Origin: Spirochaetota bacterium | GTDB lineage: Bacteria; Spirochaetota; Spirochaetia; Treponematales; UBA12059 | Length of the DNA stretch: 64,000 nucleotides | Direction of reading: 5' to 3' | NCBI GenBank assembly: GCA_029547205.1 | Contig: JAKPPT010000020.1 | Coordinates: forward strand, 62,001 to 126,000 | Shown: positions 1 through 64,000 of the stretch, one piece after another | Position numbering within the stretch: the first letter of the stretch is position 1 | Layout of the letters: each line of letters starts with the position of its first letter | Position numbers and translations under genes: made by a program | The notes under the pieces: model-generated | What the model was told of the DNA's origin: nothing | Database searches by the model: none | Seen by the model: only the letters and a program-made list of their open reading frames with translations

Positions 1-2
1 AA

Positions 3-1163
3 AAACTTGCGGTGTTAAAAGGATCTATCCAGGAAGAACTATGCAAAGACATACAGACAAAACTGGGAGTATCAATAGAACTATTGAGCTATGGAACGTA
101 TGATGACCTTATTAGTGCAGTAGATAACGGTGATGCTGATGGTGCTGTAGTGAGTAGATTTTATGGATATACACAAAACAATAAAAAACTTGCAATAACA
201 CCTATTATTATTGAAACAACGACTTTGCATTTTGCTGTTAAAAAAAATACAAATAAAGAGTTACTCACAGTAATAGATGGAGAACTGACTCGAATGTTCA
301 ATGATCCTCGTTCAGAATATTATAAATCACTGTCATGGTGGCTTCATGAGAGACCGATTTCTTATATTCCTCGCTATTTAATCATTCTCATTCCAATTGT
401 TGTAGCTTTAATGATTGCTTTTTTACTTTTTTCACTTTTATTAAAACAGCAGGTAAATAGAAAGACCAGTGCATTGCTCAATGCAAATAATAATTTAAAT
501 GAGGCACTTGCATTAGTTAAAAACACTGAATCTGCTCTGGATAAAAATAAAATATATTTGTATGAGCTCCTGCATAGATCAAGAAATAATATGGCTGTAA
601 TTTCCTCGTTACTGTATATTAACGCATGGAATACAAAAAATGATGCCGTGTTGCAGTATGCAGAAAATATTGATGCCCATATCGCAATAATGTCGCTTGT
701 TTTTGGATTGGTTGAAAATTCTGAAGATTTTTCTTCAATAAGAATTAGTGAATTTATTAATGGTTTTATTGACCTATTTGTACAGCATAATACAAAGCGA
801 AAATTTTATTTGACCTGTCCTCATATCATCGAAGATAAGCTGCTATTTGATATTGCGTTGCCATTGGGTTTTGTACTTTATGAGATGATAATCAGTATGA
901 TAAATTTTCCAAAAAAAACCTTTAATGAAGAATATCTTAGAATAGAAATAGAATATAAAAAAATCAGCAATGAAGTTGGTTTATTCACAATTACTTGTTG
1001 TGGGGGTGGTAATAAATTAGAAAGCAAGGATTTCTTTAATGGTGATAGAATGAAACTAATTATTGATCTTCTAGAAAAACAGTTAATTGGCAAAGCTTCT
1101 ATTATTAATGGCACTACTGTCCAGATAGAATTTGCTCTTATACGGTACTCATTACGGGTATAA
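3..1163 (+). CDS. Sensor histidine kinase with periplasmic-binding-protein-like input domain (5' end outside window)
   Basis: The frame is open to the window edge, so the N-terminus is missing. The first ~110 visible residues look like the C-terminal lobe of a family 3 solute-binding domain. A strong membrane helix follows (IILIPIVVALMIAFLLFSLLL), then a coiled stretch and an H-box ELLHRSRNNMAVISSLL of the HisKA_2 type, whose His is the expected phosphoacceptor. The C-terminal part should be the ATPase domain, but I cannot find clean N and G boxes, so it is divergent or degenerate. The gene sits 8 bp upstream of a receiver-only regulator, its likely partner. Inference: a periplasmic ligand sensor feeding a phosphorelay. 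The region is clearly AT-rich. Confidence 0.75.
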   Translation, partial: KLAVLKGSIQEELCKDIQTKLGVSIELLSYGTYDDLISAVDNGDADGAVVSRFYGYTQNNKKLAITPIIIETTTLHFAVKKNTNKELLTVIDGELTRMFNDPRSEYYKSLSWWLHERPISYIPRYLIILIPIVVALMIAFLLFSLLLKQQVNRKTSALLNANNNLNEALALVKNTESALDKNKIYLYELLHRSRNNMAVISSLLYINAWNTKNDAVLQYAENIDAHIAIMSLVFGLVENSEDFSSIRISEFINGFIDLFVQHNTKRKFYLTCPHIIEDKLLFDIALPLGFVLYEMIISMINFPKKTFNEEYLRIEIEYKKISNEVGLFTITCCGGGNKLESKDFFNGDRMKLIIDLLEKQLIGKASIINGTTVQIEFALIRYSLRV

Positions 1164-1171
1164 GGTGTAAT

Positions 1172-1537
1172 ATGACATTTGTTATTATAGAAGATGAGTA
1201 TTTAATTGCTTTACATATGCAGCGGTGTTTGGAATCTGCAGGCCACATCTGTCTTGGGATTGAAGCTGAAGGTGATAAAGGCATTCGTTTAGTACAAGAA
1301 AAAGAGCCTGAAATTATTATTCTTGATATTTTACTTGCAGGAATGATGAGTGGCATTGATGTTGCAAAAGAGATAAGAAAATTTTCAAAAGCAATGATAG
1401 TTTTTACAACAGGTTATACTTCGTGCGAAATGCTTAGCAAACTTGAGTCCATCTCAGAAAGTGTAGTGTTTCCTAAACCGGTTTCACTTAATAAGCTTAT
1501 AAATTACATTGAAAAATTGAAACAAAATAATAATTAG
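1172..1537 (+). CDS. Stand-alone response regulator receiver protein
   Basis: This 121-residue protein is a single CheY-like receiver domain with no output domain. The acidic pocket is E7-D8-E9, the phosphoacceptor is D52 in IIILDILLAG, the switch Thr lies in FTTGY (about 79-80), and the conserved Lys is K102 in FPKPV. It starts 8 bp after the histidine kinase, which marks the two as a signalling pair. Without a DNA-binding domain it probably relays phosphate or acts by protein contact. HisKA_2 kinases often pair with such single-domain regulators. Confidence 0.85.
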   Translation: MTFVIIEDEYLIALHMQRCLESAGHICLGIEAEGDKGIRLVQEKEPEIIILDILLAGMMSGIDVAKEIRKFSKAMIVFTTGYTSCEMLSKLESISESVVFPKPVSLNKLINYIEKLKQNNN

Positions 1538-1539
1538 AT

Positions 1540-1568
1540 TTGACAGGCTACATGTACTATTCTATATT
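1540..1568 (+). promoter_or_regulatory. Predicted leaderless promoter of the 1575 gene
   Basis: A perfect TTGACA (1540-1545) lies 17 bp before TATATT (1563-1568), and only six bases separate the -10 box from the ATG at 1575. Transcription should therefore begin at or next to the start codon. No Shine-Dalgarno sequence precedes that ATG. Confidence 0.6.
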
Positions 1569-1574
1569 TGAAAC

Positions 1575-2123
1575 ATGTCTCGAATAACAAATTTTCTTTC
1601 AAAGATGCTTATCCCGTCTCTGCTCATGCTAATTATTTTTGTGATTATTGCTTCTTTTAGCTGGAAGCTTGCTTTTAATGAGCCTGTTCCTGAGTTTGCT
1701 GCGTTTGATACTAATCTTTATTACAGTCCTGATTCTGTTTTAGAAAAATATCAGTGGTATAGCCCCGAACAGAGAAAATTATATGTTAGCAATGCGTTTA
1801 CATTCGACCTTGCATTTCCCATTTTATATGTATTGCTTTTGCTTACAGTATGCGCATTTTTTATTAAAAGACTTAAACAACCAAAATGGCTCATGGTTAT
1901 TTATATACTGCCTTTGTTGACAGGCATTTTAGATATAGCAGAGAATATCACTGTATCGTACATAATGTTGCAAGGGGTTGGTAAAACGAGTGCTTTGCTT
2001 GCTAGCACTCTGACAGCAACAAAATGGATATTTTTATATATATCAATAGGAGTTATAGGACTCTTGTTTGCTACATATTGCTATACAATCATACGAGAAA
2101 AAATAGCTGGACAGAAACCATAA
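1575..2123 (+). CDS. Small integral membrane protein of unknown function
   Basis: The 182-residue product has four likely membrane helices, at about 11-30, 76-95, 103-125 and 148-170. A polar, Tyr/Pro-rich segment lies between the first two and is probably extracytoplasmic. I do not recognise the family. The gene has its own promoter placed for leaderless transcription and converges on the CHASE2 cyclase gene, so it is probably monocistronic. Base composition is AT-rich, like the two-component pair upstream. Confidence 0.7.
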   Translation: MSRITNFLSKMLIPSLLMLIIFVIIASFSWKLAFNEPVPEFAAFDTNLYYSPDSVLEKYQWYSPEQRKLYVSNAFTFDLAFPILYVLLLLTVCAFFIKRLKQPKWLMVIYILPLLTGILDIAENITVSYIMLQGVGKTSALLASTLTATKWIFLYISIGVIGLLFATYCYTIIREKIAGQKP

Positions 2124-2163
2124 TAAATCCAAAATCTCTGTTCATGTAGCTTCACGAATAATT

Positions 2164-4887
2164 TTATTTTTCCGTTAAATTGAATACTCCATCCCAGTCT
2201 TTTCGGGGTGGGTTTTTTATAAAGTTATCGCATCGAGATAAAAATGTTTTTGCAGGTGCATCATCTGCTTTGATTTTGAGCAGTGCGCTAAAGGCTTTTT
2301 GGCTTTCTTCGTATAATTTTTGTTCAAACAGTTCATGAGCTTGATTAAACTGTTGAATAAAACTTATATCCTCCGAAGACATCTCGCTTTCAATGCCAAC
2401 GAGCTCATAGAGCTGAATAGGGGTAGATATGCCAACGACACGAACTCTATCGAAAACACGAACAACAAAGCCGTCACCTGCATTCTTATACGTTTCTTCA
2501 CTGATAAGAATCCAGCTCCCGTATTGTTTATTCACTCCTTCCAGACGCGATGCCAGATTGACAGCATTTCCCATAATGGTGTAATTCATTTTTTGTTCAG
2601 TACCCATGTTTCCGACAACCATATCACCAGTATTAATTCCAATTCTGGTTAACAGAGGATTTGGAGAAAGCTTTTCTGCAAGTATTTTCTCGTTAAGTTC
2701 ACTCTCGGCCTGTTTCATTCTTATTGCAGAAATACATGCATTGCGTGCATGGTTCTCATTCCAGACAGGCGCTCCAAAAAAGGAAATGATTGCATCTCCC
2801 TCAAATTTATCAATTGTTCCCTGATTGGCAAGAATAATATCGCTCATGCGTGAAAGATAAATATTCAGTAAAAATACAAGCTGTTCTGGACTGAGCTGTT
2901 CTGAAATGGTCGAAAAGCCTTTAACATCAGTAAACAATGCTGTAATATATTTTTGTTCTCCACCCAATTTTAACAATGCAGGATTTCCAATGATTTCTTT
3001 AATAATGTCTTTGGATAAGTATGTACCAAAAGCTTTTTTTATAAAACTTTTTTCACGCTCGCTAAATATAATCGAAATAAGAATTGCAGAAAGGTAGGAA
3101 ATGAGTATGCTTAAAGCTGGCGCTACAAACTTAATAAATGTTCCGGTTATTAGGAAAATAAAATAAACTACGATAAAACAAATAGCTATATAAACTATTC
3201 CGGAGATTATTCTTAAAGCAGGATGATCGGTAAGCAGTGAAATAACCAGAACAATTACTATGCTTAAAATGATACAGAGTAATGCACTGAGCCAACTGGG
3301 TCCTTCAACAAGAAATTTGTTATTTAAAATAGTATTAACGACGGCTGCGTGTGTGCCAATATTTATATATTTTTCTTCAAAAGGATTTACGCCAATATCG
3401 GTGGTACCTGTTGCTGACCAGCCAACAATACAAAATTTATTCGCAAGTCTTTTTATAACTGCAGTGTAGCTTTCGTGAAAGGCTTTTACAGTAGAGGCAA
3501 GATCCGTAAAAAGGGCATTGAGCGCAACACCATCGTCTTTGAGCGTTTGTTTGACAGACAATGGCGCTTGTAGTGTATCAATGACAGAAACAATTTCACT
3601 GCCATACTGTGCCTGTATAAACTGATCAAGAATCCTAAAAAATTGATTGCGGTCGGTAATCCACTGTTCTTTTGCAAACTGTTCACCTGTTTCTAATGCG
3701 ATTGTTTTTGAGGTAAGCATTGCAGTATATGCATTCAATGCTTCATCAATCGGCTGGTATCCAAGACTGCAGTATGTCCAGAGTTTGCTTGTTTTTAATT
3801 TTTGTAAAATAGAAAAAATCTGCTCTTCGGTATCAGTTAGTGCAAGCAATTCAATTGCAGAAATATGGTCAAAGCTGTTTCTATATGTTTTTTTAGGCCA
3901 ATTGATAAGCATATTCCCGTGATTGTCTACAGGAATTATTATTGTCTTTTTTTCACCCTGTAAAAGCGCATCTTTAAGAATAATTGCATGTTTTTGAAGT
4001 ACTATTTCCGGATCGCCCATGAGAGCAACAAGAGGTCTAAACGCAAGCTGTAGATAAAATGCTTCACCAACTTTTTCTATAAGTTTAATTCTTCTTCTCG
4101 TTCCATCTTTATCGATAGTCACGTTAGTAAAGCCAGCACTTTTGGCATTTTCGGATACTTCTCTTATAGGGACAAGATAGTCGACATATTCAATACTCCA
4201 TGGGAAATTATGTATAATATTTTTATACGAAAAATTACTTTGAGCATAATTTTTAAGTTCTTTAGTTTGTCTTCCTCCTACTGTTGCATCTTTTTGTAAA
4301 TTGAGTGTCGTGTAAGTGCTACCAAAGAGGCGCATAGCTTGACCAAGATAGATATCGTTTTCTATAGCAACTTTGTATGTGTTGGATAGAAGAGTCTTTT
4401 TTGAATCTGCAATGCTATCAAGCAGCAGGGGCAAGAGTTCATCAAATGTGGTTTGTTTTGCTTTGAGCATTGAAAATGAATATTCGATATTATCGCCAAT
4501 ATCAGCAAATGCTATGGAAAAATCAAGCGGTAGACCATACATGAGATATTGCCGGTCTACACTCATGGGGCTGTTTTCAAGAAATTCTATATCAAATACC
4601 AGGTTTTGTGCCTGAGCAAGCGTTAAAATTTCAAGAATTTTGGCTACATTGCTGCGAGGCCATGGCCAGTCACCTTTTTCTATAATTGATTTATCATCGA
4701 CATCGATAATGATAAGGCTTTTATCTTCCTGAATTGAAGGTTTTAGTTTTAAGAATACATCGTACAGTGCGTACTCTACTGGTTGCCAGAATGCAAATAA
4801 ACTGAGCAGAGCAAAAACAATAGCAATTGTTCCTGCGACAATGCTAATAATCACTGTGCGATTTGATGACTTTTTATTTTTGTCCAT
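2164..4887 (-). CDS. CHASE2-domain class III adenylate cyclase
   Basis: The protein (907 aa) has an N-terminal membrane helix (about 12-34), a long extracytoplasmic CHASE2 sensor region, further helices around 545-615, and a C-terminal class III nucleotide cyclase domain (about 640-830). Metal-binding Asp residues are visible in ALFTDVKGFS and DKFEGDAI. The transition-state Asn and Arg are in YTIMGNAVNLASRL. The purine-selecting pair is Lys (IDKFEGD) and Thr (YTIMG), which favours ATP over GTP. All catalytic positions look intact, so it is predicted to make cAMP in response to an envelope signal. An AAGGAG lies 7-8 bp before the ATG. The gene is divergent from an envelope operon that includes a FecR protein. 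Confidence 0.9.
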   Translation of the reverse strand: MDKNKKSSNRTVIISIVAGTIAIVFALLSLFAFWQPVEYALYDVFLKLKPSIQEDKSLIIIDVDDKSIIEKGDWPWPRSNVAKILEILTLAQAQNLVFDIEFLENSPMSVDRQYLMYGLPLDFSIAFADIGDNIEYSFSMLKAKQTTFDELLPLLLDSIADSKKTLLSNTYKVAIENDIYLGQAMRLFGSTYTTLNLQKDATVGGRQTKELKNYAQSNFSYKNIIHNFPWSIEYVDYLVPIREVSENAKSAGFTNVTIDKDGTRRRIKLIEKVGEAFYLQLAFRPLVALMGDPEIVLQKHAIILKDALLQGEKKTIIIPVDNHGNMLINWPKKTYRNSFDHISAIELLALTDTEEQIFSILQKLKTSKLWTYCSLGYQPIDEALNAYTAMLTSKTIALETGEQFAKEQWITDRNQFFRILDQFIQAQYGSEIVSVIDTLQAPLSVKQTLKDDGVALNALFTDLASTVKAFHESYTAVIKRLANKFCIVGWSATGTTDIGVNPFEEKYINIGTHAAVVNTILNNKFLVEGPSWLSALLCIILSIVIVLVISLLTDHPALRIISGIVYIAICFIVVYFIFLITGTFIKFVAPALSILISYLSAILISIIFSEREKSFIKKAFGTYLSKDIIKEIIGNPALLKLGGEQKYITALFTDVKGFSTISEQLSPEQLVFLLNIYLSRMSDIILANQGTIDKFEGDAIISFFGAPVWNENHARNACISAIRMKQAESELNEKILAEKLSPNPLLTRIGINTGDMVVGNMGTEQKMNYTIMGNAVNLASRLEGVNKQYGSWILISEETYKNAGDGFVVRVFDRVRVVGISTPIQLYELVGIESEMSSEDISFIQQFNQAHELFEQKLYEESQKAFSALLKIKADDAPAKTFLSRCDNFIKNPPRKDWDGVFNLTEK

Positions 4888-4920
4888 TGCTTGCTCCTTT
4901 TTGTTTATTGCATACTACCT

Positions 4921-4949
4921 ATTTTCAATCGTAAGTATTGTCTTGTCAA
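4921..4949 (-). promoter_or_regulatory. Promoter of the CHASE2 cyclase gene
   Basis: On the minus strand TTGACA (4944-4949) is followed after 17 bp by GAAAAT (4921-4926), a four-of-six -10 match. The predicted transcript has a leader of about 27 nt containing AAGGAG ahead of the ATG at 4887. Confidence 0.5.
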
Positions 4950-5028
4950 ATACTAAATACGTATATAAAAACTAGAAAAAACTTTGGCACTGCAGTATTA
5001 TATAATTGTATCAATTTAAGGGGGATTG

Positions 5029-5475
5029 ATGAAAAAATTTTTAGTAGTAGTCTATGTTATTGTATTATACCAGCTTTTTGCGCAATCAGCTGTTTTCCTT
5101 GATGAAATCCTGAGCAGTAAGCAGATTACCTTTAGCCAGGCAGCATATCTTGTTTTTGTGGGGAATGGAGAATATCAGGATACTGTCCAACAAAAGGTTG
5201 CTTTAGAAGAAGCTCTTAAGCGAAAATGGATTAAGCAAACTGGGAATCCTGATAATCCAATTACTGTTGCACAATTTGCCTACCTTGTTATGAAGGCATT
5301 TGGAATAAACGGTGGACTGATGTATACACTTTTCCCTGGGCCGCGGTATGGATTCAGAGAACTCGTATATAAAGGATTGATTCCCAGGACTATTGACCCT
5401 CAAGCCTATGTAGATGGAGCGTTGGCATTACGGATAGTCCGTATTGCTGCTGAATTAAAGGGGTTAGATAAATGA
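5029..5475 (+). CDS. Exported small protein of unknown function
   Basis: The 148-residue product has a Sec signal peptide (residues 2-19, ending FAQ-SA). The rest is helical and weakly resembles S-layer-homology-like or peptidoglycan-associated small domains, but I cannot name a family. I chose ATG 5029 over the in-frame TTG just upstream because AAGGGGG (about 5018-5024) is correctly spaced for it. A TATAAT lies at 5001-5006. It is the first gene of a three-gene envelope operon: the next start overlaps its stop by 4 bp (ATGA). Confidence 0.75.
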   Translation: MKKFLVVVYVIVLYQLFAQSAVFLDEILSSKQITFSQAAYLVFVGNGEYQDTVQQKVALEEALKRKWIKQTGNPDNPITVAQFAYLVMKAFGINGGLMYTLFPGPRYGFRELVYKGLIPRTIDPQAYVDGALALRIVRIAAELKGLDK

Positions 5476-6665
5476 AAATAAAAAATATAAGTTTAATTGT
5501 AATACTAAGCCTTTCAATGTCATTGTTTGCGTGGGATTTTGGCCTAACAGTCAGCAATACAACTGTGTATAGTTATATCGAAGATTGGAATGTCAGCCAG
5601 AATAATCGAGCGTTACTCTGGATAAGTCTTCCAATAACTTCAAATATCAACTTGTATGTGTCCGGGTTCTATGAATTTGCTGGAGATTTCAGTACTGCAT
5701 CTACTGCATATAAACCATATCGTTTTGATGTTGGTAAAACATATTTTTCTTATAAACCATCACTGAGCAATTCTCGTTTAACCATAATGTTAGGACGACT
5801 TGAGACAGCTGATTTCACCACATCAATATACAGTGGCTTATATGATGGATTTTCTTTAAATTTCTTAACTGGAAATTCCCGATTCGATATACAGCTTGGG
5901 TATTTAGGTTTCCTTTACAAAAATGATGCACTTATTTTGATAGACGATGATGATGCTGCAGTATTTGTTGATGATAACCAGTACTTTGTAACTCCGCGTT
6001 TATTAGCTATGGTGGGTTATAAACTGGATGATTTTTTAAGAGGCTTTGATATTGGTTTTGAGTTCTGGTCTCAGTTTGATCTTAATCCGGCGGGAACTCC
6101 CACACATTCTCTGTATTATGAGCCACGATGTGCCTGGCATATCAACAACTATTTTTCGTTGAGTGGTTTTGGTATTCTTTCAATGGTTATCGATCCGGAA
6201 ATAGCTCTCAGCTATGCCTATGGTGCGGAATTTAAAGCCAGTATTCCTTCATTTTTACGTTCAACACTTACAATCAATCTTTTCACTTCCGGTAGTGTAA
6301 CGGGAGATTTTGTATCCTATGCTCCGATACGGCTTTTATCAGTATCACGCTATGCACATGGTATTTATAGCGATGCAACAGCTATCAGTGCAGAATTTTC
6401 ATTTGCTCCGCTTGCAACAATGATTTTTGCACTTCATGGTGATATACTTCTCCGTGAGGGAACAATAATTCCTGCTGGTTATGCACCTAATTCGGAAAGT
6501 CAATTTATTGGCAGCGAATATGGCATGCAATTTGTATGGCAGGTAGTGAGCGATTTTGCTTTACTAATGGGTGGAGGAGTATTTGTTCCAAATACACTTG
6601 GTGCATATCCATCAGATGCACCTATGGAATGGAAAGTACTGCTAAATTTTGTATTAAACTTATAA
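5472..6665 (+). CDS. Predicted outer-membrane beta-barrel protein
   Basis: The 397-residue product has a signal peptide ending near SLFAWDF, then alternating hydrophobic/polar strands rich in Tyr, Phe and Gly, and a C-terminus in ..LNFVLNL as is common for outer-membrane barrels. It contains an acidic DDDDAAVFVDD loop (about 160-170). No enzyme motif is visible and I do not recognise the family. It is translationally coupled to the small exported protein upstream (4-bp overlap) and is followed by a FecR-domain gene. Barrel assignment is inference from composition. Confidence 0.7.
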   Translation: MKIKNISLIVILSLSMSLFAWDFGLTVSNTTVYSYIEDWNVSQNNRALLWISLPITSNINLYVSGFYEFAGDFSTASTAYKPYRFDVGKTYFSYKPSLSNSRLTIMLGRLETADFTTSIYSGLYDGFSLNFLTGNSRFDIQLGYLGFLYKNDALILIDDDDAAVFVDDNQYFVTPRLLAMVGYKLDDFLRGFDIGFEFWSQFDLNPAGTPTHSLYYEPRCAWHINNYFSLSGFGILSMVIDPEIALSYAYGAEFKASIPSFLRSTLTINLFTSGSVTGDFVSYAPIRLLSVSRYAHGIYSDATAISAEFSFAPLATMIFALHGDILLREGTIIPAGYAPNSESQFIGSEYGMQFVWQVVSDFALLMGGGVFVPNTLGAYPSDAPMEWKVLLNFVLNL

Positions 6666-6682
6666 CACAATGGAGGACAATT

Positions 6683-7378
6683 ATGTATAAAAAAGTTTGC
6701 ACGATGTTTCTTGTTGTGATACTGACTGGAGCAGCTGCAGTCTTTGCACAGAATAAGCCACTACAAGCTACCATTAGTAAGCTTGCGGGAAAAGTTGAGG
6801 TTCAGCTTCCCGGCAAAGATTGGAGAGCAGCGAAAGAAGGAGAGCTCCTCCCAAAAGGAACCATGATATCAACCGGGTTTAAAAGCTCTGCTGTGCTTAC
6901 TGTCAATAACAGTTCCATTTTAGTAAAGCCCGTTACTCGAATGAAACTCGAAGAAATTGTACAGACTCAGAGCGGTACCAGCACACAGGTATATCTTTCT
7001 ACGGGTAAACTTTCGGTAGAGGTAACTCCTCAGCAGAATCAAACAACAGATTTTACCGTATCGAGCCCTACAGCTACTGCATCGGTTCGTGGTACAGGGT
7101 TTGATTTTGATGGTATCATGCTCATTGTTCACCATGGCGTTGTAGCATTACAAAATGTCACAGGACAGACTCGCCAGGTAACTCAGCAGCAAGCATCGAT
7201 TGTATCAGGAGAAGGCGATATTTCTGTGCCAGCGTTTGTTACGGATACTCAGGCACAGGCAGTATTGACCGAAGTTCTGGAACAGCAGCACGTCAGTGGG
7301 TTTTATAATTATTTTTCTACATTTGTTCCCAATGTGTCTCTTGGTACTGGTGCAGTTGTCGTATTTACATTGCAATAA
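6683..7378 (+). CDS. Secreted FecR-domain protein
   Basis: The 231-residue protein has a signal peptide ending AAAVFAQ. A FecR domain follows (about 30-155): the KLAGKVEVQLPGKDWRAAKEG start, the TGFKSSAVLTV strand and the SPTATASVRGTGFDF segment are typical. Unlike classical FecR it has no cytoplasmic anti-sigma region and no sigma-factor neighbour, so it probably acts wholly in the periplasm. The longest open frame begins at 6536, inside the barrel gene. ATG 6683 is preferred because GGAGG lies 7 bp upstream and the signal peptide begins there. It closes the 5029-7378 operon and lies opposite the CHASE2 cyclase, a pairing seen in other bacteria. Confidence 0.85.
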   Translation: MYKKVCTMFLVVILTGAAAVFAQNKPLQATISKLAGKVEVQLPGKDWRAAKEGELLPKGTMISTGFKSSAVLTVNNSSILVKPVTRMKLEEIVQTQSGTSTQVYLSTGKLSVEVTPQQNQTTDFTVSSPTATASVRGTGFDFDGIMLIVHHGVVALQNVTGQTRQVTQQQASIVSGEGDISVPAFVTDTQAQAVLTEVLEQQHVSGFYNYFSTFVPNVSLGTGAVVVFTLQ

Positions 7379-7399
7379 TGTTGTGTTGCTGGGCAGAAA

Positions 7400-7428
7400 A
7401 AAAAGGAGCTCGCAACGAGCTCCTTTTT
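7400..7428. terminator. Bidirectional intrinsic terminator
   Basis: GGAGCTCG (7405-7412) and CGAGCTCC (7416-7423) form a perfect 8-bp stem around a CAA loop. It is flanked by an A-tract on the left and TTTTT on the right, so it can end the FecR operon and the convergent acyl-CoA ligase gene. Confidence 0.85.
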
Positions 7429-7525
7429 ATATTTAGTGTACTCAAGCTGGGCATCTTTGAAGTGCTGTTAAGCAAAGCGCGCATCTTGATTTTGACTGTT
7501 TTACTATTGCCAGCGCGCAAGTTAG

Positions 7526-9436
7526 TTATTCTTCAAACAGATCATCTATCTCTTTTTTGTAGAGTTCATTGATCACATGGCGTTTTACTTCCTGTTTTGC
7601 AGAAAGTTCACGGTCAACCTCAAATGGTTTTAAGAGTAATTTGAACTTAAATATTCGTTCAAACCCTCTGAATCCATTTTTAATATTGATAAGGCTATTG
7701 ATTTCATAGTCAATGAGCTCTCGAATTTCTGGCTGGTTAATGAGTTCCTCATAATCAAAGAAGGGAATATTGTTATCTTTGGCCCATTGAATAACCATAT
7801 CCTGATCGGGAACAATTAAGGCTGCCAGATATTTTTTATCCTGTCCAAGGATAACTACTTGCTTGATATATTGACTCTCTTTGAGCTTGTTTTCAAGCGG
7901 AACGGGTTCAACGTTTTCACCGCCGCGGAGCACTATCGTGTCTTTTGCCCGTCCAGTGAGTTTAAGTTCATTATTTTTGGTGAGCATGCCAATATCGCCA
8001 GAATTGAACCAGCCATCGTCATCTATAACTTTTTTTGTAAGATCGGGTTTTTTATAGTAACCTTGCATAACCTGCGGTCCACGTATAAGGACAACACCTT
8101 TTTTCCCGTGCCCCAGTGTTTTGCCATGTTCATCGACAATTTTAACTTCGGTACCATCGAGCGGAGCTCCAACAGTTCCAATGACAGGTCTGCGATGTGA
8201 GCGCAAGGTAACCACCGGAGCTGTTTCAGTGAGTCCATAGCCTTCGAGAATCTTTATGCCAATGGCATCAAAAAACGTATCAACATTGTAGGGGAGAGCA
8301 CCGCCTCCAGAAATACCGGCAACAAATTTCCCGCCTAGTTTTGCTTTGATTTTTTTAAATACAAGAATCTCAGCGAGACCACGGAGTGGAGCAAGGCCTA
8401 TGAATGGTAATAGTGCAATGAGAATATCGAAAATGCGAGCACGTATGCCAAAATTGGGTAATCTACCTAGGAGCAGGTTTCTAAAATTAGCCCAATCCTT
8501 GCTGACTCCAACAAAGAAATTAAACATTTTTTGTTTAAACTGATTCTGCTGACGGATGTTGCGGTATACTCCTTCGAGTACCGATTCCCATATTCGCGGC
8601 ACACTGACCATCCACTGCGGCTTAATAGCAACAAGATCTGCAAGCATAATCTGTCCCACGGGTTTTGAATATGCAATGGTAGCACCAACACCGATAATTG
8701 CATAGTTCACAGCTCGTTCAAGTGAATGCCAGATTGGCAAGACCGAAAGCCATATCTGTCCTTCTTTAATGCGGATCCGTTTAGGGAAGGCTTCAATCTG
8801 GAATAGAAAATTGCGATGGCAGAGCATGACGCCTTTGGGTTCACCAGTAGTTCCTGATGTAAAGATAATGGTTACTGTATCAGTGTTTTTACCGAGAGCG
8901 ACTTCATGCTCGTATTCTCCTGGTTTTGCCTTGCGTCTTACGGTACCTTTTTCAAAAAGTTCAGCATACGTATGGATGGTAAGACCTACCGCTTGGGCAG
9001 ATTTTTGTACCGCTTCTGTCGGAGGATCAATGCAAATAATAGTTTTAAGAAGCGGCATACTGTCTTTACGAGCAAGTATCTTTTGTATCTGCCGATCATT
9101 CTCTGTAATGCAAAATTTGCACTCGCTAAAGGAAAGAATATAAGCAATATCCTGTTCAATAGTATCACAGCCACGGGGAACATCGATTGCACCAAGTCCC
9201 GTTACAGCAAGATCACAGATAAGCCATTCTTTCCGGTTGTCAGAAATAAAACCAATGTTGTCACCGCGTTGTAACCCTATTTCCAGAAATCCAGCTGCGA
9301 GCGTTGCAACTTCTTCTGCCATTTCACGATAGGTTGTTGGAGAAAAGTCTTTCCCGTTTTTTTTACTGTATTGCATCACCATATCTGGAATAGTTTGAGC
9401 TTTTTCCAAAAAAAGCTGAGGGATAGTCTCTGCCAT
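7526..9436 (-). CDS. Long-chain acyl-CoA synthetase (AMP-forming)
   Basis: This 636-residue protein belongs to the ANL superfamily and should activate fatty acids to acyl-CoA through an acyl-adenylate. The P-loop-like motif TIIFTSGTTGEPKGVMLCH is at about 185-203 and the adenine-binding GYGLTETAPVV at about 399. The C-terminal hinge and catalytic region carries NSGDIGML and LTGRAKDTIVLRGGENV. It has full family length and good motifs. Substrate chain length cannot be read from sequence. The gene is monocistronic with its own promoter, and AAGGAAGG precedes the ATG. Confidence 0.9.
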   Translation of the reverse strand: MAETIPQLFLEKAQTIPDMVMQYSKKNGKDFSPTTYREMAEEVATLAAGFLEIGLQRGDNIGFISDNRKEWLICDLAVTGLGAIDVPRGCDTIEQDIAYILSFSECKFCITENDRQIQKILARKDSMPLLKTIICIDPPTEAVQKSAQAVGLTIHTYAELFEKGTVRRKAKPGEYEHEVALGKNTDTVTIIFTSGTTGEPKGVMLCHRNFLFQIEAFPKRIRIKEGQIWLSVLPIWHSLERAVNYAIIGVGATIAYSKPVGQIMLADLVAIKPQWMVSVPRIWESVLEGVYRNIRQQNQFKQKMFNFFVGVSKDWANFRNLLLGRLPNFGIRARIFDILIALLPFIGLAPLRGLAEILVFKKIKAKLGGKFVAGISGGGALPYNVDTFFDAIGIKILEGYGLTETAPVVTLRSHRRPVIGTVGAPLDGTEVKIVDEHGKTLGHGKKGVVLIRGPQVMQGYYKKPDLTKKVIDDDGWFNSGDIGMLTKNNELKLTGRAKDTIVLRGGENVEPVPLENKLKESQYIKQVVILGQDKKYLAALIVPDQDMVIQWAKDNNIPFFDYEELINQPEIRELIDYEINSLINIKNGFRGFERIFKFKLLLKPFEVDRELSAKQEVKRHVINELYKKEIDDLFEE

Positions 9437-9465
9437 AGTAACCTTCCTTAAAGAACTTTAAATTG

Positions 9466-9494
9466 ATTATAAAGTATCTTGTTTATTTTTACAA
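9466..9494 (-). promoter_or_regulatory. Promoter of the acyl-CoA synthetase gene
   Basis: On the minus strand TTGTAA (9489-9494), a 17-bp spacer and a perfect TATAAT (9466-9471) lie about 30 bp upstream of the ATG at 9436. A Shine-Dalgarno sequence follows in the leader. Confidence 0.6.
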
Positions 9495-9541
9495 TATTAC
9501 AAAAATGCAAATTATGTAAAAAAGTCACAGGCGGTGTAGTG

Positions 9542-10291
9542 TCACAGAGATTGTGAATTAAAAAATTTGTTCCAGGTAGAGGATTGAGGGTAATTCCCCC
9601 AGAGCTTGTTCCAGTTTCCACGTCTGGTAGGTGCAGCGAGTGCCCGGCGCAGGATATCCAGGTAAACTCTGCGAGGTATCGATTCACCACCTAGGCTCGC
9701 AAGGTGATGAGTTTCCATTTGGCAGTCAATTAAGAAAAATCCTTCATCAATGAGACGCCAGACAAACGGAATAAATGACAGTTTTGAAGCATCATCGACA
9801 AGGCTAAACATCGATTCGCCAAAAAACATGTTGCCCAGACTCACGCCATATAAGCCTCCAACCAGGCTATTGCCATCCCAGAGTTCAACGCTGTGTGCAA
9901 ATCCCAATGCGTGGAGCCTGATGTATGCCTCCATCATATCTGGATTGATCCATGTACCATCCTGTCCGGGGCGGTACATAGTGGCACAGGCATGAATTAC
10001 ATCGGGGAAAGCCTTGTCGACAGTTCTTGTGTACTGTGTTTTTTTGAGGAGTTTCCGCATGGTTTTTGAAACATGCAGCTTTTCCGGAAATAGTACGTAG
10101 CGTGGATCGAGTGACCACCAGAGAATAGGCTGATTATCGTTGTACCAGGGAAATATTCCCTGACTATAAGCTGAAAGCAAATAATCAGGAGTAAGCATGC
10201 CCCCCGCGCATATAATTTCTGGATCATGGTCACGAATTTTCGGAAACTCAATGTAGGAAAATTCGTTTAGCCAATCGTAATTGTAGTTCAT
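9542..10291 (-). CDS. aat: Leucyl/phenylalanyl-tRNA--protein transferase
   Basis: The 249-residue protein matches Aat, which transfers Leu or Phe from tRNA onto proteins with N-terminal Arg or Lys, creating a ClpS-recognised N-degron. Family signatures are visible: YSQGIFPWYN, WWSLDPRYVLFPEKLHVSK, the SVELWDGNSLVGGLYGVSLG core, and FFGESMFS. It ends with a normal family length. It lies 39 bp downstream of clpA on the same strand, so transferase, adaptor and unfoldase appear co-transcribed. Confidence 0.95.
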   Translation of the reverse strand: MNYNYDWLNEFSYIEFPKIRDHDPEIICAGGMLTPDYLLSAYSQGIFPWYNDNQPILWWSLDPRYVLFPEKLHVSKTMRKLLKKTQYTRTVDKAFPDVIHACATMYRPGQDGTWINPDMMEAYIRLHALGFAHSVELWDGNSLVGGLYGVSLGNMFFGESMFSLVDDASKLSFIPFVWRLIDEGFFLIDCQMETHHLASLGGESIPRRVYLDILRRALAAPTRRGNWNKLWGNYPQSSTWNKFFNSQSL

Positions 10292-10330
10292 GATGTAAGC
10301 TGTCTGTTTTAGCTATAGCGAATAGGTACC

Positions 10331-12592
10331 TTATGGTACAACGGTAATTGTTATTGCGTCGTTAGCGACATCAACCAGGGTTTTGCCACCTGCAGCAAGC
10401 CGTCCAAACAGCACCTCATCGACGTACCAGCTTTTTACTGTATCCTCAACAAGCCTGTTGATATTCCTCGCTCCAAATTCCTCGCTGTAGCCTCTATCTG
10501 CAAGCCAACGCACTGCCTGCGGTGTAATATCAAGCGTGACATGCTTTTCTGCAAGCTGAAGCCTGAATTCATCGATAGCTTTCATGACAATGCGTTCAAT
10601 AATTGGTTCAGGGAGACGGTTAAAGCGAATGACTGCATCGAGCCTGTTTCTGAACTCAGGAGTAAAGGTTTTCTCGACAGCATCGCTTATGGCAGCATCG
10701 GTTTCCTTGCGCTCGCCAAACCCGATGAGGGGCTTTCCGATTTCGCGGGCACCGGCGTTGCTCGTCATAATGAGGATAACATTACGGAAATCGGCACGCC
10801 GACCCTGATTGTCAGTAAGGGTGGCATAGTCCATAATCTGGAGGAGAATATTAAACACATCGGGATGAGCCTTTTCTATTTCGTCAAGCAGGAGCACCGC
10901 ATGCGGTGTTTTACGGATAGCATCGGTAAGGAGTCCGCCTTCTTCGTAACCGACATAGCCAGGCGGAGAACCGATAAGCCTGCTTACGGTGTGCTTTTCC
11001 TGGTATTCGCTCATATCAAACCGATGGAGCGTGATCCCCAGAATTTCTGCCAGTTTGCGAGCAAGTTCGGTTTTACCAACGCCTGTTGGTCCTACAAACA
11101 GGAAGTTTGCAACCGGTTTGTCCGGACTGCGGAAGCCAGCTCGGCTCCGTTTGATAGCTTTTACTACCTGTTCTATTGCAGTGTCCTGTCCAAATACAGT
11201 GGCTTTGAGTCGTGTTTCAAGCTCTGCAAGTTTTTGTGTTTCACTTTCGCTTACGGATTTTTCGGGTATACGTGCCATTTTAGCCACAATTTTTTCAACA
11301 TCGGATTCCTGTACTGTAATTGTTTCGGTTTCAGAGAGCCCCTGCTTATATGCGTTAATGCGAATCCACGAACCAGTTTCGTCGATTGCATCGATGGCTT
11401 TGTCGGGCAAATGGCGGTCATTCACATAAAGCGCTGTTAAATTGACAGCAGCTTCCAGTGCGGAATCGGTGTAGGTAACCTTGTGAAACGCTTCATAGCG
11501 GGATTTTAAACCTTTGAGTATTTCCAGCGCTTCAGCAGTTGTCGGTTCTTCAATATCAATTTTCTGGAAACGCCGAGAAAGTGCTCTGTCTTTTTCAAAG
11601 AATTTTTTGTATTCATCATACGTTGTAGAACCAATACAGCGCAGTTTCCCGCTTGAGAGCGCAGGTTTGAACATATTGGAAGCGTCAAGTGTGCCATTGC
11701 TTGCTGAACCTGCTCCAATGATCGTGTGAATTTCATCAATATAGAGGATGACATCATCACGGTTCAATAGTTCATCAATGACTCGTTTAATTCGCTCTTC
11801 AAAATCACCCCGGAAGCGAGTCCCTGCAAGCAAAGATCCCATATCGAGGCGGTATATAGTAAAGTTTTTAAGAAGTGGTGGCACAGTGCCATCAATAATA
11901 CGCTGAGCAAGCCCTTCCGTGATAGCAGTTTTCCCTACACCCGCTTCCCCAACATGAATAGGATTGTTTTTAATACGCCTGCAGAGTACTTGAATAGTGC
12001 GTTCAATTTCTTCTTCTCTACCTATAACAGGATCGAGTTTGCCTTCCTGGGCAAGCCGTGTCAGGTTAGTTGTGAAGCGTTCAAGAATGCTTTTACGAGT
12101 AGTCTGCGATGAGTCTTCCTCGTCAGTATCCTGTTCCGAGCCTTCCTCTGAGTAGTCTTCACTCATTTCTTCGATGCTGCTGTGTGAAATGACTTCGAGA
12201 AGCTGGAGTCTGTTTACTCCAGCTTTGCGAAGATAGTAGGCTGAATAGTTTTTTTCTTCATCAAAAATGCTCACGAGCACTTCGGGAATCCCGACTTCAT
12301 CCTTTCCAGCATTTTGCGATTGAAGCACCGCCCGCTCTATAACGTTCTGGAATCCAGTAGTCTGAACCGGTTCTCTATCTTTTACCTGAGGTATTTTCTG
12401 TTCAAAATAGGTTTCCATACCTCGAACAATATGATCAATATCTACAGAACATGCTTGGAGAATCGTACGTACTTCCTGGAACGAGAGAGCTGCATAGAGC
12501 AGATGTTCCGGTGTAAGATACTCATGGTTGCGAATTTTAGCCTCATTGTATGCAGCATTAAATATTGCTTGTACTTGCGCACTAACTTTCAT
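10331..12592 (-). CDS. clpA: ATP-dependent Clp protease ATP-binding subunit ClpA
   Basis: The 753-residue AAA+ unfoldase has an N-domain (1-145), an acidic Glu/Asp/Ser linker, a first AAA module with GEAGVGKTAITEG, and a second with GPTGVGKTELARK. Arginine-finger regions are intact. An IGF tripeptide (KPLIGFGER) sits where ClpA carries the IGL/IGF loop that docks ClpP, supporting a protease partner. ClpA lacks the coiled-coil M-domain of ClpB/ClpC, as here. It starts 6 bp after clpS, its adaptor, and is followed by aat. No clpP gene is present in the window. Confidence 0.95.
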   Translation of the reverse strand: MKVSAQVQAIFNAAYNEAKIRNHEYLTPEHLLYAALSFQEVRTILQACSVDIDHIVRGMETYFEQKIPQVKDREPVQTTGFQNVIERAVLQSQNAGKDEVGIPEVLVSIFDEEKNYSAYYLRKAGVNRLQLLEVISHSSIEEMSEDYSEEGSEQDTDEEDSSQTTRKSILERFTTNLTRLAQEGKLDPVIGREEEIERTIQVLCRRIKNNPIHVGEAGVGKTAITEGLAQRIIDGTVPPLLKNFTIYRLDMGSLLAGTRFRGDFEERIKRVIDELLNRDDVILYIDEIHTIIGAGSASNGTLDASNMFKPALSSGKLRCIGSTTYDEYKKFFEKDRALSRRFQKIDIEEPTTAEALEILKGLKSRYEAFHKVTYTDSALEAAVNLTALYVNDRHLPDKAIDAIDETGSWIRINAYKQGLSETETITVQESDVEKIVAKMARIPEKSVSESETQKLAELETRLKATVFGQDTAIEQVVKAIKRSRAGFRSPDKPVANFLFVGPTGVGKTELARKLAEILGITLHRFDMSEYQEKHTVSRLIGSPPGYVGYEEGGLLTDAIRKTPHAVLLLDEIEKAHPDVFNILLQIMDYATLTDNQGRRADFRNVILIMTSNAGAREIGKPLIGFGERKETDAAISDAVEKTFTPEFRNRLDAVIRFNRLPEPIIERIVMKAIDEFRLQLAEKHVTLDITPQAVRWLADRGYSEEFGARNINRLVEDTVKSWYVDEVLFGRLAAGGKTLVDVANDAITITVVP

Positions 12593-12598
12593 AGTAAT

Positions 12599-12910
12599 TT
12601 ATACCCTCTTCATGATGCATTTAAGTGGATACCCCTCTGCTCGTGCTCTTGTATGTACTTCATTGATTTTTGTTGATGCAATATCATAGGTATATACTCC
12701 AACAGCTGCGCGTCCTGTAGTATGCACGAGCAGCATGAGCCTTGTTGCTTCCACAGGATTTTTGTGAAAGATGCTTATGAGCACATCCACAACAAAATCC
12801 ATTGGAGTAAAGTCGTCGTTGAGCATAACTACCTCGTACTCCTCGGGGAAAGCTTGCTCAATGTCTTCCCCCTCGATCAGTGAGGTCTCATTATCGGTCT
12901 TAATACTCAC
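12599..12910 (-). CDS. clpS: Clp protease adaptor ClpS
   Basis: The 103-residue N-recognin delivers proteins with N-terminal Leu, Phe, Tyr or Trp to ClpA. The binding-pocket residues are conserved: MLNDDFTPMDFV supplies the Asn-Asp-Asp, Thr and Met, and LMLLVHTTG supplies the His. The start is GTG 12910. No Shine-Dalgarno sequence precedes it, and a -35/-10-like pair (TTGTTT-17-TATTTT) ends only 8 bp upstream, so this mRNA may be nearly leaderless. It heads clpS-clpA-aat. Confidence 0.95.
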   Translation of the reverse strand: MSIKTDNETSLIEGEDIEQAFPEEYEVVMLNDDFTPMDFVVDVLISIFHKNPVEATRLMLLVHTTGRAAVGVYTYDIASTKINEVHTRARAEGYPLKCIMKRV

Positions 12911-12913
12911 TAC

Positions 12914-12966
12914 GTATAAAAATAGCCTTTTTTCGCTAAAAAAACAAGTTCGCAGCGAATTGACGG
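12914..12966 (-). promoter_or_regulatory. Intergenic region before clpS: weak hairpin and T-tract, possible promoter
   Basis: After the lipoprotein gene stop, the minus strand has a short TTCG-CTG-CGAA hairpin followed by seven T residues, a weak terminator candidate. The same T-tract overlaps a TTGTTT-17-TATTTT promoter candidate for clpS. If both work, the envelope operon and the Clp operon are separated here. Confidence 0.35.
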
Positions 12967-13722
12967 CTAATAGGTCATCAAAGGACTTAATACGTAGCTT
13001 CCATACATGGGGAATTGTCCCGCCGGTATGTCCATAGTATTATAGTCTCCGTTAGACAAACTGCCATTGCCGTCTTTGTCCCAGAAAAAGTTAGCAATAT
13101 TTGTAGTATTACCATACCAGAATACGAACTTTTTGCAGAGCAAGGGGTCTGAAAAGGGGTAATGTGTCCCTTCGATATACAAGAATATTTTATGGGCTTT
13201 ATTAACCAATTCGGGGTTGCTATGCTGTATCAAAATAGTGTGCATATCAGTGTTGGTGGCAAATGACATGGGATGTGAGAAGTCCACAGTAGTTAGTACC
13301 AAAGTTTCTCCATCAATAAGATTAATTTGGGAGAATGGTATATAGCGGTCGCCTGTATCGAAATAGCCGCTTCCATTAGTGTCTTCTGCAACGAGGAACC
13401 ATACATCGCGCGCATGGAGATCGCGATCTTCCTTTTCATCTTTAATTTCATATACAATAGGATCAAGTCTCAACTCTGTAAGAGCATCTCCCGGCCGCAG
13501 CACGATCCCTTGTGTTATAAAGCTTTCATTAAATTGGGGGCGGTCATTTACGGCTATGTAGATAGGCTTGATGAAGTCTACATTTGGAGGAATGAACTCA
13601 TGGATGAGTATAGCAGAGGTGCAAAACCGATTGCTATCGCAGGATGCAGACAAAGCGGCAATTGCAAGCGCTATGAGGAAGCCTGCATGACATATTAGTT
13701 TCAAAACTGTACACTGCTTCAT
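12967..13722 (-). CDS. Predicted lipoprotein with two calcium-loop-like motifs
   Basis: The 251-residue product has a type II signal peptide with lipobox LSAS-C28. Two segments, DTNGSGYFDTGDRY (about 115-128) and DKDGNGSLSNGDYN (about 214-227), resemble EF-hand or dockerin calcium-binding loops (D-x-[DN]-G-x-G), which hints at calcium binding. Otherwise I do not recognise the family. It is the last gene of a five-gene operon, its start overlapping the upstream stop by one base. Envelope localisation follows from the lipobox; function is unknown. Confidence 0.75.
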   Translation of the reverse strand: MKQCTVLKLICHAGFLIALAIAALSASCDSNRFCTSAILIHEFIPPNVDFIKPIYIAVNDRPQFNESFITQGIVLRPGDALTELRLDPIVYEIKDEKEDRDLHARDVWFLVAEDTNGSGYFDTGDRYIPFSQINLIDGETLVLTTVDFSHPMSFATNTDMHTILIQHSNPELVNKAHKIFLYIEGTHYPFSDPLLCKKFVFWYGNTTNIANFFWDKDGNGSLSNGDYNTMDIPAGQFPMYGSYVLSPLMTY

Positions 13723-14855
13723 TAGAGTCCTCCCAGTTTAGATAAGGGCAGAAAAAAGAGTGAGAAATACAGCGTTGGAGTTCCCCATCGTGCAGCACTC
13801 GTTAAGAACACAAGACCGTTTACCCCATGTATAGTCTGTATACCGAGCGGATATACTGAGTTACCATAGACAACAATTTTTTTCTTTATAGCTAGAGTTC
13901 TGTCAAGGAGCTGGAATGTGGTGCTGTATCTATCCTTCGAAGCTGCCTGAAGCACCCATGGAACTCCCGCATCATCTTTGAACAGTACCGACGGAAGTGG
14001 TACCAGTACCCGTCTTGGTCCTACGATTGTAGAACTGTTTGTATCAAAGAGGAAGAGGTAACTCTCGGTCAAGTTAGTTAAGGCGCTCCTTTTTGTAATC
14101 CGGAGCAAGAGCAGCCTTTCGATGCTGAGTGTTTCTGCTTGTTCAATGGAAAACGAGCCTCCATTCCAGAAACTTGTGTTTGGGTAGGTACTGTTGTCAA
14201 GAAACGAGAAGGCATCTTTGAGCCTTGCTGTGACATCATAAAAATTTACCGGTGATGTAAATGCAGTTGTAATACTATCGTAGAGTGATATTCCCAGATC
14301 AGTGTCATTGTAACCTAACACTATATAACGTTTGTTCTGGAAGTCGTAAAGCGGAATTCGGGCAGTAGATAACGAAGATATATTATTATTATTAGTTCCA
14401 TAGGTAAAATACTCATTTGTCAGAATTGCACTATTATTAACGGAAAAATTAATTTCATATAAGGCACGGGTAGCAGTATTTCCGGTCGGCAGTGCAAAAC
14501 CCAGGCCTTGTTCGTGGCGCATGAGATACCATGGGTCTGCTCCAGTATCATTGCTGAGCACGGTTATGTAGTCACGGGAAAGAAAAAGAAGATTGTGTTC
14601 CGGGTTGACTGTTTCAGTAGTAGTGTAACGGATAAGGAGCACGCTCGTATCTTCTGGTTTGCCAGAAAGCACAGCTTTGGGAAAGTATTCGAAGTATCCG
14701 AGCATGTCATCCGGTAGCCGTTTGGTATAGATGTGCTCCATAGCAGGTATCTGCCGCGGGGGGATTTCACGGTTATCATACATGAATATATTGCAGGATA
14801 TGAGTGTAACCAGCAATGCAATGAGAACTATGGCTAGTAGGATTCTCGTTTTCAT
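13722..14855 (-). CDS. Predicted lipoprotein of unknown function
   Basis: The 377-residue product has a signal peptide with lipobox LIS-C21. The rest is rich in short beta-strand-like repeats with Tyr, Asn and Thr and no catalytic motif. This composition fits a beta-propeller or beta-sandwich but no fold can be assigned. The ATG overlaps the stop of the preceding barrel-like gene by 4 bp, so translation is coupled. It belongs to the 12967-18284 envelope operon. Confidence 0.7.
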   Translation of the reverse strand: MKTRILLAIVLIALLVTLISCNIFMYDNREIPPRQIPAMEHIYTKRLPDDMLGYFEYFPKAVLSGKPEDTSVLLIRYTTTETVNPEHNLLFLSRDYITVLSNDTGADPWYLMRHEQGLGFALPTGNTATRALYEINFSVNNSAILTNEYFTYGTNNNNISSLSTARIPLYDFQNKRYIVLGYNDTDLGISLYDSITTAFTSPVNFYDVTARLKDAFSFLDNSTYPNTSFWNGGSFSIEQAETLSIERLLLLRITKRSALTNLTESYLFLFDTNSSTIVGPRRVLVPLPSVLFKDDAGVPWVLQAASKDRYSTTFQLLDRTLAIKKKIVVYGNSVYPLGIQTIHGVNGLVFLTSAARWGTPTLYFSLFFLPLSKLGGL

Positions 14856-16060
14856 AAGCTAATCCTTAGTGCTACATAGGGTTCGGGAGCTGTAACTTTA
14901 AAGAGTGTCGATGGTATCGCTGTCACTATTGATGTTTGCGGTTGCATCTCGTGGTTAAGAACATACGCAGGCAACAGTGGACCAAGCCGCATGGTAAAGC
15001 CAATCGCTAAACGGATGGTTTGAACCACTCTAAAGTTTATGGCTGTATCGAACGCAATACCAAAAGGCAGCTCAGCAGGAAAGAAGATATCGTTTCCTGT
15101 GAGTGTAATGCGTCCAAAAAGCCTCAGGCTCATTCCGAGGCTTAGAAAGGCGAGCGGATCTTCCAAGAGTATGCTCGCACCGGCAGAGGCTTCGAGATAC
15201 GGAAAGGGCGGTTTCGTGAACGGGATGATAGCGATTGCCGAAGTTTCACCACCAACGGTTAAGCTGAAAAACCCCGGGAGCATGTAGTAGCGAGCGTAGA
15301 TTCCAGGAACCAGATTAGCGTAACGGAGTGTTCCTTCCATTTCCAAGTTTGGCAATTTTTTAAGATCGAGTGATATACCGAAATCTTCCTTGCCGATATA
15401 AATCGTTTTCTCGATGGGAATATAGCCAGGTAGGCTTGCGCGAAACTTGATAGAAGTATTCTGTTCCTGTTCCAAGGTGTACTTGCCCTCGGCATCTAGT
15501 TTGGCATTCCGTTTTAGGTTGATAAAGTTTATGGATGTTCCTGGGAGTCCTTCGAAGGTTATGACAGTACCCCGCGCTACGGTGATGACTTCGGTTTTTT
15601 CAACTACCTTTTCGGTTACTACCACACGTTCCTTTTGGGGAAGCGGAGGAAGGAGCCGGCCTGCTTCCTTTGATGTATCCTCAAGGAATTTATAGACGGT
15701 TCCCAGGTTGAGATTGGGAAAGCTCGCTGATTTGACGAGGAGTTCAGCCTTGGTATCGGTGCGGGTACCCTTGATTGTCAGCGTAAACGTGGATCCGCTC
15801 TGGACAGCCGACAGGTCGAATATCACGTCGGGCTTGTCGTCCGAAAAAACTGTTTTGGTGTTTTCGGTAAAGGCAATTTTGAGGTACTCAATCATGGTTT
15901 GGATCTGCTTTGCAAAGGGGCTCTTCTCATCATAGCGGAGGCTTACTCCCTGTGGAACAAGGTCTTTTTCAATTTCCCCGGCAGGCCTCGGTGTCTGCGC
16001 CATAACCGCTGCGGCAGCGCTAACACAGAGGATTAGATACAGAATGCGTAGCTGTTTCAT
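14852..16060 (-). CDS. Exported PEGA-like / beta-barrel protein (paralogue-like to the 17031-18284 product)
   Basis: The 402-residue product has a signal peptide ending VMAQ and an alpha/beta N-terminal domain (about 25-140). A Val/Thr/Glu-rich linker containing VVVTEKVVEKTEVITV follows, then a PEGA-like beta domain (about 165-225, with LPGYIPIEKTI). The C-terminal half is strand-rich and looks like an outer-membrane barrel, ending in VALRISL. The architecture mirrors the first gene of the operon. Its ATG overlaps the stop of the upstream lipoprotein by 4 bp. Function unknown; a cell-envelope role is inferred. Confidence 0.7.
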   Translation of the reverse strand: MKQLRILYLILCVSAAAAVMAQTPRPAGEIEKDLVPQGVSLRYDEKSPFAKQIQTMIEYLKIAFTENTKTVFSDDKPDVIFDLSAVQSGSTFTLTIKGTRTDTKAELLVKSASFPNLNLGTVYKFLEDTSKEAGRLLPPLPQKERVVVTEKVVEKTEVITVARGTVITFEGLPGTSINFINLKRNAKLDAEGKYTLEQEQNTSIKFRASLPGYIPIEKTIYIGKEDFGISLDLKKLPNLEMEGTLRYANLVPGIYARYYMLPGFFSLTVGGETSAIAIIPFTKPPFPYLEASAGASILLEDPLAFLSLGMSLRLFGRITLTGNDIFFPAELPFGIAFDTAINFRVVQTIRLAIGFTMRLGPLLPAYVLNHEMQPQTSIVTAIPSTLFKVTAPEPYVALRISL

Positions 16061-17037
16061 GGTTTCACCTCGATTGCGTAGAGTTGCCTCATTTTTTCGT
16101 AGTAAATCCGAGTAGCACTAAAGCCGTAATGGCCTATTTCCGGGTGATTGTTGTGGGCTAAGACTAGTATGGTTCTACCCGTCGAACGTGACAATAAGGT
16201 GCAGATCGTTGGATAGTCGCCGTCATTCCTTGAAGCGATAACAGCTATAAAAATGTCATTTACATAGAGGTACTGAGGCTGTAAATCCATAGGAATTTCT
16301 AGAGAAAACCTGAGAAGACCGTCAGCCACAGCAGTAGAATCAAGGGAGTTTGCTTCTGTATTAAAATCATTGCTTGATAGTTTTATGGAATAGATTTCAG
16401 TATTGGTGTCATAATGAGGGGTTATGCTTTCGATAATAAGCGCATAGAGTGTGCTTCCGTTCGTGTATACCCGATGAGGCATATTGGAAAAATTATGCTG
16501 ATAGTTGTTAGTACCTTGCCAAAGGGAGCCTGTATTGCTAAACCAGAGCGGCTCGTCGTTTATTGAAAACGGTTTAGTTGCATTCTCCTGGACAGCATGG
16601 ACAAAATTTTCTGGCACTTGAATTGCTGGACGTTTTTCTACAAATGTCTTTGTATCACCGAAGAGTATGATCCACTGCAGCCTATTGTACGGCACCATTG
16701 ATATTCTGCCACTCCCTATGTTCTTCGAGGCTGCGGGGAAGCGTGAGAAGCCAAAATCCGCAGAATAGCCTGTGAAGGTATACGTGCCAATCTTTTTGAG
16801 GTCCCTGTCATAGTAGGTAATTGTATTGTTGCTATGAACAACGTAGATACCATCTGAGTCAGGATCGATAGCGAGGAAACTGCAATCTGCATCTAATTGT
16901 ACCTGGGCTTTGATGCCAGGTGTTATGTAGGACGCAAGAAACTTGCCATAGCTGTTGTTATTCAAAACCGCTAGGTTACATCCGGTCTGCATGAACAGCA
17001 TAACCATAGTAAGCGCTATTGAAAGTTTCTTTACCAT
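16057..17037 (-). CDS. Predicted lipoprotein of unknown function
   Basis: The 326-residue product has a signal peptide and lipobox MQTG-C20. The mature part carries repeated short strands such as DSDGIYVVHSNNTITYYD, reminiscent of a beta-propeller, but no family is recognised. The longest frame starts at 17058. ATG 17037 is preferred because a GTGAGG sits 6 bp upstream and the signal peptide begins there (MVKKLSIA). The start lies inside the end of the upstream barrel-like gene (7-bp overlap). Confidence 0.72.
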   Translation of the reverse strand: MVKKLSIALTMVMLFMQTGCNLAVLNNNSYGKFLASYITPGIKAQVQLDADCSFLAIDPDSDGIYVVHSNNTITYYDRDLKKIGTYTFTGYSADFGFSRFPAASKNIGSGRISMVPYNRLQWIILFGDTKTFVEKRPAIQVPENFVHAVQENATKPFSINDEPLWFSNTGSLWQGTNNYQHNFSNMPHRVYTNGSTLYALIIESITPHYDTNTEIYSIKLSSNDFNTEANSLDSTAVADGLLRFSLEIPMDLQPQYLYVNDIFIAVIASRNDGDYPTICTLLSRSTGRTILVLAHNNHPEIGHYGFSATRIYYEKMRQLYAIEVKP

Positions 17038-18284
17038 ATGTACCTCACTCCAATGCACAGGTGCAGCGTAAAGGGAATCTCTCCAATGATACCCCAGCTC
17101 AGGTAAGATGGGCTGACAAACTGTAGCTCACCAGACATGGCAATAGTTCCGGGAATAAGTGTCATACCAAAGCTAACCATACTCCTCATCGTGGCTGCAC
17201 CAAATTGAAAAGGAGAGGGGAAATTAGCAAAGTACAACTCTCCACCCGTTGCAAGCCTTAGATACGGTTGGAAGATATACTGTGGATTAAACAGCCCTAT
17301 GGGGTAGAAGGTAAGCGTTACAAAGAGCGGAATTTCAAAAAAAGCGCGTGGGTCATGCGTCTCGGTGTCAAAGTTGAAATCCATTGGAATGACAAAGAAG
17401 CCGCTTTGCGCGCCGTAATAGAAAATATCGGGGAAGATTGCGCGGGAATACATGCCGTTAAACCCAAGTGGTCTGTCGCTCGCCACAAAAACCTGCACTT
17501 CGTTATAGGAAACGGGAACGAGTCCGCGCGCAGTAACCGTAGGCTTTTTGCTCGTTGCCTTAAATTGTATTGTTTTGGGATAGAAACCCTGCTTTTTTAT
17601 GGTGATGATGAGCTCGGCCCCTTCCTTGGTGTCCACAGCGAGTTGCCCATTCTCGATGACGCCAAGGAGTGTTTCGCCGATGAAAACTTCCGCACCGTTG
17701 TCCTTGGATTGCAAGATTATGGTAACCGGTGTTCCCTGTTCCACAACTTCTTCCACCGTGGTAGTCTCTACCTTGGTTACTTCCCGGTAAATGATGAGCT
17801 CGCTTTCCGGCAGCGGCTGCAAAGCCTCGCGGATACGCTGGGCTACTTTTGCGGAGATATCGTCGATGGTTTCAAAAACAGCGACGCCGCCCTTGCCTGT
17901 GTTAAATGCAGCAACTGCATTGAGCCCTGTTAAAATGTCAATGGCACGCACGCCAACATGCAGCGTGTTGCCTTCTATTACATAAAAACCCAGGACTACG
18001 ACATCGGCTTTTTGTGTTTTTGCAAACTCAATAAGAGCGGGTTCGTCAAGTAATGAACCTTTATAGTTTTTTCGGATTATATTGGTGTCAATGACTGTAT
18101 AGCCAATACGTTCCAGTTCAATTGCAATAGTATCTGCACAGATGCTGGAATAATCAGCTTCGCTGTTATTCATGGGGGCAAAATCAAAAACTGCGACGGT
18201 CCGCTCGATGAGTTTTTGAGCATGCACAAGCGGTGTAAATATGCAGAGTATGGATATAAAAAATACATAATGCAGCTTCTTCAT
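17031..18284 (-). CDS. Exported protein: CsgG/TolB-N-like domain, PEGA domain, C-terminal barrel
   Basis: The 417-residue product has a signal peptide (MKKLHYVFF..VHAQ). Its N-terminal alpha/beta domain (about 25-150) begins RTVAVFDFAPMNNSEAD and resembles CsgG/TolB-N-like periplasmic domains. Then come an acidic Thr/Val linker (KVETTTVEEVVEQGTPV), a PEGA domain (about 180-235, KKQGFYPKTIQFKA) and a strand-rich C-terminus ending HLCIGVRYIW. ATG 18284 is chosen over 18308 because a promoter ends 7 bp before it and the signal peptide starts there. It is the first gene of the five-gene envelope operon. Function unknown. Confidence 0.75.
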   Translation of the reverse strand: MKKLHYVFFISILCIFTPLVHAQKLIERTVAVFDFAPMNNSEADYSSICADTIAIELERIGYTVIDTNIIRKNYKGSLLDEPALIEFAKTQKADVVVLGFYVIEGNTLHVGVRAIDILTGLNAVAAFNTGKGGVAVFETIDDISAKVAQRIREALQPLPESELIIYREVTKVETTTVEEVVEQGTPVTIILQSKDNGAEVFIGETLLGVIENGQLAVDTKEGAELIITIKKQGFYPKTIQFKATSKKPTVTARGLVPVSYNEVQVFVASDRPLGFNGMYSRAIFPDIFYYGAQSGFFVIPMDFNFDTETHDPRAFFEIPLFVTLTFYPIGLFNPQYIFQPYLRLATGGELYFANFPSPFQFGAATMRSMVSFGMTLIPGTIAMSGELQFVSPSYLSWGIIGEIPFTLHLCIGVRYIW

Positions 18285-18291
18285 GATTATA

Positions 18292-18320
18292 AGTATAATG
18301 CCTCTCATGATCGATTACAA
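18292..18320 (-). promoter_or_regulatory. Predicted leaderless promoter of the five-gene envelope operon
   Basis: On the minus strand TTGTAA (18315-18320), a 17-bp spacer and TATACT (18292-18297) end seven bases before the ATG at 18284. There is no Shine-Dalgarno sequence next to that ATG. The element decides the start of the 17031-18284 gene. Confidence 0.6.
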
Positions 18321-18358
18321 GAAAAACCTACCTGCTATCTGACAGACAGCAGGTAGGT
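18321..18358 (-). terminator. Intrinsic terminator of the aminotransferase gene
   Basis: ACCTACCTGCT (18326-18336) and AGCAGGTAGGT (18348-18358) form a perfect 11-bp stem with an inner TCT/AGA pairing. On the minus strand it is followed by TTTTTC. It stops transcription from the aminotransferase just ahead of the envelope-operon promoter. Confidence 0.85.
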
Positions 18359-18416
18359 GAGCGGAGGAGAAGACCTATTGCGGGAGCTATTAGGTTAATA
18401 AGCCCAGCAGTATTTT

Positions 18417-19694
18417 TTATTGACCTTCAGGGCTGGTCTTTGCCCTGTGTCCGGATTCATAGGTTTCAATTTCACGGGTGATAATGCGAGCGAGTCGTTT
18501 TATGCCTTCTTCGATTGTTGCGGGATCTGAATACGAGAAGTTGAGGCGCATTGCGTTGTGTTCAGGGTTGTCATAGTAGAATGCAGAGCCAACAACATAG
18601 GCAACTTTTTCTTCTTCGACAGCTTTGATGATGAGTTCATCGGTGTTGATATAATGTGGTAAGCTCACCCAGAGGAAAAGTCCCCCCTCGGGTTTGGTCC
18701 AGGTAACATCCCAGCGTTTTGGCATGTATTTTTCTAAGCATTCGACCATTTTATTGCGCTTTTCCCGATAGTTGTCACAGGTTTTCTTGATGGTGTCGTA
18801 GAGTTTCCCCGTGCGCATATATTCAGCAAGCCATTTTTGGGAAAACACATTGGTGCAGAGATCCATAGCCTGCTTGGCAATCACACATTTGGCAATAAAT
18901 TTTTCATGTGCCATAATCCAGCCTACACGGACGCCAGGAGAGAGTATTTTTGAGAATGTCTTGAGATTGATAACGATACCCCTGTTTTCGCCCTGTTGAT
19001 CAAGCTGGTAAATAGAAGGTAGATGATCTCCGAGGAAGCGAATTTCCCGATAGGGGGAATCTTCTACAATGAGTAAATCCTTACGGTATGCAAAATCGAG
19101 AAGAGCCTTTCGTTTTTCAAGGCTCCAGCAGAGTCCTGCAGGATTTTGAAAATCAGGAATTACATAAATATATTTTATTTTATTCCCACGCGCTTTTGCT
19201 TTGGCGAATTCGCGTTCAAGAATTTCCATATTAAAACCATCGCGTTCTGGAGTAAACGGAATGCCAAGCACATGTGCTGAATACGATTGAATAGCCTGAA
19301 TAGCTCCTACATAGGTAGGACGGCCTGCGATCACATAATCACCCGGATCGAGGAGTATTTTGGCAACCATATCGAGTGCCTGCTGGCTGGCTGAAACAAT
19401 TAGCAGATTTTCTGGTTTAGGCTGAACACCCTGACGGTTTTCAAATTTTATTATTTCTTCTTTGAGACCATTGTCACCTTCTGTGGTACCATACTGTAAA
19501 GCACTTTTGGCTTCTTTTTCGAAGACGCGATCCGCAGCTTCTTTTAAGTCAGCAACCGGAAACGTTTCAGGAGCTGGAAGCCCACCTGCAAATGAAATAA
19601 TCTCAGGGCGTGCAGTCAGTTTAAGCAGTTCTCGAATGACACTTTTTTTCATATTACGAGCGTTCGATGAAAAAACGCTGTCAAAATCCATCAT
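18417..19694 (-). CDS. PLP-dependent class I/II aminotransferase
   Basis: The 425-residue fold-type I enzyme resembles the LysN/aromatic-type branch: ISFAGGLPAPETFP near the N-terminus, LQYGTTEG, LIVSASQQALDMV, and the PLP-binding Lys in LKTFSKILSPGVRVGW (about 245). The substrate-binding Arg in MRLNFSY is present. The amino donor and acceptor cannot be fixed from sequence; 2-aminoadipate, aromatic or branched-chain substrates are possible. It lacks the GntR DNA-binding domain of MocR proteins. A GGAG lies upstream of the ATG, with another in-frame ATG three bases later. Confidence 0.88.
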   Translation of the reverse strand: MMDFDSVFSSNARNMKKSVIRELLKLTARPEIISFAGGLPAPETFPVADLKEAADRVFEKEAKSALQYGTTEGDNGLKEEIIKFENRQGVQPKPENLLIVSASQQALDMVAKILLDPGDYVIAGRPTYVGAIQAIQSYSAHVLGIPFTPERDGFNMEILEREFAKAKARGNKIKYIYVIPDFQNPAGLCWSLEKRKALLDFAYRKDLLIVEDSPYREIRFLGDHLPSIYQLDQQGENRGIVINLKTFSKILSPGVRVGWIMAHEKFIAKCVIAKQAMDLCTNVFSQKWLAEYMRTGKLYDTIKKTCDNYREKRNKMVECLEKYMPKRWDVTWTKPEGGLFLWVSLPHYINTDELIIKAVEEEKVAYVVGSAFYYDNPEHNAMRLNFSYSDPATIEEGIKRLARIITREIETYESGHRAKTSPEGQ

Positions 19695-19958
19695 AGCAGT
19701 TACTCCTCACCATTGATATGCTCGAATGTATGCTGTGAGCATTACAATCATATAAGAAACGTTTGTTGAATCTTTATTCATAGTACACTGAAAAATAAAA
19801 TATGTAAAGTCGTATTTTGAAACTGCATTTTGAATAATAAAACGTATGTAGCGCGAATATCAGGAATCTTGTTTATGACAGGTTTTCATGTTCGTTTTAA
19901 TAGTATATTGTACTCTTTAAATAATGAGCGCTAGCAGATTACGAGAAGGTTGAGCAGT

Positions 19959-21203
19959 ATGAGACGAAATGAAATCGAGTTACTTGCACCGGTTGGATCG
20001 TATGCATCGCTGGTTGCAGCAAAGCAGGGGCATGCAGATGCTGTTTATTTTGGTGCAGATACTTTGAATATGCGGTCAGGTTCTTCAGATATGTTTGTAA
20101 GTAACGATATTTATACACTGACAGCGCGAGCGCATGAATATGGACTTAAAGCATATCTCACGCTTAATACGATTATTTACGACAACGATATACCAATCAT
20201 GGAACGCTTGCTCGATGAGGCAGCAAGAGCCGGTGTTGACGCGATTATTGCCAGCGATATTGCCGTAATACTGGATGCTCGAGCCAGGAATCTTTCGGTT
20301 CATATATCTACACAGCAAAATATTTCAAACAGCAGAGCAGTGGAATACTTTGCGCAATGGGCTGATACAGTGGTTCTTGCACGGGAACTATCTCTCGCTC
20401 AAGTACACACCATTGCTGATGCAATACGTGATAGGTGCATTACTGGTCCCAGTGGCAAGCTTGTACGCATCGAAATTTTTGCGCATGGAGCGCTCTGCAT
20501 GGCAATTTCCGGGAAATGCTACCTGAGCCTGCACACGTACAGTGCGTCTGCAAACCGTGGTCAGTGTATGCAGGTATGCAGACGCAGGTATCGGGTTCAT
20601 GATATCGAAGACGGTTTTGAATTGGAAATTGATAATGAACACATAATGTCGCCAAAAGATTTATGTACGATTGATTTTTTGGATAGAATCATCAGTGCCG
20701 GTGTTTCTGTGCTAAAAATAGAAGGACGCGCACGGCCGCCTGAATATGTGCGTACAGTAACTGAAGCGTACCATGAAGCGCTCTGTGCACTTGCTGATGG
20801 CTATTACTCCCCAGCGCTCATGCAAAGCTTAAAAAGTAAACTGGCCGATGTCTTTAACCGCGGTTTCTGGGATGGCTACTACCTTGGGAGAAAACTAGGG
20901 GAATGGTCAGATGTACATGGTTCAAAAGCAAACTATAGAAGAAAGCGTGTCGGCATTGTAAAAAATTTCTATAAAAAGATTGGTGTTGCAGAAATAGAAA
21001 CAACCGATACGGGTTTAGATAAGGGTGTACGTGTGTTGCTGGTAGGCCCGACTACCGGTTCTGTATTTGTTGATGCTGCTGAACCCTGGTCGGAAGATGG
21101 ACATCCACTTGTGCAGGCGGGGAAGGGTCTGACTATTAGTCTTAAAGTTCCTGAACCGGTTCGCCGTAATGATACTGTGTATGTTTTAGAGCCTCGAACT
21201 TAA
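19959..21203 (+). CDS. U32 family peptidase-like protein (tRNA/rRNA hydroxylation family)
   Basis: The 414-residue protein begins ELLAPVGSYASLVAAKQGHADAVYFG and has the U32 signature FAHGALCMAISGKCYLS followed by ANRGQCMQVCRRRYRV, whose Cys residues can bind an iron-sulphur cluster. U32 proteins were named collagenase-like peptidases, but characterised members (TrhP, RlhA, UbiU/V) act in hydroxylation of tRNA, rRNA or ubiquinone precursors. Which branch this is cannot be decided here. ATG 19959 is preferred over TTG 19950 because the AAGG at 19946-19949 is correctly spaced only for the ATG. It ends in a shared terminator with gdhA. Confidence 0.88.
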   Translation: MRRNEIELLAPVGSYASLVAAKQGHADAVYFGADTLNMRSGSSDMFVSNDIYTLTARAHEYGLKAYLTLNTIIYDNDIPIMERLLDEAARAGVDAIIASDIAVILDARARNLSVHISTQQNISNSRAVEYFAQWADTVVLARELSLAQVHTIADAIRDRCITGPSGKLVRIEIFAHGALCMAISGKCYLSLHTYSASANRGQCMQVCRRRYRVHDIEDGFELEIDNEHIMSPKDLCTIDFLDRIISAGVSVLKIEGRARPPEYVRTVTEAYHEALCALADGYYSPALMQSLKSKLADVFNRGFWDGYYLGRKLGEWSDVHGSKANYRRKRVGIVKNFYKKIGVAEIETTDTGLDKGVRVLLVGPTTGSVFVDAAEPWSEDGHPLVQAGKGLTISLKVPEPVRRNDTVYVLEPRT

Positions 21204-21208
21204 AATAA

Positions 21209-21236
21209 AAAAGGCTGTCATTTGCGACAGCCTTTT
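21209..21236. terminator. Bidirectional intrinsic terminator
   Basis: AAAAGGCTGTC (21209-21219) and GACAGCCTTTT (21226-21236) pair around a 6-nt loop. T-rich tails exist on both strands, so it can serve both the U32 gene and the convergent gdhA gene. Confidence 0.9.
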
Positions 21237-21278
21237 CCTCCTTTTTTATAGTTCCGTATAACTATCAGATGATGCTTG

Positions 21279-22634
<1,356 letters not shown>

Positions 22635-22661
22635 TTACTAAAGTTTTTCTATAAACACATT

Positions 22662-22676
22662 GATGCTTTAAGCATC
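22662..22676. repeat. Inverted repeat at the 5' end of the gdhA transcript
   Basis: GATGCTT (22662-22668) and AAGCATC (22670-22676) flank one base. The element begins just after the predicted gdhA transcription start (about 22678). It could be an operator or an mRNA 5' hairpin. Confidence 0.5.
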
Positions 22677-22684
22677 GTGTTCGT

Positions 22685-22713
22685 ATTCTAAACCTGAATT
22701 GAAAGTTAAGCAA
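22685..22713 (-). promoter_or_regulatory. Promoter of gdhA
   Basis: On the minus strand TTGCTT (22708-22713), a 17-bp spacer and TAGAAT (22685-22690, five of six) precede gdhA, giving a leader of about 53 nt. Confidence 0.55.
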
Positions 22714-22758
22714 GAGGTGTTTTTTAATTATTGAATAGAATATTATAATATTTGAAAT

Positions 22759-22772
22759 AAACAGGCCTGTTT
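22759..22772. repeat. Perfect 14-bp palindrome, operator-like
   Basis: AAACAGGCCTGTTT is fully self-complementary and sits between the gdhA -35 box and the rpsP promoter. A dimeric regulator could bind it; no regulator gene lies next to it. Confidence 0.45.
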
Positions 22773-22845
22773 GTTTGAGATCGTCGTATCAGATGGTTGG
22801 TGTCAGGAAGAATGTGTCGTGAAGCCAGGTGCTTGCTGCAGTACA

Positions 22846-22874
22846 TTGACCAAGGTTTAATTTTACGGTATAAA
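22846..22874 (+). promoter_or_regulatory. Promoter of the rpsP operon
   Basis: TTGACC (22846-22851), a 17-bp spacer and TATAAA (22869-22874) lie upstream of rpsP. The predicted leader is about 57 nt and carries AGGAGG ahead of GTG 22938. Confidence 0.65.
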
Positions 22875-22937
22875 GACACACTACATGTACTCATTGTTTA
22901 TTTGTAGCTGTAGCTATATTTTTCCAGGAGGATTGAT

Positions 22938-23189
22938 GTGAGCGTAAAAATAAGGCTCAAGAAATTTGGAACAAAAAAACGACCATACTATCGCGTAGTA
23001 GTGCTTGATAGCAGACAGCCTCGTGAAGGGCGCACACTTGATGAGTTAGGGTATTACCATCCAATTGAAGCTGAAGATAAACAGGTTCAGCTCAATGCAG
23101 AAAAGGTAAAAACCTGGTTGTCCCGCGGTGCTGAACCCACCGATACTGTTAAATCACTGTTCAAGCGCTGTCATATCACCATTTCATAA
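22938..23189 (+). CDS. rpsP: 30S ribosomal protein S16
   Basis: The 83-residue protein starts MSVKIRLKKFGTKKRPYYRV, the classic bS16 opening, and contains LDELGYYHP. The start is GTG 22938 with AGGAGG upstream; an ATG two bases earlier is out of frame. It begins the rpsP-khpA-rimM-trmD-rplS operon. Confidence 0.97.
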   Translation: MSVKIRLKKFGTKKRPYYRVVVLDSRQPREGRTLDELGYYHPIEAEDKQVQLNAEKVKTWLSRGAEPTDTVKSLFKRCHITIS

Positions 23190-23237
23190 TGGATGATACA
23201 GTATCTGATTGCGCAAAATAATTGGTAAGGATTAAAA

Positions 23238-23471
23238 ATGGAACGCGATCTCGTTGAATTTATTGCAAAATCTCTGGTTGATGATCCGAATTCTGTTTCT
23301 GTTAATATGGTAGAAACAGATCAGGGATCGGTTATTGAACTTAAAGTAGCGCCAGGAGATGTTGGTAAAGTTATTGGCAAACAGGGACGGATTGCAAAAG
23401 CGATTCGAGTTTTGTTATCTGCAACAGCAGCACGAACAAAAAAAGATATTCGTTTACAGATTCTTGACTGA
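23238..23471 (+). CDS. khpA: KH-domain RNA-binding protein KhpA
   Basis: The 77-residue protein is a single KH domain with the GxxG loop in GKVIGKQGRIAKAIRVLL. It lies between rpsP and rimM, the usual place for this UPF0109/KhpA protein, a small RNA chaperone often acting with KhpB. AAGGA precedes the ATG. Confidence 0.92.
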   Translation: MERDLVEFIAKSLVDDPNSVSVNMVETDQGSVIELKVAPGDVGKVIGKQGRIAKAIRVLLSATAARTKKDIRLQILD

Positions 23472-23474
23472 GTA

Positions 23475-23972
23475 ATGAATGAATTAGCCATTGGAAAAGT
23501 GGTTAAGGTATTCGGCCTTGATGGCCGGGTTAAGATCGAATCATTTTCGGGTGAGTTTGATCATTTTTTAACACTTTCGTCTGTAATGCTCCGTTTTGGT
23601 TCGGAAACTAAATCTGCAGAAATCGAAACGTGTGAGTTTCATGCAGGCAGTATTATTGCACGGTTTAAAAACTGTACAACTGCTGAACAGGCTCAACACT
23701 ATGTAGGGTGGGAGCTTTGGGTTGAACGGAGTAAAGCATCCCCATTAAAAGCAAATGAATATTACTATGGGGATCTTACCGGATGCAACGTAATGGATGG
23801 TGCAGCCTGTGTAGGGATAGTGACGGGTGTGCTTGAAACGGCAGGAGGACACCTATTGGAAGTGCAGTGTGGTCAGACCAGTAAATTAGTGCCGTTTCGA
23901 AATGAATTTATAGGGACTGTTGATATACAGGAAAAGAAAATCGAGCTTTTAGCCCCGTGGATACTTGAGTGA
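23475..23972 (+). CDS. rimM: Ribosome maturation factor RimM
   Basis: The 165-residue protein begins MNELAIGKVVKVFGLDGRVKIESF, typical of RimM, which helps mature the 30S head domain near S19. The RimM N-domain covers about 1-85 and a PRC-barrel-like domain about 90-165 (YYYGDLTGCNV, LVPFRNEFI). It starts 3 bp after khpA and its stop overlaps the trmD start. Confidence 0.94.
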   Translation: MNELAIGKVVKVFGLDGRVKIESFSGEFDHFLTLSSVMLRFGSETKSAEIETCEFHAGSIIARFKNCTTAEQAQHYVGWELWVERSKASPLKANEYYYGDLTGCNVMDGAACVGIVTGVLETAGGHLLEVQCGQTSKLVPFRNEFIGTVDIQEKKIELLAPWILE

Positions 23973-24703
23973 AACTGGATATACTGACACTTTTTCCTGA
24001 AATACTCAAAGGATTTTTTGAAAGTTCGATTATGGCTCGTGCTGTAAAGCGTGGTTACATTGAGTACTCGCTTGTGCAGATTAGAGATTTTGCTTGCAAT
24101 AAGCATAATAAATGCGATGATGAAATCTTTGGCGGTGGCGCTGGCATGTTGATGCAGCCAGGACCACTTGAACGAGCCATACAGTCTGTCAGTACACCGC
24201 AGAGCCGTATTGTGTACATGACTCCGGGTGGTAGGCTTTTTAACCAGCGCTACGCAGAAGAATTGAGCAAAGAGCAGCATGTAATTGTGATCTGCGGGCA
24301 CTATGAAGGCATTGATCAACGTATTATCGATAAGTATGTTGATGATGAAATTTCTATTGGCAATTATATTCTCACATCGGGTGAGACAGCGGCACTTGTA
24401 TGCATCGATTCGGTGTTTCGCTTGATCCCGGGGGTGATTACTCAAGAATCGCTTGAGGAAGAAAGCTTTTCGGATGGTCTTCTGGAGTATCCCCAGTATA
24501 CAAGACCTGCAAAGTATGATACTATGCCGGTGCCTCCGGTATTGCTTTCGGGGCATCATGCAAAAATACAGGCATGGAGATATAAAAAGCGGCTGGAAAA
24601 AACATTATTGTACCGGCCAGAGCTGTTACAAAAGCTCGATCCGCAGGTTTTGCGGTTAATTACGGAAATTTTACAGCAGGGGGTAAGTGATGAACCTGAT
24701 TGA
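23969..24703 (+). CDS. trmD: tRNA (guanine37-N1)-methyltransferase
   Basis: The 244-residue SPOUT methyltransferase makes m1G37 in tRNA and prevents frameshifting. The trefoil-knot motifs [15 protein letters not shown] and [13 protein letters not shown] are intact, as is [14 protein letters not shown]. The start is GTG 23969 and overlaps the rimM stop by 4 bp (GTGA), so translation is coupled. Confidence 0.97.
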
Positions 24704-25058
24704 CAAAATACAGAATGCACAGATAAAGAAACTTCCGGATTTTAAGGTTGGTGATACAATTAAGGTAAACTTTAAAATTGTTGAAGGTAAAACAGAACGC
24801 ATTCAGGCTTATGAAGGACTCGTTATTGCCATAAAGAATAGCGGTATTGGTAAAACATTTACCGTACGGAAAAACTCTTATGGTGTTGGCGTAGAACGTG
24901 TATTCCCATATAGTTCTCCGCGCATCGATGGTGTTGAAATTGTCCGGTACGGCAAAGTTCGAAGAAGCAAACTGTACTACATCCGCGATACAATCGGAAA
25001 GAAAGCACGCATTAAAGAGCTTATCGGTGGCAGAAAACCAATGAAATCTGCTGAGTAA
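24690..25058 (+). CDS. rplS: 50S ribosomal protein L19
   Basis: The 122-residue protein contains [23 protein letters not shown] and the [19 protein letters not shown] segment of bL19. ATG 24690 is chosen over the GTG one codon earlier because GGGGG lies 6-7 bp upstream. The start is inside the end of trmD (14-bp overlap). A conserved end of the rpsP operon. Confidence 0.96.
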
Positions 25059-25076
25059 TTTACCGATTACTATAAT

Positions 25077-26087
25077 GTGGCAATAAAGCCAGTTAATTTT
25101 GAGCATATAGTTTCGCATAAAGCATCAGCTGATAAAACATCAGCTGATGTTGTCATTAGCAGAGAATCTGACAGCAGTAAAAAAAACATAAGCACACAAA
25201 AATTAGTTATTCATGAGCAATTGAATAAACGTGTGATTGCTCAAACTGATATACTTACCCGTACTGTTTCAGGTGATTTGATTGCTCTACCAGTCTTACA
25301 GGAAAGAATACTGAGCATTTTACACGCTTTTTCTATACAGCCTTCACCGCTCGCACAACAGGCTGTTTTGCTAGCCATTTCTGAAGGCTTAAAACTGTCC
25401 CCTTCGCTCATTCGTAAAATTATTCACGTTTTAGAAACTGAAATTCATCGTGATGCACTTACTGTGATCCGGGCTCTCGATGACACTGATAGCGATCTGT
25501 TTTTTAAAGCACTCGAGTTACTTACAAGAATTAGATCACTCGGTCAGCACAACTATGAGGATGGCCACACGAATCATGGACAGCAAGGGGAGCACAATGA
25601 GGGACAGACTCAATTCAAAAAACAGGCAATGATTGCAGAAACCGAGGAAAAGCATGCAATCATCAATCAATTTAAAGCGCTCGTAAGCGAATGTTTTAAG
25701 GCAACAGAACAGGAAAAGAACCATGCGGGACATACTACTACGAACACATCTCAAACGAATGGAAGATATGCTTCTCATTTTACCTGGATACATATACCCT
25801 TTTCTTTTATAGAAGGTTCTTTGAATTTGACCGGGTATCTCAGAATGGTATATAATTACTATACAAAAAAAATTGAACGCATGGTAGTAGAATGTACTGA
25901 TGAACAGGCTGAGCGGCTTGCAGTTTTAGAGGCAGGAAAAGTTTTGTTCTGGAGTAGCAATAAAAAAGAATGTACTTCTGCAGAACAGCAAGGACTTGTG
26001 TGTATTTCACAAAAAGAGGTTATTCAAGCTTGTGCCTTATGCGGTATCAATGCTGGTATAGGTGCTGGGTATGAGAAAGAACAGTAA
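25077..26087 (+). CDS. Hypothetical protein between rplS and a FlhB-C-like gene (possible FliK/YlqG analogue)
   Basis: The 336-residue product starts at GTG 25077 and has no signal peptide or membrane helix. The middle (about 155-240) is hydrophilic and His/Gln/Glu-rich. The C-terminal ~100 residues are ordered (FTWIHIPFSFIEGSLNLTGYL), with a layout like FliK or YlqG C-terminal domains, but identity is too weak to assert. In Bacillus subtilis YlqG precedes the FlhB-C-like YlqH near rplS, and the same arrangement is seen here. Its 3' end overlaps the next gene. Function unknown; a link to export-apparatus biology is inference from context. Confidence 0.6.
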   Translation: MAIKPVNFEHIVSHKASADKTSADVVISRESDSSKKNISTQKLVIHEQLNKRVIAQTDILTRTVSGDLIALPVLQERILSILHAFSIQPSPLAQQAVLLAISEGLKLSPSLIRKIIHVLETEIHRDALTVIRALDDTDSDLFFKALELLTRIRSLGQHNYEDGHTNHGQQGEHNEGQTQFKKQAMIAETEEKHAIINQFKALVSECFKATEQEKNHAGHTTTNTSQTNGRYASHFTWIHIPFSFIEGSLNLTGYLRMVYNYYTKKIERMVVECTDEQAERLAVLEAGKVLFWSSNKKECTSAEQQGLVCISQKEVIQACALCGINAGIGAGYEKEQ

Positions 26088-26322
26088 AGCTGCAGCACTA
26101 CGGTATACTCGTGCCCTGCCAGCTCCGCTCATTGTTGCACGGGGTTCAGGCTGGACAGCTGATGCTATTATTAAAAAAGCTCAGGAGCATGATGTTCCTA
26201 TAGTGGAAAATTCGCTGCTTGCTGAGCAATTTGCAAGTTTGGATGTAGGCACTTTTGTACCTGAAGAATATTGGGAGTTGCTTGCAGAAATTCTTGTTGC
26301 AATAAGGAAAGTGTGGATATGA
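26071..26322 (+). CDS. Stand-alone FlhB C-terminal-domain-like protein (EscU/YscU/HrcU family)
   Basis: This 83-residue protein matches the cytoplasmic domain of the type III export switch FlhB from just after the autocleavage site: AALRYTRALPAPLIVARGSG, then HDVPIVENSLLAEQF and VPEEYWELLAEIL. The NPTH cleavage motif and all membrane helices are absent, so it cannot be a normal FlhB. ATG 26071 has AGGTG 6 bp upstream; an earlier GTG (26062) is possible. It overlaps both neighbours. It corresponds to YlqH-type proteins, whose role is not established. Confidence 0.82.
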   Translation: MRKNSKAAALRYTRALPAPLIVARGSGWTADAIIKKAQEHDVPIVENSLLAEQFASLDVGTFVPEEYWELLAEILVAIRKVWI

Positions 26323-27443
26323 AAAAACGGTATGCTGTATCAGATTTAGTTGAAGGTTACTATTTTACGAGTGACGCTTATCTGGATAGCGAGAATATAT
26401 TCGTTCCAGAAGGTGTTCCTATTCGTGCTCGTGACATAGAAAACCTCAAGCGCTGGGATATTAGTCATGTTTATTCGGAAGGAACCCTCACTGCACCAAA
26501 GACCGAAGCTCCTCTCGATGAAACTGATGAACAAAATAAAAAGCTTTTTCAGGACGTCGATGCCTATTCTGCGTATAAAAAGAGTATTATGGATTTTTCG
26601 CTGTTTTTAGCTTCTTTGCAGGAAAAACCCGAAAAACATGCAGTTGATGATTTATCTGAAAAGATTTTAACACTTGCACAGACACAGGAAATAACACTTG
26701 TTTCTGCAATTATTTCTGCAAATATTGAACATGATCAAAATGCACAGAGTGCTGTTAATACAGCAATCTTTTCATTTTTAATTGGTAAGGTGATGGCTTT
26801 GCCTAATTACCGGCTTAAAACACTTATAACTGGAGCACTTTTGCATGATATCGGTATGCAAAAGATACCAGAAGCAATTGTTAAAAAAAATGGAAATCTG
26901 ACACCAGCTGAACTGCAGCAGATAAAAACACATCCGTTGCTTTCGTATCAGCTTGTAACTCGAACACTTGGGTATCCAGATGAAGTTGGCGTTATTGTAC
27001 TCCAGCACCATGAACGCTGGGATGGGGAAGGATACCCCCGAAAATTAAAGGGTGCAGAAATAGATATTCTGGCACGGATCGTTTCTGTTGCTGATGCTTT
27101 TGAAGCAATGATCAGTGAAAAACCGTATCGCAATTCTATGATAGGGTATCAGGCTATGAAGCACCTCATGTCGGATAATGGGCGGAGGTTTGATCCAGAT
27201 GTACTCAAGGCTTTTTTACAGAGTATGGGTGTGTATCCTGTGGGTTCGCTCGTGCTCCTGAATAACTCCGCAATTGCACGGGTAGTAGAAAATCACGCAC
27301 AGGCACCGCTGAGGCCTAAAATTCGTCTGCTTGTCGATGCTACCGGTACTGTATTCCAGGAACATGAAGGGAGCATGATTGATTTGCTTAAAGAAAAGGC
27401 TTTGTTTATCGTGCGGGCAATAAGTCCGCAGGAACTCAAATAA
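26319..27443 (+). CDS. HD-GYP domain protein, predicted c-di-GMP phosphodiesterase
   Basis: The 374-residue protein has an N-terminal alpha/beta region of unknown role (about 1-120) and an HD-GYP domain (about 145-320). The HD metal site LLHDIGMQKIP (about 175) and the full HHERWDGEGYP signature (about 230) are intact, so it should hydrolyse c-di-GMP. ATG 26319 overlaps the upstream stop (ATGA) and AAGGAAAG lies upstream; the longer frame from 26271 is not supported. It is embedded in the ribosomal/export-like operon, and c-di-GMP turnover often controls motility. Confidence 0.88.
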   Translation: MKKRYAVSDLVEGYYFTSDAYLDSENIFVPEGVPIRARDIENLKRWDISHVYSEGTLTAPKTEAPLDETDEQNKKLFQDVDAYSAYKKSIMDFSLFLASLQEKPEKHAVDDLSEKILTLAQTQEITLVSAIISANIEHDQNAQSAVNTAIFSFLIGKVMALPNYRLKTLITGALLHDIGMQKIPEAIVKKNGNLTPAELQQIKTHPLLSYQLVTRTLGYPDEVGVIVLQHHERWDGEGYPRKLKGAEIDILARIVSVADAFEAMISEKPYRNSMIGYQAMKHLMSDNGRRFDPDVLKAFLQSMGVYPVGSLVLLNNSAIARVVENHAQAPLRPKIRLLVDATGTVFQEHEGSMIDLLKEKALFIVRAISPQELK

Positions 27444-27446
27444 GGT

Positions 27447-27797
27447 ATGTCCACTGTTGAAACAGGTAAACATGCCGAACAGTGTGCAGTAGAATTTCTT
27501 GTAAAATTAAATTTTACTATACTTGCAGTTAATTTTAGATGTTTGTATGGTGAAATTGATATTATTGCTCTGCATGAAAATCGTATCCATTTTATTGAAG
27601 TAAAAACTATTGCTGGTGCGGGGAAAGAGAGCCTAGCGGTAACTGTCAATAAACAAAAGCAAAAAAGAATTTCAGAAAGCGCTCAATTTTTTATGCAAGT
27701 GCATCGAGAATATAATAACTGTCATGCACAGTTTGATGTAGTTACCGTTGCAGATACAATTGAGTTAATTGAGCAAGCTTTTCTGGAGTACTCATGA
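27447..27797 (+). CDS. YraN family (UPF0102) predicted nuclease
   Basis: The 116-residue protein has the restriction-endonuclease-like motif GEIDIIALHENRIHFIEVKT (about 32-51, D-x(n)-E-x-K) and the N-terminal GKHAEQCAVEFL helix. UPF0102 proteins are conserved near rnhB/rplS in many bacteria; the substrate is not established. It begins 3 bp after the HD-GYP gene and overlaps the start of the next small ORF by 4 bp. Confidence 0.88.
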   Translation: MSTVETGKHAEQCAVEFLVKLNFTILAVNFRCLYGEIDIIALHENRIHFIEVKTIAGAGKESLAVTVNKQKQKRISESAQFFMQVHREYNNCHAQFDVVTVADTIELIEQAFLEYS

Positions 27798-27970
27798 GAT
27801 TGACAAAAATGTCTATTCAAGCAAGTATAGATAAAGATATGCGTCTGGCTGAGCTAAAGAAAAAAATTGATGATGCTACCTATATCGATGCAGCCATTCT
27901 GCGTATAGCTCAAGTGTTGAGCTCCGAACTTTTAGATACGTATAACGAGGAACATGATGCCAAACTATAA
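27794..27970 (+). CDS. 58-residue FlgM-like small protein (tentative anti-sigma-28)
   Basis: ATG 27794 overlaps the yraN stop (ATGA) and the frame runs to TAA at 27968-27970. The product contains DKDMRLAELKKKIDDATYID followed by AAILRIAQVLSSELLD. This resembles the C-terminal sigma-binding region of FlgM (K-V-x-x-L-K-x-x-I-x-x-G-x-Y, then a helix I-A-x-x-L-L). The usual Gly before Tyr is Thr here and the N-terminal half of FlgM is absent. Position beside FlhB-C-like and HD-GYP genes supports a motility link. It overlaps the next gene by 14 bp. Family call is tentative. Confidence 0.55.
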   Translation: MRLTKMSIQASIDKDMRLAELKKKIDDATYIDAAILRIAQVLSSELLDTYNEEHDAKL

Positions 27971-28361
27971 CCGGTGGAGACCGCAAAAAAACACCACTGA
28001 TAAACAGAATAAGACAAAAGATCGTTTTTCTGACGCCGCTACTGCAGAGAATAAAGTTCTTTTTGATGTGCCATCAGCGGTGTGTCCATATTGCAATCAA
28101 CCAATCTATGATATGTCCGCTGCCATTGAACACAGAGAAACGGGAGAGCCGGCACATTTTGATTGTGTTATTGATAGAATTTACAAGGTAGAAAATCTTG
28201 GTCCAAAAGAGCAGGTGCTCTATATGGGGAGCGGGGTTTTTGCAATTGTTGAGTTCAGTGACCATGTTAGAAATCATTTTACCATTAAACGCCGTATTGA
28301 ATGGGAAACATCAGAAGAACGAAAAGAATGGCGCTTAAAACTACAAAAGCATATCTATTGA
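27957..28361 (+). CDS. Conserved hypothetical protein with a Cys/His zinc-type motif
   Basis: The 134-residue protein has CPYCNQPIYD and, about 25 residues later, HFDCVIDRI, an arrangement (C-x2-C...H-x2-C) that could bind zinc. The rest is basic and helical at the C-terminus. Two adjacent ATGs (27954, 27957) are possible; GAGG at 27947-27950 is better spaced for the second. It is the last gene of the long operon. Function unknown. Confidence 0.72.
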   Translation: MPNYNRWRPQKNTTDKQNKTKDRFSDAATAENKVLFDVPSAVCPYCNQPIYDMSAAIEHRETGEPAHFDCVIDRIYKVENLGPKEQVLYMGSGVFAIVEFSDHVRNHFTIKRRIEWETSEERKEWRLKLQKHIY

Positions 28362-28393
28362 GTAACGAGCAATTGCACGAGAAAATTTAATTA

Positions 28394-28427
28394 AAGGGGC
28401 TGTCCAAGATTTTTTGGACAGCCCCTT
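28394..28427. terminator. Intrinsic terminator between convergent genes
   Basis: AAGGGGCTGTCCAA (28394-28407) pairs with TTGGACAGCCCCTT (28414-28427) around a 6-nt loop. The minus-strand tail TTTAATTAAATTTT is the better T-rich tail, favouring serS; the plus-strand operon also ends here. Confidence 0.85.
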
Positions 28428-28458
28428 GTGTATTTCTAGGGATAGTCAGTAATACTGG

Positions 28459-29736
28459 TTACTTTTTAGGTTTAATTCTATCAAAACCGCAGTAGGGAAC
28501 TAATGAAGCGGGTATGCGCACAGAGCCATCTGCTTCCTGAAAATTTTCGAGCAGCGCAACAATAGCCCGTGAACAGGCTATAGCAGTTCCATTGAGCATG
28601 TGAACAAACTTGTTTTTGCCATCATCATCCTTATAGCGAATGTTTAAGCGTCGAGCTTGATAATCAGTACAGTTAGATGTCGAAGTAACTTCTCCCCATT
28701 CACCACCATTTCTTCCTGGCATCCATGCTTCGAGATCCCATTTTCGGTATGCAGGAGCTCCGAGATCTCCGGTACAGGTATCAACGACACGGAAAGGAAT
28801 TTCTAAGCTGGAGAAAATTTCTTCTTCGATGAGTCTGAGCTCTTCATGATATTTGTCAGATTCTTCGGGTAGGCAATATACAAACATTTCCACTTTTGTA
28901 AACTGGTGTACCCGGTAGAGCCCTTTAGAAAATTGCCCGGCTGCGCCGGCTTCTCGTCTGAAACAGTGTGATACGCCGACGAGTTTTAAGGGCAGTTTAT
29001 CCTTTTGCAGGATTTCGTTAGCGTGGTATCCGCCCAGTGTTATTTCTGCAGTACCAATGAGACAGAGATCTTCGTCGTTTACCGTATACACATTGCTTTC
29101 TGAGCCGCGCGGGTTAAACCCAATTCCTTCGAGTATCTCCGTTTTAGCTAAATCTGGAGTAATAAACGGTACAAAGCCTTTAGCGATGAGCTTATCAAGT
29201 GCATATCGAACAAGTGCTAACTCTAAAATGACCCCTTCATTTTTAAGATAGTAGAATTTTGCTCCGGTGACACGTGCTGCGGTATCAAAATCGATAATAT
29301 CCAATTCAGAACCCAGCGTTACATGATCTTTTGGTGTGAATGAAAATGTTGGTACGGTTCCAATTCGTTTTACTTCGAGATTGTCTTTATCTTCTTTGCC
29401 AATGGGAGCTTCCGGATGCGCCATGTTGGGGATTTTTCTGAGTTCTGCTGTATACCGTGCTTCTTGATCCGCGAGCAGTGTTTCGAGCTGTGCAATTGAT
29501 TCTTTAATTGCTTTACCTTCTTCGATGAGTGTTGTGCGTTCTTGTGGTTCCAGCTTGCCTTTCATGGCTTCTGCTACTTCATTGCGGCGCTTACGTTTTT
29601 CTTCTAAGAGCTGTAAAGTCTGATTTCGTTCATCATAGAGTTTTACAGCAAGATCAGGGTCTGCCTGCATAAACCTATTCTTGATATTGGTTCGTACTGC
29701 ATCAAGATTTTCTTTGACAAATTTAATATCTAACAT
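28459..29736 (-). CDS. serS: Seryl-tRNA synthetase
   Basis: The 425-residue class II synthetase begins MLDIKFVKENLDAVRTNIKNR and has the N-terminal coiled-coil arm (about 30-105). Motif 2 is in GVSHCFRREAGAAGQFSKGLYRVHQFTKVE and motif 3 in LNGTAIACSRAIVALLENFQ. Length and motifs are normal. The gene appears to be transcribed from a promoter that ends 7 bp before the ATG, without a Shine-Dalgarno sequence. Confidence 0.96.
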   Translation of the reverse strand: MLDIKFVKENLDAVRTNIKNRFMQADPDLAVKLYDERNQTLQLLEEKRKRRNEVAEAMKGKLEPQERTTLIEEGKAIKESIAQLETLLADQEARYTAELRKIPNMAHPEAPIGKEDKDNLEVKRIGTVPTFSFTPKDHVTLGSELDIIDFDTAARVTGAKFYYLKNEGVILELALVRYALDKLIAKGFVPFITPDLAKTEILEGIGFNPRGSESNVYTVNDEDLCLIGTAEITLGGYHANEILQKDKLPLKLVGVSHCFRREAGAAGQFSKGLYRVHQFTKVEMFVYCLPEESDKYHEELRLIEEEIFSSLEIPFRVVDTCTGDLGAPAYRKWDLEAWMPGRNGGEWGEVTSTSNCTDYQARRLNIRYKDDDGKNKFVHMLNGTAIACSRAIVALLENFQEADGSVRIPASLVPYCGFDRIKPKK

Positions 29737-29743
29737 GCGAAGT

Positions 29744-29772
29744 ACTATACCCTGAAATACCGTTCACTGCAA
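29744..29772 (-). promoter_or_regulatory. Predicted leaderless promoter of serS
   Basis: On the minus strand TTGCAG (29767-29772), a 17-bp spacer and TATAGT (29744-29749) end seven bases before ATG 29736. No Shine-Dalgarno sequence is present in those seven bases. Confidence 0.55.
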
Positions 29773-29784
29773 CTGGCTTTGATA

Positions 29785-29813
29785 TTGAGTAATCATGTAA
29801 TGTTTGCTATGCT
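29785..29813 (+). promoter_or_regulatory. Possible near-leaderless promoter of the 29821 small gene
   Basis: TTGAGT (29785-29790), a 17-bp spacer and TATGCT (29808-29813) end seven bases before ATG 29821. The boxes are weak (four of six each). Its -35 box lies 13 bp from the -35 box of the divergent serS promoter. Confidence 0.35.
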
Positions 29814-29820
29814 TGCAACT

Positions 29821-30003
29821 ATGAAGCTGAATATTAATAATCGTGGTAATGGAGCGTGCCCATTATGCCTGTATGCCTGCAATTGTGTTTTGCATCGAAA
29901 GTTAAGGCTAGCGGTTGACACTGCAGAAGAGGCATTTAATGGAAACCCGGATGATGAGATACAGCTAGTTATTTATACCTGTCCCTATTTTAAGGAGCAT
30001 TAA
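29821..30003 (+). CDS. Small Cys-rich conserved hypothetical protein
   Basis: The 60-residue product has [15 protein letters not shown] near its start and a later Cys in [10 protein letters not shown], so it may bind a metal. The longest frame begins at TTG 29779. ATG 29821 is preferred because a promoter-like element ends 7 bp upstream and the earlier residues have no recognisable pattern. It lies just before prfA and is probably co-transcribed with prfA-prmC-rel. No family recognised. Confidence 0.55.
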
Positions 30004-30007
30004 TACT

Positions 30008-31072
30008 GTGCTTGACCGCCTGAACACTGTTACACAACGACTTGCAGAAATCGATGCGCTGATTGATGAAGGCAGCGTGCTGAGGGATCAAAAAAAATAC
30101 AAAGAGCTCATGAAAGAACGTGCCTATTGTGTACGGCTGCAAGAGGCATATCAGGAATACCTTTCAACTGAATCCCAATTGGTACAAGCACGTGAAATGG
30201 TGGAGACTGAGTCCGATCCTGAGCTTAAAAAAATGGCTCATGAAGAGGCTCGAATACTCGAAGCCCGACTCAATGAATTACAGGAAAAAATAACTGAACT
30301 CCTCATTCCTCCCGATCCTTTAAACGATAAAGGTATTATCATGGAAATACGAGCGGGAACCGGTGGGGATGAAGCTGCACTCTTTGCAGCTGATTTATTC
30401 CGCATGTATGGCCGCTATGCTGATAAAAAAGGCTGGAAGCTCGAAGTGATGAGTGCTAGCGAGACTGAACTGGGTGGTTATAAAGAAATAATTTTTTCTG
30501 TAAGTGGAGAAGGCGTTTATGGTCTCCTGCGGTATGAGAGCGGAGTACACCGCGTCCAGCGTGTGCCAGATACCGAGGCATCGGGACGAGTACACACGAG
30601 TGCAGTTACCGTTGCAGTATTGCCTGAAGTAGAAGAAACAGAAATAGAAATAAAACAGGAAGATTTACGCATTGATGTTATGCGGGCAGGTGGTCCTGGT
30701 GGTCAGTGTGTTAATACTACTGATTCTGCAGTACGAATTACACATTTGCCAACCGGTATAACCGTGCATTGCCAGGACGAAAAAAGTCAAATAAAAAATA
30801 AAGCAAAAGCAATGCGTATTCTTCGCTCTCGCTTGTTTGAGCTTGAAGAAGAAAAGAAGCAGGCAGAACGAGCTGAAACCCGTAAAAATCAAATAGGGAC
30901 AGGTGATCGCTCGGAACGCATTCGGACGTACAATTTTCCCCAGAACAGAGTTACCGATCACCGCATTGATTTGACACTCTATAAGCTGGACCTCTTTATG
31001 CTTGGTGATATTGAAGAGGTACTCACGGCATTAGCTATTAAACACAAGGAAGAAGCCCTCAAGGCTTCCTGA
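30008..31072 (+). CDS. prfA: Peptide chain release factor 1
   Basis: The 354-residue factor releases peptides at UAA and UAG. The catalytic GGQ is in [20 protein letters not shown] and the codon-recognition PxT tripeptide is PDT in [13 protein letters not shown], at the RF1 position. The N-terminal coiled region and the [20 protein letters not shown] segment are normal. It starts at GTG 30008, 5 bp after the small Cys protein, and is followed by prmC, which methylates the GGQ glutamine. Confidence 0.96.
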
Positions 31073-31087
31073 GCATGGAGTAGAGCT

Positions 31088-31969
31088 ATGGCTTTCACTG
31101 CTGGTTCGCTCCTCAGGGAAGCAGGCAGAAAGCTGGCTGATGCAGGTTTTGAATCTGCTTCCCTTGATGCACAAATACTCCTTGCTCATGTCCTAAAAAG
31201 ATCACGTGAGTTTTTACTAATTCATAGTGATGTTGTATTGCAACAGCAGGAACAGGCAGAATTTGAATTGTTTGTCAATCGACGACTTGCAGGTGAAGCC
31301 ATTGCCTACATTGTTGGTGAAAAAGAATTTTTTAATTATAAATTTAAAATAACACCTTCAGTTCTAGTACCGAGGCCTGAAACCGAACTTCTCGTTGAGC
31401 ATACGCTAGTTTTTTTACAAAAAGTATTACAAAATATTTCTGATGAGCAGCAAAAAACTATACGGTACCATGATACCTGTACTGGCTCCGGTTGTGTAGG
31501 CATCAGTGTAAAAGCAATGCTTCCGCTTATCGATGTCAGTGTTTCAGATATTTCTAAAGATGCGCTTGCTGTTTGTAAAACAAACATGGTAGCAATAGTG
31601 GGGTACGAAATACCGTACTTTGAAAGTAATCTGCTCGATGCTGTTCCTGGAACATTTATGTGCATAACTGCAAACCCGCCCTATGTTTCAACTGATTACA
31701 CAAACATGCTTATGGAAAAAAAACTTAAAGAACCGCGAATAGCGCTTGATGGTGGAGTAGATGGACTGGATATTTATCGAAAGCTAATTCCAGACGCATA
31801 TAAAAAATTGCAGGAAGGCGGAGCACTTCTTGTGGAAATAGGTGAAGAACAGGCATTATCAGTATGTGAAATGTATTCCAAAACAGGTTTTACTGATATC
31901 ACAGTATATAAAGATCTTGCTGGACATGATCGAATTGTATTTGGAGTAAAAAATGAAGTACTCAGCTGA
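31088..31969 (+). CDS. prmC: Peptide chain release factor N5-glutamine methyltransferase
   Basis: The 293-residue SAM-dependent enzyme methylates the Gln of the GGQ motif in release factors. The catalytic NPPY motif (about 196, ITANPPYVS) and the SAM site YHDTCTGSGCVGISV are visible; the usual acidic residue opening the glycine loop reads DTCTGSG. The N-terminal helical domain fits PrmC. Directly downstream of its substrate gene prfA. Its stop overlaps the start of the rel gene by 17 bp. Confidence 0.93.
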   Translation: MAFTAGSLLREAGRKLADAGFESASLDAQILLAHVLKRSREFLLIHSDVVLQQQEQAEFELFVNRRLAGEAIAYIVGEKEFFNYKFKITPSVLVPRPETELLVEHTLVFLQKVLQNISDEQQKTIRYHDTCTGSGCVGISVKAMLPLIDVSVSDISKDALAVCKTNMVAIVGYEIPYFESNLLDAVPGTFMCITANPPYVSTDYTNMLMEKKLKEPRIALDGGVDGLDIYRKLIPDAYKKLQEGGALLVEIGEEQALSVCEMYSKTGFTDITVYKDLAGHDRIVFGVKNEVLS

Positions 31970-33959
31970 CAGTGGAAAAATTTTAGAGCTATTTAGCGGG
32001 CAGGAAAAAGAACAGATTCAACATGCACTGGCATATTCTGTAATGGTAGCTGGAAATAAGCTTCGAATATCAGGAGAGCCAGAAAGTGAACACCCTGTTC
32101 GGGTCGCCGGAATATTGGCTGATATGGGACTTGATGCTTATTCAATTATTGCAGCTCTGTTGCATCATGTTCAGCTTACTGATGAACACAAAAAGTATAT
32201 TGAAAGTAATTTTGGTAAAAAAATAGTAACATTTCTTGAAGATTTGCAAAAAATAGCTGAGGTGCATGCTAAAAATAAAACCATACAAGCAGCGGAAACT
32301 GTACGAAAAATACTTTTTGCAATGATAAAAGATATTCGCATTATCATTATTAAGCTGGCAGATAAGCTTGATAATATGCGTACGCTTAAATACCTCGAAG
32401 AAGAAGACCGGAAGCGAATTGCAGCAGAATGTATTGATATATTTGCTCCGCTTGCAGATCGGCTCGGTATCAGCTGGATGAAAGATGAACTGGAGGATCT
32501 ATCGCTTAAGGAATTAAATAATGATGCATATAAGCAAATTAAAGCGCTTGTTCAGGAAAAGAAAGATGAACGCGATAGGTTTCTTGAATCTGCAAAACAG
32601 GAATTACTTAATAAAGCTAAACAAGAAGGCTTACAGGTAGAAATTACCACGAGAGCAAAACACTTTTATTCTATATATCAGAAATTGCGGAAACGTTCAA
32701 AATCTGCAGATGAATTGTTTGATTTGTTAGGCTTACGTGTTTTTTGTGAGTCGCAAAATGATTGCTATACAATGTTAGGAATAATTCATACGCTCTGGAA
32801 ACCACTTGATGGTCGATTCAAAGATTATATTGCCATGCCAAAGTCAAATGGCTATCAAAGTTTACATACAACAGTGATTACTCAAAACGGTAAAATACTT
32901 GAAATCCAGATTCGAACATATGAAATGCATCAGGTTGCAGAGTTTGGTATTGCATCTCACTGGTTATATAAAAAAGGATCGACATCAGAAATTGTTGATG
33001 TAAGCAATCTGCCCATCATAAATAAAATGAAAAATTGGGCAACTATGCTCGAATCGGGTGAATATTTCTTGCAGGAAATCAAGCAGGAACTCTTAAAGGA
33101 TTCAATTATTCTCTTTACACCCAAAGGTGATGCAATAGAGCTTCCTGCTGGTTCAACCGCTCTGGATTTTGCTTTTGCCGTGCATACAGATGTAGGCATT
33201 CACTGTCATATGGCGAAAGCAAATGGTGCAATAGTTTCTCTGGTAACACCACTCGAAAATGCACAGGTAATAGAAATAGTTACAAGCCCTTCTGCTCATC
33301 CAAATATCAACTGGCTGCAATCGGTAAAGACATCTAAAGCTCGTTCCAAAATTCGGCAGTGGCTTATGAACAATGAACGTGTACTTGCGATTGAACATAA
33401 TATCGTTGCCAGCCGTCAAATCGATAAGCGTCAGCAGGAACAGCATAAACCACAGGAAACAACACCAGAAACCATACCACTTGAATTTACGGCTGAAGAG
33501 TACAAAAAAGAATTTGATCCCGATAAGGCGGGTATAACTGTACAGGGAGGAAAAGGATATCTCATCCGAATTGCATCATGCTGTAAACCTCGTGCTGGCG
33601 ATGAAATTATTGGATATATTTCACGAGGTCGAGGCATTATTGTTCATAGAAAGAGTTGCAGAAATCTACAGTATATTACCGAATTCCCTGAACGGGCTAT
33701 TCCTGTTCAGTGGGAGTCAATGCCTGAAACTCAGCACAGATTTTTTATTCGAGCTCACAAAACGTATAATCTTTTTTCTGAAATTGATAATGCCATTCGA
33801 AAAGATGGTGGCAAGCTGCTTGAAGGGAAATTTGAAATTGAACATGATCACCTTGCAGGCTATGTGCTCATCAGTCATAGCAATCCTGGTCAGCTAAAAC
33901 GTGCTGAAAAAAATATAAAGAAAATCCCATCAATTATTGAAATGCAGCGTATAGAATAA
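31953..33959 (+). CDS. RelA/SpoT family (p)ppGpp synthetase with disrupted hydrolase motif
   Basis: The 668-residue protein has an HD domain (about 20-180), a synthetase domain (about 230-350), a TGS domain (about 388-450) and a C-terminal ACT domain (about 595-668). The synthetase keeps YSIYQKLRKR and the RFKDYIAMPKSNGYQSLHT core, with the RxKD version found in bifunctional enzymes. The hydrolase site is altered: HD...ED is expected, but the sequence reads LLH71-H72-VQLTDE, and HN of the later motif is DN (KLADKLDNMRTL). The first His (H47) is present. Hydrolysis is therefore probably lost or changed. It is coupled to prmC. Confidence 0.92.
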   Translation: MKYSADSGKILELFSGQEKEQIQHALAYSVMVAGNKLRISGEPESEHPVRVAGILADMGLDAYSIIAALLHHVQLTDEHKKYIESNFGKKIVTFLEDLQKIAEVHAKNKTIQAAETVRKILFAMIKDIRIIIIKLADKLDNMRTLKYLEEEDRKRIAAECIDIFAPLADRLGISWMKDELEDLSLKELNNDAYKQIKALVQEKKDERDRFLESAKQELLNKAKQEGLQVEITTRAKHFYSIYQKLRKRSKSADELFDLLGLRVFCESQNDCYTMLGIIHTLWKPLDGRFKDYIAMPKSNGYQSLHTTVITQNGKILEIQIRTYEMHQVAEFGIASHWLYKKGSTSEIVDVSNLPIINKMKNWATMLESGEYFLQEIKQELLKDSIILFTPKGDAIELPAGSTALDFAFAVHTDVGIHCHMAKANGAIVSLVTPLENAQVIEIVTSPSAHPNINWLQSVKTSKARSKIRQWLMNNERVLAIEHNIVASRQIDKRQQEQHKPQETTPETIPLEFTAEEYKKEFDPDKAGITVQGGKGYLIRIASCCKPRAGDEIIGYISRGRGIIVHRKSCRNLQYITEFPERAIPVQWESMPETQHRFFIRAHKTYNLFSEIDNAIRKDGGKLLEGKFEIEHDHLAGYVLISHSNPGQLKRAEKNIKKIPSIIEMQRIE

Positions 33960-33960
33960 A

Positions 33961-33988
33961 AAAACTGCCCTCCATGGAGGGCAGTTTT
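33961..33988. terminator. Bidirectional intrinsic terminator
   Basis: AAAACTGCCCTCC and GGAGGGCAGTTTT form a 13-bp self-complementary stem centred at 33974-33975. On the minus strand seven T residues follow, serving the M16 genes; on the plus strand it ends the prfA-prmC-rel operon. Confidence 0.88.
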
Positions 33989-34041
33989 GTATCAATTTTG
34001 ATCTGTACTAGAAACTATGCAAGCACAGACCTTTAGAAAAT

Positions 34042-35442
34042 TCATTGTGCAGTAAACTTTGAGAAATTATCTTTGTTTACTGAATTCAGTGAAGCTTGAT
34101 CACTTACAACAATCCAGGTAATAGTGCCATTCACGAGTGTTTTATTAACTACTCGGATGACATCTTCTGGAGTAATTGCATTGATTTTGTCAGCAAGCCG
34201 CAGGTATTCATATGGATCATTAAAATAGATGAAACTCGATGCAAGCTGGCTACCTTGTTCGGCATTGGTAACCTGGTTGCCAAAGAATGTATTAATGTAC
34301 TTTGCCTTATAAGCACCGATAGTTTCGGTGAGCGGTGCATACTTATCACCCTTACCCTTAATGTTGAGTGTTTTTCCGGAAGCAAGCAATTTAATTGCCT
34401 GGTCAACCCAGAGCTTAGCGCTGCTTGGTTTATTGGTCTTAAATACTACGAGTGAACCGTAGCTATTTTTAAACCCATGTGCGTTTGCCCAAACCGAGTA
34501 GCATCCGCCATTGTCGGTGCGGACAATACTGAAAAGAAGCTCATTGAGAATAGAGTTTGCAAACTGTTGAACAAGAAAATCTTTATCGGTTACTGGTGCA
34601 ATGGGGTAGTCGCCGCGTACATGTGCAACACCGCGAGCATTTTTAAAGGGGACAAGCATTAAATCCGCTTTTGGGGTCCATTTGGGCACTTCAGGAATAG
34701 TAATATTTTTTTTCTGAATTTTCCCAAAAGTTGCTTCGAGATCTTTGAGCAGTGCAGCTTCATCAAAGTTACCGACAGCAACGATAAACAAACGCTCTGC
34801 TCCAATTGTTGCATTGTAGAAACTCTTGACATCATCGAGGGTCAAAGCGGTAATGGTTTGTACAGTACCCTTAGCTTCAATTGCATAGGGGTGTCCAGCA
34901 AACATTGCTTTGTGAAGTTCGGTAACTGTGAATTCATACTGATCGGTTGTCGATTTTTGTGCAGCGACTTTGAGATCATTCTGAACCTGCTTGAACATAT
35001 CCGGGAGCATACTCGGGTTCATAAAAACATCGGCAAATACAGGAAAGAGTTCTTTCCAGTATTTGTCCAGTGTATTGAGATCAAAAGTGGAATAGTCATA
35101 TCCGACTGCGCTGTATGAAATTGATGACGATTTTTCATACATGGTGCGTTTTAAGAATTCATAATTGTATTTTTCTGAACCGCGGGTCATTAATGCTAAG
35201 GTAAGCGCTTCAAGTCCAGCCTGTTCAGGCTTGAGCAGTGCAACACCGCCCTTCAGTACAATTTTAAGATTGTATACTTTATTAGCAGGATTCTTCTTAA
35301 TAATAACAGGTATCCCATTTGATAAGGTTTTAACTGTTATTGAGCCTTTATTGAGTTCATAAAATGATTGAGCCTGTCCAAAAACAGGCATAAGCAGGGT
35401 AAACACTGCTACAAGAATAATAATTTTTCTTAGTGCTTTCAT
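34042..35442 (-). CDS. Exported M16 (insulinase) family protein without the zinc-binding motif
   Basis: The 466-residue product has a signal peptide (MKALRKIIILVAVFTLL..GQAQS) and the M16 two-lobe fold: TVKTLSNGIPVIIKKN, then later FYNATIGAERLFIVAVGNFD. Where active M16 enzymes have HxxEH it reads AGLEALTLAL, so it cannot bind zinc. M16 enzymes often work as a catalytic/non-catalytic pair, and the active partner lies directly upstream with an ATGA overlap. ATG 35442 is preferred over 35457 because GGAG is well spaced and the signal peptide starts there. Confidence 0.85.
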   Translation of the reverse strand: MKALRKIIILVAVFTLLMPVFGQAQSFYELNKGSITVKTLSNGIPVIIKKNPANKVYNLKIVLKGGVALLKPEQAGLEALTLALMTRGSEKYNYEFLKRTMYEKSSSISYSAVGYDYSTFDLNTLDKYWKELFPVFADVFMNPSMLPDMFKQVQNDLKVAAQKSTTDQYEFTVTELHKAMFAGHPYAIEAKGTVQTITALTLDDVKSFYNATIGAERLFIVAVGNFDEAALLKDLEATFGKIQKKNITIPEVPKWTPKADLMLVPFKNARGVAHVRGDYPIAPVTDKDFLVQQFANSILNELLFSIVRTDNGGCYSVWANAHGFKNSYGSLVVFKTNKPSSAKLWVDQAIKLLASGKTLNIKGKGDKYAPLTETIGAYKAKYINTFFGNQVTNAEQGSQLASSFIYFNDPYEYLRLADKINAITPEDVIRVVNKTLVNGTITWIVVSDQASLNSVNKDNFSKFTAQ

Positions 35443-36905
35443 TTTGCATCTCTCCACCAGAAGGCATTTTCTTCTGTTATTGTAATAAATCCTGCATCAG
35501 CAAGTGATTTTTTTTCAGCAGCTACGTCATCAGGATTTGCTCGGATCACAATGATTTCAGTATTGTTAAGAACATACTTTGTAAGGAATGCTGCAATTTC
35601 CTTTTGAGTAACTTTTTTCATGTTTGGTACATAGCCAAAATAGTAATCGGTGGAAGCGACTGACCACCAGAATGAAAGGGTGCTCATAAAACCCTCTGGA
35701 TTTTCAAGACTGATAAGGTCATGATCCTCCATAATGGCTTTTACTGTATCATACTCTTTCCGAGCAAAATAGTTGGGATTAGAAACGATACTCTTAACTA
35801 CTTCATCGATTACAACAGGCTTAAAGTACTTGAGTGCCCGTTCTGCCATAGGAAGGTTCTGGTTCACAAAGAAATATGTTGAAAAGAAAATTTGTCCGCC
35901 ATCACGTTGTGTATAGTAGTATGCATTAATGTAATCTTTGTTATAGAGACCAGGAACTTTATCATTGATAGTGTTTTTGAATGCACCATCGGGGTTATCG
36001 ACAAGATATCCCCACACATCAGCAGCATAAGTTGCAGCAGGATCTGCAAGCACATCGGGTCCTCGGTATGAGATCTGCATGTACGCAATACCCTGTGGTA
36101 AGGAGTCATCGGGAATTACAAGGTAGAGCGGTTTTGTTACAGCAGGTGTTGGATGAGGAGGAAGGGGTTTTTTCCAAGGGTCAGCCCCTTTTTTCCAAGT
36201 CCCAAACCATTTTTTTACCATTTCGAGTACTGTTTTTGGATTAACATCACCAGATATGAAGATTGCGGCATTGTTTGGAATGTAGTAGGTGTTTTGGATG
36301 GTTCGCATTACTGCAGGGGTAGCAGAGCGGATTGCCTTTTCAAATCCTCCAACGTCGCGGCGCCAGGGGAATTTTGAGAACATGTATTTATTCATTGCAG
36401 CATTGTAAATATGATCCGGATCGCCAAGTTCTGCGTTTATTTCATTGACAACAACATCTTTTTCTATAGCAAGTTCTTCTGGGTCAAACAATGGTTCACG
36501 GATTGCCCATGACCAGAATTCAATGCCTGCATCTAGTTTTGAGGATGGCACGGTAAAATAGTAGGTAACATATTCAGTCGATGTTCCGCCATTCCATTCA
36601 GAAACGCCAAGATCAGTCATGGCTGCTGAAAATTCGGTTTCTGTTTTATATTTTGAATTGCCTTTGAACAAAAGATGTTCATAGAGATGAAAGAGACCTG
36701 CTGTTTCTGGTGTTTGTGTAATGGCACCGCAGCGGAATGTTATTTGAATTCTGGCTAACGGAACTGCATGGTTTTCAAGGATAAAAACCTCAAGTCCATT
36801 ATCCAGTGTGTACCGGGTAAGTCCCGGGAATGGAGTTGCCTGCGCAGCAAGCGGGATGGCAGCGATACATAGCATTGCCATCAGAGCAAGTACATAACGT
36901 TTCAT
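35439..36905 (-). CDS. Exported zinc metallopeptidase, M16 family (catalytic partner)
   Basis: The 488-residue product has a signal peptide (MKRYVLALMAMLCIAAIPLAAQA). The inverted zinc motif is in TAGLFHLYEHLLFKGNSKY (HLYEH), and the distal Glu ligand is probably in EKDVVVNEINAELGDPD. Downstream, YYIPNNAAIFISGDVN is the usual M16 segment. GGAGGT sits directly before ATG 36905, so that start is chosen over 36923. It is translationally coupled to an inactive M16 protein; together they probably form a periplasmic peptidase. Confidence 0.9.
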   Translation of the reverse strand: MKRYVLALMAMLCIAAIPLAAQATPFPGLTRYTLDNGLEVFILENHAVPLARIQITFRCGAITQTPETAGLFHLYEHLLFKGNSKYKTETEFSAAMTDLGVSEWNGGTSTEYVTYYFTVPSSKLDAGIEFWSWAIREPLFDPEELAIEKDVVVNEINAELGDPDHIYNAAMNKYMFSKFPWRRDVGGFEKAIRSATPAVMRTIQNTYYIPNNAAIFISGDVNPKTVLEMVKKWFGTWKKGADPWKKPLPPHPTPAVTKPLYLVIPDDSLPQGIAYMQISYRGPDVLADPAATYAADVWGYLVDNPDGAFKNTINDKVPGLYNKDYINAYYYTQRDGGQIFFSTYFFVNQNLPMAERALKYFKPVVIDEVVKSIVSNPNYFARKEYDTVKAIMEDHDLISLENPEGFMSTLSFWWSVASTDYYFGYVPNMKKVTQKEIAAFLTKYVLNNTEIIVIRANPDDVAAEKKSLADAGFITITEENAFWWRDAK

Positions 36906-37056
36906 ATTACCTCCATGGAGCAAAAAGCTGCTCCAGAATTATGGTTCACAAAAGAACCGCTACCATTGTAAATGAGAAAAAAGTAATCGTCAATAAAAAA
37001 TAAGAAAATAAAGTGATGTTGTAACACCTCTTATTCAAAAGTTGTACCGCGAGACA

Positions 37057-37713
37057 TTAAATTAAATCCAGATATGTATGATTATACTTATTCACAATTC
37101 CTCTAAATTTGAACGTTAAACTTTTATTAAAATAAGGTCCGTCAGTTACTAATGTATGAAATTCTCCACCTTCTGCTGAAGGATCGATATTTTCATTTAA
37201 TAAGTTTTGTATAGTTTCTTTGTCAAGCATTGCACCTAAATATTTAGGTGAACATTTCCCGTTTTTAACAGAAATAATTTTTATTTTATATCCAGTATCC
37301 ACAGCCTCATTTATTACATCAAGTCTTTTTTCCTTCCATAAAGGCATTTCCATTTTGAGATTCATTTTTTCCATAACTCGAGCAATCCAGACATAATGTT
37401 CATCTAAGTCAATATCACCAAAAATGGCAGATTTTATGCCTAATTCTTTTAATTTACCTATCTCTAAACACCACTTTTCTTCATAATCATCAAAATTTGA
37501 ATAACCAAAATAAATTTTTAACCCCATTGCTTCTGCCTGTCGTTTAAGAATACTTTCGGTAATAAAATGGCCATAAGTTTGATTATTTTCATTTTTTAAC
37601 ATTGTAAGAAGCGCAATGACTTTATCGGGATTCTTTTGACGAAAACGATGCAAAGCTAAACAGCAATCTTTTCCACCGCTCCAGGAACAAAATGTATCAA
37701 TTGAATTGTCCAT
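37057..37713 (-). CDS. Dph6-related ATP pyrophosphatase (PP-loop)
   Basis: The 218-residue protein has the PP-loop WSGGKDCCLAL (S12-G-G-K-D16) and the family segments YFGYSNFDDYEEKW, GIKSAIFGDIDLDEHYVWI and AEGGEFHTLVTDGPYF. In archaea and eukaryotes relatives amidate diphthine on EF-2. Bacteria lack diphthamide, so the bacterial substrate is unknown. The gene is strongly AT-rich compared with its neighbours and stands alone, which suggests recent acquisition. AAGGTG lies about 8 bp before the ATG. Confidence 0.85.
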   Translation of the reverse strand: MDNSIDTFCSWSGGKDCCLALHRFRQKNPDKVIALLTMLKNENNQTYGHFITESILKRQAEAMGLKIYFGYSNFDDYEEKWCLEIGKLKELGIKSAIFGDIDLDEHYVWIARVMEKMNLKMEMPLWKEKRLDVINEAVDTGYKIKIISVKNGKCSPKYLGAMLDKETIQNLLNENIDPSAEGGEFHTLVTDGPYFNKSLTFKFRGIVNKYNHTYLDLI

Positions 37714-37870
37714 GTTATATACACCTTTTTGTTTGTTGTATCCAGTCTAATAGTTTTAGTGATAATACCATGATAAACTGGAGTTGTTGTAGTATTGGAA
37801 TAAGAAAAGTATAAGTTTTTCATCATACTATGACAATCACATCCATATAAGGATTCGCTCAAGAGACAGC

Positions 37871-37899
37871 TTGTAATTTGTAGTTTCATATTTTACACT
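37871..37899 (+). promoter_or_regulatory. Predicted leaderless promoter of the MBL/beta-CASP gene
   Basis: TTGTAA (37871-37876), a 17-bp spacer and TACACT (37894-37899) end six bases before ATG 37906. There is no Shine-Dalgarno sequence in the GTAAGT between them. Confidence 0.5.
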
Positions 37900-37905
37900 G
37901 TAAGT

Positions 37906-39315
37906 ATGGCTATAACATTATGTTCAGAAGGTGCAGCACGTGAGGTTACCGGTTCAAAGCACGTGCTTTCAATTGATAATCACAGGATACTGATTGACTG
38001 CGGTGCATTTCAGGGCAAACGCAAAGAGACTGATGAGAAAAACAGGGCACTGGTAAAAGATCCATCGGGAATAGATGCGGTAATTCTTACGCACGGACAC
38101 TATGATCACTGTGGCTTATTACCGCTGCTTGTAAAACGTGGTTTTAATGGCAACATTATCTCTACACCAGCAACTCGTGATTTAGCAAATATTGTGATGC
38201 TGGATTCTGCCCGGATACAGGCTTCCGATGCACTGTTTTTAGGAAAACAGGCTGCAAAAAAAGGTGAACAATTTACCTGGAAACCGCTCTATGATGAGCT
38301 GGATGTCATTAAAACAGCAGGACAGTTTTTGACGGTAAATTATAACCGATCATTTACCATACTTGATGGTGTCCGAATGGAATTTCGTGATGCAGGACAC
38401 ATTTTAGGTTCAGCGTTAACAATACTTGATATTTCAGAAAACAATGGAAGATCATTGCGAATTGGATTTTCTGGCGATCTTGGAAGAAATGATAAACCTA
38501 TTATCCGGGACCCAGAGCCGATGAAGCCTGTTGAATATCTCATACTCGAATCAACATATGGCAACCGGTTGCATGAAAAAGTTGATGATGCACTTGTAAA
38601 GCTTGCAGCTATTGTCAATAGAACTGTACAACAGGGCGGAAAAATTATCATTCCGGCATTTGCAATTGAACGAACACAGGAATTAATATTCTATTTTCAT
38701 TTGCTCATTGATGACAAAAAGATTCCCAGCATACCTATTTATGTTGATTCTCCCATGGCAATCAATGCAACAAGCATTTTTCAGGTACACCCTGAGTGTT
38801 ACGATCAGGAAACATATGATGCATTTATGGTGCACCATAAGAATCCGTTTGGATTCAATGAATTGCATTTTGCAAGCAGTGTTGAAGAATCAAAAAAGAT
38901 TAACTCAATCAAAGAACCTGCAGTTATTATTTCTGCTGATGGTATGTGCGAAGCAGGACGCATTTTGCATCATCTTGCAAACAATATTCAGGATTCTAAA
39001 AATACTATATTGCTTGTCGGATTTATGGCTGCTGATACATTAGGTCGACGCCTCATGGATGGGCAAAAGGAAGTACGAATCTTTGGTGATACCTATAAAG
39101 TACAGGCGAAAATAGAGCAAATTCATGCTTTTAGTGCTCATGCTGACTATGAAGAGACCTGGGCGTGGTTAGAAAAAATGGATAGGAGCATGCTTAAAAA
39201 AGTATTCCTTGTGCATGGCGAAGATGATTCCTTGACGCATTTGCAGACATATCTTCTATCGAAAGGTATTCCAGATGTAGAAATCGTAGAGCCAGGTGTA
39301 TCGTATCAGCTTTAA
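37906..39315 (+). CDS. MBL-fold metallohydrolase with beta-CASP and RMMBL domains (RNase J/CPSF-like)
   Basis: The 469-residue protein has the zinc motif LTHGHYDHCGLLP (H63-x-H65-x-D67-H68), a later metal-binding His in RDAGHILGSA, a beta-CASP domain (about 185-370, YVDSPMAINAT, ISADGMCEAGRI) and an RMMBL end with FSAHADYEE. This architecture is shared by CPSF73-like bacterial proteins (YSH1-type) that act on RNA. It is shorter than RNase J and lacks its extra C-terminal domain. Exact substrate unknown. Transcription appears leaderless. Confidence 0.9.
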   Translation: MAITLCSEGAAREVTGSKHVLSIDNHRILIDCGAFQGKRKETDEKNRALVKDPSGIDAVILTHGHYDHCGLLPLLVKRGFNGNIISTPATRDLANIVMLDSARIQASDALFLGKQAAKKGEQFTWKPLYDELDVIKTAGQFLTVNYNRSFTILDGVRMEFRDAGHILGSALTILDISENNGRSLRIGFSGDLGRNDKPIIRDPEPMKPVEYLILESTYGNRLHEKVDDALVKLAAIVNRTVQQGGKIIIPAFAIERTQELIFYFHLLIDDKKIPSIPIYVDSPMAINATSIFQVHPECYDQETYDAFMVHHKNPFGFNELHFASSVEESKKINSIKEPAVIISADGMCEAGRILHHLANNIQDSKNTILLVGFMAADTLGRRLMDGQKEVRIFGDTYKVQAKIEQIHAFSAHADYEETWAWLEKMDRSMLKKVFLVHGEDDSLTHLQTYLLSKGIPDVEIVEPGVSYQL

Positions 39316-39331
39316 TACGAATGTGCCGATA

Positions 39332-39360
39332 TTGCAAAATTTAGCTATACAAGTTAGTAT
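39332..39360 (+). promoter_or_regulatory. Predicted leaderless promoter of lepA
   Basis: TTGCAA (39332-39337), a 17-bp spacer and TAGTAT (39355-39360) end six bases before ATG 39367. The intervening GCACGC is not a Shine-Dalgarno sequence. Confidence 0.55.
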
Positions 39361-39366
39361 GCACGC

Positions 39367-41181
39367 ATGTATGACAGAACCAAAATACGGAATTTTTGTA
39401 TCATTGCACATATAGATCATGGAAAGTCGACACTTGCAGACCGTTTTATAGAGCGAGCACGTATTATTGATCAGCGCAAAATGCAAGATCAGATTCTTGA
39501 CTCTATGGATATTGAGCGCGAGCGCGGTATAACCATCAAGAGCCAGGCTGTAACACTGCATTATACCGCTCGCGATGGAAACGACTATGTGCTGAATCTT
39601 GTTGATACTCCAGGACACGTTGATTTTTCGTACGAAGTTTCACGAGCAATAAGTTCGTGTGAAGGAGCTGTGCTGCTCGTTGATGCGACACAGGGCGTAG
39701 AAGCTCAGACTGTGTCCAATATGTATATGGCGCTCGAACACAATCTTGAAATAGTGCCCGTAATTAACAAAATCGATATGCCCGCTGCAAATATAGAGGA
39801 AGCACGGCATCAAATAACGAATGAACTTGGTCTTGATGGAGACACTGCGCTCTGTGTCTCTGGCAAAATGGGTATTGGTATTGATGATTTGCTTGAAGCC
39901 ATTGTTGAGCGGATTCCAGCTCCACAGGGACAGCCCGATGCTCCCGCTCGCGCGTTGATTTTTGACAGCCACTATGATCCCTATCGGGGAGTTATTGTCC
40001 ATATACGAATGTTTGAAGGGACATTGAAGCCGGGTACAAAACTCAAGCTCATGAATAGTGGCGCTGAATATGAAATAGAAGAAACCGGATACTTTAAGCT
40101 CAATTTAGAAAAAAATGATGGCCTTACTGCGGGTGAGGTTGGCTATATGATTGCTGGCATTAAAAACATTTCCGATGTGCGTGTAGGAGATACCATCACA
40201 ACGGCAGACAATCCGGCACAGGAGCCGCTTCCCGGTTTTAAGGAAGTAAAGCCAGTTGTTTTTAGTTCAGTGTATCCCATTGATGCTGCTGAGTATGAAG
40301 AGCTTAAAGCAGCGATTGAAAAACTCAAGCTCAATGATGCATCACTAATATATGAAAAAGATTCATCAGCTGCTCTTGGTTTTGGTTTTAGGTGCGGCTT
40401 TTTAGGTATGCTGCATCTGGAAGTATTTCAAGAGCGCCTTGAACGAGAATATGATCAGGCAATTATAATGACTGCACCTAGTGTGCAGTATCGACTCACA
40501 AACAAAAAGGGTGAAACATGGATTATAGATAATCCTGCAGATTACCCTGACCCTTCAATTATTGAAGCAGCAGAAGAACCCTATATAAAAGCGCAGATTA
40601 TCACTCCCGTGCCTTATATTGGCAACCTGATAACACTCTGTGTTAATAAGCGTGGTGTGCAAACATCGTTTTTACATCTCGATGAAAAACGTGTTGAGCT
40701 TGTTTTTGAAATGCCGCTTGCCGAAGTGCTTTTTGATTTTTATGACAAGCTTAAGAGCACAAGCAGGGGCTATGCGAGCTTTGATTACGATATTATCGGT
40801 TATAGACCTACACAGCTTGTAAAGCTTGATATCCTCCTAAACGGAAAACCAGTAGATGCGCTGGCTCAGCTTGTATTTAAAGACAATGCGTACGAACGGG
40901 GCAGAATTGTCTGCGAACGGCTCCAGAAATCGATACCGCGTCAGCAATTTAAGATTGCAATACAGGCAGCAATTGGTGGTACAATTATAGCTCGAGAAAC
41001 AGTTAATCCGGTACGAAAGGATGTGCTGGCAAAATGCTATGGCGGCGATATAACGAGAAAGCGTAAACTGCTTGAAAAACAAAAAGAGGGTAAAAAGCGC
41101 ATGAAGATGATTGGAGATGTAGAGTTGGACCAGGAAGCATTCATGGCTGTACTCCGTGAACGGGAAGATGACAATGATTAA
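39367..41181 (+). CDS. lepA: Elongation factor 4 (LepA)
   Basis: The 604-residue translational GTPase has G1 AHIDHGKST (14-22), G3 DTPGHVDF and G4 NKID, then EF-G-like domains and the LepA-specific C-terminal domain with RETVNPVRKDVLAKCYGGDITRKRK. Motifs and length are normal. LepA assists translation initiation/elongation under stress and ribosome biogenesis. The stop overlaps the 3' end of the convergent DUF115 gene by 4 bp, with no separating terminator visible. Confidence 0.97.
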   Translation: MYDRTKIRNFCIIAHIDHGKSTLADRFIERARIIDQRKMQDQILDSMDIERERGITIKSQAVTLHYTARDGNDYVLNLVDTPGHVDFSYEVSRAISSCEGAVLLVDATQGVEAQTVSNMYMALEHNLEIVPVINKIDMPAANIEEARHQITNELGLDGDTALCVSGKMGIGIDDLLEAIVERIPAPQGQPDAPARALIFDSHYDPYRGVIVHIRMFEGTLKPGTKLKLMNSGAEYEIEETGYFKLNLEKNDGLTAGEVGYMIAGIKNISDVRVGDTITTADNPAQEPLPGFKEVKPVVFSSVYPIDAAEYEELKAAIEKLKLNDASLIYEKDSSAALGFGFRCGFLGMLHLEVFQERLEREYDQAIIMTAPSVQYRLTNKKGETWIIDNPADYPDPSIIEAAEEPYIKAQIITPVPYIGNLITLCVNKRGVQTSFLHLDEKRVELVFEMPLAEVLFDFYDKLKSTSRGYASFDYDIIGYRPTQLVKLDILLNGKPVDALAQLVFKDNAYERGRIVCERLQKSIPRQQFKIAIQAAIGGTIIARETVNPVRKDVLAKCYGGDITRKRKLLEKQKEGKKRMKMIGDVELDQEAFMAVLREREDDND

Positions 41182-42857
41182 TGGTTCGCGCATTCAGGAC
41201 AGATTTTTTTTATAAAATACATCCAGTACTCACACTCACATGCAATGCGTTTGAGTAAATCAAGTTCAAGTGATTGAACGCGTTCATAGTCGGGGAAATG
41301 AATAAAAAGATAATCCAGTCTGGCTAGTTTACTCCTTAGCAGTTCAGGATCCGCGCCATACTTGAGCATTTCACGAAGTTCGTTGATTTTTTTATATTCA
41401 TTTGCAATAAGGGGATAAAAGAGTGAGTTCTTTTTTTCTGATTGCATGGAATGTATGCCTCTGAAAGCAGGTGAGCCCTCAAGATTTTCGTTTTGATTTT
41501 GCTGCTTGAGTGACCAAGTGTTCATGGTGCCATCAAATCGTATGAAATCTGGTTCGCTGCATACACGCACGGCTTTACCGAGTGGTAATCCTGTATTGCG
41601 ACGCATATCCACAATAATGCAGTCATCTCTAAACTGCTCGATCAAGGTATTACATAGTGCATGGTACATATTCAGTGCCGGATCGCTTCGTAAAAAACTA
41701 GTAACTTTATTTGAACCTTCTCGGTAAGTCATGTTCCAGGAAAGCTTTCTCTTGTACAGTCGGTTTTCGTGCATCATCTCATATCGGTCAATGTGTGTTG
41801 CTGGTGCATGTGTCCAGCCGGGGGGAAATGCAAAATCAAGTCCTGTAATCCAGATTTCCTTTTCTGCAATGAGGTGAGCGAGCGATAGTGCTGTTAAACC
41901 AACTGAACCATATGGATCTACTATTAAAAAATCATAAGGCTGTGCTTTAATAGTTGCTAGCAGTTCTGTTTGAGCCCACATGGTCATGAGTGGCGTAATC
42001 GATTGAAATATGTTTTTAAAGAGAGAAGGGTGAGCGCTCATGTCGAGAAATCCATGAGGCACGATGCCTTTTTCTTTGTTACCAATAAGATCAATAACAT
42101 TGTAAAATTGGGCATCGAGGCAGACAATGCTATCTGGTACTATACCAGCATCCCGCAGTGTTCCAAATGCCGTATCACACGCCAGAATAAAAAACCTATC
42201 TCTGTTTATGGAAATCCATTGCAGTGCATTGTAGAGTGATACTCCTGCTCCGCAGACGAGCACGGGTTTTGCTGTGTGTGGTAGGGGAGCAGGAATGGCA
42301 GGCAGAGCAAGCAGGTTTTTTAGCGTGTTTCGTATCCAGAGTCTTCCTAAACGGGTGAGTGTGATTCTGCTTCGATAGTAATCTGAAAAGTATTTAAGAA
42401 TCGTTTGAGGGAGCGCTTTATAGTATTCGGGAAATATTGTCCAGCCGGAAGATAGCAGTACTTCCTGCACCTTACGAAACCGTCCAAGAATGCTGATAGT
42501 GTTAAAGAAGTGTGATTCAGGCACCTGTGCTATAAACGCAAGCCGTCTGGCTTGTAGTGCGTCTCTAATGCGAGCAGGCATGTTTTCGGAAGCTAGTCTG
42601 TAAAGTGCAGGATCGCATTCTATTGCCAGTATTGCAGAAGATGGTGGAAGCCGGGTAAGCAGTTCACAAACTCCATACCAGAGACAGGGAGAATAAACAA
42701 GATAGATACATTCTTCTAAAAGAGGAATTGATTGAGCTAAAGCAATGGCTCTACTCACCGGTTTTTGCCGGGAATAGAGCCATTTGCCGCGATAAAATAA
42801 GGAGCTTCCTTCTTCTGTTTGAACAAGTTCTGGAAGATCCATTTCGCTGTCAATCAT
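41178..42857 (-). CDS. DUF115 / motility-associated (Maf-like) protein
   Basis: The 559-residue protein contains the DUF115 (6-hydroxymethylpterin pyrophosphokinase MptE-like) core at about 200-380: PVLVCGAGVSLYNAL, FILACDTAFGTLRDAGIVPD and LIAEKEIWITGLDFAFPPGW. In flagellated bacteria Maf proteins with this domain glycosylate flagellins with nonulosonic acids; spirochaetes carry several relatives. No signal peptide or membrane helix. Its start abuts the stop of the upstream PpiC-type gene (TAATG-like one-base overlap). Specific acceptor unknown. Confidence 0.83.
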   Translation of the reverse strand: MIDSEMDLPELVQTEEGSSLFYRGKWLYSRQKPVSRAIALAQSIPLLEECIYLVYSPCLWYGVCELLTRLPPSSAILAIECDPALYRLASENMPARIRDALQARRLAFIAQVPESHFFNTISILGRFRKVQEVLLSSGWTIFPEYYKALPQTILKYFSDYYRSRITLTRLGRLWIRNTLKNLLALPAIPAPLPHTAKPVLVCGAGVSLYNALQWISINRDRFFILACDTAFGTLRDAGIVPDSIVCLDAQFYNVIDLIGNKEKGIVPHGFLDMSAHPSLFKNIFQSITPLMTMWAQTELLATIKAQPYDFLIVDPYGSVGLTALSLAHLIAEKEIWITGLDFAFPPGWTHAPATHIDRYEMMHENRLYKRKLSWNMTYREGSNKVTSFLRSDPALNMYHALCNTLIEQFRDDCIIVDMRRNTGLPLGKAVRVCSEPDFIRFDGTMNTWSLKQQNQNENLEGSPAFRGIHSMQSEKKNSLFYPLIANEYKKINELREMLKYGADPELLRSKLARLDYLFIHFPDYERVQSLELDLLKRIACECEYWMYFIKKICPECANH

Positions 42858-44392
42858 TAACTATTGAGCTTAAACAGCTTTGTGTAGGTTTTATAAAAGT
42901 TATTTTTATGGTTTGGACTTGAAAGTATCCAGTTAATCAAATCGGTTTGTATGCTTTGCTGAATAACACTGGAGTAAAAGGTGTCAAGCATAGCGAGCGC
43001 ATCTGCTTCCTGAATGGTTTCTGCTTTGACTCTAAAGATAATCACATTATTTCCAAGCAGTATCGGTTCTCCCAGTGTTCCCGGTGCAATACTCCAAACC
43101 TGGAGCAAAAATTGTTCGTTAGTTTCAGCCTGTGCAAGTTCGGGAGTATCAGTAGTATCGATAGTGCCGAGTAATGGGAAATACTGCGTATTTAATGCAT
43201 TGCCATAATTGAGCGGGAATGGTTTTGTCTGCTTAATTGTCAAGTTTTCTGCCTTTGCCATTTTTTCAAATGAGCCTTCGACTGCATTCTGAACAAGCAG
43301 TTTTGCCTTATTTAAAAGCCATGTTTCCATGGTGCCACGCTCATAGGAGTTCATATAATCGGTTATTGATTTTATAAAGTCGGGAGCAGAAGGATCGGTG
43401 TTCTGCATTTCTTCCTCAACCTTAAAAATGAGGAATGTCCCAGTTGATGAAGGAATTACGGAGCTGATAGTTCCTGCTTTGAAGGTAAAGAGTTCATCGA
43501 GCTGTTTGATTTCCTTAAAATCAGCACGGAGTTCCCAGTAGTACTTCCAACCCATAGCTCCGCCAGATTCTTTGTATGCATCTACCGAATACTGTTTTGC
43601 TGCTTGAGCAAAATCGAGTTTCCCGCTTTCAAGCTGAGCTGCAATGTTTTTTGCTTCTGATTCTGAACCACTAAAGGTAATGCGGGAGAGTTTAATTTTC
43701 CTAAAGGGTTCCGGATGTGTTGCAGCAAATGCCAATTTTTCTGAGTCAGGATAAGAAGAAAGTGGTAGGCTTACATATTCAATTTCCCGATTTTTTTGTC
43801 CCATTTTTTTAATAAATTCAATTTCTTTAGAACTATTCTGAACAGCAAACAGCGTATTGAGGAAGCGGCTTCGTACTATGTTTTCTTCTATTTCTTTATA
43901 AATTGCAAGTTTTGTAGCATAGGAACTGTTCTGGTAAAGTCGCATAGAAAATTTACCATTTTCCTGGAATACCGAACTTTCGGTAACTTTTTTGTTTATG
44001 TAGTCTTTACTTGCGCTAAAACCATAACTTTCAGCCATTTCCTGCAGTGCAGTCATAACCACAACATTCTGGTATGCCTGGTTATATATCTGGAAGCTAA
44101 AATAAGGGTTAGAGTTTATATTGTACCCACTTTGCTCATAGTATTGTTTGATTCGGGCTACTTCATTAAAAAATGCATTTTGATACGCGTACTGGATTGG
44201 CTTATTTTTCCAATAGCCAAAAGTAAAGTTGGAAGAGTTACCGCTGCTAGGAGCTGAAACTGAAGGAATCAAAACAAATGCTATAATAGTCAGAACAAGA
44301 ATGACTATGGTGCCAACATAGACCAGTGTGTTTGAGTTTTTTTTAGGTTTGGATTTGTTGTTCTGGTCTTGAGTATCAGTTGTCGATTTCAT
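42857..44392 (-). CDS. Membrane-anchored PpiC-type peptidyl-prolyl isomerase (SurA/PpiD-like)
   Basis: The 511-residue protein has a short cytoplasmic, Lys/Asn-rich N-terminus and one membrane helix (about 27-48, YVGTIVILVLTIIAFVLI), then a periplasmic part. A parvulin domain is seen at about 240-345 (IKLSRITFSG, DFAQAAKQYSVDAYKESGGAMGW). This PpiD/SurA-like layout suggests an envelope foldase. The longest frame begins at 44572, but ATG 44392 has GGAAGG 6 bp upstream and gives a normal N-terminus. Co-transcribed with the DUF115 gene. Confidence 0.86.
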   Translation of the reverse strand: MKSTTDTQDQNNKSKPKKNSNTLVYVGTIVILVLTIIAFVLIPSVSAPSSGNSSNFTFGYWKNKPIQYAYQNAFFNEVARIKQYYEQSGYNINSNPYFSFQIYNQAYQNVVVMTALQEMAESYGFSASKDYINKKVTESSVFQENGKFSMRLYQNSSYATKLAIYKEIEENIVRSRFLNTLFAVQNSSKEIEFIKKMGQKNREIEYVSLPLSSYPDSEKLAFAATHPEPFRKIKLSRITFSGSESEAKNIAAQLESGKLDFAQAAKQYSVDAYKESGGAMGWKYYWELRADFKEIKQLDELFTFKAGTISSVIPSSTGTFLIFKVEEEMQNTDPSAPDFIKSITDYMNSYERGTMETWLLNKAKLLVQNAVEGSFEKMAKAENLTIKQTKPFPLNYGNALNTQYFPLLGTIDTTDTPELAQAETNEQFLLQVWSIAPGTLGEPILLGNNVIIFRVKAETIQEADALAMLDTFYSSVIQQSIQTDLINWILSSPNHKNNFYKTYTKLFKLNS

Positions 44393-44486
44393 TACTGCCT
44401 TCCTGTTTGTAAGAATAGTTTCAGATGTATTACCGTGCCTCGTTTCGGGCAAAGTCAAAAAAGTGTAGCATGTAACACCAGTAAGG

Positions 44487-45281
44487 TCAATTATTATAGA
44501 GCTCGGATAAAATTGAAGATAGTGTGCGAATCGATTCTTTCTTTTCCGGAGTAAGAGGTGTCCAATTCCCATGAAGACAATATTCTAACGGCCCGAAATT
44601 TGCTTTATATTCCATGGTTTTACAGCCAGCAACCCAGAATCCAGGATAATACCAGTGTAGCCCTAATGTCTTACACAGTTCTATCTCTTTAAGCATGGTA
44701 AAAATTCCAAGACTGAGTTTACTGTAATGTTCTATATCATAAACACAGTAACAGCTGGATATACTGTCGGGAAGTATATCAATATAGCTCAGTGCTACAA
44801 GCACTTTCCCGGTTTCATTGGTCCGATAACAAGCCAAAATTTTTGAATGATTTTGAAATGGACTCTGATGATGTTCAAAAATATACTGTTCTTCTGTATG
44901 CGGTTCAGAACCATGTTTTTTTATGAGATAGGTATTGTAGAGCGCAAGATATTCAGGATGATAGCTCAGTGATACTAATTCACATGAAGTATCTTTATTG
45001 CGTTCCAGTACATGCTTTTGTGATTTGCTTATGGTAAATTCATGTACATTAAGGCGTACAGGCAAACAGAGCGAACATCCATGACAGAGCGGCCGGTAGA
45101 TCATCTTCCCTGTACGGCGGAATCTCAAACTGAGCATTTGTTCATATGGTGCGGTAGAAAATCGGCTTTCACAGTTAATGATTTCCATGCCAGAAGGCCT
45201 AAGATCTTCAAAGTACGGGCAGGTAAGATCAGTCAGTCGGTGAACCGAACGAAGCACCGTAAGAATTTCTTTAGGAGTCAT
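44487..45281 (-). CDS. bpt: Aspartate/glutamate leucyltransferase (Bpt), N-degron transferase
   Basis: The 264-residue protein matches the bacterial Ate1-like Bpt family, which adds Leu from tRNA to proteins with N-terminal Asp or Glu. Visible signatures are the N-terminal LTCPYFEDLRP, RFRRTGKMIYRPLCHGCSLCLPVRL with its Cys pair, and HWYYPGFWVAGCKTMEYKANFGPLEY. The product N-degron is the one ClpS binds, and clpS-clpA-aat are in this window. Its ATG overlaps the stop of a 57-residue ORF. Leucyl versus arginyl specificity is inferred from the family. Confidence 0.9.
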   Translation of the reverse strand: MTPKEILTVLRSVHRLTDLTCPYFEDLRPSGMEIINCESRFSTAPYEQMLSLRFRRTGKMIYRPLCHGCSLCLPVRLNVHEFTISKSQKHVLERNKDTSCELVSLSYHPEYLALYNTYLIKKHGSEPHTEEQYIFEHHQSPFQNHSKILACYRTNETGKVLVALSYIDILPDSISSCYCVYDIEHYSKLSLGIFTMLKEIELCKTLGLHWYYPGFWVAGCKTMEYKANFGPLEYCLHGNWTPLTPEKKESIRTLSSILSELYNN

Positions 45282-45451
45282 TCATGCTCTGTTTCTTGAA
45301 ATGAATTTAAATACTCGAGTGCCTCATGGGCGGTTTCCTGAACATGGTTATACCATATCGAATATAACTCATTATCGAGTAAATGAGGATACGGTGCCCC
45401 TTCCAGTTCGCTGATGAGATGCCGCAGTAATTCTTTACCTTTATCATCCAT
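45278..45451 (-). CDS. 57-residue acidic small protein coupled to bpt
   Basis: The minus-strand frame from ATG 45451 to TGA 45278-45280 encodes an acidic, helical protein with motifs ELLRHLISELEGAPYPHLLD and HEALEYLNSFQETEHE and no signal or membrane helix. Its TGA overlaps the bpt ATG (ATGA), indicating translational coupling. A perfect TATAAT ends six bases before its ATG, so the transcript should be leaderless and this ORF should be read first. No family recognised. It may be a small partner of Bpt or a translation-coupling leader. Confidence 0.65.
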   Translation of the reverse strand: MDDKGKELLRHLISELEGAPYPHLLDNELYSIWYNHVQETAHEALEYLNSFQETEHE

Positions 45452-45457
45452 GGTTTA

Positions 45458-45485
45458 ATTATACTGCGTAATGGAATATATGCAA
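45458..45485 (-). promoter_or_regulatory. Predicted leaderless promoter of the small ORF-bpt operon
   Basis: On the minus strand TTGCAT (45480-45485), a 16-bp spacer and a perfect TATAAT (45458-45463) end six bases before ATG 45451. The predicted start of transcription coincides with the A of the ATG. Confidence 0.6.
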
Positions 45486-45492
45486 TACTGAA

Positions 45493-45509
45493 TAAGCTAT
45501 TGTAGCTTA
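45493..45509 (-). repeat. Short hairpin overlapping the htrA stop codon
   Basis: TAAGCTA and TAGCTTA flank a 3-nt loop and include the htrA stop. No T-tract follows, so it is at best a weak terminator or an mRNA 3' stabilising hairpin. Confidence 0.35.
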
Positions 45510-46775
45510 ATTTTGTAGTTTATCCATACGCTCGGTGAGCTGTACCTGTGTTTTGTACTTTTTATCCCCACGGTAGTATTCCACAACGACAGTGTCACCT
45601 GGTTTATTGTCTTCTAGTGCAGAATACAAATCGGCAATTGAGCCTACAGCCATGCCATCGACTGCTACGATGATATCACCGCCAATATTGAACACGGTTT
45701 GATAGTAGCGGACTGGAGTTGTTCCGCCTCTTAAGCCTGCGCGATCAGCATTGGTGCCTTTCTTTATAGATGATATGAGTAGACCTTTTTCAATTGGTAC
45801 AGCAAGCTTATTCGATTTCATATAATCGATGAGTGCAGGGAATAGCTGAATTACTTCCATTTCTATCCAGCCTCGCTTAACTTTTCCATATTCGATTAGT
45901 TCAGGAATTACCCGCTTTGCTGTGTTGACTGGTACTGCAAAACCGACACCTACAGAACCACCGCTTGGCGAATAAATCATTGTATTGATGCCAATCATTT
46001 CTCCACGTGAATTGAGCAATGGTCCTCCAGAATTACCTGGGTTAATCGATGCATCAGTCTGAATCATATCACGCAAAATTGTGCGGCTGTCTTTTTGGAT
46101 AGGTCGTCCAAGTCCTGATATGATCCCTACTGTCAAGGTTCGTTCAAGACCAAATGGGTTACCAATAGCCATAACCCGTTGTCCAACTTTTATAGAATTG
46201 CTGTCGCCAAAAGGAATTACTGTTAAACTGATACCTTCGGGAGGATCAAATTTTATCACAGCAAGATCATTTTCCGCATCGATACCAACGACTCTCCCTT
46301 CATAGCGACTACCATCATAAAGGCTTATATAGATTTTATACGCATTAGCTACGACATGGCTATTGGTAAGCACATAGCCGCGTTTATCAATAATTGAACC
46401 AGACCCTGAACCACCCTCACGCGGAACGGGCTCTAGAAACCAGTTGATAGCAACAACTTCTGTAGTGATATTTACTACTGCAGCGTTATATTTTTCATAT
46501 ACCGAGATGTTTTGCTGTTCATCAATCGCATAAGCTGAACTAACTGGTGCTTCAACCGTTGTTGCCTGTACATCTGAATATGAGGTTGGAATTGAAACAT
46601 TCTGAGCAACAGTAGGTGTATCCTGTACACTAATGGAACCAGATTTGTTCTGGATTTCTGTATGCTGAGGCTTTAAGTTTGATGCTGCTAAAAAAACTAT
46701 GCCAGTGAGTGCTACGCCGCTAATAAATGCTGCAATAATAACAATAAAAAGCTGATGTTTAGAATATAATTTCAT
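45507..46775 (-). CDS. HtrA/DegP-type periplasmic serine protease with PDZ domain
   Basis: The 422-residue protein has an N-terminal membrane anchor or signal (LFIVIIAAFISGVALTGIVF), a low-complexity linker, a trypsin-like S1C domain and one PDZ domain (about 300-415). The catalytic triad is His in LTNSHVV (about 140), Asp in NDLAVIKFD (about 170) and Ser in NPGNSGGPLLNS (about 248). It should degrade or refold damaged envelope proteins. GGAGGT sits upstream of ATG 46775, so that start is preferred over 46793. Confidence 0.92.
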   Translation of the reverse strand: MKLYSKHQLFIVIIAAFISGVALTGIVFLAASNLKPQHTEIQNKSGSISVQDTPTVAQNVSIPTSYSDVQATTVEAPVSSAYAIDEQQNISVYEKYNAAVVNITTEVVAINWFLEPVPREGGSGSGSIIDKRGYVLTNSHVVANAYKIYISLYDGSRYEGRVVGIDAENDLAVIKFDPPEGISLTVIPFGDSNSIKVGQRVMAIGNPFGLERTLTVGIISGLGRPIQKDSRTILRDMIQTDASINPGNSGGPLLNSRGEMIGINTMIYSPSGGSVGVGFAVPVNTAKRVIPELIEYGKVKRGWIEMEVIQLFPALIDYMKSNKLAVPIEKGLLISSIKKGTNADRAGLRGGTTPVRYYQTVFNIGGDIIVAVDGMAVGSIADLYSALEDNKPGDTVVVEYYRGDKKYKTQVQLTERMDKLQN

Positions 46776-46799
46776 TACCAAACCTCCATACACTACAGT

Positions 46800-46828
46800 A
46801 ATATACTAACATGTGTGGCTACCATCAA
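46800..46828 (-). promoter_or_regulatory. Promoter of the htrA-type gene
   Basis: On the minus strand TTGATG (46823-46828), a 17-bp spacer and TATATT (46800-46805) lie about 25 bp before the ATG. The short leader carries GGAGGT. Confidence 0.5.
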
Positions 46829-46990
46829 AGTACTTGATTACAATACGATTTATCCGGTGTGTTGTGATGGTTTAATATGTATAGCAAGCTATTCATCATT
46901 GCTGTAATAAAAACATTTTTCTACCTTTGATGTTACAGGAGCGACTGCTAGGGCTTACTGCTGTAACCAATCACATGTTTTTCGTAAGAA

Positions 46991-47064
46991 TGACCCAGAC
47001 AGGAGTCGAACCTGCGACCTGGTGCTTAGGAGGCACCCGCTCTATCCAACTGAGCTACTGGATC
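46991..47064 (-). tRNA. tRNA-Arg (anticodon CCT)
   Basis: The minus strand folds as a standard 74-nt cloverleaf: acceptor GATCCAG/CTGGGTC, D-stem GCTC/GAGC, anticodon stem GGTGC/GCACC with loop CTCCTAA, 5-nt variable loop, T-stem GCAGG/CCTGT with loop TTCGACT, and discriminator A. Anticodon CCT reads AGG (Arg). CCA is not encoded. Confidence 0.96.
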
Positions 47065-47104
47065 TCAAAAATTATGTACCCATACCATGAATACTATGCT
47101 TCAT

Positions 47105-47132
47105 ATTAAATAGATACGAGCATATTAGTCAA
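47105..47132 (-). promoter_or_regulatory. Promoter of tRNA-Arg
   Basis: On the minus strand TTGACT (47127-47132), a 16-bp spacer and TTTAAT (47105-47110) lie about 40 bp upstream of the mature tRNA. The -35 box overlaps the stop codon of the RNase gene, so the tRNA may have its own promoter and also read-through. Confidence 0.45.
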
Positions 47133-48964
47133 CCTACTATGTGAAAAACAGCTTCAAGTTTTGGTAAGTGAACCTTAAGCAGTTTTAGCTGTACGGTATC
47201 GTTTATAGCAAGCTGATTTCCTTTAATAAACGTTTCCAGTCCGATCTCTGGTATATAAATCTGGTTTAGAGAACCCGTTTGGACTACAATGCCTGTCCCT
47301 GTCCAATCTGGATGCTCTAACAGCCACACGAGCGTCCAATGCAGTTCTGATGCTTTTTCCGCTTTTCGCAGCGCGCTGATTTGAAACGATGCTCTGCCAA
47401 GTCGTTCGGTGATTTCGTCTATGGGAAGTAATTGAGGATACTCATAGCCATATACTTTCGCAAGATATGACCTAATTTGTTGATGTGCCAGCAGATCACT
47501 GTACCGTCTAAGCGGGCTTGTAACCTGTGTGTACATGCTGATGCCCAATCCATGGTGTGCCCGAGGGCTTGTGCTCACATATCCTGCTTTCATGGTACGC
47601 AGGCGGGCATACATGCCTGCAAGGCCTGGAGGGAACGATGTTCGGTCGACGGGAGCATCCTGGCAGTAAAAGGGAAACGGTAACTTTTCTTCAAATGCCC
47701 ACCATGCCACTGCTTCACCGGCAAGTATCATCATTTCTTGAACCAGTTCCGATGCAGGTGTTGGAATGATTGGCTCGATGGCAGGATGACCTTCCCGCAC
47801 ATACAAATGAACTTCGGGTTTATTGATTGTCACAGCTCCTCGTGCTTCACGGTACTGTTTCCGTTTTTGAGCAATTTCATATAAGGTACGAAGTTCTGTG
47901 GTTTCTATGAGTGGTACTGCGGATTCATATGTACACCGTGTTATTGCAGCGAATCCGGGTTTCATGGTTACTGATGCAATAGATCCATCATCATGTATCA
48001 AAATTCTGAACGTAAGCGTTCTGGAAAGTGTTTGTAACCCGAGTCCGCAAAATTTGATGAGGGCTTCTGGCAGCATCGGTATTGAACCTTCAGGTAGATA
48101 CAGTGTGCTCCCTCGATTGCTTGCTTCTCTATCAATCTCAGAATTCGGAAGGACATAGGCAGAAGGATCTGCAATATGAATGAGAATAGCTTCTCCGTCC
48201 CAGCCCACTGCATCATCAGGATCGTGGCTCCAGGCATTGTCTATAGCCCATGCTGGGAAGGACGAATAATCTTCGCGACCGCTATCAATTGGCGGAGTAA
48301 TTTGGAAATTCGGTGCTTTAAGCGGGTGATGCGCACGTGTGGGATGGGGGTTAATGTAGGGAGACCAGATACCTGCTTTGAGGAGCCATGCATGAGCTTT
48401 TTCAGGATCGTTTCCTATACCGAGTTCTTCCGCAATTTTTGAATGTACGGTTTGTCCTCTCGCAAATGCTTCAATTTCTCCATAGAAGCGTTCATCGCCA
48501 GGTTGTATCATACCTCGAGATGCCCTCATAAGAAAATCTTTTTTGTCATTTACTGCGGATAATTTTTTTTCAATTTTTTCTTCAAGCTGAGCACGTTCTT
48601 CACTGCTCACTACATGCACCATTGTTCCCTGCTTTTGAAAGAGCGGGGAACTTTCTATAGCAATATACACTGCAAGCAATTCAGCAGGATCACGAGATGA
48701 TACTGTTGTTTCAAGCAGCTCCTGAAAGGGAATATCGGTACCTGCAAAGATTTCCCATGCTGCGAGAAGCTCTGTTTCGATAGTTTGAAGTTTGCTTTTC
48801 CAGTCGGGGAAATTGGTTAGTGGACCAGAATGTATCAATTCAACATCTTTTTCTCTAACACGCAAGCTTGAACCATCTTCAAACAGTAAGGTCAATTTGT
48901 CATCGGTGTGTTTTATAAGAGCTGGCTTGTTTTTATACAGTACCAAGCTGTTTGCAGTTATCAT
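47129..48964 (-). CDS. RNase II/R family exoribonuclease (RNB domain)
   Basis: The 611-residue protein has the RNB catalytic core (about 225-530): an Asp-rich metal site in AIDNAWSHDPDDAVGWDG, HIADPSAYV, and STLYLPEGSIPMLPEALIKFCGL. The arginine-containing ITSPLRR-type motif reads YTQVTSPLRRYSDLLAHQQI. It is shorter than RNase R and has unusual N-terminal domains (about 1-200) without a clear cold-shock domain. It should degrade RNA 3' to 5'. AGAGG lies 5 bp before the ATG. Confidence 0.9.
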   Translation of the reverse strand: MITANSLVLYKNKPALIKHTDDKLTLLFEDGSSLRVREKDVELIHSGPLTNFPDWKSKLQTIETELLAAWEIFAGTDIPFQELLETTVSSRDPAELLAVYIAIESSPLFQKQGTMVHVVSSEERAQLEEKIEKKLSAVNDKKDFLMRASRGMIQPGDERFYGEIEAFARGQTVHSKIAEELGIGNDPEKAHAWLLKAGIWSPYINPHPTRAHHPLKAPNFQITPPIDSGREDYSSFPAWAIDNAWSHDPDDAVGWDGEAILIHIADPSAYVLPNSEIDREASNRGSTLYLPEGSIPMLPEALIKFCGLGLQTLSRTLTFRILIHDDGSIASVTMKPGFAAITRCTYESAVPLIETTELRTLYEIAQKRKQYREARGAVTINKPEVHLYVREGHPAIEPIIPTPASELVQEMMILAGEAVAWWAFEEKLPFPFYCQDAPVDRTSFPPGLAGMYARLRTMKAGYVSTSPRAHHGLGISMYTQVTSPLRRYSDLLAHQQIRSYLAKVYGYEYPQLLPIDEITERLGRASFQISALRKAEKASELHWTLVWLLEHPDWTGTGIVVQTGSLNQIYIPEIGLETFIKGNQLAINDTVQLKLLKVHLPKLEAVFHIVG

Positions 48965-49114
48965 ACTAACCTCTAAAAAAAATCATATCGATACATAATA
49001 ATGTGAATGAGCAGCCAGAGAGCTGTTTCGTTAGTTATTATGTTAAACATAACTCTATCAGAAAATGAAAAATAAATATATGAGATAAAAAGTGGTATGT
49101 ACAAGTGCTATTAT

Positions 49115-49143
49115 TTGACTTTATTCACGTTTTAGTTTATATA
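49115..49143 (+). promoter_or_regulatory. Promoter of the 49184 small membrane protein gene
   Basis: TTGACT (49115-49120), a 17-bp spacer and TATATA (49138-49143) lie 40 bp upstream of ATG 49184. A GGAGGT is present in the leader. Confidence 0.5.
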
Positions 49144-49183
49144 GTGAAGTAGAATTTTTGTTTTAGCGAGTATGGAGGTACAT

Positions 49184-49420
49184 ATGATTTCATTGATAGT
49201 TGGCGTGTTACTTATCGCTTTTACTGTATTTGCAGTTATACCTGGACTGCCGCTCAATTGGGGTCCCGAAGTTATCAGCTTTCTTAAAGGTTCTGTGCCC
49301 GTGGTCGCTGCACTGATTGGTTTATTGGCTATTTTTATTGGTATTGCAGACATAAAAGATAGAATAGAAGCTAAAAAAGAGGAAGAGGAAGAAGCACAAA
49401 AGGAAAATAAGAGTAACTAG
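49184..49420 (+). CDS. Small membrane protein with charged C-terminus
   Basis: The 78-residue product has two membrane helices (about 1-20 and 35-58) and a highly charged Lys/Glu tail (DRIEAKKEEEEEAQKE). ATG 49184 is chosen because GGAGGT lies 5 bp upstream; the longest frame begins at 49172 within that site. It is conserved-looking but of unknown function. It precedes rplM by 84 bp and may be separately transcribed. Confidence 0.72.
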   Translation: MISLIVGVLLIAFTVFAVIPGLPLNWGPEVISFLKGSVPVVAALIGLLAIFIGIADIKDRIEAKKEEEEEAQKENKSN

Positions 49421-49429
49421 CATTAGTAC

Positions 49430-49458
49430 TTGACATATTTTTAATTCTGTGTGAATAT
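49430..49458 (+). promoter_or_regulatory. Possible promoter of rplM-rpsI
   Basis: A perfect TTGACA (49430-49435) lies 17 bp before a poor -10 (GAATAT, 49453-49458). The -10 overlaps a GTGA-ATA-TCAC inverted repeat (49451-49461). The -35 is convincing, the -10 less so. Confidence 0.35.
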
Positions 49459-49503
49459 CACTTTCACTGTTTTTGATATTTTTAGTAGGATAGGTATAGA
49501 TAC

Positions 49504-49932
49504 ATGAAGACTGTAATTGCAAAGGAAAAGGAACTCGACCGGAAGTGGTATGTTATTGATGCCAGCGGTAAAAGCCTCGGAAGAGTTGCAGCAAAGGTTG
49601 TTACGCTGCTGCGCGGAAAAAATAAACCTACATTTGCCTATAATCAAGAAACTGGTGACTATGTTGTCATTATCAATGCTGATAAAGTGCAGGTCACTGG
49701 CAATAAGTTTAATGATAAGACATATTATCATCACACTGGTTTCGTAGGCGGTTTGAAAGCTGTTACTTTTGAAAGACTCATAGCAAAGCATCCAACACAA
49801 CCGCTCGAGTTGGCAATTAAGGGTATGCTTCCTAAAGGACCGTTAGGAAGGAAGCTTGCAAAAAATGTTAAAATTTATGCCGGTGATAAGCATCCTCATG
49901 CTTCACAGGCTCCACAGACAATTGAAGTGTAA
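49504..49932 (+). CDS. rplM: 50S ribosomal protein L13
   Basis: The 142-residue uL13 contains RKWYVIDASGKSLGRVAAKV, ETGDYVVIINADKVQVTGNK and MLPKGPLGRKLAKNVKIYAG. It starts the usual rplM-rpsI pair, 13 bp ahead of rpsI. Confidence 0.97.
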   Translation: MKTVIAKEKELDRKWYVIDASGKSLGRVAAKVVTLLRGKNKPTFAYNQETGDYVVIINADKVQVTGNKFNDKTYYHHTGFVGGLKAVTFERLIAKHPTQPLELAIKGMLPKGPLGRKLAKNVKIYAGDKHPHASQAPQTIEV

Positions 49933-49945
49933 GAGGAAAGCGTAA

Positions 49946-50338
49946 ATGATTAAGAATTTAGGAATTGGCGTTGGACGTAGAAAAACTTCTGTTGCACGTG
50001 TGTATGTACGTGAAGGTAAAGGTGAAATTTCTATAAATGGTCTTCCTATGGAGCAGTACTTTACTGTTCCTGAGCACAAAGTTGCTGTAAGAAAACCACT
50101 CATGGTAACTGCAAATGAGAACAAATACGATTTAGTCATCAATGTTACCGGTGGTGGAATCAATGGTCAGGCAGGCGCAATTGCACATGGTATTGCACGC
50201 GCGCTCTGTCAGGTAGATCCCGCATCCCACACTTCACTGAAAGCTAATGGTCTTTTAACACGCGATCCTCGTATGGTTGAACGTAAAAAGTACGGACAGC
50301 GTGGTGCACGAAGACGCTTCCAGTTCTCAAAACGGTAA
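49946..50338 (+). CDS. rpsI: 30S ribosomal protein S9
   Basis: The 130-residue uS9 starts GIGVGRRKTSVARVYVREGKG and ends with the basic RKKYGQRGARRRFQFSKR tail whose Arg contacts P-site tRNA. A GAGGAAAG precedes the ATG, and a strong terminator follows the gene. Confidence 0.97.
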   Translation: MIKNLGIGVGRRKTSVARVYVREGKGEISINGLPMEQYFTVPEHKVAVRKPLMVTANENKYDLVINVTGGGINGQAGAIAHGIARALCQVDPASHTSLKANGLLTRDPRMVERKKYGQRGARRRFQFSKR

Positions 50339-50358
50339 TTGCTTCGAATGCTATTCAG

Positions 50359-50387
50359 AGCTGCCCATTGTATGGGCAGCTTTTTTA
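50359..50387 (+). terminator. Intrinsic terminator of rplM-rpsI
   Basis: AGCTGCCCAT (50359-50368) and ATGGGCAGCT (50372-50381) form a 10-bp stem with a TGT loop, followed by TTTTT (50382-50386). Confidence 0.92.
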
Positions 50388-50471
50388 TTTAAAAAGCGTA
50401 CTGTATGTCGGCTTTAATCTGCTTGCAAATCAATGAAAGTATATGAAAATAGTAGACAAATATTGAACATC

Positions 50472-50500
50472 TTGCATTTTATGCAGGAACAGTGTATAGT
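50472..50500 (+). promoter_or_regulatory. Promoter of the HTH-EIIA gene
   Basis: TTGCAT (50472-50477), a 17-bp spacer and TATAGT (50495-50500) precede the gene. The predicted start site (about 50507) coincides with the first base of the palindrome GTGCT-TG-AGCAC. Confidence 0.55.
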
Positions 50501-50506
50501 GGTGTT

Positions 50507-50518
50507 GTGCTTGAGCAC
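50507..50518. promoter_or_regulatory. Operator-like palindrome at the transcription start
   Basis: GTGCT and AGCAC flank TG exactly at the predicted start of transcription of the HTH-EIIA regulator gene. A repressor bound here would block initiation; autoregulation by the encoded protein is a guess. Confidence 0.4.
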
Positions 50519-50544
50519 AGAATAATACTACTAGGTGTAAAATT

Positions 50545-51201
50545 ATGGAAGAAGAGATATTGACGATTGAAGAGGTTGCAAAATATCTTCGCGTTTCTGA
50601 ACGGACGGTATATGATTGGGCTCAGAAGGGAGAAATTCCTGCTGGGAAAATAGGAACAGTATGGCGTTTTAGAAAAAATGAAATAGAACGCTGGGTAAAT
50701 GAGCGGCTATCTGGCAATAAACCGCAAAGTGTACTCCAAATTCTTTCCATGAAAAATATTATTACGCCTGAACGCATTATTTTTCTCAATTATCCACGAA
50801 AGCGGGATGCACTTATTGCGCTTGCTGAGAATCTTGCAACAGCACCTCAGGTAAAAAATAAAGGTGAATTAGTAATGGAGATCTTGCGACGAGAAGAGCT
50901 CATGAGCACTGCTATTGGGCGCGGCGTAGCGATTCCCCATGTGCGTCTGACAAGCATCACTGATCTGGTTGTTTCTGTTGGTATTAGTACCTGTGACATA
51001 ACTGATTTTACTGCATTCGATGATACAACTGTGCGCATTCTTTTTATGATTGGTTCTGCGTATAATCAGCATGCGTACTATTTACAGACACTCTCGTATT
51101 TTAGCAGTCTCCTCAAGTCCGATGAGCTAAGACAGGCGCTCATAAACGCTAAAACAACCGATGAAGTGTATGGACTTCTGATAAAGGCTGATAATCGATA
51201 G
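50545..51201 (+). CDS. Excisionase-type HTH fused to a PTS EIIA (fructose/nitrogen-type) domain
   Basis: The 218-residue protein has an excisionase/MerR-like DNA-binding domain (about 4-55, LTIEEVAKYLRVSERTVYDW..GTVWRFRKNEIERWV). It is joined to a PtsN-like EIIA type 2 domain (about 75-215). The phosphorylatable His is H132 in GVAIPHVRL. This links phosphotransferase state to DNA binding, so it is probably a transcription regulator that senses PTS phosphorylation. No PTS genes are adjacent. An AGGTG lies before the ATG. Confidence 0.85.
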   Translation: MEEEILTIEEVAKYLRVSERTVYDWAQKGEIPAGKIGTVWRFRKNEIERWVNERLSGNKPQSVLQILSMKNIITPERIIFLNYPRKRDALIALAENLATAPQVKNKGELVMEILRREELMSTAIGRGVAIPHVRLTSITDLVVSVGISTCDITDFTAFDDTTVRILFMIGSAYNQHAYYLQTLSYFSSLLKSDELRQALINAKTTDEVYGLLIKADNR

Positions 51202-51254
51202 TACGAGAACTCACTGAGTCCATAGTCGGTATGAGTTTCCCGGCAGCAATAGTA

Positions 51255-51848
51255 TCAGTGTGATGTTTGCTTTTTAACAAGATTAGCAAACCATAGGTGA
51301 AACCGACTATCCTCAGTGAGTTCAGGATGAAATGTAGTTGCGATAAGGTTGCCTTGCTGTACTGCAATGATATCGCTATTGAGATGCGCAAGTATACGTG
51401 CGGTTCCCTCCACAGCTGTAATAATTGGCGCACGTATACATACAATCGGGAAAGCTTCATTCCCTAAAAACGGTAACACTGTATAAGTAACAAAGCTGTT
51501 AATCTGTGTACCATAGGCATTGCGTTTGATTGTGATATCCATGACTGCAAGATGCCTTCTCGTGTCATTTTCGATAGACTTAGCCAATAGAATTGCACCA
51601 GCACAGGTACCCCAGATAGGTGTACCTGCCTGAGCTTTTTGTTTAATCACGTCTTTAAGCGCGAAATCTTCGATGAGTTTTCCTATTGCTGTGCTCTCAC
51701 CGCCGGGTAGTATAATGCCGTCAGCACTCGCTAGTTCTGAAGTTTTATAGGTTGCATATGATACAATATCCGGGATACGCTGGAGCATGGCAAGATGTTC
51801 TTCAATACCACCCTGAATTCCCAAAATTGCAATGCGTGGAGTTCTCAT
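51255..51848 (-). CDS. pdxT: Pyridoxal 5'-phosphate synthase glutaminase subunit
   Basis: The 197-residue class I glutaminase supplies ammonia to PdxS. It starts MRTPRIAILGIQGGIEEHL, carries LPGGESTAIGKL, the nucleophile Cys in PIWGTCAGAILLA (about 80) and the His/Glu of TFHPELTED (about 172). The longest frame from 52052 runs back into pdxS. ATG 51848 gives the normal family N-terminus and lies 4 bp after the pdxS stop. Confidence 0.96.
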   Translation of the reverse strand: MRTPRIAILGIQGGIEEHLAMLQRIPDIVSYATYKTSELASADGIILPGGESTAIGKLIEDFALKDVIKQKAQAGTPIWGTCAGAILLAKSIENDTRRHLAVMDITIKRNAYGTQINSFVTYTVLPFLGNEAFPIVCIRAPIITAVEGTARILAHLNSDIIAVQQGNLIATTFHPELTEDSRFHLWFANLVKKQTSH

Positions 51849-51852
51849 TGCA

Positions 51853-52719
51853 TTATACTCCGCGTTCTGCGTACGTATGCTCAAGGTTACTGATTTCCAG
51901 CCCTGGCATAGCGTCTCCGAGATTTTTTGATAGCTCAGCGAGCATCGCATAATCCTGCCAGTGTAATACAGCCTGTACAATAGCCTGTGCGCGTTTTTCA
52001 GGGTTGCTGCTTTTGAAAATACCGGACCCGACAAAAACACCTTCAGCTCCAAGCATCATCATGAGCGCAGCATCTGCTGGGGTAGCAATTCCGCCTGCGG
52101 CAAAATTGACAACAGGGAGGCGTTTTTCGGTATGAACATACTGAATGAGTTCGAGCGGAGCACCAAACTCCCGTGCGAGGCTCACGAGTTCTTCTTTTCC
52201 AGCAGCACTAACCTGCTGAATTGCTTCTTGAATTTGCCGCATATGCTTTACTGCTTCAATAATGTTACCTGTCCCAGCTTCACCTTTAGTGCGAATCATG
52301 CTGGCACCTTCTGCTATACGGCGGAGTGCTTCGCCAAGATTTCGAGCGCCGCACACAAATGGTACTGCAAAATCATGTTTGTTGATATGAAATCGATCAT
52401 CTGCAGGGGTTAGCACTTCGCTTTCATCGATATAATCAATGCCCAATGCTTCAAGTATGCGGGCTTCGGCGATGTGTCCTATACGTACTTTTGCCATTAC
52501 CGGTATTGAAACAGCTTTTTGAATGGCTTCTATTAGTGCAGGATCACTCATGCGGGCAACACCACCTGTTTTGCGAATATCAGCAGGAACACGTTCCAGT
52601 GCCATAACAGCCACCGCACCTGCCTGTTCTGCAATTTTTGCCTGCTCAGCGTTGACTACATCCATAATTACACCATGTTTGAGCATGCGTGCCAGATCTT
52701 TGTTGAGTTTTGCTTTCAC
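51853..52719 (-). CDS. pdxS: Pyridoxal 5'-phosphate synthase subunit PdxS
   Basis: The 288-residue TIM-barrel enzyme makes PLP from ribose 5-phosphate, glyceraldehyde 3-phosphate and PdxT-derived ammonia. Typical segments are [40 protein letters not shown] and [17 protein letters not shown]. Lys residues in VMAKVRIGH and near the N-terminus form the imine intermediates. The start is GTG 52719 with AAAGGG upstream. Divergent from a PdxR-type regulator. Confidence 0.97.
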
Positions 52720-52763
52720 TCTTTTATCCCTTTCAAAAAAGTAGTATAATCAAAATGCTATAT

Positions 52764-52856
52764 GTGTTTATATTTTCTTATAATATATAGCAATACACAT
52801 AGTAGTACATTTGTGTACTAAAAAGTGTATTAGCAGTGTATTGCTTTGTGTATTAT
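52764..52856. promoter_or_regulatory. Divergent pdxS-pdxR control region with in-phase GTGTAYT repeats
   Basis: GTGTACT/GTGTATT copies start at 52813, 52825, 52836 and 52848, spaced 12, 11 and 12 bp, close to one helical turn. A reverse copy AATACAC lies at 52792-52798, and TAGTACA/TGTACTA (52803-52809 and 52814-52820) form an inverted repeat. A TATACT -10 for pdxS lies at 52743-52748 with a poor -35, consistent with an activated promoter. The likely ligand protein is the adjacent MocR/PdxR product. Confidence 0.55.
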
Positions 52857-52890
52857 TTGTCAAGGCTATGTAAAGAGAGGAGTAAAAAAT

Positions 52891-54291
52891 ATGCTTGATT
52901 TGCAGCTTTCAAAAAATGATGATAGACCATTCTATCTTCAGATTGCAGAAGCATTACGCTATCTCATTGTTAACGGTACTCTCAGATCTGGTGAGAAATT
53001 ACCTGCTGTGAGAAAACTGGCTGATCAGCTCGGAATAAACCCTGCAACGGTTGTCGCTGCATACAGGATTCTTAATAAGGAAGGTCTTATTTCTCAAAAG
53101 CATGGATCTGGTGCATATATAACACCACACACAAGCATCATAGAACATAAAGGCAATGAATTTGCACCCACAGGAGAACGAAATGGCTGCGATGGTGTCG
53201 TTGATTTTGCTTCTAACGTTCCTCCTGGTCATCTTTTCCCAATTGCTTCAATTAAAAAGATAATTAACGAAATCCTTGATGAGTCAGGAGCAGATGTTTT
53301 TCAATACCAGGATCCCGAAGGCTTTGAACCGCTTCGATCAATTTGGGCAGATGAATTTAGCAAAACATGGTCTCATCCCGTTTCGCTTTCCAATATTTCT
53401 GTAGTGTCGGGAGCTCAACAGGGAATAGATTTAGCGGTTCGGCTTTTAATTAAACGAGGTGATTCTGTACTTGTGGAATCTCCTGGTTATCGTGGTGCAC
53501 GAGATGTACTCCTTGCAAATGGAGCATCAATTATTCCTGTTCTAGTAGAACCGGATGGTGTTGCGCTAAACTGTGTGGAGAAAATCTGCAAGCAGAGGAA
53601 TGTGAGAGCAGTATATATCAATCCTGTACTTCACAATCCAACGACAGCTGTTTGGTCTGACAGTAAACGTGCGAAACTCATTGAGCTTTCACGCAAACAC
53701 GATTTTTATATCATAGAAGATGACCAGTTCTCTGATCTGCTTGAAAAACCGGTTCTTCCTGTAGCAGCACTTGATACGGATCGGGTAATTTATATAAAAA
53801 GTTACTCTAAAGTATTGTTCCCTGGTTTACGGGTAGCTTCGCTCTATGTACCAAAACATTTTTTTGAGCGGCTTGTAGCGATGAAACGAACCGCGGATAT
53901 TGCATCGAATGGACTCATGCAGAGGGTGCTGCATCGGCTTATTGTTTCTGCTGAGTATAAAAAACATACTGCAACATCAAGAAAATATTATAGCATGATA
54001 TTAAATAAATTTAATTCTTTTATCAATGAAAATGCTTCCTTAAAACTTGTATGGAATATGCCTCCTGGCGGTTTTAATGCATGGATAAAACTGCCAGATA
54101 CGGTTACAGCAACGGCATTTGCTCAAAGTACTGCAGCACAGGGATTGCTCATAAGTCCTGAGAAAATGTTTCGAAATGAGGGAAAAATTATTTCAGATTC
54201 TCATGTAAGATTGAGCATAGGTTCAGTTGATGAAGCAACCTATCATAAAGGCATTGCATGTTTTGAACGTTGCCTTAAGGATTTACTATGA
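52891..54291 (+). CDS. pdxR: MocR/PdxR-family transcriptional regulator
   Basis: The 466-residue protein has a GntR-type winged helix (about 5-75, RPFYLQIAEALRYLI..LADQLGINPATVVAAYRIL). It is fused to a fold-type I aminotransferase domain (about 110-460) with the PLP Lys in YIKSYSKVLFPGLRVAS (about 305). Such proteins sense PLP and control pdxST. Divergence from pdxST and the repeat array between them support the PdxR role. ATG 52891 is preferred over 52846 because GGAG precedes it and the domain starts there. It overlaps uvrB by 4 bp. Confidence 0.85.
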   Translation: MLDLQLSKNDDRPFYLQIAEALRYLIVNGTLRSGEKLPAVRKLADQLGINPATVVAAYRILNKEGLISQKHGSGAYITPHTSIIEHKGNEFAPTGERNGCDGVVDFASNVPPGHLFPIASIKKIINEILDESGADVFQYQDPEGFEPLRSIWADEFSKTWSHPVSLSNISVVSGAQQGIDLAVRLLIKRGDSVLVESPGYRGARDVLLANGASIIPVLVEPDGVALNCVEKICKQRNVRAVYINPVLHNPTTAVWSDSKRAKLIELSRKHDFYIIEDDQFSDLLEKPVLPVAALDTDRVIYIKSYSKVLFPGLRVASLYVPKHFFERLVAMKRTADIASNGLMQRVLHRLIVSAEYKKHTATSRKYYSMILNKFNSFINENASLKLVWNMPPGGFNAWIKLPDTVTATAFAQSTAAQGLLISPEKMFRNEGKIISDSHVRLSIGSVDEATYHKGIACFERCLKDLL

Positions 54292-56267
54292 ACCCGTTTC
54301 GTGTACATGCACCATATGAGCCTGCAGGGGATCAACCAAAGGCTATTCGTGAAATTGTACAGGGATTAACTGCAGATGAACGTTATATAACATTAAGAGG
54401 TGTAACAGGTTCTGGTAAAACATATACAATGGCAAAGGTCATTGAGGCAATTCAGCGCCCGACGCTGGTAATTAGCCATAATAAAACTCTTTCTGCACAG
54501 CTCTATCGAGAATTTAAAGAATTTTTCCCGGATAATGCAGTAGAATATTTTGTTTCGTACTATGATTACTATCAACCCGAGGCATATGTGCCAGCACGGG
54601 ATCTCTATATAGAAAAAGAAGCCGAAATCAATGATGAAATAGAACGAATGAGGCTCTCTGCAACGAGGAGCCTCTTTGAACGGCGTGATGTCATTATAGT
54701 AGCAACAGTTTCCTGTATTTATGGTCTTGCAACTCCTGAAGTATATAGTTCTATGACCGTAAAAATTGAAAAGGGTGAAACAGTAAACTTAAATAAACTA
54801 AAACGGCGTCTCATTGAACTGCAGTATGAACGCGAAGGATTTGAGCTTGAAGGTGGTGTGTTTTGTATACATGGGGAAACGATTGATATATACCCAGCGT
54901 ATGCAAAAGAAGCATACAGAATTGAGCTTGATTTTGATACAGTAAAGCAAATACGCCGGGTAGATCCAATGACCTTTAAGACCTTAGAGGAACTCGATGC
55001 TGCTGTCATCTATCCCGCCAAGCAGTTTGTTATGCCACATGATATGGTTAAGCAGGCAATTCCTCGTATCAGAGAAGAGCTTGAAGGACGACTTGCTGTA
55101 CTGAAAGCACAGGGAAAAGTGATCGAAGCAGAACGGCTCAAGACTCGGGTTGAATATGATCTGGATTTATTGGACGAAATGGGCTATTGTCCTGGCATTG
55201 AAAACTATTCCGCTCCATTATCGGGGAGGGCGCCCGGAGAACGACCTTCGGTACTGCTTGATTATTTCCCAAAAGATTTTTTAACAATTATTGATGAATC
55301 TCATGTAACGCTTCCGCAAATTGGGGCAATGTATGCAGGAGATCGATCAAGAAAAGAAAACCTTGTGGAGTATGGGTTTCGTCTTCCATCTGCACTGGAT
55401 AATCGGCCACTCCGAATTGATGAGTTTGAATCACTTGTTAAACAGGTTCTCTATGTTTCTGCAACACCTGCGCAGACGGAGCTGGAAAGATCAAACCGTA
55501 TTGTCGAGCAGATTATTCGTCCTACTGGTCTTGTTGATCCTGAAATTTATGTTCGTCCCACCGAGGGTCAAATGGACGATATTCATAGTGAAATACAAAA
55601 ACGCATAGCGCAAGGTGAGCGAAGTCTTATATTGACCCTTACAAAACGCATGGCGGAGGAACTTGCTGAGTATCTCACAGGTCTTGGATTACGGGTACGA
55701 TACATTCACAGTGAAGTAGAAACTATTGAACGCGTGGAAATACTACAGCAGCTCCGAAAAGGTGATTACGATGTTCTCATAGGAATTAATCTGTTGCGGG
55801 AGGGTATTGATCTTCCCGAAGTTGCTTTTATTGCTATTCTTGATGCAGATAAAATTGGTTTTTTAAGGAGTGCAACAAGCCTTATTCAGATAATAGGAAG
55901 AGCAGCACGGAATGCGGCAGGTACTGTAGTGATGTATGCAGATAGAGTTTCACCAGCAATGCAGATTGCCATTGATGAAACAGCACGAAGAAGAGCAATT
56001 CAGCTTGCGTATAATCGTGAACATAATATTACGCCAGTTACAATCAAAAAAGAAATTCATGCTATACTTGAACGGCATAAGGAAGAAGCTGATAAGGAAA
56101 TTGTAGAAACAATATCAACATACAAAGCTGCACATAACCTTCTTGAACCAAAAGAAAAGGAAAAGCTTATAAAAAAACTCGAAGCAGAAATGCTTCTCAA
56201 GGCAAAAAATTTAGAATTTGAAGCTGCAGCAATGCTCCGTGATGAGATTGCAAGACTTAAAGAGTGA
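54288..56267 (+). CDS. uvrB: UvrABC system protein B
   Basis: The 659-residue DNA-repair helicase has Walker A in LRGVTGSGKTYTMAKV, the beta-hairpin region YYDYYQPEAYVP, a DEAD-like LTIIDESHVTLPQ, motif VI in QIIGRAARNAAG, and a C-terminal UVR domain (EFEAAAMLRDEIARL) for UvrC binding. The ATG overlaps the stop of the PdxR-like gene, an unusual coupling of a vitamin regulator and DNA repair. Confidence 0.97.
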   Translation: MNPFRVHAPYEPAGDQPKAIREIVQGLTADERYITLRGVTGSGKTYTMAKVIEAIQRPTLVISHNKTLSAQLYREFKEFFPDNAVEYFVSYYDYYQPEAYVPARDLYIEKEAEINDEIERMRLSATRSLFERRDVIIVATVSCIYGLATPEVYSSMTVKIEKGETVNLNKLKRRLIELQYEREGFELEGGVFCIHGETIDIYPAYAKEAYRIELDFDTVKQIRRVDPMTFKTLEELDAAVIYPAKQFVMPHDMVKQAIPRIREELEGRLAVLKAQGKVIEAERLKTRVEYDLDLLDEMGYCPGIENYSAPLSGRAPGERPSVLLDYFPKDFLTIIDESHVTLPQIGAMYAGDRSRKENLVEYGFRLPSALDNRPLRIDEFESLVKQVLYVSATPAQTELERSNRIVEQIIRPTGLVDPEIYVRPTEGQMDDIHSEIQKRIAQGERSLILTLTKRMAEELAEYLTGLGLRVRYIHSEVETIERVEILQQLRKGDYDVLIGINLLREGIDLPEVAFIAILDADKIGFLRSATSLIQIIGRAARNAAGTVVMYADRVSPAMQIAIDETARRRAIQLAYNREHNITPVTIKKEIHAILERHKEEADKEIVETISTYKAAHNLLEPKEKEKLIKKLEAEMLLKAKNLEFEAAAMLRDEIARLKE

Positions 56268-56284
56268 AAGGTTGAACAACAGTT

Positions 56285-57358
56285 ATGATGACACTTTCGT
56301 TCAGGTGGTATGGATATAATGATCCTGTAACATTGCAAGCAATACGTCAGATTCCTGTAATTAAGGAAATTGTGTTTGCACAGTATGATGCAAAACCCGG
56401 TGCTCCATGGGAGAGGTCAGTGCTTAAAGGTTTAGTGGACACCATAACCAATCACGGTTTTTATCCTGGCGTCATTGAATCTATTCCAGTTGCAGAGTCA
56501 ATAAAACTAGGAAACCACAATCGCGATGCTGCAATTGAAGCATGGATTGCATCAATGAAACTATGTGCTGAACTGCTTGTTCCATTTGAAGAAAAAACCG
56601 GTCACAAACCTGTCATAACCTATAATTTTATGCCAGCATTTGATTGGCTGAGAACGAATCTTGCATATACACTGGCCGATGGTTCCACAACGCTCGCATA
56701 TGAACAGGATCGGCTTGATACTTTGAATCCTCGAGATTCTGATTTTGTGCTTCCTGGATGGATTGTTGATAGAGAAACAGGTGAAGCTCTCCTTGATGCT
56801 TATGAAACAATGACTGAGGAAGTGTTGTATGATAATTTGTTATACTTTCTTAAAGCCGTTGTTCCATATGTGGAAAGAGCGGGTGTCGTCCTTGCTTTGC
56901 ATCCTGATGATCCGCCATGGAGCGTTTTTGGACTTCCGCGAATTATAACAGGCAAGACTATTCTCGAGCGTCTTTTTACTGATGTTCCCAGTCCTGTAAA
57001 TGGATTATGTTTTTGTTCAGGAAGTTTTGGTTCAACACCACACAATAATGTATATGAGCTTGCAGAAATTTTTGCTTCACGAATTTACTTTGCTCATCTC
57101 CGTAATGTCAAACTGCTTCACGGAAAAAGTTTTATTGAGACTTCACATGTTTCAGAAGCAGGAAATATTGATATGGCAAAGCTAGTTTATAAGCTCAATT
57201 CCATTACTGGAAACATTCCTGTACGTCCAGATCATGGACGTATGATCTGGGGAGAAACGGGAAAACCAGGATACGGTCTTTACGATAGAGCATTAGGCGC
57301 AATGTATCTGGCAGGGCTTATTGAAATGGCAGAAAAAAATAGCAGCGCAAAATTATGA
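56285..57358 (+). CDS. uxuA: Mannonate dehydratase
   Basis: The 357-residue TIM-barrel enzyme dehydrates D-mannonate to 2-keto-3-deoxygluconate in glucuronate breakdown. Family segments visible are LSFRWYGYNDPVTLQAIRQI, ITYNFMPAFDWLRTNL, VVLALHPDDPPWSVFGLPRI and VRPDHGRMIWGE. No other hexuronate genes are adjacent. Two ATGs (56285, 56288) are possible. It follows uvrB by 17 bp and may be co-transcribed. Confidence 0.93.
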   Translation: MMTLSFRWYGYNDPVTLQAIRQIPVIKEIVFAQYDAKPGAPWERSVLKGLVDTITNHGFYPGVIESIPVAESIKLGNHNRDAAIEAWIASMKLCAELLVPFEEKTGHKPVITYNFMPAFDWLRTNLAYTLADGSTTLAYEQDRLDTLNPRDSDFVLPGWIVDRETGEALLDAYETMTEEVLYDNLLYFLKAVVPYVERAGVVLALHPDDPPWSVFGLPRIITGKTILERLFTDVPSPVNGLCFCSGSFGSTPHNNVYELAEIFASRIYFAHLRNVKLLHGKSFIETSHVSEAGNIDMAKLVYKLNSITGNIPVRPDHGRMIWGETGKPGYGLYDRALGAMYLAGLIEMAEKNSSAKL

Positions 57359-57406
57359 TAGAGATGTTTTGCAGATGCAATTAAAATATCTCTACATTGA
57401 AATTAC

Positions 57407-57412
57407 TATAAT
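57407..57412 (+). promoter_or_regulatory. -10 box of the diguanylate cyclase gene
   Basis: A perfect TATAAT lies eight bases before ATG 57421. No good -35 is visible 17 bp upstream, and no Shine-Dalgarno sequence lies in between, so this is a weaker leaderless candidate. Confidence 0.35.
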
Positions 57413-57420
57413 TATGTTTT

Positions 57421-58446
57421 ATGCTTAACAGTATGAACAAAACACCATTGCTTAATACACCATCTAAATTTTTGGCTCCTATACTTATTGCCATAGCAGT
57501 ACTATTAGCCCTCAGCATTATTTTAATACTATCTGCCTATAATGCTACCAAAAAGGATATGGATCTCATTAACTCTATTGGTAGAATACGTGGTGGTATA
57601 CAAAAAGTAATCGTATCGCTCAGTCTAGGCGAGTTTAATGAAATAGATTATAACGATTTTGATCGGTATCTTTTGGATGCTCAATTGACATTGACACAGG
57701 AAGAATTTTTCAATTTACATACAGCGGTTCAGCAATTGATAAAGAGCTTTGATGATGGTATTACTTCAAGAGATACAGCATATTTGTACAGTGCAAGTTC
57801 CTACTTGTGGGACTATACTGATAATTTGATAACTGAGAATATCAAAAAGCGCGACCAGAAGCGAAAGCTCTTTATCTGGGGAATAGGTCTCCTGATTGTT
57901 ATGTTTGTGTTTATGCTTGCATACACATATTTGTTTTTTAAGCTGGTCATAAAAAAACTAGAACCGGAAGCAATGTTTGATACACTTACAGGAACACTTC
58001 GTCGTGGTAGATTTATCGATCATTTAATGACTAACATTGCAACGCTGGGACGAGGAGAGTATCTTGGTCTCATCATGTTTGATCTTGATCATTTTAAGCG
58101 AGTTAATGATACCTATGGTCATGATGTTGGTGATATAGTTTTACGTGAGACTACAGCATCAGTTTCAAAAATATTGCGCTCTGGAGATGTTTTGGGTCGA
58201 TTAGGCGGAGAAGAATTTGTAATACTGGTACGAAGCAAAGATAAACGAGCAGCACGGCTGCTTGCAGACAGAGTGAGATCTGCAGTAGAAAAAACGGTAA
58301 TTCCGCAAGTACCGGGCGGTATTACAGCAAGCGTCGGTGTTATTGCTGTTTCAAAACAAGAAAGCGCTGAATCAGCACTCAAACGAGTAGATGAATTTTT
58401 ATATGCTGCTAAGCTTGCAGGAAGAAACAGAGTAAGAAGTGATTAA
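57421..58446 (+). CDS. Membrane-bound diguanylate cyclase (GGDEF)
   Basis: The 341-residue protein has membrane helices at about 16-38 and 157-180 enclosing a ~115-residue periplasmic sensor segment, then a GGDEF domain (about 185-340). The active-site motif is RLGGEEFVIL (about 262). An I-site RSGD lies exactly five residues upstream, so the enzyme should make c-di-GMP and be feedback-inhibited. The signal sensed is unknown. It complements the HD-GYP phosphodiesterase encoded at 26-27 kb. Confidence 0.9.
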   Translation: MLNSMNKTPLLNTPSKFLAPILIAIAVLLALSIILILSAYNATKKDMDLINSIGRIRGGIQKVIVSLSLGEFNEIDYNDFDRYLLDAQLTLTQEEFFNLHTAVQQLIKSFDDGITSRDTAYLYSASSYLWDYTDNLITENIKKRDQKRKLFIWGIGLLIVMFVFMLAYTYLFFKLVIKKLEPEAMFDTLTGTLRRGRFIDHLMTNIATLGRGEYLGLIMFDLDHFKRVNDTYGHDVGDIVLRETTASVSKILRSGDVLGRLGGEEFVILVRSKDKRAARLLADRVRSAVEKTVIPQVPGGITASVGVIAVSKQESAESALKRVDEFLYAAKLAGRNRVRSD

Positions 58447-58520
58447 TTTCTAAAAATTGCACTATATGGTTCCACGTTGTTTTAAAATATCTTGTTATAC
58501 TAATATATTCTGCTATATAC

Positions 58521-58540
58521 TAATAACTCATTAGTTATTA
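58521..58540 (+). repeat. Inverted repeat just upstream of the tyrS ribosome-binding site
   Basis: TAATAACT (58521-58528) and AGTTATTA (58533-58540) flank CATT and end 2-3 bp before the AGGAG of tyrS. It could be an operator or an mRNA hairpin that limits ribosome access. The leader is far too short for a T-box. Confidence 0.45.
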
Positions 58541-58552
58541 CAGGAGAAAGCA

Positions 58553-59779
58553 ATGAATAAAGCTCTTGAGATTTTACAGCGACGCGGGTTTATTCAACAG
58601 TGTACTGATTTTGAAGGACTTTCCAGAGCTATGAACGAAGGGCCTATTACATTTTATGTTGGTTGTGATCCCACAGGGCCCAGTCTCCATATCGGGCATA
58701 TGGTGCCTTTTTTTGCTTATAAGCATTTAGTATCAGCAGGTCATCACGGTATTGCGTTGCTTGGTGGAGGCACGGCTCGTATCGGTGATCCATCTGGAAA
58801 AACAGAAATGCGCAAAATGATAAGCTATGATGAAATTGATGCTAATGCCGAACGGTTCAGGCGACAGCTTGATGCCTTTCTCAAATTTGACGGAAAAACA
58901 GCATATACTGCTAATAATAAGGATTGGCTGGCGAATCTTAATTATATCGAGTTTTTAAGAGATATCGGAAGGCATTTTTCTGTGAATCGTATGCTTTCGT
59001 TTGAAGCATATAAAATACGTATGGAAACCGGACTCTCTTTTATCGAATTCAATTACCAGCTCCTGCAAAGTTATGATTTCCTGGAGTTATATAAACGTTA
59101 CAATTGCAGGCTCCAGATTGGTGGTGATGATCAATGGGGCAATATTGTAGCAGGTATTGAACTCATACGAAGAGTAGAAGGAGCAGAAACATATGGACTC
59201 ACGTTCCCGCTCATTACGACGAGCGATGGCAAGAAAATGGGTAAAACAGAAAAAGGCGCATTGTTTCTCGATCCTGAAATGGTCAGCCCATATGATTTTT
59301 TCCAGTACTGGCGCAATGTTGATGATCGTGATGTAAAGCGTTTTCTGTTGCTGTTCACGTTTTTATCAGAAGAGGAATGTGAACAGCTTACCGCTCCAGA
59401 CAAAAATATTAACGAAGCAAAAGAACGACTTGCATATGAAGTTACCAAACTTATTCATGGTAAAGATGAGGCTGATAAAGCGCTTGAAGGTGCTCATGCT
59501 GCTTTTGGTGGTTCCGGAAATATCGAAGCAATGCCGACACTTACATTACCGCGACAGCGTTTTGAAGCAGGTTATCCTGTGCTCGATCTCTTTGTTGATG
59601 CTGGACTTGCTCCATCTAAGAGTGAGGCACGGCGTCTCATTCAGCAAAACGGTGCAATGGTTGGTGGAAAATTATGGACTAATGAAAAACAGGCGGTTAC
59701 ACTGGCTGATTGTGACTGTGCTGAATACTGTATTCTGCGTGCTGGGAAAAAACGCTATATGCGAATACTATTTGAGTAA
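58553..59779 (+). CDS. tyrS: Tyrosyl-tRNA synthetase
   Basis: The 408-residue class I synthetase has the HIGH motif in PSLHIGHMVPF and the KMSKS-type loop in SDGKKMGKTEKGALFL. LIQQNGAMVGG lies in a C-terminal S4-like domain (LFVDAGLAPSKSEARRL). The KMGKT form of the KMSKS motif is known in this family. AGGAG precedes the ATG. Followed 9 bp later by an HD-domain gene. Confidence 0.96.
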   Translation: MNKALEILQRRGFIQQCTDFEGLSRAMNEGPITFYVGCDPTGPSLHIGHMVPFFAYKHLVSAGHHGIALLGGGTARIGDPSGKTEMRKMISYDEIDANAERFRRQLDAFLKFDGKTAYTANNKDWLANLNYIEFLRDIGRHFSVNRMLSFEAYKIRMETGLSFIEFNYQLLQSYDFLELYKRYNCRLQIGGDDQWGNIVAGIELIRRVEGAETYGLTFPLITTSDGKKMGKTEKGALFLDPEMVSPYDFFQYWRNVDDRDVKRFLLLFTFLSEEECEQLTAPDKNINEAKERLAYEVTKLIHGKDEADKALEGAHAAFGGSGNIEAMPTLTLPRQRFEAGYPVLDLFVDAGLAPSKSEARRLIQQNGAMVGGKLWTNEKQAVTLADCDCAEYCILRAGKKRYMRILFE

Positions 59780-59788
59780 GGAGATTCT

Positions 59789-60349
59789 ATGACAATTCCA
59801 TCACATGAAGTATTAGAATCAATCTGGAGACGCTACAATACTGATGAATCATTATACAGACATGCGCTATCTGTAGAGTCAGCAATGAGACACTTTGCAG
59901 AAAAGCATGGAGAGGACATTGATTTCTGGAGTGCTGTTGGTTTTTTGCATGATATTGATTATGGAACATATCCTCACGAGCATCTGAAACACACGAGGGA
60001 AATTCTAAGTGAAAATGGTTTTGATGAGCAATTTATACATGCAGTACTCAGTCATGGGTGGAAGCTTTGCTCGGATATTGAACCGGAACATATTATGGAA
60101 AAAGTGCTCTATGCAGTAGATGAGCTTACTGGTTTTATTGCAGCCTGCGCTTATGTGCGTCCTTCAAAGAGTGTGATGGATCTGGAAGTAAGTTCTGTAA
60201 AAAAGAAATGGAAGACTCCTGCTTTCGCAGCTGGTGTCAATCGTACCGTAATCGAAGAAGGTGCACAGATGCTGGGAATGACACTCGAGGATTTAATTGG
60301 AGAAACCATTATCGCTATGCGCAAAGATGCGAAAAAAATTGGACTGTGA
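59789..60349 (+). CDS. HD-domain hydrolase
   Basis: The 186-residue protein is a single HD phosphohydrolase domain: HALSVESAMRHFAEKHG, the HD pair in VGFLHDIDYGTYPHEHLKH (about 54), and AVDELTGFIAA with the distal Asp. Such proteins hydrolyse nucleotides or related phosphate esters; the substrate cannot be told. AAGGAG precedes the ATG 9 bp downstream of tyrS, so the two are probably co-transcribed. Confidence 0.85.
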   Translation: MTIPSHEVLESIWRRYNTDESLYRHALSVESAMRHFAEKHGEDIDFWSAVGFLHDIDYGTYPHEHLKHTREILSENGFDEQFIHAVLSHGWKLCSDIEPEHIMEKVLYAVDELTGFIAACAYVRPSKSVMDLEVSSVKKKWKTPAFAAGVNRTVIEEGAQMLGMTLEDLIGETIIAMRKDAKKIGL

Positions 60350-60371
60350 GTGAGAAGCTTGCATGCACCTG

Positions 60372-61439
60372 TTACTGTAGTTCCTTTTTCATTGCTTCTT
60401 TGATATTGCTCTGATAGAGCTTTGCAAGCTTTTTCATGTCAGCAACAAATGTTGCAATATCACTGTTAGATTTTTTTGTAAACCATTGTTCATAGAGTGA
60501 AAGATCACTCTCATAGAGTCGGTATAAATCAATATAGGCATTATTGATGTTTTGCATATTGAACTTTTTATAATTAGGGTTTACAAATTCTTGTGCAAAA
60601 GCTGTTTCGTATTCGATCGCACGCTCTGCAATAATTTTTTGTTTAGCAGCGATTTTTTCTGCTTTGGTGAGTGTGGTATTGTTGTAAATAATTTCTAATT
60701 GCCGGGCGGTTTCCTGTAAAAATTGTATAAAAAGCTTATGGTCATGTTCCTGCTCCATACGTTTTTGTATGAGTGATGAATTTTTTCCGTATAGAGTTTC
60801 CAGATAGATCTGTGTTGCTGTTTGACCAATAAAAGTAGCAAATTCTTCATTGAATTGTGATGCACCTTTAATGAAAAGAGTTGCATGTGCTGATTCATGA
60901 AAAATAAGCTCAGCGATTTCATCTTCAGAATAGTGTTTCATAAAGGTATAGAGTGGATCTGAGAAATAGCCAAGTGAGCTAAAGGCTTCAACATTTCGTA
61001 TAAAGACATCATAACCTTGAGCCTTTAGCCTGTCAGTTTCTTGCTTTGCTTTATCTTTGTTATAGAATCCACGATACGGCATAGCGCCTACAAGTGGATA
61101 GTTCCAATAGTACCGTGTGAATGAATCTTCTTTGCATGCTGATACAACTGTTGCAACATATTCTTTAGCAGCAGGGACAATTTTTGTATAATTTTTTGTC
61201 AACGTAAGGTTGAATTTTTCAACTGCAAATCGTCTGACGCGATCCATGATAACAGACAGAGTTTGTAATTCTCCATCAGTACTGTTTTGTTTGAGATACT
61301 CATCAAGTGGTATTGCAGATAGTCGATCGTGAAAATATCCCCATGCCTGTTCTATGTACCAGCAGCCTGTCATGCTCATCATAATTAAACTCAACACACA
61401 AAATCGGATTAATACGATAGCTATTTCTTTTTGCTTCAT
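60372..61439 (-). CDS. Lipoprotein zinc aminopeptidase (PF10023-type)
   Basis: The 355-residue protein has a lipobox MSMTG-C and the predicted-aminopeptidase pattern: FSSLGYFSDPLYTFM, the zinc motif LIFHESAHATLFI (HExxH-like, about 180) and NEEFATFIGQTATQIYL with the third ligand Glu. It should be anchored in the envelope and cleave peptides. Its ATG abuts the stop of the AMMECR1 gene upstream (one-base overlap), so it is in an operon with AMMECR1 and MEMO. Confidence 0.85.
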   Translation of the reverse strand: MKQKEIAIVLIRFCVLSLIMMSMTGCWYIEQAWGYFHDRLSAIPLDEYLKQNSTDGELQTLSVIMDRVRRFAVEKFNLTLTKNYTKIVPAAKEYVATVVSACKEDSFTRYYWNYPLVGAMPYRGFYNKDKAKQETDRLKAQGYDVFIRNVEAFSSLGYFSDPLYTFMKHYSEDEIAELIFHESAHATLFIKGASQFNEEFATFIGQTATQIYLETLYGKNSSLIQKRMEQEHDHKLFIQFLQETARQLEIIYNNTTLTKAEKIAAKQKIIAERAIEYETAFAQEFVNPNYKKFNMQNINNAYIDLYRLYESDLSLYEQWFTKKSNSDIATFVADMKKLAKLYQSNIKEAMKKELQ

Positions 61440-62002
61440 TATTCTGCAGTAAAATCCTTTTCACCAAAAACGAGTGCTGTAAAGGAAAAGAGTTTTGCGC
61501 CAGGTTTGTAACAACTACCTGCTGGCAGTCCAGCTTTATAGCATAAGTGTTCAAGAAAGGTTTCTCTATCCCATCCTTGCTCTGTTGCTACTTGTGGCAG
61601 AAACACACCTGCTCTTCCTCCATATACGAGGTATGCACCATGCATACCCGGTATAATTGATTCAGGATCAGTTGGTTCCATTGGAGATAAGACAGAAATT
61701 TCAATATCGCAGTGGGGGAGTTCTTCCTGTCGGAGTGGCGGAAATCGCGGGTCTTCAAAGGCAGCTGCACATGCCATAGTTGCAATAGTGCTGTAGAGCG
61801 GTGCATCTCCCGTCATGTGTCCAATACAACCTCGCAATGAGCCATGTTTATGCAACGTAACAAACGCTCCATAATTGTAGGTAATACTATTAAAATGATC
61901 AGGGAAATTAGGTTTGCGCTGTTCAAGTCTTGCCTGTATAGCTTCTCGTGCTCCCTTTAACAACAGGCGCTTTTCCTGTATGGTTAATAATTCTTTATTC
62001 AT
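61439..62002 (-). CDS. AMMECR1-domain protein (AmmeMemoRadiSam system A)
   Basis: The 187-residue protein has the AMMECR1 signature in FVTLHKHGSLRGCIGHM and DPRFPPLRQEELPHCDIEISVLSP. The start is placed at ATG 62002 because GGGGTGG lies upstream and the N-terminus fits; a longer frame starts at 62023. AMMECR1, MEMO and a radical SAM enzyme form a widespread trio of unknown biochemical function. MEMO is directly upstream; the radical SAM partner is not in this window. Confidence 0.9.
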   Translation of the reverse strand: MNKELLTIQEKRLLLKGAREAIQARLEQRKPNFPDHFNSITYNYGAFVTLHKHGSLRGCIGHMTGDAPLYSTIATMACAAAFEDPRFPPLRQEELPHCDIEISVLSPMEPTDPESIIPGMHGAYLVYGGRAGVFLPQVATEQGWDRETFLEHLCYKAGLPAGSCYKPGAKLFSFTALVFGEKDFTAE

Positions 62003-62852
62003 CGAACCACCCCGCAGAACCATAGTTTACAATAAGATGTGTGGCATTTTGCTTGTATAGCGAGCTATCAGCTGTCATTATGATTTTTCTCGTGTGATTT
62101 TTCAATAGCTTCATTGACAGTAAGACTGCCAGACTCAGTGAATAATAGGAATCCTGTTCAACTGATTTCTGGTAGTGCCAAAATGTTTTACTATCATTTT
62201 TCTGGATTATTTGAGTAAATGTTTTTTGATGAACAGCTGCTTCCTGAGTAGTGCTTCCTACGCCCATATTGCTTACAGCAATAAAGACGGTATTTGTTGA
62301 TGGTTCCGGAAAGAGGTAATCAAGGGAACGCGCAAGTGTCTGTACTGGTATATCATTTGAACCAAATATGAGGATGGGGACAATGGGTACTCCAGGTACG
62401 AGGTATACAGAAAACAAGGTCTGGAGTTCAATGCCGGATTCTGCTTCATGAGCAGCATCACTAAATGTAACAAGGGTACTGCATGCTTCAATTTCGCTAC
62501 ATAACTCCTGGTCAACAGGAACTGCACCGAGCGGAGTAGCAAAATAGTCGGCCTGTGTGAGCAGAATGCCAAATTGATGGCCAGGAAACAGTGTTTTTGC
62601 AGTTTTAGGATGCAGATCTGATATAATGACAATTTTTTCAGTTTTTGTACGGCATATCTGACTCCAGACTGACGCCATTATTGGTCCAGCATACGTCAAT
62701 GCTGCATGAGGGCTCACCATTGCGCGCAAACATCGTTCAGGTTCCGGGTATCCATGCAGGTATGTTGCAAGAAGTTTTCTAAGTTCCTGCTCATCATCAG
62801 GGTACATGAGTCCTGCATAGATATTGTCCCGAACAACCGGTATGTTTGCCAT
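61995..62852 (-). CDS. MEMO-family protein (AmmeMemoRadiSam system B)
   Basis: The 285-residue protein has the MEMO fold related to class III extradiol dioxygenases: MVSPHAALTYAGPIMASVW, KIVIISDLHPKTAKTLFP, FSDAAHEAESGIELQTLF, and a late NTVFIAVSNMGVG. Candidate metal ligands are H in SPHAAL and H/E in AAHEAESG. It overlaps the AMMECR1 gene by 8 bp. Function of the trio is not established. Confidence 0.9.
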   Translation of the reverse strand: MANIPVVRDNIYAGLMYPDDEQELRKLLATYLHGYPEPERCLRAMVSPHAALTYAGPIMASVWSQICRTKTEKIVIISDLHPKTAKTLFPGHQFGILLTQADYFATPLGAVPVDQELCSEIEACSTLVTFSDAAHEAESGIELQTLFSVYLVPGVPIVPILIFGSNDIPVQTLARSLDYLFPEPSTNTVFIAVSNMGVGSTTQEAAVHQKTFTQIIQKNDSKTFWHYQKSVEQDSYYSLSLAVLLSMKLLKNHTRKIIMTADSSLYKQNATHLIVNYGSAGWFDE

Positions 62853-62918
62853 ACTGCTTTAAGCTTAATGCAACAGATGGTAATTTGCAAAATGCCATAC
62901 ACTTTAATAATGCAATTA

Positions 62919-64000
62919 TTATATTACTGGAGCAATACCAATGAGCCAGAGCAACAGAATAATGATGCTCACAATCGTAAGCGGTAATCCAAGTTTGAGG
63001 TAGTTTCCAAATGTAACCGTTACTCCTCGTTTTTTTGCAAGTTCTGCCATAATAAGGTTTGCAACGCTTCCCAGCAGGGTAAAATTGCCTGCAAGCGTAG
63101 TGCATCCTGCAAGAATAAGCCAGAGCTGTGTTGGATTTGGCATCGAGGGTACAATGGTGCGGAGGAGCATCACTGTTGGAACATTTGAGATTATCTGACT
63201 CATTACTGCAGCAATGATACCAAAGCCAGCAGGATTTTTTTGCATTACTGAGCTCATGTGTTCATAAAAGAATGTAAAAACACTGCTTCCTGCTGCTGCG
63301 CGAGTGATGACAAAGAGTGATGGAAATAGCACGAGAAGTGACCAATCTACATCGGCAAAAACTCGTTCAGGGCTGATACGCCTCGTGATGAGCAGAAACG
63401 CTGAACCTGCAAGCCCTGCAATGCTTACAGGAAGCCCTAGTATAACGCAGAGAGTCATAATCACAAATGCTATACCTGATTTTATAAGAAGCGGTTTGTA
63501 AATAAATATTCGTTCACTTCTATATGATGGTTGGTTGTGCGCAGTAAAATCCTTACGGAATAGCACCAAAATGAGCACATATGCAATACCCAGAATAAGG
63601 ATCGCAGGCGGTATAAGATATAATGAAAATGTCCCGAATGACATGCCGGAACTTGCCCCGATGAGTATGTTTTGAGGGTTGCCGATTATCGTCGTCATCG
63701 ACCCAATGTTCGCACTCACTGCAATACCTAAGAGATACGGCAGGGGATTTAAGCCCATAGAGAGAGTTACATCACAGACAATGGGCGTGAGCATCATGAC
63801 CAAAGGATCATTTATGAACAGCGCTGAAAGGAAGCTTGAAAAGAGAATAATGAGGAGCAGGAGGAGTGCTGGATTGTGTGCTCGTTTTTTGAGGAGATGA
63901 CCTGCAAGTGTAAAAAAACCTGCATAGCGCAAATTCGCATTGAACACCATCATGGAAAACAACAGGACAATTGTGTTAAGATCCACTGCCTGGTACGCCT
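62919..64000 (-). CDS. ArsB/NhaD-type (SLC13-like) ion transporter, N-terminus outside window
   Basis: At least 360 residues are visible. The frame stays open to the window edge, with AYQAVDLNTIVLLFSMMVF at the edge, a typical internal segment of ArsB/NhaD/CitM transporters. About nine membrane helices follow. The pore motifs LFINDPLVMMLTPIV and SANIGSMTTIIGNPQNILIGASSG are well conserved. Members export arsenite or exchange Na+/H+ or dicarboxylates; the ion cannot be chosen here. The GTG at 63986 is inside the gene, not its start. Confidence 0.85.
   Translation of the reverse strand, partial: AYQAVDLNTIVLLFSMMVFNANLRYAGFFTLAGHLLKKRAHNPALLLLLIILFSSFLSALFINDPLVMMLTPIVCDVTLSMGLNPLPYLLGIAVSANIGSMTTIIGNPQNILIGASSGMSFGTFSLYLIPPAILILGIAYVLILVLFRKDFTAHNQPSYRSERIFIYKPLLIKSGIAFVIMTLCVILGLPVSIAGLAGSAFLLITRRISPERVFADVDWSLLVLFPSLFVITRAAAGSSVFTFFYEHMSSVMQKNPAGFGIIAAVMSQIISNVPTVMLLRTIVPSMPNPTQLWLILAGCTTLAGNFTLLGSVANLIMAELAKKRGVTVTFGNYLKLGLPLTIVSIIILLLWLIGIAPVI

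Follow-up and report, generated by a model that had tools for sequence, protein, structure and literature searches.

A five-gene spirochete envelope operon as a predicted cyclase-less relative of a class-wide cassette

What is the role of a tightly packed operon of five envelope genes in an uncultured spirochete? The operon lies in a 64,000-nucleotide stretch of contig JAKPPT010000020.1 from a Spirochaetota bacterium (GCA_029547205.1), referred to here as the window, and a preliminary description had read it from the sequence as an undescribed series of PEGA-barrel proteins alternating with lipoproteins. Its coordinates, strand, and overlaps of 1 to 7 bp were borne out (Table 1): the genes run head to tail and overlap by 7 (A/B), 4 (B/C), 4 (C/D), and 1 (D/E) bp. 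The A/B overlap reads ATGGTAA, with the start of B sitting within the end of A. Pfam and NCBIfam scans returned no family above the cutoff for any of the five proteins, and hence no enzymatic family, in agreement with the earlier statement that none carries an enzymatic motif. A PDB sequence search with the five profiles gave nothing significant. The intrinsic terminator between the aminotransferase gene and gene A indicates that the operon is probably transcribed as a separate unit. Promoter-like matches near the operon were no more numerous than chance, and none is claimed. Downstream lie genes that we take, from their sequence alone, to be clpS-, clpA-, and aat-like. The slight GC excess over the flanks reported at first is present (0.450 versus 0.442 and 0.434; window, 0.418 ± 0.036 per gene), but we judge it uninformative.

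Table 1. Features of the operon and its upstream flank (window coordinates)
Feature	Coordinates	Strand	Description
Gene A	17031..18284	minus	417 aa; signal peptide, TolB-N/PelC/LpoB-like domain, linker, modeled sandwich and barrel; C-terminal Trp
Gene B	16057..17037	minus	326 aa; predicted lipoprotein, conserved Cys20
Gene C	14852..16060	minus	402 aa; paralogue of A with the same layout; barrel predicted by homology
Gene D	13722..14855	minus	377 aa; predicted lipoprotein, conserved Cys21; outside known families
Gene E	12967..13722	minus	251 aa; predicted lipoprotein, conserved Cys28
Intrinsic terminator	18326..18358	minus	between aminotransferase gene and gene A; -25.2 kcal/mol, z -5.8
PLP-dependent aminotransferase gene	18417..19694	minus	upstream flank, outside operon

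Proteins A and C begin with SPase I-type signals, read by eye as ..VHA/Q and ..VMA/Q. The AF2 model of A, built from a shallow alignment of four sequences (pLDDT 69, pTM 0.42), contains an alpha/beta domain reaching about residue 155, a Val/Thr/Glu linker at residues 158 to 184 that is disordered (pLDDT about 27), a PEGA-like beta-sandwich at residues 186 to 251, and eight long strands of about 8 to 16 residues between residues 261 and 416. Foldseek matched the N-terminal part to TolB, FlgT, PelC, GNA1162, and LpoB, with TolB among the best matches (E 5.7e-7), so that this part of A has, in the model, the TolB N-domain fold. The C-terminal part was matched to NspA, Ail, OmpA, and PagL, and a viral structure library gave nothing beyond small OMP barrels. 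A soluble, non-barrel C terminus was looked for as a possible refutation; instead, the single model predicts, with moderate confidence, an eight-strand outer-membrane barrel. PEGA (PF08308) was not matched in A or C at Pfam's curated cutoff, and the same search of the window's own genome hit eight other places, none within the operon. The PEGA label is thus not supported at that cutoff, but the model does place a beta-sandwich there, and A may be called PEGA-like by its modeled fold. FlgO (PF17680) in A (19.2 versus 22.6 bits) and CarbopepD_reg_2 in C (24.9 versus 32.2 bits) also fell below their cutoffs, the latter pointing to a CarbopepD_reg-like sandwich. By profile comparison, A and C are homologous over their full length (E 3.5e-9, 347 columns, score 74), with reversed-sequence controls scoring ≤22 for this pair and at most 35 for any pair. 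Together with the linker found in both proteins, this bears out the common barrel-like layout and the duplication proposed earlier, and from the homology we infer that C also carries a barrel.

The lipobox cysteines of B, D, and E are invariant among their homologues, and each protein has an N-terminal hydrophobic stretch, which agrees with the earlier call of three lipoproteins, presumably processed by SPase II. The AF2 model of B reached a pLDDT of 34. The proteins B' and D' of the related cassette described below occupy the same places as B and D, but profile comparison detected no homology between B and D, B and B', or D and D', suggesting that lipoproteins of these types are either fast-evolving or replaceable. 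The best value among the lipoprotein comparisons, for D and B' (P 0.006), is not claimed as homology. Protein E contains two Asp-rich motifs resembling calcium sites, DTNGSGYFDTGD and DKDGNGSLSNGD (window positions 13030 to 13110 and 13335 to 13400, found by eye), which are partly kept in homologues and suggest that E may bind calcium.

The window genome belongs to a family (f1) whose order, Treponematales in the NCBI taxonomy, also holds Gracilinema (Treponema) caldarium; three members of this family are public MAGs labeled Spirochaetes bacterium, for example GWB1_60_80. A contig scan with a single protein gave no match, and a scan with the alignment found three loci in the named MAGs. All five genes occur in the window order in two genomes (G002 and G011), and partial copies, which end at contig edges, comprise the end of A with B to E (G005), A, B, and the start of C (G010 C7), and part of E (G001). 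The proteins share about 17 to 42% identity with the copies in other genera of this uncultured family while the gene order is kept, which rules out chance ORFs. The A/B junction is ATGGTRA in five of five readable five-gene copies, in that the last Trp codon and the stop of A hold the Met-Val start of B. The aminotransferase gene stands upstream of the operon in all four genomes where this can be seen, at 74 to 79% identity.

Weak matches to A in sister genera belonged to a second cassette with the order cyclase-A'-B'-C'-D'. Profile comparison linked A to A' (E 6e-21) and C to C' (E 1e-22), with reversed controls far weaker. A tree of 51 sequences separates A plus A' from C plus C' with support of 100/99, so that the duplication that gave rise to A and C predates the divergence of the five-gene and cyclase-linked operon types. 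The window operon has an orthologue each for A' and C', next to one another and in the order of that cassette. Profile searches of 294 genomes of the order gave matches to A' in 55 genomes and to C' in 54, spread over families f1, f4, and f5; a sample of the phylum added further families of this class (f6, f8, f12, f18, and f22). Among the matches listed, none was in family f3. Two cultured strains carry the pair, G. caldarium H1 (chromosome of 3,239,340 bp; PMC3739177) and Salinispira pacifica (3,782,798 bp; PMC4511686).

Frequent separation of the genes in relatives, which would have spoken against the operon as a unit, was not seen: a C-type gene lies next to the A-type gene on the same strand in 55 of 57 loci, and in the remaining two the contig breaks off there. 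An overlap of 4 to 13 bp between the A-type gene and the one that follows is possible at 31 of 32 junctions, a count that takes the earliest possible start and so leans towards overlap, and 15 junctions read ATGGTRA. We regard the tight coupling of the genes and a probable envelope complex as supported. However, a fixed stoichiometry of five proteins, as first implied, does not hold, since in 29 of 55 loci A and C are direct neighbors with no intervening lipoprotein gene (read directly in G006 C42) and E is confined to the five-gene form. Two cassettes occur in some genomes (loci L138 in G381 C39, L115/L116 in G039, L029 in G010 C124, and L030 in G006 C42 are concerned). L029 (A-B-C) and L030 (A-C) make up a third type, which groups with the five-gene form in the trees of both A and C. 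In L032 (positions 6664 to 7806, G006 C2), an in-frame TAA interrupts A', and B', C', and D' appear intact.

A HAMP class III cyclase gene lies directly upstream of A' in 30 of 34 readable relatives, across eight families; the exceptions are L113, L122, L138, and L142. The encoded proteins have HAMP and class III cyclase domains and one predicted periplasmic domain, at about residues 30 to 165, and are 50 to 63% identical over their length. At four loci (L112, L114, L118, and L123) the lipoproteins are missing and cyclase, A', and C' are still together. In the window genome no full-length orthologue of this cyclase was found, and the gene upstream of A is the aminotransferase gene. Genomes with the five-gene form show matches to other cyclases in the catalytic domain only, indicating that the dedicated cyclase is absent from them. 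On these sequence comparisons, the window operon is best described as a divergent, cyclase-less relative of a class-wide cassette and not its typical form. The label "undescribed" is consistent with our finding no description but understates the case, as the core pair is class-wide and normally sits behind a receptor-type nucleotide cyclase. Most cassettes are also flanked by a convergent gene for a protein of about 700 to 960 aa with TPR motifs, a possible extra partner. In L109 (positions 11878 to 14262) this protein has about 790 aa and comes just after D', the same place as in most cyclase-linked cassettes.

Trans-envelope control of a cyclase is known from YfiBNR, in which the diguanylate cyclase YfiN acts with YfiR and YfiB. 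The cyclase-linked cassettes resemble this system (DgcN/YfiN) in how they might work, as judged from general knowledge: the genes for an outer-membrane part and for a HAMP cyclase of the inner membrane, equipped with a periplasmic domain, lie together, and the cyclase of the relatives gives weak matches in its HAMP region to DgcN/YfiN and to a model of a YfiR-associated kinase. In contrast to YfiBNR, the relatives have a class III rather than a diguanylate cyclase and barrel proteins in place of YfiB and YfiR, and the window operon, having no cyclase at all, does not belong to that system.

We propose that a small eight-strand barrel would anchor each of A and C in the outer membrane, with a TolB-N/PelC-like domain, tethered by a flexible linker, and a PEGA-like sandwich held in the periplasm, and we infer that the two proteins form a complex in the outer membrane. 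B, D, and E would serve as accessory components with a lipid anchor, their synthesis tied to that of the barrels through stop/start coupling. In the ancestral role, A' and C', with B' and D' where present, would serve as sensors or anchors at the outer membrane and, by periplasmic contact, act on the HAMP class III cyclase encoded upstream, setting the cyclic-nucleotide output. In the window lineage, which has lost the cyclase, the complex might work with another inner-membrane partner or have been reused, a derived role in either case. An outer-membrane sensor or anchor built on the A/C pair and ancestrally feeding a receptor cyclase, with the signaling taken from gene order, is the reading we rank first, at slightly less than an even chance, because cyclase-A'-C' is the minimal set that is left when the lipoproteins are dropped. 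More tentatively, the cassettes could represent an undescribed trans-envelope signaling system of the class Spirochaetia, in which a heteromeric, barrel-anchored TolB-N/PEGA-like pair would sense the outer membrane or surface and itself gate the inner-membrane HAMP class III cyclase, lipoproteins that can be exchanged would set the input, and the window version would have shed the cyclase.

The adjacency of the cyclase gene to A' and C' may, however, reflect coregulation only. If so, A and C could instead assemble beneath the outer membrane into a ring or scaffold in the periplasm, comparable to those of PelC, CsgG, and FlgT, that anchors or exports something. The Foldseek matches of the N-terminal domain to FlgT, PelC, and GNA1162, and also to LpoB, fit such a structural or secretion complex, as does the existence of a five-gene form with no cyclase. 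We consider it rather unlikely, as no secretion gene is linked to the operon, the cyclase linkage extends across eight families, and eight-strand barrels are too narrow for export. The comparison with known proteins also has limits. PelC, LpoB, FlgT, and FlgO share the fold class of the N-terminal domain of A (FlgO as a match below the cutoff), but A has an SPase I signal and a barrel anchor, and the operon has no Pel, flagellar, or peptidoglycan synthesis genes. TolB likewise shares this domain fold but continues into a C-terminal beta-propeller where the model of A has a sandwich and a membrane barrel, and no Tol genes lie beside the operon. OmpA, NspA, and Ail resemble the modeled C-terminal fold; unlike them, A has no sequence-family match and carries its barrel behind two periplasmic domains. 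TP0923 of Treponema pallidum, a PEGA-domain protein among the known or predicted surface-exposed OMPs (PMC10600179), resembles A as a predicted spirochete OMP with a PEGA-type domain, a likeness of domain type only.

Two further readings appear improbable to us. The operon might be an accessory to lipid or lipoprotein trafficking, since in three genera (G001, G005, and G011) E is followed, about 200 to 235 bp on, by a Lol-like module of an ABC ATPase, two FtsX permeases, a PF17131 LolA-like protein, and an OMP. In the window genome, however, the matching module lies on another contig (ABC ATPase 82% identical), and most cyclase cassettes have no such module beside them. Or there may be no joint complex, the two small barrel proteins and the lipoproteins being merely coexpressed envelope or surface proteins. 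The lipoproteins are missing or unrecognizable in many relatives, so the parts are not all interdependent, but the A/C pair is separated only where a contig ends and has been retained ever since the old duplication, which argues against this reading.

Spirochetes have many nucleotide cyclases. In the open-licence literature on spirochete PEGA proteins, adenylate cyclases, and CsgG, we found no description of such a cassette and no nucleotide cyclase tied to an outer-membrane partner. No curated Pfam or NCBIfam family was matched above its cutoff by any A- to D-type protein scanned, and the protein families are thus new to annotation. Outer-membrane parts coupled to an inner-membrane cyclase are a kind already known; what is new is the protein families and the unusual cyclase-less form in the window. 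If the barrels couple to the receptor cyclase, they would provide a concrete, testable input route for spirochete signaling, and cultured carriers exist. As separate observations, a LolA-like/OMP/ABC/FtsX module lies divergently beside one cyclase-linked cassette (L033, positions 10788 to 15823). Near the operon, at window positions 2164 to 7378, a minus-strand CHASE2 class III cyclase faces plus-strand genes for a small protein, a barrel-like protein (5472 to 6665), and a FecR-like protein; this may be a further cluster for envelope sensing.
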